A program made the position numbers and the translations under genes. Shown here piece by piece: positions 1-32,520 of a stretch of 32,520 nt of DNA. Source of the DNA: a bacterium (GTDB taxonomy: Bacteria; Auribacterota; Tritonobacteria; UBA1439); the NCBI GenBank assembly GCA_028716845.1, contig JAQUPF010000001.1, forward strand, positions 183,647 to 216,166. Reading direction: 5' to 3'. The notes beneath the pieces were generated by a model that worked only from the letters and a program-made list of their open reading frames with translations, ran no database searches and was not told where the DNA came from. The stretch's first letter is position 1, and each line of letters begins with the position of its first letter.

Positions 1-5
1 GTCCC

Positions 6-19
6 CCGGCAGGCGCCGG
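6..19. terminator. short GC hairpin after the S74 gene (possible terminator, cut by edge)
   Basis: CCGGC (6-10) and GCCGG (15-19) form a 5-bp stem with a 4-nt loop directly beyond the stop codon of the minus-strand gene that ends at 20. No T-tract can be seen because the window ends, so its role as a terminator is only possible. Confidence 0.25.
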
Positions 20-2842
20 CTACCGCGCCTTCTCCTCGAGCGCGGCCAGGCGCTCCCTGAGCGCCTCATTCTCCGCCTTCAGCTCCTTCATCGCCTCGAC
101 GAGCACCACCGCGAGCTTCTCGTACGAGACGGACTTGTACCCCTTACGGTCGGTGTGCACCAGCTCCGGGAGCACCGGCTCGACGTCCTGCGCGATGAGG
201 CCGACCTGCCGCTCCTCCGGGAAACCCATCTCGGGATATTCCTCGCGGTTCCAGTCGTAATACACGCCCTGCAGTTTCGCCACGCTCGACAGGCTGTCCC
301 CGAGGGGCTGGATGTTCTTTTTCCATCTCCTGTCCGACGTCGTCCACCCGCCGGTGGAGCGGGCTGCCCCGGCCACATAGAGGGCGTATCCCATGTCCTC
401 TCTCGACTTGATGGACACATTGCCGTTCACGGCGAGCTGCGGAACCGGCTCGAACCACGGGTCTATCGGCTCGCTGTAACCGATGGACGTCCCAAAGGCG
501 CTGTTGACGAGGACGTAGTAGCCGCCGTCAATCTCCATCTGGCCGTCGGACACGTTCCTGATCGAGCAGGCGACGTTGCCGTCGAACAGGAGCCGTCCCT
601 CGGCGCCGTTCGAGCCCGGCCCCTCGATCGTCAACGCCGCGTACGTCTGTGATCCGCCCACGACGTGCAGGGGCGACGAGGGGCTGGCCGTGCCGACGCC
701 CACCCTGCCGTTCCCCGCGTTGTAGACGAGGTTTGAGGCACCCGCGAAGGCGCCCCCATTGTTGAACTGCACCTGGCCGCTCGCCCCGGCGGCAGTCCCG
801 ATTGCCGTGAGGCTCTTCCACCCCGACGACGTCCGGCCCTCGAAATCCGCCCCGGTCCATCTGATGGTGCCGTTGACATTCCGCGTGGTCGTCCCGATCC
901 TGATGGCGCCGTTCACGTCGAGCTTCTCCTGCGGGCCCGTCGTCCCAATGCCGACGTACCCCGTATTGCCGCTCACCATGAGCCGCACCGCGTACTGCGG
1001 CACGGACGTGATGATGAAATCGTTGTAGTCGGCCCATTCGTGGCAGTCGACGCCGACATCCCAGGAATAAGTGCCGTTGTTCAAACGCATGAACGGCCGG
1101 TCGTTTTTCACCTCGAGGGGCCTGCCGGGACTCGTCGTCCCCATGCCGACGTTGCCGGTCGACCGGGAAATGCTGACGTACGCGCCGTTGTCGACCCTCG
1201 CGTCGCGGTCGATGATGAAGTCCTCGGTCAGATAGCCCTCCTGGTGGTAGCCGACGCCGGCCCACCACGTGCTGGATCCGCCGGTCGTGACGTTCATGCC
1301 GCCCGCTCCCTCCCCGTCGCCGCGCTCGGCGAGGAAGGCGGCTTTGATCCCGGGCCCGTTGGCCAGCGCGCCGTTCGCCGCGATGATCGCGGGGTTCTCA
1401 GCCGTCGAAACCTGCAACGGATAGGTCGGGGCGAGCGTGCCGATCCCGATCTTCATCCCCATGAAACCGAATGAATCCGTATCGTCCCTGTACCGCATGT
1501 AGCCGTCATTCAGCCCCGTCTCGAACATGAATGTGGTGTCGCCGGCCGTCGTGGACAGGATGAGGCCATCCCCGGCGGCATCGCGCACTTCGAGGCTGTT
1601 GGAGAGCAGCGTGGAGGCCCTGAGAATGCCGTTCACGTCCAGCGGATAGGCGGGGCTCGTGGTCCGTATGCCGACGTTCCCGCTGCCGATGCCGTAGAAG
1701 AGGTTGTCGGCGCCCCCGAAGATGCCGCCGTTGTTGTACTGGACGAGGCCGCTCGATCCGGCGGGATTCCCCGCGGCCGTGAAACTCTTCCATTCGGTGT
1801 CCGTCCGCCCCTCGAAGTCGGTCCCCGACCACCTGATGATCCCGGCCGCCGTGCCCGAGGAGGAGCCGACCTTGACGCCGCCGCTCACGTCCAGCCGCTC
1901 CTGCGGCGCGTCCGTGCCGATGCCGACCCTCCCGCCCGATTCCGCGATGAGGACATTCCCGGGGGCGCCGCGGCCGTTTCCCGTGAACCCGCCGAGACCG
2001 CCGCTGAGACGGAGCGTCCCCCCGTCGCCCGCGGGGGTGGGCGGGAACTGTGTCCCCAAACCGCCGCCGCCGGCGCTGATGGAGAGGTTGTCGCCGTCGC
2101 CGCCGACGGTGGCTTTCGACTCGACCGCTATGGCCCGGGCGGCGCCGTGCGTCATCCGGACGTCGCCGCCGACGGTGAGTTTTGGTCCCGTCGTGGCGCT
2201 CGTCCCGATCCCGACGTTGCCGCTCCCCGAATCGATCACGAGGGCGTTCGACGAGAAGTTGTAGTCCCCGGCGGCGGTGTCGCCGTCGTTCCGCAGGAAG
2301 ACGTCCTCGACCGCGGAGGCGAGGACCTTGCCCGGCGTGGAGATGACGTCGAGCTTCGTGTCCGCGATGGCGGCGGAGGCCGCGATGTCGATGTCGGTGA
2401 TCGCGCCGTCCTGGATGTGCGCCGAGGTGATGGAGTCGTCGGCGATCGTGGCGCCCGTGACGGCCCCGTCGGCCACGCCGATCGCGTACGCCGCGCTCGC
2501 GATGGGACGCCTCACGAGGAGCGTCTCCCCGTCGATCACCGTCTCGATCTCAAGCCAGTAGGGCTCGTCGAAGGGCAGATTGAGCGGCGTCACGCTCCCG
2601 AGGAGCACCGAGTAGAGGCCGTCGCTCAGCAGGATCGTCTGATCCTCCTGCCAGAGGGGCGTTCCGCCGGTATCCACGTCATAGACGCGGAACGTCGCCC
2701 CGTAGCTCCCGTCGGAGACCGGGTTGCCCGAAAGGTCCGTGATCATGCCCTGATAATTGATGTGCCGCGGTACATCCGCCGCGACATGCGCGCCCAGCGA
2801 GGCGCATGTAATAAGGATGCCGAATGAGAGCATCTTTTTCAT
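20..2842 (-). CDS. secreted tail-fibre-like protein with C-terminal S74 intramolecular chaperone
   Basis: 940 aa. The start is the ATG at 2842: it follows AAAAGGAGGGGCTG and opens a signal peptide (MKKMLSFGILITCASLGAHVAA), unlike the in-frame ATG 13 codons upstream. The middle is built from many phage-fibre-like repeats of the type GNVGIGT-x(3)-P-x(2)-PL-x-V-x-G. A block of about 80 aa beginning PQE(R/K)LDV and running through IRW-x-G-x-DFEGRT occurs twice. The C-terminus (from about residue 836) has the S74 signature SDRRWKKNI, where Ser836 and Lys841 fit the self-cleavage dyad, then VGLIAQDVEPVLPELV and a leucine-rich coiled coil to the end. In the family, this domain trimerises the fibre and then cuts itself off. 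Here it is on a signal-peptide protein with no phage genes around, so a cell-surface or secreted trimeric fibre is inferred; the ligand is unknown. Confidence 0.85.
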   Translation of the reverse strand: MKKMLSFGILITCASLGAHVAADVPRHINYQGMITDLSGNPVSDGSYGATFRVYDVDTGGTPLWQEDQTILLSDGLYSVLLGSVTPLNLPFDEPYWLEIETVIDGETLLVRRPIASAAYAIGVADGAVTGATIADDSITSAHIQDGAITDIDIAASAAIADTKLDVISTPGKVLASAVEDVFLRNDGDTAAGDYNFSSNALVIDSGSGNVGIGTSATTGPKLTVGGDVRMTHGAARAIAVESKATVGGDGDNLSISAGGGGLGTQFPPTPAGDGGTLRLSGGLGGFTGNGRGAPGNVLIAESGGRVGIGTDAPQERLDVSGGVKVGSSSGTAAGIIRWSGTDFEGRTDTEWKSFTAAGNPAGSSGLVQYNNGGIFGGADNLFYGIGSGNVGIRTTSPAYPLDVNGILRASTLLSNSLEVRDAAGDGLILSTTAGDTTFMFETGLNDGYMRYRDDTDSFGFMGMKIGIGTLAPTYPLQVSTAENPAIIAANGALANGPGIKAAFLAERGDGEGAGGMNVTTGGSSTWWAGVGYHQEGYLTEDFIIDRDARVDNGAYVSISRSTGNVGMGTTSPGRPLEVKNDRPFMRLNNGTYSWDVGVDCHEWADYNDFIITSVPQYAVRLMVSGNTGYVGIGTTGPQEKLDVNGAIRIGTTTRNVNGTIRWTGADFEGRTSSGWKSLTAIGTAAGASGQVQFNNGGAFAGASNLVYNAGNGRVGVGTASPSSPLHVVGGSQTYAALTIEGPGSNGAEGRLLFDGNVACSIRNVSDGQMEIDGGYYVLVNSAFGTSIGYSEPIDPWFEPVPQLAVNGNVSIKSREDMGYALYVAGAARSTGGWTTSDRRWKKNIQPLGDSLSSVAKLQGVYYDWNREEYPEMGFPEERQVGLIAQDVEPVLPELVHTDRKGYKSVSYEKLAVVLVEAMKELKAENEALRERLAALEEKAR

Positions 2843-3159
2843 CAGCCCCTCCTTTTCCCTTTCTTTCGCATCCCGTGGCAAAATGCGCAGGGCGACTGAG
2901 ATATGGGAATAGAGCTATTGCTTAATGAGCATTTCCCGTTCCCTATCTTCACCTTTTTCAATATATTCGTAATATATTGATAATAAATGCGATGCGTTTT
3001 AATTCTGCCAGCCGCTTCGATCGCCATGATGCCGGACTGTACAGGATATTGGACACCACGCGTCTGGTTGTGTACACAAAGATGAACAGGGAGACACAGC
3101 CGGAGGGGTATTCTGAAGCGGCGTTTGAATTCGGTCAGGTTGGAATGTCGGGGAAGCCG
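2843..3159. other. AT-rich intergenic region upstream of the S74 gene
   Basis: 317 bp lie between the S74 gene start and the stop of the kinase/sigma-54 gene. The stretch from about 2890 to 3000 is strikingly AT-rich against its surroundings and should hold the promoter of the S74 gene. I see no convincing -35/-10 pair and no clear terminator for the upstream gene. No coding sequence is supported. Confidence 0.5.
2958..2980. promoter_or_regulatory. 10-bp inverted repeat, operator-like
   Basis: TCAATATATT (2958-2967) and AATATATTGA (2971-2980) are perfect inverted copies separated by CGT. The element lies about 115 bp upstream of the S74 gene start in the AT-rich island. The symmetry and short spacer resemble a dimeric repressor site, but the regulator is unknown and AT-rich sequence produces such symmetry more easily than GC-rich sequence does. 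Confidence 0.4.
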
Positions 3160-6100
3160 CTATTTCGGATCGGGTGATTCGGCCGCCCTGTCCCTGGCGG
3201 TTCCCAGCTTGTTGTAGAGGCCGGAGCGGCTGATGCCGAGTTTCCTCGCCGCCAGCGTCAGGTTTCCGCCACACTCGCTGACGACATCCCGGATGAAGCC
3301 TTCCTCGAAGAGCCGCACGGCCTCCTTGACCGTGCGGTCGGCATACGCGGGCGGGAGCCCGACTTCCGCCTCCTCGGGCAGGCCGCTCCGGATCGAAGGC
3401 GAGAGCACATCCAGGTCGACCATTGCATCCGGTTCCGTCAATATCACCGCCTTCCGCATCTCGTTCTCGAGCTCCCGCACGTTGCCGGGGAACGGGTAGG
3501 CGGCGATGGCGGCCATCGCCCTCGGCGCGATTCCCCTGACCGTCTTTCCCAGCTCCCTCGAGACGGCGTTGAGGAAATAGCCGGCCAGTATCGGGATGTC
3601 CGCCTTCCGGTCGCGCAGCGGGGGGAGCGAGAGCGTCATGCCGTTCAGGCGGTAGTAGAGGTCGGCCCGGAACCGCCCCGCCGCCACCTCGTCGGCGAGG
3701 GCCCGGTTGGTCGCGGCGATGATGCGCACGTCCACCCGGCGCTCCACGTTTTCTCCGAGCCTTCTGAAGCTCTGCCCCTCGATCACCTGCAGGAGCTTCG
3801 CCTGTATGGAGGGGGACGCCTCGGCGATCTCGTCGAGGAAGAGCGTCCCGCCGTCGGCGACCTCGAGCAGCCCCTTCTTGTGCTGCGAGGCGCCGGTGAA
3901 CGCCCCCATCCGGTGCCCGAACAGTTCGCTCTCCAGGAGCGTCTCGGGCAGGTTCGCGCAGTTCTGCGCCACGAAGACCCGGTCGGCGCGGAGGCTCGCC
4001 GCGTGGATCGCGCGCGCGACCATCCCCTTCCCGGTCCCGGTCTCCCCCAGGATGAGGACATTGAGGTCCGTCGGCGCGATCTGGACGACCTGCCGCAGCA
4101 CCGCCCGGAGCGCCGGGTCCTCCCCGACGATCCCCTCCGGCCGGTGCGTGATGGTGAACTCCCGCTTGAGGCGCCGGTTCTCCTCCCGCGCGTCCCGCTC
4201 CGCGATCTTCAGCCGCTCGTACAGCTCGGCGTTCCGCAGGGCGATGGCGGCGTGCGCCGCGAAGAGCTGCAGGAGGTTCTGGTGCCGCCGGGTGAAGAGG
4301 CCGCGGATGGCGCGGTTCTCCACGTAGATGATGCCCCGCACCGCCTGATCGTCGAGCATGGGGACACAGGCGACCGAGCGGAGGCCGAGCGCCCGGATGC
4401 TCTCCCGCTCCTTCCACTCCGCGTCGCCCCGCGCGTCGGCGATGAGGATGGGCTCCACCTTCTCGGCGACCCGGCGCACGATCCCCCAGCTGATTTCACG
4501 GTCGCCGCCCTCGATCGAATTGCGCGCGTTGTCCCTCGCCACCCGCACCCGGAAGCCGCCCTCCTCCCCGAGGAGGAGGAAGCCGCGCTCGGCCCCCACG
4601 GCCTGGTTCGCGAGGTCGACGATGTGGACGAGGAGCTCGTCGAGGTCGAGGATGCGACTGACCCTGCCGCTCAGGTCGAGGACGGTCTCCAGGGCGCCCG
4701 CGTCGGCGAGCGGGGCCGGCGCGGCCGCGCCGGGCCCCGACGCGCTCCCCGGCCCGACGAACGCCTTCGCCCCGAGCGTCCGCCGGGTCACCTCCGCCTC
4801 GCGCGCCGCGGCCATGTCGCAGAACAGGTTCAGCGCCCGCTGGAGGAAGCCGACGGCGCTCGGCGAGCCCCGCGACAGCAGGTAGGTCCCGTAGAGGCGA
4901 TAGGTGCGGGCGAGCTCATAGGCGTAGCCCTGCACCTGAAAGATCGACGCCGCCCGCTCGAACAGCGCGCGCGCCCGCCGGTCGCCGCCGTACCGGGCGT
5001 GGTAGAGGGCGAGCGAACGGGAGCTCTCGGCGCGGAACCGCTTGATCCGGCCGGCCTGGGCGAGGCCCCGCAGGCAGAGCCGCCTGACCGCCCGCCTCTC
5101 CTTCACGGAGGGGGACGCCGCGCGCGCCTCGTCCGCCAGGTAGACCTCGGCGAGGAGCGCGTAGGTCATGCTGTGGGCGGGGGAGATCAGCCGGTTTGCC
5201 TCGATGAGGATCCGGCTCGCCTCGAGCTCCATCTCCGCGCGGCGGAGGTCGCCCATGGCGAAGAAGACCGATCCGCTGATCTTGTGGGCGATGGCACGCG
5301 GCGTCGCGAGCTCCGGAACGGAGGAGATCGCGAGGGACCGCCGGCAGCAGTCGAGTGCCTCCTCGAATTCGCCCCGCATCATGGCGGCCCACGCCTTGCC
5401 GTTCCACGCGCTCGCGAGCCCCCAGACATCCCCGGCGCCCCGGTGGAGCTCCACCAGGTCGTCGAAGGTGGTGGACGCCTTCCGGAGATCGCCCAGGTAG
5501 CAATAGCTCCACGCCAGGTACCGCAGCGAGTAGCCCATCTCGAGCGTGTCGCCGACCCCCCTCCATATCTCCACCGCCCGCACGAGCGTCGGGATCGCCT
5601 CCCGCACGCGCCCCTGATTCATGAGGCAGAACCCCAGGTAGCTCTGGCACTGGGCGATCCCCCACGCGCGGGCGACGAGGCCCTCGTTGATGGCCCGGCT
5701 CCGCTCGATGAACTTCTCCGCACGCCGGAAGCGGCCGACGTGGCCCATGATCAGGCCGTGCATGTTGCAGGCCTGGGCGAGATGCTCCGAGCGGCCGAGG
5801 CGCTCGGCGGCGTCGAGCTGGTGGAGGTTCGTCCAGAGCGCCCGGGCGAGGTCCCCGAGAAAGAAGTAGACGTAGCTCGCCTGGCTGAAGAGGCGGATCC
5901 GTTCCGAGACCGAGGGGTCGTCACGGCGGCGGCCGCGCGTTCGCGCCCGGCGGGGGAACGCCGAGCGCGCCGCGCGCAGGAGGAGCCGGAATCCCACCGC
6001 AGCGGCGACCGCGGCGCGATTCGAGGGGGGGGCGCAGCCGAATTCCCGCAGCGCCTGCTCGTGGAAGCGGAGCGAGTCGATGAAGCTCCCCTTCCTGAAC

Positions 6101-8565
6101 AGGACGCTCCCGATGTAGCTCCGGAGCACCGCGCCCTCCCGCCGGTCGCGCGAACACCGCCGCGCCTCCTGGAAACGAACGATCGCCGTGTCGTAGTCGC
6201 CGAGGCGGAGGTACGCCTCGCCCAGCCGGCGGTTGATCTCGATCCACTCGGCGGCGTCCTCGGCGGTCCGGTGCCCCGGGAAGAGGGAGCGGGCGCGCTC
6301 CAGGTAGTACGCCATGTCCCTGAGGGCGCAGCGCGACCGGGCGAGGGCGGCGGCGCGGAGCATGTAGCGGAAGGCCTTCTTGCCGCCGTAGCCGAGGTGG
6401 AAATGGTTGCTCAGCTCGAACGCCACGCGGTCCAGGTCGGAGAGGTTCCGCTCCTCCAGCGCGGCGCCGGCCGCCTCGTGGAGCCGGCGGCGCTCCTCCG
6501 GGGGTATCGACCGGTAGACGGCGTCGAACACCTGCTGGTGGGCGAACATGTAGCCGCCCCCCTCGACCGGACCGCGCTCCATGACGAGCTGCAGGCCGAC
6601 GGCCCTCTCGAGGAGCGGGAGGAGCTCCGCGGCCGTCTTCCCGCAGAGGGAGGAGAGGAGATCGAGCGTGAAGCGCTGCCCGAGGACCGAGGCGCAGGAG
6701 AGCACCATCCGGGCGTCCGGCTCGAGGGCCTCCACGCGGCCGGAGAGGATCTCCGCGAGCGTGCCGGGGAGCGCGGAGATGCCGCCCCTCGCCGCGTCCA
6801 TCCGCCAGGCGGCCTCCCGGCAGGCGAGCACCCCCGCGTCCACGGCCCACTTCAGGTATTCCAGGAGGAAAAGGGGGTTCCCCTTCGTGATCCGGCATAC
6901 GGCGGAGAAGACGTCCGACGGAACCTCATCGGGGAGCGCGCAGAGGACGTCGGCGACGACCAGGCGGCATTCCCCGGGGGGCAGCGGGGCGAGCGGCCGG
7001 TCGATCAGGCGACCCTCCTGCACGGCGAGGCCGGCGAGGAGGTTCGTGAATTCGCCGCCGGCGTCGACCCGCTCGGGGCAGTAGGTTCCCACGATGAGCA
7101 GCGGCCTTCCCGCGGCGCGGTGCGCGAGGTAGCCGAGGAAATACAGCGTCACCTCATCGCACCAGTGCACGTCGTCCACGAAGACGACGATCCCGCCGGT
7201 GGTCCGCGCGATCGCCTCCAGGGAGTCGGCGAGCTCGGCGAAGATCTCCTCCTGGATACTCCGCGGATCGCCGTGGGTGAGGTAGGTGAGCTCGCTCCAG
7301 GCGCGGCGGAGATCGGCGATGATTTCGGTGAAGGCGCGGCCCGCGGCCCCGTCGGCCCGTATCCCGCGGAGGAAGTGCGCGCGCTGGGACTCGGGGTAGC
7401 GCCCGAGCGTCTCCGCGAACGATTCGAGCATGTCGAGGAGGATCTGGCCCGGCTTCTCCCTGTTCCAGAGCACGCACTGCCCCGACATGAGGAGCATGTC
7501 CCTCTTCAGGCACAGCTTCAGGTACTCCTGCGCGAGGCGCGTCTTCCCGGAGCCGGGATCGCCGTGGATGAACACGACGTTTCTCCCCGGGGAGGGGAGC
7601 GCCTCGAGGACCTCCGTGAAGGCGCGGAGCTCCCCTTCCCGGCCGCGCATCGGCGGCGCGAGGTTCAGGACGCCCCGCGGACGCGCGCCCCGCGGAACGA
7701 ACGTCCCCTCCCGCCCCTGCGTGCCCATGCGCCGGAAAGCGTCGAGGTCCTCGCAGAGGGCCTCGGCGGTCAGGTACCGCTCGCCGGGGTCCTTCCTGAG
7801 CAGCGTCAGGACCATCTCATCCAGGACGCCCGGGATGGAGGGGACGACGGCGGAGGGGCGGACGGGTTCCTCCGCGACCTGTTTGTGGAGGAGCGCGGGG
7901 AGGCTGTCCGCGATGAACGGGAGCCGTCCCGTCAGCATCCGGAAGAGCACGATGCCGAGCGAGTACAGGTCCGAGCGGGGGGTGACCGGTTGTCCCAGGA
8001 TCCCGGTCTGTTCCGGCGACATGTAGCCGGCCGATCCCACGAGCTCCGCCGGATCCTCCCTTGTGGCGATGGAGTTGAGGCGGGACAGTCCGAAATCCAT
8101 CAGGATGGCGGCGGGTTCCCCGGCCGGCCCGCTCCCCTCGAGGAATATGTTGCCCGGCTTTATGTCGAGATGGAGGATCCTCGCGGCGTGGACGTGGGCG
8201 AGGGCCCGGGCAACCTGCAGCGCGATCCCCGCGGCCCTCCGGCAGTCAATCTGCCCCCGCTCGCGGATCTCGGCCTCGAGGGTGCGCCCCCGGAGGAGGG
8301 GCATGACGATGTACACCCGCCCCTCGTCGACGCCGATCCGCTCCAGCGGAATGATCCCCGGGTGCCGGAGACCGGCGAGTATCTCCGCCTCGCGCCTGAG
8401 GAGCGACACCTCCTCCATCAGATCCCGCCCGGCGCAGCGGCCCGGATCGACGAGCTTGACGACCACCTCCCGTCCCTCCACCGCATCGAAGGCCCGGTGG
8501 ACGGAGTGGCGCCGGCGGCGGGCGATCTCCTCGCGCAGCTCGTACCGTCCCTGAGACAGACGCAT
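3160..8565 (-). CDS. Ser/Thr kinase - NTPase - TPR - GAF - sigma-54 activator - Fis HTH fusion
   Basis: 1801 aa. I start at ATG 8565 (MRLSQGRYEL), preceded by GGGAAGG, because the 80 codons upstream look non-coding. Domains: Hanks kinase about 1-275 with Lys37 (VVVKLV), catalytic loop HLDIKPGN (Asp134), DFG 157-159 and YMSPEQ 181-186; AAA/STAND-like ATPase about 305-600 with Walker A GDPGSGKT 335-342 and Walker B VVFVDD ending 465; helical TPR-like region about 690-1260; GAF about 1290-1450; sigma-54 AAA+ about 1478-1700 with GETGTGKG 1507-1514, intact GAFTGA 1554-1559 and GGTLFLDEI; Fis-type HTH about 1757-1787. The kinase glycine-rich loop is degenerate (IARRRRHSVHRA). The GAFTGA loop means it should contact sigma-54 and remodel the closed complex. 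I infer a one-protein signalling chain from sensing to transcription. Monocistronic; target promoters unknown. Confidence 0.92.
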   Translation of the reverse strand: MRLSQGRYELREEIARRRRHSVHRAFDAVEGREVVVKLVDPGRCAGRDLMEEVSLLRREAEILAGLRHPGIIPLERIGVDEGRVYIVMPLLRGRTLEAEIRERGQIDCRRAAGIALQVARALAHVHAARILHLDIKPGNIFLEGSGPAGEPAAILMDFGLSRLNSIATREDPAELVGSAGYMSPEQTGILGQPVTPRSDLYSLGIVLFRMLTGRLPFIADSLPALLHKQVAEEPVRPSAVVPSIPGVLDEMVLTLLRKDPGERYLTAEALCEDLDAFRRMGTQGREGTFVPRGARPRGVLNLAPPMRGREGELRAFTEVLEALPSPGRNVVFIHGDPGSGKTRLAQEYLKLCLKRDMLLMSGQCVLWNREKPGQILLDMLESFAETLGRYPESQRAHFLRGIRADGAAGRAFTEIIADLRRAWSELTYLTHGDPRSIQEEIFAELADSLEAIARTTGGIVVFVDDVHWCDEVTLYFLGYLAHRAAGRPLLIVGTYCPERVDAGGEFTNLLAGLAVQEGRLIDRPLAPLPPGECRLVVADVLCALPDEVPSDVFSAVCRITKGNPLFLLEYLKWAVDAGVLACREAAWRMDAARGGISALPGTLAEILSGRVEALEPDARMVLSCASVLGQRFTLDLLSSLCGKTAAELLPLLERAVGLQLVMERGPVEGGGYMFAHQQVFDAVYRSIPPEERRRLHEAAGAALEERNLSDLDRVAFELSNHFHLGYGGKKAFRYMLRAAALARSRCALRDMAYYLERARSLFPGHRTAEDAAEWIEINRRLGEAYLRLGDYDTAIVRFQEARRCSRDRREGAVLRSYIGSVLFRKGSFIDSLRFHEQALREFGCAPPSNRAAVAAAVGFRLLLRAARSAFPRRARTRGRRRDDPSVSERIRLFSQASYVYFFLGDLARALWTNLHQLDAAERLGRSEHLAQACNMHGLIMGHVGRFRRAEKFIERSRAINEGLVARAWGIAQCQSYLGFCLMNQGRVREAIPTLVRAVEIWRGVGDTLEMGYSLRYLAWSYCYLGDLRKASTTFDDLVELHRGAGDVWGLASAWNGKAWAAMMRGEFEEALDCCRRSLAISSVPELATPRAIAHKISGSVFFAMGDLRRAEMELEASRILIEANRLISPAHSMTYALLAEVYLADEARAASPSVKERRAVRRLCLRGLAQAGRIKRFRAESSRSLALYHARYGGDRRARALFERAASIFQVQGYAYELARTYRLYGTYLLSRGSPSAVGFLQRALNLFCDMAAAREAEVTRRTLGAKAFVGPGSASGPGAAAPAPLADAGALETVLDLSGRVSRILDLDELLVHIVDLANQAVGAERGFLLLGEEGGFRVRVARDNARNSIEGGDREISWGIVRRVAEKVEPILIADARGDAEWKERESIRALGLRSVACVPMLDDQAVRGIIYVENRAIRGLFTRRHQNLLQLFAAHAAIALRNAELYERLKIAERDAREENRRLKREFTITHRPEGIVGEDPALRAVLRQVVQIAPTDLNVLILGETGTGKGMVARAIHAASLRADRVFVAQNCANLPETLLESELFGHRMGAFTGASQHKKGLLEVADGGTLFLDEIAEASPSIQAKLLQVIEGQSFRRLGENVERRVDVRIIAATNRALADEVAAGRFRADLYYRLNGMTLSLPPLRDRKADIPILAGYFLNAVSRELGKTVRGIAPRAMAAIAAYPFPGNVRELENEMRKAVILTEPDAMVDLDVLSPSIRSGLPEEAEVGLPPAYADRTVKEAVRLFEEGFIRDVVSECGGNLTLAARKLGISRSGLYNKLGTARDRAAESPDPK

Positions 8566-8583
8566 GGCGCACCTTCCCGCGCC

Positions 8584-8606
8584 CCTCCCCGCGGCCCGCG
8601 GGGAGG
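8584..8606 (-). promoter_or_regulatory. 23-nt GC palindrome in the kinase-gene leader
   Basis: CCTCCCCGCGG (8584-8594) and CCGCGGGGAGG (8596-8606) are perfect inverted copies around one central C. It ends 18 nt before the kinase/sigma-54 start codon, just upstream of its ribosome binding site. It could be an operator, or in the mRNA a stable hairpin that limits translation. No protein is known to bind it. Confidence 0.45.
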
Positions 8607-8810
8607 ACGGGAACGTTACTCTAGCACATTCCGAAACGGCGCCGCCGCCCCTTTGTCCGTCCGGTGCGCGCAACCGGGCGACGGCGGGGCATGGCGACCG
8701 GACGGCGCGGATCGCACCGTGGCCGGAAGTGACAGCCCGGAGCGGGAAGCGAAACAACCTTCCGCTCCGGGCCTGTGTGTATCGGCTGCCGCCGGGTGCC
8801 GGCAATCACC

Positions 8811-8829
8811 GCGGCATGACGGATGCCGC
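8811..8829 (-). terminator. hairpin downstream of the Asp-repeat protein gene
   Basis: GCGGCAT (8811-8817) pairs with ATGCCGC (8823-8829) over a 5-nt loop, about 40 nt beyond the stop codon at 8869. The stem is perfect but no T-run follows it, so an intrinsic terminator is not proven; it may stabilise the 3' end. Confidence 0.35.
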
Positions 8830-8868
8830 CCCGCCCCCCGCGCCTGCTTCAACGCGTGGGGGAACGTG

Positions 8869-9681
8869 TCAGAGCTGCTGGTCCACGCTCCCGTCCATCC
8901 CCACGTCGACGCCGTCGGCGACGCCGTCGCCGTCCTGGTCGACCAGCACCGCGTCGGGAACGCCGTCGCCGTCAAGATCGGCGAGCGTGCCGGCGGGGGG
9001 CATGCCCTGCAACGGGGGATTCCATCTGGCGCCGTCCCATGTCGTGTCCCACTCGCCGTCGGGGTTCGGCCCGAGATCCAGCCTCGTCCCCACGGGGGGG
9101 GCGCCATCCGGCGGGCCACCGGCGCCGGCCGGCTCCTCGAGCTCCATGAGAACGGCGCCGGTCTCCGCATCGGCGACCGCGTCGGCGACGCCGTTGCCGT
9201 TCCGGTCGATCAGGACGGCGTCCACGACGCCGTCGCCATCCGCGTCCACAACCGTGCCCACGGGCGGCATCCGCGTGATGGGCGGGTTCCAGGCGGCGCC
9301 GTCATAGGTGGCGTCCCATTCGCCGTCGGGCGGAGCAAAGTCGATCCTCGTGCCCGCACGGGGGCCGACCTCTCCGGCGCCGGCCGGCTCCTCGAGCTCC
9401 ATGAGAACGGCGCCGGTCTCCACATCGGCGACCGCGTCGGCGACGCCGTTGCCGTTCCGGTCGATCAGGACGGCGTCCACGACGCCGTCGCCATCCGCGT
9501 CCACGACCGTGCCCACGGGCGGCATCCGCGTGATGGGCGGGTTCCAGGCGGCGCCGTCATAGGTGGCGTCCCATTCGCCGTCGGGCGGAGCAAAGTCGAT
9601 CCTCGTGCCCGCCGGCTGTGCGGATGCGAATGCCGCGGGAAGAAACAGGCACACCGCCGCGCACAGAATAACCGTCCTCAT
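8869..9681 (-). CDS. secreted protein of three tandem Asp-rich (calcium-site-like) repeats
   Basis: 270 aa. The start ATG at 9681 follows AGGAGG and encodes a signal peptide cut after about residue 21 (FASAQ). The mature protein is three repeats of about 80-88 aa, each starting GTR-(I/L)-D, containing DGEWD and WNPP, and then VDADGDGVVDAVLIDRNGN-type runs. The DxDGDGxxD loops resemble EF-hand, dockerin or thrombospondin type-3 calcium sites, so calcium binding is likely from the family pattern. Repeats 1 and 2 are nearly identical even in DNA; repeat 3 has diverged (DLDGDGVPDAV, DQDGDGVADGV). No anchor is visible at the C-terminus. I do not recognise a named family. It diverges from the arn operon across a 181-bp spacer that holds a promoter for each side. 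Confidence 0.75.
   Translation of the reverse strand: MRTVILCAAVCLFLPAAFASAQPAGTRIDFAPPDGEWDATYDGAAWNPPITRMPPVGTVVDADGDGVVDAVLIDRNGNGVADAVADVETGAVLMELEEPAGAGEVGPRAGTRIDFAPPDGEWDATYDGAAWNPPITRMPPVGTVVDADGDGVVDAVLIDRNGNGVADAVADAETGAVLMELEEPAGAGGPPDGAPPVGTRLDLGPNPDGEWDTTWDGARWNPPLQGMPPAGTLADLDGDGVPDAVLVDQDGDGVADGVDVGMDGSVDQQL
9121..9612 (-). repeat. near-identical 237-bp tandem duplication inside the Asp-repeat gene
   Basis: Positions 9121-9357 and 9376-9612 align with a 255-bp period and differ at about two bases (G at 9167 against A at 9422, and an A/G in the ACAACC/ACGACC stretch). Such identity at third codon positions points to a recent duplication or gene conversion of one protein repeat. 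Confidence 0.85.
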
Positions 9682-9716
9682 CTCGGGCCTCCTTCCTGTG
9701 TCGCTTCCCCGTACGT

Positions 9717-9745
9717 ATTGAAAGCCCTCGGGGGGATGTTGTCAA
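9717..9745 (-). promoter_or_regulatory. predicted promoter of the Asp-repeat protein gene
   Basis: On the minus strand a perfect TTGACA (9745-9740) is followed after 17 nt by TTCAAT (9722-9717), a 4/6 match to the -10. The predicted transcript start is about 30 nt upstream of the ATG at 9681. Confidence 0.5.
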
Positions 9746-9779
9746 GTGATATTCCCGGATCCGTCCCCGGGCCATGTCA

Positions 9780-9806
9780 CCGGGACATCTCACGCCGGGA
9801 CATCTC
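9780..9806 (+). promoter_or_regulatory. 12-bp direct repeats next to the arn promoter
   Basis: CCGGGACATCTC occurs at 9780-9791 and 9795-9806, a 15-bp period, ending 3 nt before the predicted -35 at 9810. Direct repeats at about -40 to -65 are where response-regulator activators often bind. The motif does not look like the enterobacterial PmrA box. Binding is inferred only. Confidence 0.4.
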
Positions 9807-9809
9807 CCC

Positions 9810-9838
9810 TTGCCTCCGCACCCGCGGGGCGATATAAT
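9810..9838 (+). promoter_or_regulatory. predicted promoter of the arn operon
   Basis: TTGCCT (9810-9815) and a perfect TATAAT (9833-9838) are spaced by exactly 17 nt. The predicted transcript starts about 18 nt before the arnB ATG at 9863. The weak -35 would suit activator dependence, in line with the direct repeats just upstream. Confidence 0.6.
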
Positions 9839-9862
9839 GGCGGCCGCATTCCGAAAACCACG

Positions 9863-11044
9863 ATGACCGCCGCGCGGCAGCAGATGCTCCCCTTCTCCCG
9901 CCCCTCCATCGGCGAGGAGGAGATCGCCGAGATCGTCGACTCGATCCGGTCCGGATGGATCACGACCGGGCCGAAGTGCCACCGCTTCGAGGAGGAGGTG
10001 AAGGCGTACGTCGGGGCGAAGAACGCCGTCGCCCTCTCCTCCGCCACCGCGGGGCTCCACCTCGCCCTCCTCGCCGCCGGCGTCGGCCCCGGCGACGAGG
10101 TCGTCCTCCCCTCGATGACGTTCGCCGCCACCGCGAACATGGTCGCCCTCGTCGGTGCGCGGCCCGTCTTCGCGGACATCGGCGACGATCTCAACATCCT
10201 GCCGGAGCGGATCGAGGCGGCCTGCACGCCGAAGACGAAGGCGCTCATGCCCGTCCATTTCGCCGGCGCCCCGTGCCGCATGGACGAGATCCTGGAGATC
10301 GCCCGGCGCCGGAATCTGATCGTCATCGAGGACGCCGCCCACGCCATCGGCACCGAGTACCGCGGGCGGCGCGTCGGCTCCATCGGCGCGATGGCCGTCT
10401 TCAGCTTCCACCCGATCAAGAACATCACCACCGCCGAGGGCGGCATGCTCGTCACCGACGACGACGCACTCGCCGAGCGGGTGCGGCTCCTCAAGTTCCA
10501 CGGGATCCGGAAGGACGCCTGGCGCCGGTACGGCGCCCGCGAGATCCCGCAGTACGAGATCCTCTTCCCCGGCTTCAAGTACAACCTGACCGACCTCCAG
10601 GCGGCGCTCGGCATCCACCAGCTGAAGAAGCTCGACCGCTTCATCGGGGAGCGCACGCGGCTCGCCGACCTCTACACGGAACTCCTCTCGGGGACCGACG
10701 GCATCCTCCTCCCCCGGAGGCCGGAGGAGCCGGGGACGCGCCACGCCTGGCACCTCTACGTCGTCATGGCGGACATCGACCGGCTCGCCATCGACCGGGA
10801 CCGGTTCATGGCGGAGATGCTCGCCGCCAACATCGGCATCGGCCTCCACTTCCCCGCGGTGCACCTCCAGCCGTACTACGCGCGCACCTTCGGCTGCGCC
10901 CGCGGGCAGCTGCCGAAGACCGAGTTCGTCTCCGACCGCATCTTCTCACTCCCCCTCTACCCCGGCATGTCCGAGGCGGACGCGAGGGACGCGGCCGCGG
11001 CGGCCGCCGGGATCGCGGCGGGGCACCGGAGGCGGGCGCGATGA
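9863..11044 (+). CDS. arnB: UDP-4-amino-4-deoxy-L-arabinose aminotransferase ArnB
   Basis: 393 aa from ATG 9863; ATG 9884 (MLPFSRPS) is an alternative because E. coli ArnB begins only a few residues before LPFSRP, and neither has a strong Shine-Dalgarno site. ArnB is a PLP-dependent DegT/DnrJ aminotransferase that converts UDP-4-keto-pentose to UDP-L-Ara4N in the cytoplasm with glutamate as donor. ArnB-specific stretches are clear: SGWITTGPK (30-38), SSATAGLH (59-66), IEDAAHA with Asp157 for the pyridine nitrogen, FSFHPIKNIT with Lys186 as the PLP Schiff-base lysine, and FHG then GFKYNLTDLQAA. First gene of the operon; its stop overlaps arnC by ATGA. Confidence 0.93.
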   Translation: MTAARQQMLPFSRPSIGEEEIAEIVDSIRSGWITTGPKCHRFEEEVKAYVGAKNAVALSSATAGLHLALLAAGVGPGDEVVLPSMTFAATANMVALVGARPVFADIGDDLNILPERIEAACTPKTKALMPVHFAGAPCRMDEILEIARRRNLIVIEDAAHAIGTEYRGRRVGSIGAMAVFSFHPIKNITTAEGGMLVTDDDALAERVRLLKFHGIRKDAWRRYGAREIPQYEILFPGFKYNLTDLQAALGIHQLKKLDRFIGERTRLADLYTELLSGTDGILLPRRPEEPGTRHAWHLYVVMADIDRLAIDRDRFMAEMLAANIGIGLHFPAVHLQPYYARTFGCARGQLPKTEFVSDRIFSLPLYPGMSEADARDAAAAAAGIAAGHRRRAR

Positions 11045-11994
11045 GCCCCGGCGCGGCGGCCGATCCCCCGGTCGACATCTCCGTCGTCATCCCCGTCTTC
11101 AACGAGGAGGAGAACATCGGGGAGCTCCACCGGCGGCTCTCGGCGGCGCTCGAGGAGACGGGGCGCCGCTACGAGGTCATCCTCGTCGACGACGGCTCCT
11201 CCGACCGCTCGGTGGAGCGCATCGACCGCATCATCGGGAACGACCCGCGCGTGCGGCTCGTCGAGTTCAACAAGAACTACGGCCAGCACGCCGCCGTCTT
11301 CGCCGGCCTCGAGCAGTCCCGGGGCGCGGTTGTCGTCACCCTCGACGCCGACCTCCAGAACCCGCCGGAGGAGATCCCGAAGCTCCTCGCGAAGATCGAC
11401 GAGGGGTACGACATCGTCGGGGGGATGCGCGCCCGGCGGCGCGACTCCGCCCTCCGCAAGGTCCCCTCCTGGTTCGTCAACCGCTTCGTCTCGCGCGCCA
11501 CCGGCGTCCGCCTCCGCGACTACGGCTGCATGCTCCGCGCCTACCGGCGGATCGTGGTCGACCAGATCCTGCGCTGCAACGAGATCTCGAGCTTCATCCC
11601 GACGCTCGCGAACGCCTTCGCCCGCTCCGTCACGGAGATCCCGGTCGCCCACGAGGAGCGGCGGCGGGGCAAGTCCAAGTACGGCCTCGGGCGCCTCCTC
11701 CGCCTCAACTTCGACCTCGTGACCGGCTTCTCGCTCATGCCGATCCAGCTCATCAGCGTCCTCGGCATCCTCATCGCGCTGCTCGGGGTGGCGTTCGGCC
11801 TCTTCCTCGGCGTCATGCGGCTCATCCGCGGCCCCGAGTGGGCCGCGGAGGGCGTCTTCACGCTCTTCGCCGTCCTGTTCGTCTTTATGGGCGTGCAGTT
11901 CCTCGCGATGGGGCTCATCGGGGAGTACATCGGCCGCATCTACGCCGAGGTCCGGAACCGCCCCCGCTACGTCATCAGGCGGATCTCCTCATGA
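11041..11994 (+). CDS. arnC: undecaprenyl-phosphate 4-deoxy-4-formamido-L-arabinose transferase ArnC
   Basis: 317 aa; start ATG 11041 overlaps the arnB stop. GT2 glycosyltransferase that moves the formamido-arabinose from UDP to undecaprenyl phosphate on the cytoplasmic face of the inner membrane. Seen: VVIPVFNEEENI at the N-terminus, VDDGSSD about 49-55, LDADLQNPPEEIP with the DxD at 102-104, the ArnC-like GCMLRAYRR, and two C-terminal transmembrane helices around 240-300 (SLMPIQLISVLGILIALLG and VFTLFAVLFVFMGVQFLAMG), ending IGEYIGRIYAEVRNRPRY as in E. coli ArnC. Length matches the family (about 320 aa). Generic polyprenol-phosphate GT2 enzymes are close relatives, but the context settles this call. 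Confidence 0.92.
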   Translation: MSPGAAADPPVDISVVIPVFNEEENIGELHRRLSAALEETGRRYEVILVDDGSSDRSVERIDRIIGNDPRVRLVEFNKNYGQHAAVFAGLEQSRGAVVVTLDADLQNPPEEIPKLLAKIDEGYDIVGGMRARRRDSALRKVPSWFVNRFVSRATGVRLRDYGCMLRAYRRIVVDQILRCNEISSFIPTLANAFARSVTEIPVAHEERRRGKSKYGLGRLLRLNFDLVTGFSLMPIQLISVLGILIALLGVAFGLFLGVMRLIRGPEWAAEGVFTLFAVLFVFMGVQFLAMGLIGEYIGRIYAEVRNRPRYVIRRISS

Positions 11995-12016
11995 CCGGGG
12001 GCGTCGCGCTCGTCGC

Positions 12017-13645
12017 ATGAAACGCACGGCATTCCTCGCGGGCCTCGCGCTTCTCATTCTCGCGGCGGCCTTCGTCCTCTTCTACCGGCTCGGCGAGCGC
12101 GGCTTCGAGAACAGGGACACCATCTGGTACGTCGTGATCGCCTGGGAGATGCTCCGCTCCGGCGACTGGATCGTCCCCCGCTTCAACTGCGTCATCTTCA
12201 CGGAGAAGCCGATCCTCTTCATCTGGCTCGTCGCCCTCCTCGCCCGGGCGGCGGGCGCCCTCACCCCGTTCGTCTCCCGGCTCCCGTCGGCCCTCGCGGC
12301 CCTCGGCTGCGTCCTCCTCACCGTCCGCCTCGGCCGCCGCCTCTTCGGCACGCGGGCGGCGCTCCTCGCGGGCCTCGCGCTCTGCACGAGCTACGCCTTC
12401 GCCTGGGAGGCGCGGGTCTGCATGGTGGACATGCTCTTCACCCTCTTCGTGACCGCCTCCCTCCTCCTCGTCTGGGAGGGCCTCCGCGCCGATCCGCCGC
12501 GCGGCGGCGCGCTCCTCGCCGGCTACGCGGCCGTCGGCCTCGCCGCCCTCACGAAGGGGCCGCTCGGCGTCATCTTCCCGGCCCTCGCCGTCCTCGCCCA
12601 CCTCGCCTGGACGCGGCGGCTCGGCGCCGTCCGCCGGATGCGCCTCCCGTGGGGGATCCTCATCGTCGTCGCGATGCAGGCGGCATGGTACGTCCCCTTC
12701 CTCCTCAGGATCGGCCCCGAGGGGCGGCGGTTCTTCGTGGACATGTACGTCTACAAGGAGAACCTCCTCCGCTTCACCACCGGCTTCGACAAGCCGGAGC
12801 CGTTCTGGTTCTATCTCCCCGCCTTCCTCTCGCACTTCCTGCCGTGGAGCGTCTTCCTCGTCCTCTGGCCGTTCGCCCCCGGCCCGCGCCGCGACGCGCG
12901 CTTCCCCTGGGCCTGGCTCCTCTCGATCCTCCTCTTCCTCACGATCAGCACGGGAAAGCACTCCCGGTACGCGCTCCCCGTCTACCCGGCCGCCGCCCTC
13001 CTCGTGGGGGATTTCTGGGACCGGCTGATGGCGGCGGAGGGCGGCCGGCTCCGCTGCGTCGTGGCGGGGCTCGTCGCCTGCGCCGCGGCCGCCGCCGCGG
13101 CGGGCTACCCGGTCTTCGTCCGCAACGTCGCGCCGGGGATGTTCGGTCCCGCGGTCGTCGCCGCCGCCGCCCTCCTCCTCGCCCTCGCGGCCCTTTCCGT
13201 CCGCCGGCCCCTCGGCACGCACCTCCAGGCGTCGTTCGCCGTCGTCGTCCTCGCCTTCCTCCTAATGTGGTCCGCCTACATCGCGGGCCTCCCGGCGCAC
13301 GACGCGCGGCGCGCCGAGCACGAGCGGCTCGCCCTCGACGTGGCGCCGGCCGTCGGCGGGGCGCCGCTCGCGCTCTACGGCCCCACCGACGAGCGGTTCG
13401 GCAGGCGCCTCGGTCTCGGTCTCTTCCTCGGCCGGCCGGTGGCGTTCTTCGACCGCGAGGAGGATCTCCTCGCGTTCCTCCGCTCCGACCGGCGGGCCTT
13501 CTGCCTCATGGAGCGCGCGGTGTACGACGAGGCCGCAGAGCGCCTCGGCCCGTCCGTCGTCCCGGTCGCCCCGCACCGGTACCGCCGCTTCGACCTCATC
13601 CTCGTCGCGGCCGGGCCGGCCGACGTGCCCGCGGTGTCCCCGTGA
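12017..13645 (+). CDS. arnT: ArnT-like lipid-linked aminoarabinose transferase (GT-C, PMT family)
   Basis: 542 aa, close to the 550 aa of E. coli ArnT. Integral inner-membrane protein with about a dozen hydrophobic segments and a more polar C-terminal part. ArnT moves L-Ara4N from undecaprenyl phosphate to lipid A on the periplasmic side. The N-terminal region MLRSGDWIVPRFN followed by FTEKPILFIWLVALL matches the ArnT/PMT pattern EMLxSGDWIVPxxxxxxFEKPPLxYW. Unusually, the first acidic motif reads ENRDTIWY rather than DETRYA, and KPP is KPI. CMVDM supplies the acidic residue of the next loop. The start at 12017 is 22 nt after arnC with only a weak Shine-Dalgarno. Acceptor specificity cannot be read from sequence; the substitutions leave room for another acceptor. 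Confidence 0.8.
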   Translation: MKRTAFLAGLALLILAAAFVLFYRLGERGFENRDTIWYVVIAWEMLRSGDWIVPRFNCVIFTEKPILFIWLVALLARAAGALTPFVSRLPSALAALGCVLLTVRLGRRLFGTRAALLAGLALCTSYAFAWEARVCMVDMLFTLFVTASLLLVWEGLRADPPRGGALLAGYAAVGLAALTKGPLGVIFPALAVLAHLAWTRRLGAVRRMRLPWGILIVVAMQAAWYVPFLLRIGPEGRRFFVDMYVYKENLLRFTTGFDKPEPFWFYLPAFLSHFLPWSVFLVLWPFAPGPRRDARFPWAWLLSILLFLTISTGKHSRYALPVYPAAALLVGDFWDRLMAAEGGRLRCVVAGLVACAAAAAAAGYPVFVRNVAPGMFGPAVVAAAALLLALAALSVRRPLGTHLQASFAVVVLAFLLMWSAYIAGLPAHDARRAEHERLALDVAPAVGGAPLALYGPTDERFGRRLGLGLFLGRPVAFFDREEDLLAFLRSDRRAFCLMERAVYDEAAERLGPSVVPVAPHRYRRFDLILVAAGPADVPAVSP

Positions 13646-14568
13646 AGCTCCTCGTGATGGGGTACCACGACATCGGCTGCGCCTGTCTCGAGACGCTCGC
13701 CGATCTCGGGGCGGAGATCGCCGCGGTGGTCACCCACGCCGACAGCCCGAACGAGCGCATCTGGTTCGGGTCGGTGCGGGACGCCGCCTTCTCACGCTGC
13801 CTTCCCGTCTACCAGCCGGCGGACGTCAACGACCCCCGGATGGTCGCCGCCGTCAGGCGGATGGCGCCCGACATCATCTTCTCGTTCTACTTCCGGCAGA
13901 TCCTCGGCCCGGAGATCCTGGCCGCCCCGAGGGTCGGCGCGTTCAACCTGCACGGCTCGCTCCTGCCGCGCTACCGCGGCCGCTGTCCGGTGAACTGGGT
14001 CCTCGTCCACGGCGAGCGGGAGACCGGCGTGACGCTCCACCGGATGGAGGCGAGGCCGGACCGGGGGGCGATCGTGGCCCGGCGCGCCGTGCCGATCGAG
14101 TTTACGGACACCGCCCGCACGCTCTTCGGGAGGATGACGGCGGCGGCCGCCGACCTGATGCGGGAGACGTGGCCCCGCATGCGCGCGGGCGACATCCCCG
14201 AGATCCCCCAGGACCACGCCGCCGCGTCGTACTTCGGCGGCCGGCGGCCGGAGGACGGCAGGATCGACTGGTCGAAGGGCGCGGTCGAGATCTACAACCT
14301 CGTCCGGGCGGTCACCCATCCGTACCCGGGCGCCTTCACCGCGGCGGGGGGGCGGAAGCTGTTCGTCTGGTGGGCCGAGCCGCTCGCGGACGCGCCTGCC
14401 GGCGGCGCCCCCGGGGAAATCCTTCCGCCCCCGGACGGCGGGATCGCGGTCGCCACCGGCGCCGGGGTCCTCGTCCTCAGGAGGGCGCAGTGGGAGGGGG
14501 GGCCGGAGGCGGAGGGGGACGCCCTCGCGGAGACGATCGGCCTCCCCCCGGGGAGCAGGCTGGGGTAG
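13642..14568 (+). CDS. arnA: UDP-L-Ara4N formyltransferase (ArnA N-terminal half as a stand-alone gene)
   Basis: 308 aa from a GTG at 13642 that overlaps the arnT stop (GTGA), so translation is probably coupled. It transfers a formyl group from 10-formyl-tetrahydrofolate to the 4-amino group of UDP-L-Ara4N in the cytoplasm. The catalytic triad falls at exactly the E. coli ArnA positions: Asn102 and His104 in FNLHGSLLPRYRG and Asp140 in EARPDRG. The length equals the E. coli ArnA formyltransferase domain (about 305 aa), and the protein ends where E. coli ArnA would continue into the dehydrogenase. Here that second half is a separate gene 47 nt downstream. The long upstream in-frame extension from 12649 is a shadow of arnT. 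Confidence 0.92.
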   Translation: MKLLVMGYHDIGCACLETLADLGAEIAAVVTHADSPNERIWFGSVRDAAFSRCLPVYQPADVNDPRMVAAVRRMAPDIIFSFYFRQILGPEILAAPRVGAFNLHGSLLPRYRGRCPVNWVLVHGERETGVTLHRMEARPDRGAIVARRAVPIEFTDTARTLFGRMTAAAADLMRETWPRMRAGDIPEIPQDHAAASYFGGRRPEDGRIDWSKGAVEIYNLVRAVTHPYPGAFTAAGGRKLFVWWAEPLADAPAGGAPGEILPPPDGGIAVATGAGVLVLRRAQWEGGPEAEGDALAETIGLPPGSRLG

Positions 14569-14615
14569 AATGGGGAAGCGCCCGCCGCGCGCGGGCGAAA
14601 GAAAAGGAGACGCGC

Positions 14616-15575
14616 ATGAGAGTGCTCATCACCGGCGGGGCGGGGTTCCTCGGTTCGCACCTGACCGATGCGTTCATCAGGGAGGGGAATGAGGTGTTCA
14701 TCCTCGACACCGGGTCGAGCTTCAAGATCAGGCACCTCCTCGACAACGCCCGCTTCCACTTCGTCCACGACACCGTCTTCAACCTGGAGATGCTCGAGTC
14801 GCTCATCATCAAGTGCGATCTCATCTACCACATGGCGGCGGTCGTCGGCGTCGAGCACTACGTCGCCGACCCGTACGCCGTCCTCAACGTCAACATCAAC
14901 GGCACGCAGAACGTCCTGCGCCTCGCCCACAAGCACAACAGGAAGGTCGTCTTCACCTCCACCTCCGAGGTGTACGGGCGGAACCCCAAGGTCCCCTGGG
15001 ACGAGGACGACGACCGGGTCCTCGGCTCGACCCGCATCGACCGCTGGTGCTACTCCACCTCGAAGGCGGCGGGCGAGCACTTCTGCCACGCCTACCGGAA
15101 GATGGGGCTCCCCGTGGTGATCGTGCGCTACTTCAACGCCTACGGCCCCCGCCTCGACCGGGTCGACGTCGGCCGCGTCCTCACCATCTTCATCGGCCAG
15201 CTCCTCCGGAACGAGCCGATCACCGTCATCGGGGACGGGAGCCAGACGCGCTGCTTCACCTACATCGACGACGCGATCCGGGCGACCGTCGCCGCGGGGC
15301 TGAAGCCGGAGGCGGAGGGGGAGATCATCAACATCGGGACGGACGTGGAGACCACCATCAGCGAGCTCGCCGAGACCATGATCAGGGTCTCGGGCGCGGC
15401 GTCGAAGATCAAGTTCGTCGCCGAGGAGTCCGTCTACGGGAAGAGCTACGAGGACATCCAGCGGCGCGTCCCGAGGGTCGAGAAGATGCACCGGATCCTC
15501 GGCGTGAAGGCCGACACCCCGCTCGAGGAGGGGGTCCGGCAAACCTGGGAGTGGTTCAGGGCGATGGCGCAGTAG
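14616..15575 (+). CDS. arnA: UDP-glucuronate decarboxylase/dehydrogenase (ArnA C-terminal half as a stand-alone gene)
   Basis: 319 aa; ATG 14616 has a good AAAAGGAGA ribosome binding site. Extended short-chain dehydrogenase: NAD-binding GGAGFLG 7-13, TSTSEVYG with Ser117 and Glu118, YSTSK with Tyr146 and Lys150, CFTYIDDAI, GEIINIG, and YEDIQRR with Arg284. These match Ser433, Glu434, Tyr463, Lys467 and Arg619 of E. coli ArnA, the residues for NAD-dependent oxidation of UDP-glucuronate at C4 and decarboxylation to UDP-4-keto-pentose. UDP-xylose synthases share most of them, so motif evidence alone cannot exclude that activity; the arn context favours the ArnA reaction, the first committed pathway step. 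As a separate protein it could escape the hexameric assembly known for fused ArnA. Confidence 0.85.
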   Translation: MRVLITGGAGFLGSHLTDAFIREGNEVFILDTGSSFKIRHLLDNARFHFVHDTVFNLEMLESLIIKCDLIYHMAAVVGVEHYVADPYAVLNVNINGTQNVLRLAHKHNRKVVFTSTSEVYGRNPKVPWDEDDDRVLGSTRIDRWCYSTSKAAGEHFCHAYRKMGLPVVIVRYFNAYGPRLDRVDVGRVLTIFIGQLLRNEPITVIGDGSQTRCFTYIDDAIRATVAAGLKPEAEGEIINIGTDVETTISELAETMIRVSGAASKIKFVAEESVYGKSYEDIQRRVPRVEKMHRILGVKADTPLEEGVRQTWEWFRAMAQ

Positions 15576-15604
15576 CCGCGCCGGGGGCGGTTCCATCGGG
15601 CCCG

Positions 15605-15623
15605 GGCGGGGCGCGTCCCCGCC
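15605..15623 (+). other. intercistronic GC hairpin within the arn operon
   Basis: GGCGGGG (15605-15611) pairs with CCCCGCC (15617-15623) over a 5-nt loop in the 75-nt gap between the dehydrogenase and methyltransferase genes. No T-run follows, so it is more likely an RNA-stability or partial-attenuation element than a terminator. Confidence 0.35.
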
Positions 15624-15650
15624 GGGACCGGCACGGCGCCCGACGCCTCC

Positions 15651-16550
15651 ATGAAGCCGACCGATACCGAGCGATTTCTCTACGTGCTGTTCTCCGGCGG
15701 ACGGGACATCCCCGGCTACTACCGCCTGCGGCGTTTCCTCGCCGATTTCGAGCTCGTGCGCCCGACGCCCGCCTCCGTCCTCGACGCCGGGTGCGGCTGG
15801 GGGGCGCCGAAGAGCATCTACCTCGCCAGGTGCCATCCCCGCGTGAAGGTGACGGGCATCGACCTGTCGGGGGACGCCGTGGCCCGCGCGGAATCCCTCG
15901 CGCGGAAGTACGGCCTCGACAATGCGCGGTTCCTGCAACGGAACGTGACCGCACCGTTCGGCCTCGGAACCTTCGACTGCGTCATCGTCTCGGACGTCCT
16001 GGAACACGTCGAGGACGACGCGCGCTTCGCGGCGAATATCGACGCCTCCCTCGGCCCCGGCGGGTACGTGCACGTCAATGCCCCCGCCAGGGCGCACGAC
16101 TACGACCCCTCGAAGCTCAGCCCCGCGGAGAGGGAGGACCTCGCGAAATGGATGCGGGATGTCGGCCATGTCCGCTTCGGCTACAGCCTCGACGAGATCA
16201 GGGCCCTCTTCAGCGGCTACGAGGTGGTGCGGGCGAAGACGGTCGGCAACGCCCTCTGCAAGCTGGCCTTCTTCCTGTGGGAAAAGGCGGTGTTCGATCC
16301 CGGGAGGATGCCTCCCGGGGCGCCCCGCCGGCATTTCAAGCTCCCCCTCCTCGGCGCGCTCGATTCGTTCGCGGAGCGCCATCTCGTCAGGAAGGATCCC
16401 CCCCCGCCGCCGCCTCCGCTCAACGAGCGGATGTTCGTCCAGGCGCTCCGCACGATCGACCTGGGCATCGAGCTGGAAATGCGCGGGGCCCTCGATGAAC
16501 GCTACCTCATCGGGGAGGAGCTCTGCGTCCTGTTGCGGAAGCCGGCCTGA
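15651..16550 (+). CDS. class I SAM-dependent methyltransferase inside the arn operon
   Basis: 299 aa. The Rossmann methyltransferase motifs are clear: motif I VLDAGCGWG (about 43-50), the acidic end of strand 2 in GIDLSGDAV (Asp71), and SDVLEHVEDD (about 114-123), then LGPGGYVHVNAP. The C-terminal third (about 200-299) is rich in basic and aromatic residues and carries a run of seven prolines near 255-262. No membrane helix is obvious. The substrate is unknown. It lies between the dehydrogenase gene and arnD, all on the same strand, so it probably acts on an intermediate or product of the Ara4N pathway, or on the glycan acceptor; this is inference. A methyltransferase is not part of the classical E. 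coli arn operon. Confidence 0.8.
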   Translation: MKPTDTERFLYVLFSGGRDIPGYYRLRRFLADFELVRPTPASVLDAGCGWGAPKSIYLARCHPRVKVTGIDLSGDAVARAESLARKYGLDNARFLQRNVTAPFGLGTFDCVIVSDVLEHVEDDARFAANIDASLGPGGYVHVNAPARAHDYDPSKLSPAEREDLAKWMRDVGHVRFGYSLDEIRALFSGYEVVRAKTVGNALCKLAFFLWEKAVFDPGRMPPGAPRRHFKLPLLGALDSFAERHLVRKDPPPPPPPLNERMFVQALRTIDLGIELEMRGALDERYLIGEELCVLLRKPA

Positions 16551-16573
16551 GGCCGCGCGGGGAGTACCTCGGT

Positions 16574-17542
16574 TTGCGCATGCACGCTGATCAGTGCGTC
16601 CTTTCGCTCAAGGTCGACGTCGACACCTACCGCGGCATGGAGGCGGGCGTTCCGGCGCTCATCCGGATCCTCGCCCGGCGCCGGGTCCGCGCGGCCTTCT
16701 TCATCGCCATGGGACCCGACAACTCGGGGAGGGCGGTCATCCGCTTCTTCACGAAGCGCGGCTTCCTGAAGAAGATGCTCCGGTCGAACGCGGCGGGGAT
16801 GTACGGTATCCGCACCGCCCTCTCGGGAACGCTCCTCCCCGCGCGGCAGATCGCCCGTTCCTTCCCCGGCCGTTTCCGCGCCCTCCTCGACGGGGGGCAC
16901 GAGGTCGGCGTCCACGGATATGACCATGTCCGCTGGCACGACGGGATCCCGCGGATGGGCCCGGAGGAGACGAGGGAGGAGTTCGGGCGCGCCTGCCGCC
17001 TCTTCCGGGAGATCGCCGGAGGCGAGCCGGCCTGCTCCGCGGCGCCGGGATGGGCCTGCTCGCCGCGCCAGCTCGCCGTCCAGGACGAAACGCGGATGCG
17101 CTACCACAGCGACACGCGCGGGGCGGAGCCGTTCCTTCCCGTGATGGACGGCTACCGCGCCGCGCACCTCCAGGTGCCCACCACGCTCCCGACGCTCGAC
17201 GAGCTCCTCGGGAGCGGGGCGTGCCGCGATGCCGGCGATCTGCTCCGGTATTACGCGGGGGCGATCGGCCGGCCGGGGACCCACGTCCTCACCGTCCACG
17301 CCGAGGCGGAGGGGATGGGCTGGGCGGGATGGTTCGAGGCGCTCCTGGACGACCTCGCCTCGCGCGGCGTGCGCCTCGCGACGATGCGGGAGATCGCGGA
17401 GGAGGCCCTCGCCGTCCCCGACCGCATCCCCCGCCGGGAGATCCGGATGGCCGAGATCCCCGGCCGCGCCGGCCCCGTCGCCGTGGACGCTGCCTCAATG
17501 GAGCGGTTGCGCGCAGCGCCTACAACTCGTATATGTCGCTGA
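16574..17542 (+). CDS. arnD: 4-deoxy-4-formamido-L-arabinose-phosphoundecaprenol deformylase ArnD
   Basis: 322 aa from TTG 16574, which has GGAG at a 9-nt spacing; ATG 16580 is the alternative but sits 15 nt away. NodB-like polysaccharide deacetylase that removes the formyl group from undecaprenyl-phosphate-Ara4FN. ArnD-type motifs run in order: KVDVDTYRG (metal Asp15/Asp17), MGPDNSGR, LKKMLRSNAAGMYG, HEVGVHGYDH (zinc-ligand histidines), CSAAPGWACS, RYHSDTRGAEPF, QVPTTLPTLDEL and LTVHAEAEG. All have direct counterparts in E. coli ArnD, which is about 25 aa shorter; the extra residues are a C-terminal tail. Last gene of the operon. Its 3' end overlaps the convergent metallopeptidase gene by 23 bp. 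Confidence 0.92.
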   Translation: MRMHADQCVLSLKVDVDTYRGMEAGVPALIRILARRRVRAAFFIAMGPDNSGRAVIRFFTKRGFLKKMLRSNAAGMYGIRTALSGTLLPARQIARSFPGRFRALLDGGHEVGVHGYDHVRWHDGIPRMGPEETREEFGRACRLFREIAGGEPACSAAPGWACSPRQLAVQDETRMRYHSDTRGAEPFLPVMDGYRAAHLQVPTTLPTLDELLGSGACRDAGDLLRYYAGAIGRPGTHVLTVHAEAEGMGWAGWFEALLDDLASRGVRLATMREIAEEALAVPDRIPRREIRMAEIPGRAGPVAVDAASMERLRAAPTTRICR

Positions 17543-18545
17543 GGACGTACCAGGTCACCAGGGCGGTGACCTCGGCGAGCTTGGCGCCCTCCTCGGACTT
17601 CACCATCAGCAGGCCGTAGTGGCGGCAGACCGCCTCCATCCGGCGGAGGATCTTCATGATGGAGTTCCTGTTGGAGTGCAGGATCCAGCCCGCGACGCCG
17701 TCGACGACCGCCTCCCGGAACCGCCGCAGGAAATCCGCCGCGGGAATGTGGTACTCCCTCCGGCGGGCGACGCGGGAGAAGATGAGGCGCAGGTCCTTGA
17801 TGTACTCCTCCATCTCCTCCTCGCCGAGCGCGCTCACCGCCTCCGTTTCGTAGAGCTGCGCGATCGTCCGCCGCTCCCGCCGGGCGGGGGCGTCGTACGC
17901 GATCCTCCGGACGATCGGGGACTTCGCGGCGATCTCCTTCATGACGATGTCCACGTAGATGAGCTTCTCGATCGCGTCCCATCCCTTGTAGCGCCGCCGC
18001 CAGTTGAGGCCGGGGGTGAGCCAAACGGCGAACGACTCGGCCCAGTCGTCGTCAGGATGCCGCTGCGCGTAGACGAGGTCGAGGTGGCGGACGTGCCTCC
18101 TGCTCCCCCGCCGGGGGTTGTAGGCACGCGGGTAGCGCTTCATGAAATCCCCGAACAGCTCCCGCCAGTGCCGGCGCAGGTGGAGCTTGTAGGCGTAGTT
18201 GACGGCGTGGCCGGTCTCGTGCCGGAGGATCTTCATGATCTCGCCCGGGCTCTCCACGTCGGGGGAATACTCGCCGTGGAGGAGGGTGAGCTCGCGGTTC
18301 GCCAGGTAGAACGGGACCTCGATGCAGATGGTGCCGTCCACGCACCCCCAGCCGTCGCCGATGTCGGCGCCCAGGTAGAAGCGGGGGCGGAACCGGATCC
18401 CCTTCCGGCGGAGCTCCCGGTACAGCTCGAGGATGCAGATGCGCAGCGTCCCCTCGATCTTCAGCGGCAGGTCGCAGACGCGCGTGTTGAGGAGCTCGTA
18501 GCGCCGTATCTGCCTGACGGATTTCTGCACCTTCTTCGCGCTCAT
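17520..18545 (-). CDS. putative zinc-binding metallopeptidase
   Basis: 341 aa; the start ATG at 18545 overlaps the deacetylase stop (ATGA). The zinc-site motif HETGH lies at 109-113 (His109, Glu110, His113) and a downstream DDDWAESFAVWL supplies a likely third ligand, Glu170, as in gluzincin-type enzymes; the layout resembles the putative zinc-binding metallopeptidase (Peptidase_Mx) family. The N-terminal third contains FYLGADIGDGWGCVDG. There is no signal peptide or membrane segment, so a cytoplasmic enzyme is suggested. The C-terminal half (about 215-341) is helical and charged. It is the last of three translationally coupled genes after a reductase and a polysaccharide deacetylase, which suggests a role in envelope or exopolysaccharide work. 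The substrate is unknown. Confidence 0.7.
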   Translation of the reverse strand: MSAKKVQKSVRQIRRYELLNTRVCDLPLKIEGTLRICILELYRELRRKGIRFRPRFYLGADIGDGWGCVDGTICIEVPFYLANRELTLLHGEYSPDVESPGEIMKILRHETGHAVNYAYKLHLRRHWRELFGDFMKRYPRAYNPRRGSRRHVRHLDLVYAQRHPDDDWAESFAVWLTPGLNWRRRYKGWDAIEKLIYVDIVMKEIAAKSPIVRRIAYDAPARRERRTIAQLYETEAVSALGEEEMEEYIKDLRLIFSRVARRREYHIPAADFLRRFREAVVDGVAGWILHSNRNSIMKILRRMEAVCRHYGLLMVKSEEGAKLAEVTALVTWYVLSDIYEL

Positions 18546-19303
18546 CCCCCCGCCGGCGGCCGCCCGGCGCCGCCCTCCCGTATGTATTCCTTGTTCCCCG
18601 CCCTGAGCTCCTTGAAGAAGACGTAGTAGCCGGAGAGCGCCGCGCGGAGCATCGGCCCCGACCGCATCCGGTACGTCATCGTCACGCGCTTGAGGGCGAA
18701 CGGATCGCCGTCCGGCCAGAGGCGCCCGGGGCTGTTGCAGCAGGCGCCCAGGTAGCCCGCCTCCTCCACCATGTCCCGGACCGCCCTGTTGAAATACCCG
18801 TACGGGTAGCAGAACAGCGCCGCCTCCTCGCCGAGGCCGTCCTCGATCGCCTTCTTCGAGTCGGCGATCTCCGCCCGCGCCGCCGCCGGCGGGATCTCGG
18901 TCAGTTTCGGGTGGCGGACGCTGTGGGCGCCGAAGCGCACCCCGGCGGCCCGCATCTCCCTGATCTCGCCCCAGCCGAGATAGTCCGGGAGGCCGATCCG
19001 CCCCGAGACGAGGAAGATCGTCACCGGCACGCCGCGCCGCGCGATGAGGGTGAAGGCGCGGTCGTAGTTGTCCCGCCAGCCGTCGTCGAAGGTGATCGCC
19101 GCGGCGCGGGGGCCCGGCCCCCTCCCCTCGCGCAGCCGCCGGACGACGGCGGCGAGATCCTCGACGCCCCGCCCCGTCCGGTCGATGAAATCGAGATGCC
19201 GATCGAGGAGCGCCGGCTCGAGGTAGGTGCGTGAGCGCCGGCCGATGCTCCCCATCCGGTGGTACAGGAGGATCGGGAAGAGCCGCCGGGGGAGGTATCT
19301 CAT
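18542..19303 (-). CDS. polysaccharide deacetylase (NodB/CE4 family)
   Basis: 253 aa from ATG 19303, which overlaps the reductase stop; the long upstream in-frame extension is a shadow of the reductase gene. Domain order fits carbohydrate esterase family 4: N-terminal PILLYHRMG, motif 1 ITFDDGW with Asp73 and Asp74, motif 2 GAHSVRHPKLT with His127 and His131, then FCYPYGYF (motif 3-like). The enzyme should deacetylate an N-acetylated sugar in a peptidoglycan or exopolysaccharide intermediate with a metal cofactor. No signal peptide is convincing (MRYLPRRLFPILLYHR), so it may act in the cytoplasm or at the inner membrane. It is not an ArnD copy: the formyl-arabinose motifs are absent. Confidence 0.82.
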   Translation of the reverse strand: MRYLPRRLFPILLYHRMGSIGRRSRTYLEPALLDRHLDFIDRTGRGVEDLAAVVRRLREGRGPGPRAAAITFDDGWRDNYDRAFTLIARRGVPVTIFLVSGRIGLPDYLGWGEIREMRAAGVRFGAHSVRHPKLTEIPPAAARAEIADSKKAIEDGLGEEAALFCYPYGYFNRAVRDMVEEAGYLGACCNSPGRLWPDGDPFALKRVTMTYRMRSGPMLRAALSGYYVFFKELRAGNKEYIREGGAGRPPAGG

Positions 19304-20193
19304 CCGCCCCTCCGCGCCCGCGCGACCGCCGCGAGCCCCTCGTCGACCCCCGTGAAGACGATGCCGAGCGCCGCCGACGCCTTCCGGTTCGCCATCGAGT
19401 TGTCCTTCGGCCTCGCCATCAGCCCCGGGAGATCGGCCATCCTGACGGGGACGATGAGGCCCGCCGGGAAGCCGAAGACCGCCGCCGCCCGCAGGCCGAA
19501 CTCGTACCGGTTCACCCGCTCGGGCCCGGCGAGGTGCAGGACGCCGCGCAGGTCCGGCCGGTCGAGGATCCGCCCCACGGCGTCGCAGGCGTCGCCCGCG
19601 AAGAGCGGCGTGCGGTGCTGGTCGGTGAAAAGGCTGACCGGCTCCCCCCGCTCGAGCCGGTCGAGCATCCAGCCGAGGAACGAGCCGTGGACCGGGTTCC
19701 CGCTCCCGTACATGAGGGCGAGGCGGAGGATCACCGCGCCGGGGCACGCCCCGGCGGCCCGCCGCTCGCCGGCGAGCTTCGTCTCGCCGTAGCGGTTGAT
19801 CGGTCTCGCCTCGTCCTCCTCGGCGTACATCCCCCGCCCGCCGTCGAACACCATGTCGGTCGAGAAGTAGACGAGCCGCGCGCCTGCCGCCGCGGCGGCC
19901 GCCGCGACCCGCCCCGTCCCCTCCTCGTTCACCAGCCGCGCGGTCTCCCGCTCCCGCTCGCACCGGTCCACGTCGATCCAGGCCGCCGCGTGCAGGACGC
20001 AGTCGGGCGCGGCCTCCCGCACGACCCGCTCCGCCTCGCCGGGCGCGGCGAGATCGAGGTGCACCATCCGGACCCCCTCGATCCGGAGCGGCGAGCGGTG
20101 GAACGTCCCGACGACCTCCCGCCCGCCCCGCAGCCGCCGCGCGAGGTTCCAGCCGAAAAAGCCGCTCGCGCCCGTGATGAGGATCTTCCGCAT
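19300..20193 (-). CDS. RmlD-like NAD(P)-dependent sugar-nucleotide reductase
   Basis: 297 aa. Extended SDR of the dTDP-4-dehydrorhamnose reductase type: cofactor motif GASGFFG (8-14) at the N-terminus, LHAAAWIDVDRCE, YFSTDMVFDG, the active-site RYGETKLAGE (Tyr-x3-Lys) and RTPLFAGD. RmlD reduces the 4-keto sugar in dTDP-L-rhamnose synthesis. No rmlA, rmlB or rmlC is in the window, so the substrate could be another 4-keto sugar nucleotide. It is the first gene of a coupled three-gene minus-strand operon and has a TATAAT about 33 nt upstream. Known RmlD proteins have about the same length. Confidence 0.8.
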   Translation of the reverse strand: MRKILITGASGFFGWNLARRLRGGREVVGTFHRSPLRIEGVRMVHLDLAAPGEAERVVREAAPDCVLHAAAWIDVDRCERERETARLVNEEGTGRVAAAAAAAGARLVYFSTDMVFDGGRGMYAEEDEARPINRYGETKLAGERRAAGACPGAVILRLALMYGSGNPVHGSFLGWMLDRLERGEPVSLFTDQHRTPLFAGDACDAVGRILDRPDLRGVLHLAGPERVNRYEFGLRAAAVFGFPAGLIVPVRMADLPGLMARPKDNSMANRKASAALGIVFTGVDEGLAAVARARRGG

Positions 20194-20225
20194 GGAACCG
20201 GCTCCCGAACCGGCGGTGGGCTGCC

Positions 20226-20231
20226 ATTATA
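20226..20231 (-). promoter_or_regulatory. -10 element (TATAAT) of the reductase/deacetylase/peptidase operon
   Basis: A perfect TATAAT on the minus strand lies 32 nt upstream of the ATG at 20193, in an otherwise GC-rich stretch. No good -35 is seen at 16-18 nt. Confidence 0.5.
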
Positions 20232-20327
20232 TACCATGCGCACCCCGGGAGACAGGGGGGACTGTCCGAAGCGGAATATTAATGTAATATACTGTGCGGG
20301 AGTATGATAGGTGGCTGCTGGTAAACC

Positions 20328-21392
20328 CTATTCCCGGGGCATGGGCCCGGGCGCCGATACCTGAACCCCCACCGGCGCGCCGCCCCTCGTCCGCTCTTCG
20401 ACGATTCGTTCCACGAGCGGACGGAGGGCCGCGGCGATGAGCCGGTACCCCTCGGCGCTCGGGTGGCAGGGGTCATTAGGCAGATCAAAGTAGAGCGACT
20501 CCTCGAATGGATGTTCCTTGAAGAGCCGATACAGGTCGACGAACAACAAACCGTTCTCCGCGCAGAAAGCCTCCACCAAGCGGTTGTGCTCGACGAGCGC
20601 CGAATGGGTCTCCGCGATGCGGTAACGCTGCGCGTTCATGAAGATGATGGCCGCGCCCGCCTCCTCGCAGCACTCCCGCATCCGCGCCATGTTCGCCGCG
20701 AGGAGGGGGAGCGGCACGCGCGCAGTCCTCCCGCCGTACGCCCGCGCCGCCGGACGCGCCCTGAGGCGCAGGATGACGCGCCGGAGGAGGAGGTAGAGCT
20801 TGCTCTCCCCGAGAATCTCCTGCGTCCTGAATATCAACCCGGCGAAGTTCGGGCATTCATGGTCCGGCAACCCCTCGAGCGCGGGTGTCGCGCCGTGCGT
20901 GTCGGGGTTGACGATGACGAGATCCGGCCGGTAGCGAGGCACCTCGCGCCGCATCAGCGTGAGCATCTGGAATGACGAGTACCCGTCACACCCCATGTTC
21001 GCGACCTCGTACCGGCGCCCGCTGCCGCCCGCGTTCAGTTCCCGCTCGAGGACGGCGGGGTAGGTCTCGCTGAACGCATCGACCCACGGGCCCCGCGTGC
21101 AGCTGTCACCGAAGGCGATGATCCGGATCACACCGGGTGATCTCGCGACCTCCACCTCCCTGCCCGGGTATCCCTTCGAATTGATCCAGGGCCTCGCCGC
21201 CGGCCTGAATGCCCAGAAGAGGAGGGGATCCCATCTGTACAGGGTTTGATCCCCCCGCTCGGCAAGCACCCGCCCGTAGGGCTGCCTCAGTTCCATCCGC
21301 AGGATCCGGATGACCAGCTCGGCGGAGGCGAAGACCAGGAGAGGGACCACGATCAGCGCGAGCAGCCTGCGCCGCACGGTGATGGTGCGCAT
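20328..21392 (-). CDS. membrane-anchored SGNH/GDSL-family hydrolase
   Basis: 354 aa. One N-terminal transmembrane or signal-anchor segment (about 9-30) after MRTITVRRR. The SGNH blocks are complete: block I AFGDSCTRG with the nucleophile Ser97, block II NMGCDGYSS (Gly134), block III VIVNPDTHG (Asn162), and block V DPCHPSAEGY with Asp307 and His310. These enzymes hydrolyse esters, often O-acetyl groups on cell-envelope sugars; the orientation of the anchor suggests a periplasmic catalytic domain. The substrate is unknown. It is alone on its strand, divergent from queH. The last residues (VGVQVSAPGPMPRE) look like a flexible tail. An unusual point is that the nearest -10 lies only 9 nt before the ATG. 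Confidence 0.8.
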   Translation of the reverse strand: MRTITVRRRLLALIVVPLLVFASAELVIRILRMELRQPYGRVLAERGDQTLYRWDPLLFWAFRPAARPWINSKGYPGREVEVARSPGVIRIIAFGDSCTRGPWVDAFSETYPAVLERELNAGGSGRRYEVANMGCDGYSSFQMLTLMRREVPRYRPDLVIVNPDTHGATPALEGLPDHECPNFAGLIFRTQEILGESKLYLLLRRVILRLRARPAARAYGGRTARVPLPLLAANMARMRECCEEAGAAIIFMNAQRYRIAETHSALVEHNRLVEAFCAENGLLFVDLYRLFKEHPFEESLYFDLPNDPCHPSAEGYRLIAAALRPLVERIVEERTRGGAPVGVQVSAPGPMPRE

Positions 21393-21401
21393 GGTGTCCG
21401 A

Positions 21402-21407
21402 ATTATA
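21402..21407 (-). promoter_or_regulatory. -10 element unusually close to the SGNH hydrolase start
   Basis: TATAAT on the minus strand ends 9 nt upstream of the ATG at 21392, so a transcript starting about 7 nt downstream would have a leader of only a few bases. No Shine-Dalgarno precedes the ATG. Either the message is nearly leaderless or translation starts further in, for example at the GTG of VRRRLL. Confidence 0.4.
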
Positions 21408-21419
21408 TTACGGGATGGT

Positions 21420-21469
21420 GGAACACCGCATCCGGAAATCGGCGCACCGCCGCCGACGGGTGGTGTTCC
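21420..21469. repeat. 8-bp inverted repeat between divergent genes
   Basis: GGAACACC (21420-21427) and GGTGTTCC (21462-21469) are inverted copies across a 34-nt loop that can itself fold through TCGGCG and CGCCGA. It lies between the SGNH hydrolase and queH promoters; the function is unknown. Confidence 0.3.
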
Positions 21470-21550
21470 CGCCGCGGATTCGCGCGGATTCGCGCGGCCG
21501 CAACCGGGAATTGCAGCGCGATCTCCTCACCCTCGACCGCGCGAATATTC

Positions 21551-21556
21551 TATAAT
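21551..21556 (+). promoter_or_regulatory. -10 element (TATAAT) of queH
   Basis: A perfect TATAAT lies 18 nt before the queH ATG at 21575, giving a predicted leader of about 12 nt that still holds GAGGGA as ribosome binding site. No -35 at the right spacing is convincing. Confidence 0.5.
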
Positions 21557-21574
21557 GGCCCGTCGAGGGACGGG

Positions 21575-22279
21575 ATGCGCCGACCGACGCTGCTGCTCCA
21601 CATCTGCTGCGCCCCCTGCTCGACGCACGTCATCTCCCTCCTCGCCGTGCGGTTCGACCTGGCGGGCCTCTTCCACAACCCGAACATCCACCCCGGCGCC
21701 GAGTACGCCCTCCGGCGCGGTGAGGCGGCCCGTTTCTGCCGCGGGAGGGGGATCCCCCTCCTCTGCACGGCGTACCGGCCCGGCGACTGGTTCTCGACGG
21801 TCAGGGGGCGCGAGGGCGATCCGGAGGGCGGGGTGCGGTGCGCCCTCTGCATCCGGATGCGGCTCGATGAGACGGCGCGCGCCGCCGCCCTCGGCGGCTT
21901 CGATTGCTTCGGCACCACGCTCACGGTGAGCCCGCACAAGGACGCCGGGCTCATCAACGTCATCGGCGCCGAGGCGGCGCGCCGCCACGGCGTCCGGTTC
22001 CTCGCGGCGGATTTCAAGAAGGGCGACGGCTACGCGGCGAGCTGCCGGATGAGCCGCCTGCACGGCCTCTACCGGCAGCGCTACTGCGGCTGCATCTACA
22101 GCGCGATGGGGGGAGGCGGGGCGCGGGGCGCCTCAGCCGTCCTGTTCCTTCAGGAAACCGCCCACGTCGCTCACCGCGTCGAGGACGTGCGGCGCGACGT
22201 AGATCCGCGCCCCCGACAGGCGGGCGAGGGCGAGGCAGTCGCTCGGACGGGCGTCGATCTCGACGATCCGCTTCCCTGA
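21575..22279 (+). CDS. queH: epoxyqueuosine reductase QueH
   Basis: 234 aa as an open frame. QueH (DUF208) reduces epoxyqueuosine to queuosine in tRNA, the cobalamin-independent alternative to QueG, using an iron-sulfur cluster and a nearby metal. Seen: LLLHICCAPCSTH (Cys11, Cys12, Cys15), HNPNIHP, RCALCIRMRL (Cys89, Cys92), the TTLTVSPHKD core, and RQRYCGCIYS (Cys171, Cys173), where typical family members end. About 57 further residues (178-234) follow a G-rich run near 22110, have no family look, and are encoded antisense to the end of the bifunctional-nuclease gene. A lost stop, or an indel in the G-rich run, would explain this. The queuosine base is made elsewhere; no other que gene is here. 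Confidence 0.88.
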   Translation: MRRPTLLLHICCAPCSTHVISLLAVRFDLAGLFHNPNIHPGAEYALRRGEAARFCRGRGIPLLCTAYRPGDWFSTVRGREGDPEGGVRCALCIRMRLDETARAAALGGFDCFGTTLTVSPHKDAGLINVIGAEAARRHGVRFLAADFKKGDGYAASCRMSRLHGLYRQRYCGCIYSAMGGGGARGASAVLFLQETAHVAHRVEDVRRDVDPRPRQAGEGEAVARTGVDLDDPLP

Positions 22280-22567
22280 TTCGTCCTCGCGCACGAGGAA
22301 CAGCCGGGCGAAGAAGGTGTTGTCGCGGAGGTCGTTGATGACGACCCTGTCCACCCGCACCTCGAACCCCTCGAGGATACTGCCGATGAGGTCGTGGGTG
22401 AGCGGCCGGGGCTTCTTCGCCCCCTCCATGAACATGTGGATCGCCGCCCCCACCTCCCCGTCCACGTAGATGACGAAGGTCTTGCTCCCGTCCTGGAGGA
22501 AGACGGCGAACCCTCCGGGCGTGGGGATCACGCCCCGTATCCGCACCTCGACCAGCCCGTCCTGCAT
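22133..22567 (-). CDS. bifunctional nuclease (BFN, DUF151) domain protein
   Basis: 144 aa. Matches the BFN/DUF151 fold in order: VRIRGVIPTPGGFAVFLQDG, KTFVIYVDGEVGAAIHMFMEG, RPLTHDLI, then VDRVVINDLRDNTFFARLFL and VEIDARPSDCLALA, the signature end of the domain. Plant and some bacterial members show nuclease activity; the role in most bacteria is unclear. It is the last gene of a minus-strand set, 18 nt after the GT2 gene. Its 3' end overlaps queH by 147 bp in antisense, but the BFN motifs show that this is the authentic frame. Confidence 0.82.
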   Translation of the reverse strand: MQDGLVEVRIRGVIPTPGGFAVFLQDGSKTFVIYVDGEVGAAIHMFMEGAKKPRPLTHDLIGSILEGFEVRVDRVVINDLRDNTFFARLFLVREDESGKRIVEIDARPSDCLALARLSGARIYVAPHVLDAVSDVGGFLKEQDG

Positions 22568-22585
22568 GGCATCCCCCGCTCCCGA

Positions 22586-23308
22586 TCAGGGAGGCGTCCC
22601 CTGATCGGTCCGCCGCCGCGCCCGCAGGGCGACCGCCCGGGCCAGGTATCGCGCGAGCGTCGCCGGCCCGAGCTTCGAGACGCCCCCGGCGCGCGCGCGG
22701 AAGACGATCGGCACCTCGGCGATCCGCATCCCCCGCACGCGGGCGCGATGGAGCATCTCCGTCACGATGAACGGGTCCTCCGAGCGGAGCGGCTCCTCGA
22801 GGAGCGCCTCGAGCGCCTCCCGCCGGTAGCACCGGTAGCCGCTCGTCGGGTCCCGCACCGCGAGGCCGAGCACCGCCCTGAGGTACCCGCGCGCGAGCCG
22901 GCTCACGAGCCGCCGGAGCGGCCCCCGCTCCTCGTCCGCCCCGCCCGGGACATGCCTCGACCCGATGACGACGTCCGCCGCCTCCGCCGCCCCCAGGAGC
23001 GCCGGAATATGGCGCGGGTCGTGCGAGAGGTCGCCGTCCATCTCGATGACGAGGTCCGCGCCCATATCGAGCGCGCGCCGGAACCCCTCCGCACCGGCGA
23101 GCCCTCTCCCCCGCCGGCCGGTCCTGAGGAGCAGGTGCACGCGGCCGTCCCGTTCCGCCTCGTCGGCGACGAGCCGCCAGGTGCCGTCCGGCGAGCCGTC
23201 GTCCACGACGAGGACCTCGATCCCCTCCCCGCGGGCGAGCACGCCGCGGATGAGCGGGACGATGGTCGCCGCCTCGTTGTAGGTGGGGACGACCGCGATG
23301 GCTCTCAT
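22586..23308 (-). CDS. polyprenol-phosphate mannosyltransferase-like glycosyltransferase (GT2)
   Basis: 240 aa. Soluble GT2 of the dolichol-phosphate mannose synthase (DPM1) type: VVPTYNEAATI at the N-terminus, VVDDGSPDGT (Asp36/Asp37), EMDGDLSHDP with the DGD at 91-93, GSRHVPGG, SGYRCYRREAL and the C-terminal GGVSKLGP. Such enzymes load a sugar on a polyprenyl phosphate at the cytoplasmic face for use by GT-C transferases. There is no membrane helix, unlike ArnC. It lies between the GT9 and BFN genes with gaps of about 20 nt. It could supply the GT-C enzyme encoded at 24599-26002 on the other strand; this is inference. The sugar is unknown. Confidence 0.85.
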   Translation of the reverse strand: MRAIAVVPTYNEAATIVPLIRGVLARGEGIEVLVVDDGSPDGTWRLVADEAERDGRVHLLLRTGRRGRGLAGAEGFRRALDMGADLVIEMDGDLSHDPRHIPALLGAAEAADVVIGSRHVPGGADEERGPLRRLVSRLARGYLRAVLGLAVRDPTSGYRCYRREALEALLEEPLRSEDPFIVTEMLHRARVRGMRIAEVPIVFRARAGGVSKLGPATLARYLARAVALRARRRTDQGTPP

Positions 23309-23327
23309 TGCCCGGGGGGCCGCATCC

Positions 23328-24467
23328 TCACTTCGCGAGGAGCTTGAGGGCGGCGGCGAGCACCTCCGCCGGCTTGATCTCCTCCATGCAGGAGGGGGAC
23401 CGTTCGCACTCGCGGAGGTAGCAGCAGGCGCAGGCGGACCGGGACGCGATCTTGATCCCGCGGCCGTAGACGTCGATCTCCGCCGCCGAGGTCGGCCCGA
23501 AGAGGGCGACGACCTTCCTGCCGAGGCCGAGGGCGGCGTGGAGGCCGAGGGTGTCGCCCGTCACGAGCACGTCGCAGAGGCCGATGAGCGCCATGAACTC
23601 GCGGAGGCTGTTGCCGCAGCCGGTGTCGATGAGGCCCTCCCCCGCCGCCGCCAGGATCTCCCTGTTGCGCGCCCGCTCCTCCTCGCCGCCGAAGAGGAGG
23701 ATCCTGCAATCGCCCTTCCCGAGGCAGGCCCGCACGAACTCCGCGCAGTGGCCGACCGGCCACTGCTTCATCGGCCAGCGGGCGCCGCTGCCGGTGTTCA
23801 GGCCGATGACCCGGACGCCGTTCCGCGCCCGCTCCCGCTCGGCGGGAAGGCCCGCCCGCTCGGCGAACCGCCGCGCGAAGGCGCGCTCCCCCTCGGTCAG
23901 CCGGAGGACGATCTCCTGCGGCTGCCCCGAGAGGCCGCAGATCTCCATCACGATATCCTGGTAGGTGCGCCTGTTCCTCCGCTTGATGTCGTCGAACAGC
24001 CCCATCAGGAACCACTCCTCCGCCTCCCGGTTGAACGGGAACACCCTGCCCCGCTTCTCGAGGCCGAAGCCCCGCTTGCTCTTCCCCTTCGCCCTCCCCC
24101 CGAGCGCGGCGCTCCTCGGCGCGGCGTCCAGGCAGAGGACGTCGTCGAACTCCTCGACGGCCAGGAGCGCGAGCGCCTCGGGGCCGTACGGGACGACCCG
24201 GTCGACATGCGGGTTGTTGAGGAGGAGCGGCGCCGCCGCCGGCATGGTAATCCATGTCACCTGTGTCTTCGGGAATGCCTTCTTCAGGCCCGGGAGGATG
24301 CACGTCGTCCGCAGGACGTCGCCGAGGGCGTCGAGCTTGATGACGAGCGTCCGGCGGTCGACCGGGGCGTAGTGCGGGCAGCGGTCGCAGTGGACCCCCT
24401 CCCGCTTGTGGGGGTCGCACGGCCTGTCCCACCGCATGTGCCGGCAGTCGCTCTTGATGGCTTCCAT
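23328..24467 (-). CDS. heptosyltransferase-like glycosyltransferase (GT9) with N-terminal cysteine cluster
   Basis: 379 aa from ATG 24467; an ATG at 24494 would add nine residues, but a TACAAT -10-like element overlaps that stretch. GT9 features: LVIKLDALGDVLRTT near residue 42, LNTGSGARWPMKQWP in the middle, LFGGEEE and VTGDTLGLHAALGL near the end. GT9 enzymes add heptoses to the LPS inner core or similar residues. The N-terminus carries Cys8, Cys17, Cys27 and Cys30 in a compact CDPHKREGVHCDRC-type arrangement, and the C-terminus has CACCYLRECERSPSC, so a metal or disulfide site is possible. Donor and acceptor are unknown. First gene of the GT9-GT2-BFN set. Confidence 0.85.
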   Translation of the reverse strand: MEAIKSDCRHMRWDRPCDPHKREGVHCDRCPHYAPVDRRTLVIKLDALGDVLRTTCILPGLKKAFPKTQVTWITMPAAAPLLLNNPHVDRVVPYGPEALALLAVEEFDDVLCLDAAPRSAALGGRAKGKSKRGFGLEKRGRVFPFNREAEEWFLMGLFDDIKRRNRRTYQDIVMEICGLSGQPQEIVLRLTEGERAFARRFAERAGLPAERERARNGVRVIGLNTGSGARWPMKQWPVGHCAEFVRACLGKGDCRILLFGGEEERARNREILAAAGEGLIDTGCGNSLREFMALIGLCDVLVTGDTLGLHAALGLGRKVVALFGPTSAAEIDVYGRGIKIASRSACACCYLRECERSPSCMEEIKPAEVLAAALKLLAK

Positions 24468-24598
24468 GGGCAACCCGGTGGGGCATTGTACCATCCCCCC
24501 CGCGTCCCCGTGTGGTAAAATTGCGGCGGAGGCGCCTCCCGGCCCGTTTCCCGCGGCCCCGGCGCGGCGGGAAGCGACACGGGGGGGACAGGCACCGC

Positions 24599-26002
24599 AT
24601 GGACCGCCGTGACACGATCATCGCCGCCGCCGTCTTCGCGGTCGCGCTCGTCGTCTTCTCGCTCGCCCGCGCGCGCATCTTCGGCATCTCGGCCGAGGGT
24701 CCCGCGCGGGCGCGCCTCCTCACCGGCGACGAGCCCGCCTACATGCTGCTCGCCCACAGCGTCGCGTTCGACCGCGATTTCAACCTCTACAACAACAGGG
24801 TCGAGGGGCACGGCCGCCACTTCGGGATGGAGCGGTGCGACGAGCACGGCGCGCGCAAGGACTGGGAGCGGCGGGAGATCTACTCCATCCACACGCCGGG
24901 GCTGCCGATCCTCATCGCCCCCGCCTATGCCCTCGGCCTCCGCGCCCTCCGCCATCCCCGCGCCGCCGTCGCCATCCTCATGAACGTCCTCGCCGCGCTC
25001 CTGGCGGCGAATACCTACCTGTTCTGCCGCTCGATCGTCCCGGCCGCGGGGGAGCGGGCGGCGTTCCTCTGCACGGCCGCCGTCGCCTTCACGCCGCCGG
25101 TGATCTTCTACGGCAGTCTCGTCTATCCCGAGCTCCCCGCCGCGCTCATCATCCTCTACGCCCTCCGCCGCGCCCTGCCGCGACTTCCCCTGTCGCCGGC
25201 CCATCTCGTCGCCGCAACGGGGATCGCCTTCCTCCCCTGGCTCTCCTTCCGCTTCTTCCTCCCCGCGTTCGTCCTCGCCTGGCTCCTCGCGGGATCTCGG
25301 GCCGCCGCGTCCCCGCGTCCGCGCGTCGCCGCCGCATTTCCCGTGCTCCCCCTCCTCGCCTCGCTCGCCCTCTTCTTCTGGTACCAGTACCGGGCGTTCG
25401 GCTCGGTCAGCCCCGCCGCCGGCTACGCCCTGCAGGACTTCGCGCGGCGCGGCTACGCGAGCAGGGGGGCCCTCGACGGCCTCGCCGGCCTCCTCCTCGA
25501 CCGCGGCCACGGCATCCTCACCTGGTCGCCCGTCTACGTCATCGCCCCCGCGGGCCTCGCCCTGCTCCTGAAGGCGGATCGGGCGCTCGGCGCGCGCCTG
25601 CTCCTCCTCCTCGCCTCCATCTACATCCCCGGGGCGATGTTCGTCTTCTGGTGGGGGGGCTTCGCCCCGCCGCCGCGCTACATGGTGGTGCCGGCGCCGC
25701 TCCTCGGCGGCGCGCTCTGCTGCCTCTTCGCCCGGGGGAAGGATCCTTTCCTCCGGCTGCTCTTCGGCATCCTCCTCGCGGTCAGCCTCGCCCTCGGGAC
25801 GGCCGGGGCGTACAGGCCGGGATTCCTCTACAAGCACCGCCACATCGCCGAACTGCACCGGCAGCGCCGGATGGCGCGGGTGTTCCCCTCCTTCTTCCGG
25901 AAGACCGACTCCACCTGGCCGCTCGCGGCCGCCTGGGGCGGGGCGCTCATCGGGCTCAACGTTTACCTTGCAACCCGCCGCCGGAAGGTGGTATATTGGT
26001 GA
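24599..26002 (+). CDS. polytopic GT-C glycosyltransferase (PMT/ArnT-like fold)
   Basis: 467 aa. I start at ATG 24599 (MDRRDTIIAAA), the first residues before a hydrophobic helix; the 29 codons upstream are arginine-rich and non-coding in look. About ten membrane segments follow. After helix 1 the first periplasmic loop has TGDEPAYMLLAHSVAFDRDFN, the acidic motif of GT-C transferases that use polyprenyl-phosphate sugars, and IHTPGLPILIAPAY. A WGGFAPPPRYMVVPAPL segment lies in the later loop. It probably transfers a lipid-linked sugar in the periplasm; the GT2 gene nearby could make the donor. Acceptor unknown. Divergent from GT9 across 131 bp with a TAAAAT at 24516. Its stop is followed by the small secreted-protein gene. 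Confidence 0.78.
   Translation: MDRRDTIIAAAVFAVALVVFSLARARIFGISAEGPARARLLTGDEPAYMLLAHSVAFDRDFNLYNNRVEGHGRHFGMERCDEHGARKDWERREIYSIHTPGLPILIAPAYALGLRALRHPRAAVAILMNVLAALLAANTYLFCRSIVPAAGERAAFLCTAAVAFTPPVIFYGSLVYPELPAALIILYALRRALPRLPLSPAHLVAATGIAFLPWLSFRFFLPAFVLAWLLAGSRAAASPRPRVAAAFPVLPLLASLALFFWYQYRAFGSVSPAAGYALQDFARRGYASRGALDGLAGLLLDRGHGILTWSPVYVIAPAGLALLLKADRALGARLLLLLASIYIPGAMFVFWWGGFAPPPRYMVVPAPLLGGALCCLFARGKDPFLRLLFGILLAVSLALGTAGAYRPGFLYKHRHIAELHRQRRMARVFPSFFRKTDSTWPLAAAWGGALIGLNVYLATRRRKVVYW
25968..25997 (+). promoter_or_regulatory. predicted internal promoter for the small secreted protein
   Basis: TTGCAA (25968-25973) and TATATT (25992-25997) are spaced by 18 nt at the very end of the GT-C gene. 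The predicted start near 26004 leaves a leader of about 22 nt with GGAGG before the ATG at 26026. The small gene may therefore be expressed apart from the GT-C gene. Confidence 0.45.
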
Positions 26003-26025
26003 TGGTCCTGGAGGCAAGGTTTTCG

Positions 26026-26457
26026 ATGAAGATGGCTCCGGCGGTCATCGGTATGCTCTGTGCGGTGATGCTCTGCGCCGCCCCCCTCCTCGCGGGGAGG
26101 CAGGGGCTCTCGCTCGCCGTGCGGGACAGCGAGGTCGAGGCGGGGATGCCGGTCGACCTCCACTGGGAGATCGCCCCCGACGGGAAGAGCGCCGTCTCCA
26201 TCATCCTGGGCATCATCCTGCCCGACGGCGACATCCTGATCTACGGCGGGCCGAGGCGGGGCTTCTCCCCCCTCGAGAAGCTCGACGCCGCGCCGGCGAT
26301 CATGACCGATTTCCCCTACAACACCCGGATGAGCGGGGAGCTGGAGGTCGAGACCCTCAGGGAATGGCCGCACGGGACATGCCAGTTCATCGCGGCGGTC
26401 AGGGAGGGGAAGACGATCCTGGAGATCGTCTACAGCAATTCTTTCCTGCTCTACTAG
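26026..26457 (+). CDS. small secreted protein of unknown function
   Basis: 143 aa from ATG 26026, preceded by GGAGG at 26010-26014. An upstream ATG at 26002, overlapping the GT-C stop, would add eight residues before the signal peptide. The signal peptide is MKMAPAVIGMLCAVMLCAA with a cut near residue 24. The mature part is predicted beta-rich: LSLAVRDSEVEAG, VDLHWEIAPDG, ILPDGDILIYGG, then FIAAVREGK and YSNSFLLY at the end. The closing pattern Phe-x-Ala-...-Glu-x-Gly-...-Ser-Asn-x-Phe-x-Leu also occurs at the end of the beta-propeller protein at 27943-29412, so it may be a free copy of a domain used as a C-terminal module elsewhere. No named family recognised. Confidence 0.72.
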   Translation: MKMAPAVIGMLCAVMLCAAPLLAGRQGLSLAVRDSEVEAGMPVDLHWEIAPDGKSAVSIILGIILPDGDILIYGGPRRGFSPLEKLDAAPAIMTDFPYNTRMSGELEVETLREWPHGTCQFIAAVREGKTILEIVYSNSFLLY

Positions 26458-26467
26458 GGGCGGTTCG

Positions 26468-26515
26468 GGCGGCTCTCCATTTTCATCGGCCGGTTCACCG
26501 GAGAGCCGCCTTTTT
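26468..26515 (+). terminator. strong intrinsic terminator
   Basis: GGCGGCTCTCC (26468-26478) pairs perfectly with GGAGAGCCGCC (26500-26510) over a 21-nt loop and is followed at once by TTTTT. It lies 11 nt after the stop of the small secreted-protein gene and closes the plus-strand unit. Confidence 0.85.
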
Positions 26516-26552
26516 CCGTCCCGCGTCCGGGGAGCGCAAGGAACCACTTCAC

Positions 26553-26683
26553 CGCGGATTCTCACGGATGAGTGCGGATATTCACGGATTCAACGACAGT
26601 CGCAAGTTGAAAGTGCAAAGTCGAAAGCAACAGCAACGTGTCAGCCACGGAGAGCACAGAGGACACGGAGGGCGAAGCTGAAC
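26553..26683. repeat. low-complexity dispersed repeats between terminator and tRNA-Tyr
   Basis: GCGGATTCTCACGGATGA (26554-26571) and GCGGATATTCACGGATTC (26574-26591) are tandem copies with a 20-bp period. They are followed by an AAAG-rich stretch (26604-26628) and a CACGGAG/CACAGAGG stretch (26645-26671). A related GGATTTCACGGATGA occurs at 29456-29470 and a similar AAAG-rich stretch near 26816-26840. No coding is supported here; the wider gap 26458-26718 holds nothing else. Confidence 0.55.
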
Positions 26684-26718
26684 ACTGCTATCCCCGGAGA
26701 AACGAGAAACGGTGGTTA

Positions 26719-26803
26719 TGGTGGGCAGGGAAGGATTCGAACCTTCGAAGGCAAAGCCAGCAGATTTACAGTCTGCCCCCTTTGGCCGCTTGGGTACCTG
26801 CCC
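26719..26803 (-). tRNA. tRNA-Tyr (GUA)
   Basis: 85 nt, class II with a long variable arm. Acceptor GGGCAGG at the 5' end pairs with CCTGCCC, followed by discriminator A and an encoded CCA (26719-26721). The anticodon stem-loop reads CAGACTGTAAATCTG, anticodon GUA, and the T-arm contains GGTTCGAATCC. Confidence 0.95.
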
Positions 26804-26851
26804 TAAATACAGCCGAAAGTTTAAAGCGAAAAGCTGAAAGAGAATAAAAGC

Positions 26852-26875
26852 AAAAAGACTGACCTGCTTTCAGGT
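26852..26875 (-). terminator. weak terminator-like hairpin between the tRNA genes
   Basis: On the minus strand ACCTG-AAAG-CAGGT (26875-26862) is followed after four bases by TTTTT (26856-26852). The 5-bp stem is short. If it works, tRNA-Thr and tRNA-Tyr end on separate transcripts. Confidence 0.35.
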
Positions 26876-26916
26876 GAATCCTTGGGCCCTGAACTTCCAA
26901 CTTTGGGCCGCGGTAC

Positions 26917-26992
26917 TGGAGCCGATGATCGGAGTCGAACCGATAACCTGCTGATTACAAATCAGCTGCTCTGCCAGTTGAGCTACATCGGC
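26917..26992 (-). tRNA. tRNA-Thr (UGU)
   Basis: 76 nt. Acceptor GCCGATG pairs with CATCGGC, discriminator T, encoded CCA (26917-26919). D-arm AGCTCAACTGGCAGAGC, anticodon loop in CTGATTTGTAATCAG (anticodon UGU), T-arm CGGTTCGACTCCG. It is 113 nt upstream of tRNA-Tyr on the same strand, as in the thrU-tyrU arrangement of other bacteria, but no tRNA-Gly or tuf follows. Confidence 0.95.
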
Positions 26993-27226
26993 GCAAGGCC
27001 CGACATCGATAAAGAACATCCCGCCTCGGGAAGATCGCCATCAGAATACCACGCCGCAGGGATTGTGGCAACATGGAGCGGGAATTGGGGGATTGGAGGC
27101 CAAATCCTTCACCCGCACAGACGGGCCGGAGAATCAGAGGCATGGATCGAGTGCGGAGAATGATGTTTCCCCTGCCCGACCTCCGGGACGATTCGTGCAA
27201 GGGAGGGATTTGACCCCCCGTCGGCG
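26993..27226. other. non-coding stretch between tRNA-Thr and the nucleotidyltransferase module
   Basis: No gene is supported. The region has lower GC than its neighbours. GGAGGGATTTGACCCCC near 27202-27219 resembles part of a tRNA T-arm on the minus strand, but no rest of a tRNA can be folded around it. Confidence 0.4.
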
Positions 27227-27255
27227 CTGACGGACCAGGGGAAATGTCATATAAT
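27227..27255 (+). promoter_or_regulatory. predicted promoter of the small ORF/nucleotidyltransferase pair
   Basis: CTGACG (27227-27232) and a perfect TATAAT (27250-27255) are 17 nt apart. Predicted transcription starts near 27262, leaving about 17 nt with GGAGG (27263-27267) before the ATG at 27279. Confidence 0.55.
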
Positions 27256-27278
27256 GCGTGTCCGGAGGCCGGACGGCG

Positions 27279-27479
27279 ATGAAAACGTGGATCCACAAGG
27301 CCGCCTCTTTCGCCGATGCGGAGACGTTCGAACGCGACTATTATGCGAAGATGTCGCCCGGGGAACGGCTTGCGGTCGTTCAATATCTGCGCGAAGAGCG
27401 GATGAGGACGGGGAAGCGGTGCGTCCATGAAGGTGGAAAAAGATTACGAAGAGTTCTTGCGATTGTTGAACAGGAATAA
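27279..27479 (+). CDS. 66-aa protein upstream of and overlapping a nucleotidyltransferase
   Basis: 66 aa from ATG 27279, with GGAGG 11 nt upstream; an in-frame GTG at 27258 is less likely. The protein is charged and predicted helical: MKTWIHKAASFADAETFERD, then YYAKMSPGERLAVVQYLREE and a basic end EGGKRLRRVLAIVEQE. From memory, small proteins with the pattern DYY-x-x-MSP-x-ERL-x-x-VQ-x-LRE commonly precede nucleotidyltransferase genes in environmental bacteria; I cannot check this here. Its 3' end overlaps the next gene by 53 bp in another frame, so the two are surely co-expressed. A role as antitoxin, or as partner that controls the nucleotidyltransferase, is inferred from gene order only. 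Confidence 0.65.
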   Translation: MKTWIHKAASFADAETFERDYYAKMSPGERLAVVQYLREERMRTGKRCVHEGGKRLRRVLAIVEQE

Positions 27480-27921
27480 GGTCCGGTACTGCATCGTCGG
27501 CGCGTATGCCGTGGCCTTCCACGCGCGGCCCAAATATACGAAGGATATCGACATCCTCATCGAGCCGGAGGAGGGCAATGCGGCCCGGCTCCTCGCGGCG
27601 CTGAGGGAATTCGGTTTCGGCTCACTGAATATCTCCAGCGGTGATTTCACGAAAAGGGGAAGGATCATCCAGCTCGGCCATGAGCCCGTAAGGATCGATC
27701 TCTTGACGTCGCTCCCGGGCTGCGGCTTCGCGCGGATATGGAAGAACCGGAAGAGAGGGATATACGGGGCTGAGCGGGTCTACTTCATCGGCTTGCAGGA
27801 TCTGATACGGAGCAAGCGGGCCGCGGGAAGGAAACAGGACGAAGCGGACATCGAACTGCTCCGCGCCTCGCGGCCCGGCCGAGGGCGGAAGAGGGCCTCG
27901 GGGACCATGGGTGTAAAGTGA
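27427..27921 (+). CDS. MNT-fold nucleotidyltransferase (toxin-antitoxin-like)
   Basis: 164 aa. Nucleotidyltransferase of the Pol-beta superfamily, resembling DUF6036/AbiEii-like proteins: VGAYAVAFHARP starting at Gly25, then KDIDILIEP with the metal-binding Asp40 and Asp42, and VRIDLLTSL with the third acidic residue Asp91. QDLIRSKRAAGRKQDEADIELL near the end is the helical C-terminal signature common in this group. The catalytic Gly-x-x-x-x...Asp-x-Asp set looks intact, though Ser after the first Gly is replaced by Ala (GAY rather than GSx). Related enzymes act as toxins or antitoxins by adding nucleotides to tRNA or proteins. The start ATG at 27427 lies inside the upstream 66-aa gene. The gene ends 21 nt from the convergent propeller gene. 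Confidence 0.8.
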   Translation: MKVEKDYEEFLRLLNRNKVRYCIVGAYAVAFHARPKYTKDIDILIEPEEGNAARLLAALREFGFGSLNISSGDFTKRGRIIQLGHEPVRIDLLTSLPGCGFARIWKNRKRGIYGAERVYFIGLQDLIRSKRAAGRKQDEADIELLRASRPGRGRKRASGTMGVK

Positions 27922-27942
27922 AGATTTGCCCCCCTCCTCCTG

Positions 27943-29412
27943 TCACGGCAGCCTGAAGATGTTCGAGTTCTCCACGGGGCGGCCGTCCCGCCGGATGAAG
28001 CGCCCCGTCCCGTGCTCGAGGAACGCGGTCGCGAACACCCAGTGCCCCTCCCACCCGCCGCGCATCGTCATCGGGAGCCGGCCCTCGACGGGAGTCGGCG
28101 GGAAGCGCACGCCGCTCCAGGTCGGCTCCTGCGGGTCGCCGTTGTAGACGTCCATGAGATTGCGCCCGTAGAACCAGACCTCCTCGCCGGCGAGCGCCTC
28201 CGCCACGGTCGAGGGCGCGTTGACGACGACCGGGTTCCTGATGAGCGCGAGGTAGATGTCGACCCTGCGGCGCTCGTAGTTCCACCGGCTGAAATCGCAG
28301 GAGTAGTGCAGGTTTCCCGCGTCGCCCGCCTCGAAGTAGCCGGGCTCCATGCGCAGGTTGATGTAGTTCGACGGGTGCGGCTCCCAGTCGCCGACGGCGA
28401 CGCCGATGGGAGATGCGTTGAGTCCCGGAATCGTGTTCAGGTCCGCGACCGAGGCGAACGTGATGCGCTCGTTCGCGTAGTCCACGTCGTAGGCGTAGCA
28501 CTGGTCTTCGCTATGCTCCGAGACGAAGATGCGCGTGCCGGTATCGTTGATGGCGACGCGCCTCCCGTTGACGGGGATGTCCGCCTCGTCGCAGAAGCGC
28601 CAGGGGCTGATCTGCCACATCGTCACCTTCGAGTTCACGCCCATGTAGTGCCCGATGAACATGTACCTGCCGTCGGGCGAGATGGCGATGCCCCGGGGCC
28701 TGATGTAGCCGGTCGTCGCCCGAATAGGACCCGGCATGTCAGGGAGCATTGTACGTATCCTTTCGATCCTATGGGACTCCATGTTGGCCACATAGAGGAA
28801 CAGGCCGTCCGGCGAAATCGCGGCGTCGCCGAGGCCGAGGGGGGCGGGATAGTCGACCCCGCGCACGGCCGTGAAATCGGAAGTCCGGAACACTCCCACG
28901 CGATTCTCGTTGTGGCTCAGCGCGCACACCCGCTCCCCGTCCGGCGTGAAGACGAGGAATTGCGGCTCGAAGCCAGCCGCGATCCCGAGCGGGAACTCCC
29001 GGAACGTGCGCGTGCAGTACCTCACGATGGCCCCAAGGTCGCGCAGGCCGACGTACGCCTCGCTGCCGTCGGGTGTGATCGCGACGCCCATGGGCCGTGC
29101 ATCCTCCTCGTACATTTGGATGACCTGGAAGGACTGGGCGTCGATGACGAAGACGTGGTTTCCGTTCGAGCAGGTCACCCAGAGCTGCGACCGGTCGGGG
29201 GTGACCGCCACCGAGTGCGCCTCTGCGGCGGGGAGGACGAGCGTGTCCAGGATCGCCATGTCGCTCCCCCGGAGCATCATCACCGTGCTCCGTTCCGGCT
29301 GCGGCGCGTTGTGGACGTACGAGTTCGCGACGTACACCACCTCCTCCGCGCGCGGCGATGGAGGCAGGCAGAGCGCCGCGACGAACACGGCGGCGAGCAG
29401 GAACGTTCTCAT
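27943..29412 (-). CDS. secreted YVTN-type beta-propeller protein with C-terminal module
   Basis: 489 aa; ATG 29412 follows AAGGGGGGTGAC and opens a signal peptide (MRTFLLAAVFVAALCLPPSPRA). Residues about 25-350 hold repeated blades with the YVTN/PD-G pattern: VVYVANSYVHN, VAVTPDRSQLWV, VAITPDGSEAYVG, VFTPDGERVCALS, AISPDGLFLYVAN, AISPDGRYMFIG, VAINDTGTRIFVS. Such propellers usually bind partners or sit at the cell surface; no enzymatic residues are visible. The C-terminal domain (about 360-489) contains YLALIRNPVVV, EEVWFYGRN and WEGHWVFATAFLEHG, ending ENSNIFRLP, a module that resembles the small secreted protein at 26026-26457. Function unknown. It follows the PQQ-type propeller gene on the same strand. 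Confidence 0.78.
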   Translation of the reverse strand: MRTFLLAAVFVAALCLPPSPRAEEVVYVANSYVHNAPQPERSTVMMLRGSDMAILDTLVLPAAEAHSVAVTPDRSQLWVTCSNGNHVFVIDAQSFQVIQMYEEDARPMGVAITPDGSEAYVGLRDLGAIVRYCTRTFREFPLGIAAGFEPQFLVFTPDGERVCALSHNENRVGVFRTSDFTAVRGVDYPAPLGLGDAAISPDGLFLYVANMESHRIERIRTMLPDMPGPIRATTGYIRPRGIAISPDGRYMFIGHYMGVNSKVTMWQISPWRFCDEADIPVNGRRVAINDTGTRIFVSEHSEDQCYAYDVDYANERITFASVADLNTIPGLNASPIGVAVGDWEPHPSNYINLRMEPGYFEAGDAGNLHYSCDFSRWNYERRRVDIYLALIRNPVVVNAPSTVAEALAGEEVWFYGRNLMDVYNGDPQEPTWSGVRFPPTPVEGRLPMTMRGGWEGHWVFATAFLEHGTGRFIRRDGRPVENSNIFRLP

Positions 29413-29454
29413 GTCACCCCCCTTTCACGCCGACTCGAAGACGAGCCATTCGAA

Positions 29455-29470
29455 CGGATTTCACGGATGA
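29455..29470. repeat. copy of the GGATT-TCACGGATGA dispersed repeat
   Basis: CGGATTTCACGGATGA in the gap between the two propeller genes matches the tandem copies at 26554-26591. The adjacent 29530-29550 stretch AAGTAGAGGTCTGACCCC looks like another recurrent intergenic motif. Confidence 0.4.
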
Positions 29471-29554
29471 TCCCGGGAGGCCGGCGGGGTCATCGCGCAC
29501 ATCCCGCGTCACGTGCCGGCCATAGTATAAAGTAGAGGTCTGACCCCGATATGA

Positions 29555-31048
29555 TTACCACACCTCCAGGCGCTCGCGGTCCACGGCGCCGACGTACACC
29601 AGGTCGTCCGCGGAGGTCGTCCGCTCCGCGTCCACCGCCCCGCCCTCCAGGAAGTAGATGCCGCGCCCGATATTCCTGAACCCCGCGTCCAGCACCGGGT
29701 AGCCGGTGAGCGGCGCCGCCACCGTCACCGGCCCCGCCGCGAAGCCGAGGTACGGCGTCGGCGCGTCCACGAACCCCCTCCCCGTCTCGTAGTAGAGCGT
29801 CGAGCCGTCCGCCATGATCACCCGCACGAACGGGTAGCACGGCGTGGAAATCGGCAGCACGTCCGCCGTGACGGCGATCCGGTCGGTCCGCCCGTACACC
29901 GTACGGCCGACGGCCGTCAGGTCGATCGGGGGAGGCGGCCCGATGCAGTAGAGGTTGTTGTCGCTCGAGCCGACGTAGATCCTCCCGTCGCCGCCGATGG
30001 CGGGCGAGGAGTAGACCGCGCCTTCCGTCACGTAGGACCAGACGAGGGAGCCGCCGGAATCGAGGGCGTAGACGTTGTTGTCCCAGGAGCCGACATAAAT
30101 CATCCCGTCGATCCCGACGGCCGGGGACGGCCAGACCTGATCCCCCGTCCTGTAGCTCCAGAGGAGGGAGCCGTTCGATTCGAGCGCGAAGAAGCTGAAG
30201 GAACAGGAACCCACGTACACCGCCCCGTCCCGGCCGAGTGCGGGTGAGGAATGGACGCGGCTGCCCGTCGCGTAACTCCATCTGAACTGGCCGCTCGTGT
30301 CGATGGCATAGAGGTTGTTGTCGTTTGAACCGACGTATATCCTGTTGTCGCCGACCGCGGGCGAGGAATTGACCTTATCCCCCGTTCTGTAAGTCCACGC
30401 CCGCCTGCCGATTGAATCCAGGCAGTAGATCATGTTGTCCTCCGAGCCCACGGAGATCCAGTCGCCGACGAGCGCCGGGGAGCTGTAGCGGATATAATGT
30501 CCAGTCCTGTAGCTCCACGCCAGCTTTCCGATCGAATCCAGGCAGTAGATCCTGTTGTCGCAGGATCCGACATATACACGCCCGTCTCCGCCGATGCAGA
30601 CGGAGGAATTCACATTGCTCCCGGTCCGGTAGGACCACCCGAGCGAGCCGTCCGACCGCAGCGCATAGACGTAGAAGGAGCCGGTGCCCACGTAGACATC
30701 ACCGTCGATACCGACGGCGGGAGAAGACGCGTTCCATACATCGAAGCTGTAGCTCCATACCAGGCGGCCGTGCGCGTCGATGGCGTAGATGTTCTTGTCG
30801 GCATTGCTGTATGGCGCCGCATAGACGACGCCGTTGCCGTCCACGGCCGGCGACGCCTGAATGTCATCTCCGAACCTGTAACTCCACGAAAGGAGCGGCA
30901 TCGTCGGGCCGGCGAAGGCGCTCCTCCCGGTGTGCCGCGCGTCGTGCCTGAACATCGGCCAGGGGGCGTCGGCGGGCTGCCCCGCGGCGGCGGCAGCCAG
31001 GCAGAGCGCCGGCACCGCGCCGCGGACCGCGCATGCGACCCTCTTCAT
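29555..31048 (-). CDS. secreted eight-bladed PQQ-like beta-propeller protein
   Basis: 497 aa. ATG 31048 follows GGAGGGTGAG and starts a signal peptide (MKRVACAVRGAVPALCLAAAAA); the 92 codons upstream are spurious. PWPMFRHDARHTGRS (29-43) is the typical opening of PQQ/pyrrolo-quinoline-like propellers. Eight W-(S/T)-Y strand ends occur (about residues 56, 100, 140, 180, 220, 259, 299, 339), each about 40 aa apart, with YVGS-x-DN-x-(L/I/V)-YA/C-(L/I)-D between them. The first W-S-Y comes before the first YVGS, so the N-terminus probably closes the last blade. Residues about 375-497 form a separate C-terminal module: ADVLPISTPCYPFVRV, LYYETGRGF and GIYFLEGG. No PQQ-binding enzyme residues are identifiable; a structural or surface role is inferred. 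Confidence 0.8.
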   Translation of the reverse strand: MKRVACAVRGAVPALCLAAAAAGQPADAPWPMFRHDARHTGRSAFAGPTMPLLSWSYRFGDDIQASPAVDGNGVVYAAPYSNADKNIYAIDAHGRLVWSYSFDVWNASSPAVGIDGDVYVGTGSFYVYALRSDGSLGWSYRTGSNVNSSVCIGGDGRVYVGSCDNRIYCLDSIGKLAWSYRTGHYIRYSSPALVGDWISVGSEDNMIYCLDSIGRRAWTYRTGDKVNSSPAVGDNRIYVGSNDNNLYAIDTSGQFRWSYATGSRVHSSPALGRDGAVYVGSCSFSFFALESNGSLLWSYRTGDQVWPSPAVGIDGMIYVGSWDNNVYALDSGGSLVWSYVTEGAVYSSPAIGGDGRIYVGSSDNNLYCIGPPPPIDLTAVGRTVYGRTDRIAVTADVLPISTPCYPFVRVIMADGSTLYYETGRGFVDAPTPYLGFAAGPVTVAAPLTGYPVLDAGFRNIGRGIYFLEGGAVDAERTTSADDLVYVGAVDRERLEVW

Positions 31049-31390
31049 CTCACCCTCCCTCCGGCGACGGATGCCGCCGCCTTCCCGTCCCGCGGAGCGC
31101 GGACATTCCCCCTCCCGGCGTGAAGGATGGGGAAACGGGTGCGCGGCGGGGAATGGAATGACGCGGTAGAACCGGGAGAACATATTGCATGTCCCACACC
31201 GTGAACGGTAGCACACACAGGAAGATAGTTCAGTCATTATTCCCATGGCCGCCGCCGAGGGTGGCCCGCCCCCTTTCTCAATGAACAGCAATATCCATTC
31301 CAAGCCGCTCTTCCATCGTCGCATGCGGGCGAATTCTCCATCTTGCTCCCGCGCAGCGTATTATGAAATGAGACTGTGTTCAGGTCATGA
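31049..31390. other. intergenic region upstream of the PQQ-like propeller gene
   Basis: 342 bp with lower GC from about 31160 onward. It should hold the promoter of the propeller gene, but I see no convincing -35/-10 pair, repeat, RNA or terminator. No coding sequence is supported. Confidence 0.45.
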
Positions 31391-32107
31391 TCATTCCGGG
31401 CGGACGGACGGCTCCGGCCCGGGAGCGTGCTCCGGAACGGCCATCCGGTGTATCGTTCCGGCGCCGGTCGTTTCGGGGAAGCGGTACTCGATCGCGTTCG
31501 GGTAGTCGTGCTCCCCGAAGACGGTGTTGTTGTAGACCTGCGCGCCCGGCGCCTCCTCGACGGCGATCCCGACGTCGGCGAAGCCCCCGCCCGCGTCGTG
31601 GTAGATCATGTTGTTCCGGATGATCCCCCCGACGTGCCCCCGGCCGGACATCCCGAAGCCGATCCCCCGGTCGCAGTTGACGACGAGGTTCGCCTCCACG
31701 AGCGTGTCCCGCGAGCCGGACCAGAAGTGGACCGCGTACTGGGCGACGTCGACCTGGAGCTGCACGGCGTGGTGCGCGACGTCCCGCATCGTCAGGTCGC
31801 GGACCGTGAAGCCGGAGCCGTTCACGTTGAAGACGTGCGAGACGCCGCCGCCCATCCCCCTCCCCCGGATGACGACGGCATCACGATTCCCGGAGAGGCC
31901 CCGGACCGTCACGCCGGCCGCCTCGATCCAGAGCATGTCGTCGAGGGTGTAGGTGCCGTCCCGGAGCAGGATCTCGGGGTCGCCCCCCGCGTTCGCCGCG
32001 GCGACCGCCGCCGCCAGTTCCGCGGCGGTGCCGACCGTGACCGCCCGGGCGGGCGCGGAGAGGAGCGCGGCGCCGACGACCGCGCAGATGAAGGGAAGAT
32101 TGCTCAC
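31391..32107 (-). CDS. secreted right-handed beta-helix protein, possibly truncated
   Basis: 238 aa from GTG 32107, which overlaps the stop of the GGDEF gene (GTGA). The N-terminus is a signal peptide (MSNLPFICAVVGAALLSAPARA). The rest has parallel beta-helix spacing: ELAAAVAAANAGGDPEILLRDGTYTL, VTVRGLSGNRDAVVIRG, FTVRDLTMRDVAHHAVQL, DTLVEANLVVNCDRGIGF and IIRNNMIYHDAGGGF, then AQVYNNTVFG. It looks like a carbohydrate-binding or lyase-like scaffold; catalytic residues are not obvious. The end (ETTGAGTIHRMAVPEHAPGP...) stops soon after a rung that in similar proteins continues for many more, and no frame downstream restores the pattern, so a degraded 3' end is possible. Confidence 0.7.
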   Translation of the reverse strand: MSNLPFICAVVGAALLSAPARAVTVGTAAELAAAVAAANAGGDPEILLRDGTYTLDDMLWIEAAGVTVRGLSGNRDAVVIRGRGMGGGVSHVFNVNGSGFTVRDLTMRDVAHHAVQLQVDVAQYAVHFWSGSRDTLVEANLVVNCDRGIGFGMSGRGHVGGIIRNNMIYHDAGGGFADVGIAVEEAPGAQVYNNTVFGEHDYPNAIEYRFPETTGAGTIHRMAVPEHAPGPEPSVRPE

Positions 32108-32520
32108 GCGTCTCCCGTCCCGGCCGCAGCGGTGGCCGGGGACGGGGGGGTGCTCTCGGCGACGCGGTTGCGGCCGGCGCGCTTGGCGCGGTAGAGGGCC
32201 TCGTCGGCGCGGGCGACGGCCCGGTGCGGGTCGCGGTCGCCCGCGAGCGGCTCCGCGACGCCGAAGCTCGCCGTGATGGGGATGCGGTCGCCGTTCCATT
32301 CCACCGGGTGCGCCTCGAAGTGGCGCCGCAGGCGCTCGGCGAAGACGGCCGCCCCCTTCCGATCGGTCTCGGGGAGGATGGCGAGGAACTCCTCCCCGCC
32401 GTACCTCGCCAGGACGTCCACGTCCCGGACGTTCTCGTGCGCGTACCGGGCGATCTCCCTGAGGGCGCTGTCGCCCGCCTCGTGGCCGTGCGTGTCGTTG
32501 ACCGTCTTGAAATGGTCCAG
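32104..32520 (-). CDS. GGDEF-domain protein (diguanylate cyclase), 5' end outside window
   Basis: 139 codons including the stop are visible; the frame runs off the right edge. The visible part begins LDHFKTVNDTHGHEAGD, the substrate-binding end of a GGDEF domain, followed by the active-site signature GGEEF (codons 32400-32386). Five residues before it lies RDVD, the RxxD inhibitory I-site, so the enzyme is predicted active and feedback-controlled by cyclic di-GMP. SFGVAE and ADEALYRAKRAGRNRV close the domain; the last 15 residues are a low-complexity tail. The input domain is outside the window. Translation of the downstream secreted beta-helix gene is coupled by a GTGA overlap. Confidence 0.9.
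   Translation of the reverse strand: MDHFKTVNDTHGHEAGDSALREIARYAHENVRDVDVLARYGGEEFLAILPETDRKGAAVFAERLRRHFEAHPVEWNGDRIPITASFGVAEPLAGDRDPHRAVARADEALYRAKRAGRNRVAESTPPSPATAAAGTGDA

Follow-up and report, generated by a model that had tools for sequence, protein, structure and literature searches.

A variant arn-type operon with a separate, divergent putative UDP-glucuronate decarboxylase in the Auribacterota

Introduction

Work on the L-Ara4N-type modification of the cell envelope has centred on polymyxin resistance in Proteobacteria. In the arnBCADTEF operon of E. coli, the formyltransferase and dehydrogenase activities are carried by one fused protein, ArnA. This fusion has been reported only in Pseudomonadota (PMC12650200). 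A split arn operon with a separate transport operon is known in Burkholderia (PMC7835334); in Burkholderia, as well as in the gammaproteobacterial MAG L185 seen in the present analysis, separate formyltransferase and dehydrogenase genes lie between arnC and arnD, and the dehydrogenase is of the PRK11908 type. Some decarboxylases of the UXS/EvdS6 type release a 4-keto-pentose for transamination, and the structures of ArnA, UXS and EvdS6 leave the choice between 4-keto-pentose release and its reduction unexplained (PMC10338323).

Organization of the operon

The operon was found in a window of 32,520 nucleotides, the whole stretch of DNA analysed, belonging to a genome (G000) of 2.68 Mb that is 95% complete and comes from an uncultured bacterium (Candidatus Auribacterota). 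The features are as follows.

9810..9838, + strand: promoter-like site TTGCCT-17-TATAAT, sigma-70-like, ending 24 bp 5' of arnB
9863..11044, + strand: arnB, UDP-4-keto-pentose aminotransferase (DegT/DnrJ family); NCBIfam ArnB 452 bits, E 1e-135
11041..11994, + strand: arnC, undecaprenyl-phosphate Ara4FN transferase (GT2); NCBIfam ArnC 402 bits, E 1e-120
12017..13645, + strand: arnT-like glycosyltransferase (PMT/GT83 type); NCBIfam ArnT 115 bits, E 3e-33
13642..14568, + strand: stand-alone formyltransferase, GTG start; PRK06988 370 bits, E 6e-111
14616..15575, + strand: stand-alone SDR (dehydrogenase; NAD-dependent epimerase/dehydratase SDR), proposed UDP-glucuronate C4-oxidase/decarboxylase, type II clade
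15651..16550, + strand: class I SAM-dependent methyltransferase; Pfam Methyltransf_23/25/11
16580..17542 (ATG at 16580, or TTG at 16574), + strand: arnD, Und-P-Ara4FN deformylase; NCBIfam ArnD 227 bits, E 3e-67

As the initial annotation had stated, seven genes follow one another on the same strand in the order arnB, arnC, arnT-like, formyltransferase, dehydrogenase, methyltransferase and arnD. None of them is disrupted, and the overlaps or gaps between neighbours do not exceed 75 bp. The promoter-like site, whose function is putative, was the sole consensus match between positions 9600 and 17800, against 0.2 expected by chance. The complete set of operon genes is conserved in two other genera (G023 and G022), and the dN/dS values against G023 were about 0.16–0.34 for six genes, including the methyltransferase, and about 0.59 for arnT. 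Based on this conservation and these dN/dS values, the genes are real and chance ORFs are ruled out. Thus, the operon is real and intact and represents a conserved version of a pathway already known.

The locus resembles the E. coli operon in having ArnB, ArnC, a formyltransferase, ArnD, an ArnT-like enzyme and the catalytic residues of both ArnA activities. Unlike in E. coli, these two activities are encoded by two genes (13642–14568 and 14616–15575), arnT precedes the formyltransferase gene, an extra methyltransferase gene is present, and arnE and arnF are lacking. In addition, the dehydrogenase is only 33% identical to the C-half of ArnA and falls into another clade in the trees. Hereafter, operons with fused ArnA are called type I and those with separate genes type II; both labels were coined in the present analysis.

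Relationship of the gene products to Arn proteins

The products of arnB, arnC and arnD shared 47%, 53% and 36% identity with their E. coli counterparts, the ArnT-like protein shared 27% with E. coli ArnT over 356 residues, and the formyltransferase shared 45% with residues 1–305 of E. coli ArnA (the N-half). The ArnB, ArnC, ArnT and ArnD models were the best NCBIfam matches of the respective proteins, although the scores lay below the curated cut-offs, which are naming thresholds (ArnB, 452 against 631 bits; ArnC, 402 against 529; ArnD, 227 against 382; ArnT, 115 against 567). Since these cut-offs were missed, we claim a divergent arn-type operon and not a set of enterobacterial equivalogs. 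The formyltransferase was the sole operon protein to exceed a curated cut-off (PRK06988, 370 bits versus 316).

The catalytic residues of the aminotransferase, Und-P transferase, formyltransferase and deformylase, all encoded in one operon, are conserved. ArnB retains K188, common to both operon types, together with other residues, and N102, H104 and D140 of the formyltransferase and D9, H106, H110 and H233 of ArnD are likewise conserved in both types. The catalytic residues of the second ArnA activity (S433, E434, Y463, K467 and R619 of the dehydrogenase) are also intact, in agreement with the initial annotation. The ArnT-like protein has FTEKP in place of the YFEKP motif and retains the tyrosine of the RYA motif (motifs according to PMC5377068). 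In the trees of both the formyltransferase and ArnD, types I and II were separate.

The type II dehydrogenase

The dehydrogenase scored 190.7 bits with the PRK11908 model (cut-off 294) and 187.6 bits with the ArnA model, whose cut-off of 777 refers to the whole fused protein. With PRK11908, the C-half of E. coli ArnA reached 507 bits versus 162–191 bits for the type II SDRs. The type II dehydrogenases of the Auribacterota (those of the family to which the window belongs, G001 and G002) were 31–34% identical to E. coli ArnA. The residues S433, E434, R460, W461, Y463, K467, N492, Q533, R535, Y609, Y613 and R619 (ArnA numbering, as throughout for this enzyme) were kept in 64/64 aligned type II SDRs, and the ArnA insert with R510 was absent from all of them, including that of the operon described here.

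In the trees, the type II SDRs formed one clade (support 96/89 and 97/94). ArnA and PRK11908, the latter including the dehydrogenases of Burkholderia and L185, grouped together at 100/100 apart from it, as did the UXS clade (100/99 and 100/100). A joint clade of type II with ArnA/PRK11908 was not rejected by the AU test (p 0.43), so that an ancient common arn dehydrogenase behind both is possible on the sequence evidence; in the light of this test, the SDR is no longer regarded as certainly an unrelated substitute for that half of ArnA. An AlphaFold model of the SDR (pLDDT 89) was closest to ArnA (Z 40.1, rmsd 2.3, 315 aligned residues), tied with human UXS (Z 39.6, rmsd 1.8, 302 aligned). The UXS/EvdS6-type decarboxylases share with the type II SDR the fold, the T-S-E/Y/K set and the equivalent of R619, whereas UXS lacks W461, Y609 and Y613, which are common to type II and ArnA. 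A separate UXS-like gene is located elsewhere in the same genome, and it is unlikely that the operon dehydrogenase is the genome's UXS. The T-S-E motif and R619 make a 4,6-dehydratase or UDP-glucuronate 4-epimerase unlikely (PMC7984243). SDRs of about 40% identity on Streptomyces and Haloarcula plasmids adjoin nucleotide-sugar dehydrogenases, and these neighbourhoods would be in keeping with a UDP-uronate substrate.

The initial annotation had described arnA as split in two. This stands insofar as the genes are separate and the formyltransferase matches the N-half of ArnA, but the dehydrogenase, with its own clade, is not simply the cut-off C-half. Moreover, splitting is not new, since such operons have been described in Burkholderia; another was seen here in L185. 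What stands out is the type II dehydrogenase and how widely it occurs, and not the split itself.

Distribution of the two operon types

Genes similar to arnD were present in 14 of the 44 genomes of the phylum. Type I operons were found in G019, G009, G006 and G007, whose fused ArnA matched E. coli ArnA along its length with 61–63% identity, and G016 also encodes a fused ArnA (58%). The presence of fused ArnA in several Auribacterota argues against a restriction of the fusion to Pseudomonadota (PMC12650200) and would extend its range, although it should be borne in mind that the genomes were assembled from metagenomes. Type II operons were found in the family to which the window belongs (G000, G021, G022, G023 and, up to a contig end, G024) and in G001 and G002.

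A scan of a genome collection yielded 60 type II dehydrogenase loci with 56–88% identity, three of them being contigs of the Auribacterota family already in the set. They occur in MAGs named as Deltaproteobacteria/Binatota, Rokubacteria/Methylomirabilota, Planctomycetota, Schekmanbacteria, Armatimonadetes, Elusimicrobia and Chloroflexi, names that may be wrong. The dehydrogenase gene adjoins the formyltransferase gene in 53/60 loci and arnD in 49 of the 58 testable loci, and arnC is adjacent in 46/53; therefore, the gene set is stable across phyla. Type II thus appears, from sequence comparison, to form a second, internally consistent kind of arn operon. A literature search, light on subscription journals, found no description of a type II operon and no papers on arn operons in the phyla carrying these loci.

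If this is true, an L-Ara4N-type envelope modification occurs widely among uncultured phyla of soil and groundwater, and annotation based on ArnA misses its type II form. The type II SDR would then serve as a sequence handle for finding such operons and as a new enzyme for asking what decides between release of the 4-keto-pentose and its reduction to xylose.

Proposed pathway and alternative readings

Based on homology, conserved residues, conserved neighbourhood and genome content, we infer that the type II operon probably makes undecaprenyl-phosphate-L-Ara4N through the known reactions, the decarboxylase being a separate enzyme that has diverged deeply. UDP-glucuronate would be provided by a UDP-glucose dehydrogenase encoded elsewhere. 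The stand-alone SDR (14616–15575) would carry out C4 oxidation and decarboxylation of UDP-glucuronate, releasing UDP-4-keto-pentose, which would be aminated by ArnB and then formylated by the stand-alone formyltransferase. ArnC may transfer the formylated sugar to undecaprenyl phosphate, and ArnD would deformylate the lipid-linked sugar. After flipping, presumably by a transporter other than a recognised one, the ArnT-like protein would transfer the sugar, most likely onto lipid A. The earlier suggestion of an arn-type pathway outside the usual Proteobacteria gained support from checks for lpx and ugd: LpxC was present in 44/44 genomes of the phylum, this one included, which rules out a genome without a lipid A pathway, and a UDP-glucose-dehydrogenase-type gene was found in the genome outside the operon.

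Several observations count against this explanation. Besides the sub-threshold ArnB, ArnC, ArnD and ArnT scores, the weak relationship of the ArnT-like protein (27%) makes the acceptor and the sugar less certain, and a formyltransferase neighbour was missing at 7 type II SDR loci. Furthermore, sequence cannot tell an SDR releasing the keto sugar from one reducing it to UDP-xylose (PMC10338323). Finally, no known flippase type was found in the genome. The initial annotation had noted the missing flippase genes, and this was borne out both beside the operon, where no arnE/arnF-like ORF was seen, and by a genome-wide profile check for arnE/arnF. The genome (95% complete) had no PF00893 (SMR) or GtrA match, and its only EamA match was one two-domain protein, not a small one. 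In G022, two small adjacent EamA proteins are encoded on another contig, one being 27% identical to E. coli ArnE; these had no counterpart in G000, G021 or G023. No conserved small membrane proteins were seen beside the type II loci. Since the fused-ArnA genomes G006, G007 and G009 did not have a flippase match either, much of the phylum probably relies on another transporter.

It is possible, though we would not expect it, that the operon is an ordinary split ArnA system as in Burkholderia, whose dehydrogenase is sister to the ArnA dehydrogenase and has either evolved fast or diverged long ago. This would agree with the shared gene order and catalytic residues, with the outcome of the AU test and with W461, Y609 and Y613, which the enzyme has in common with ArnA and not with UXS. 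On the other hand, the known split form groups with ArnA at full support, and the type II enzymes fall outside this group, below the PRK11908 cut-off, in a clade of their own and uniformly without the ArnA insert. It is quite improbable that a different 4-amino sugar, and not L-Ara4N, is built on undecaprenyl phosphate for a glycan other than lipid A. The scores below curated cut-offs, the low identity of the ArnT-like protein and the divergent SDR would fit such a product, but the T-S-E motif, R460 and R619 are hallmarks of UDP-glucuronate decarboxylases and not of dehydratases or 4-epimerases (PMC7984243, PMC10338323), the ArnB, ArnC and ArnD models remain the best matches, and LpxC is present.

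The methyltransferase gene

The insertion of a methyltransferase gene (15651..16550) between the dehydrogenase gene and arnD was confirmed. The same slot is occupied in three Auribacterota genera, G000, G023 (81% identity) and G022 (53%), but the gene was absent from every type II locus outside the phylum; among the type II operons seen, those carrying it are confined to this one family. It was not in the operon of G021, which belongs to the same family, nor in those of G001 and G002, and was found in none of the 49 type II loci with the dehydrogenase gene beside arnD (gap of no more than 283 bp). The methyltransferase is a lineage-specific addition, and its link to the sugar is positional only.

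The initial annotation had also raised a methylated sugar, which found no support beyond gene position. Methylation of the sugar or of its lipid-linked form would yield N- or O-methylated L-Ara4N, an undescribed envelope sugar, made by an arn pathway whose UDP-glucuronate decarboxylase was recruited separately; we consider this rather unlikely. No papers on methylated Ara4N were found in the literature search. We lean slightly towards a methyltransferase from another pathway, present in the operon by co-transcription only, with plain L-Ara4N as the sugar. Its absence from the operons named above points in this direction, as does the N-terminal part of a homologue (53% identity) in G020, a member of the same family, which follows genes recognised by eye as fhs-like and DUF3108-like and lies where the contig ends; in this genome (83% complete), neither arnD nor a type II dehydrogenase was found. 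Against co-transcription only stand the slot kept in three genera, the end of the gene 29 bp before the arnD ATG, and purifying selection (dN/dS of about 0.29 against G023).

A structural model of the methyltransferase (pLDDT 76) gave similar Z values for a large number of class I methyltransferases and did not point to a substrate, and a plasmid search gave generic matches only, none covering 80% of the protein. The methyltransferase remains a lead. Between G000 and G022, it shares the identity value of 53% with arnT, while the other operon genes reach 64–87%.

Distribution of arn-type genes

According to PMC12650200, the Pseudomonadota are the only group with the ArnA fusion. In contrast, five loci of the Auribacterota (L047, L048, L050, L051 and L171, from the genomes G019, G009, G006, G007 and G016, respectively) encode a fused ArnA with 58–63% identity to the E. 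coli protein.

In genome G022 of the same phylum, two small EamA proteins are encoded by an adjacent pair of genes distant from the arn operon (L165:7701-8500, contig C54). One of them showed 27% identity to E. coli ArnE, a member of the ArnE/ArnF flippase pair, and the two genes are a candidate for an unlinked flippase pair.

In G017 (L045:674-2963) and G018 (L046:757-2858), arnC adjoins arnD, and no formyltransferase or dehydrogenase gene was found between or flanking the two genes. At six loci from the genome-collection scan (L074, L088, L091, L094, L098 and L108), the type II dehydrogenase, the divergent stand-alone SDR, lacks its usual arn neighbours; an arnT-like gene adjoins it at two of these, L094 and L108. 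In Rokubacteria (L097, L099 and others), the type II operon is preceded by genes resembling those for fatty-acid synthesis, judged by eye to be FabF- and FabZ-like.

The methyltransferase of the window has relatives in different gene contexts, at L023:12-962 (33%), adjoining UROD-like and phosphotransacetylase-like genes, and at L024:6-431 (53%), following fhs-like and DUF3108-like genes; these neighbours were all named by eye.

Other ORFs of the window

Three further ORFs are located on the reverse strand, the last of which is convergent to arnD and overlaps its 3′ end:

3160-8805 (-), 1881-aa ORF resembling, by eye, a protein kinase/ATPase/GAF/sigma-54 activator regulator
8869-9681 (-), 270-aa ORF; DADGDGVVDAV motifs abound in its roughly three long internal repeats
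17520-18545 (-), 341-aa protein, weakly matched by Peptidase_Mx
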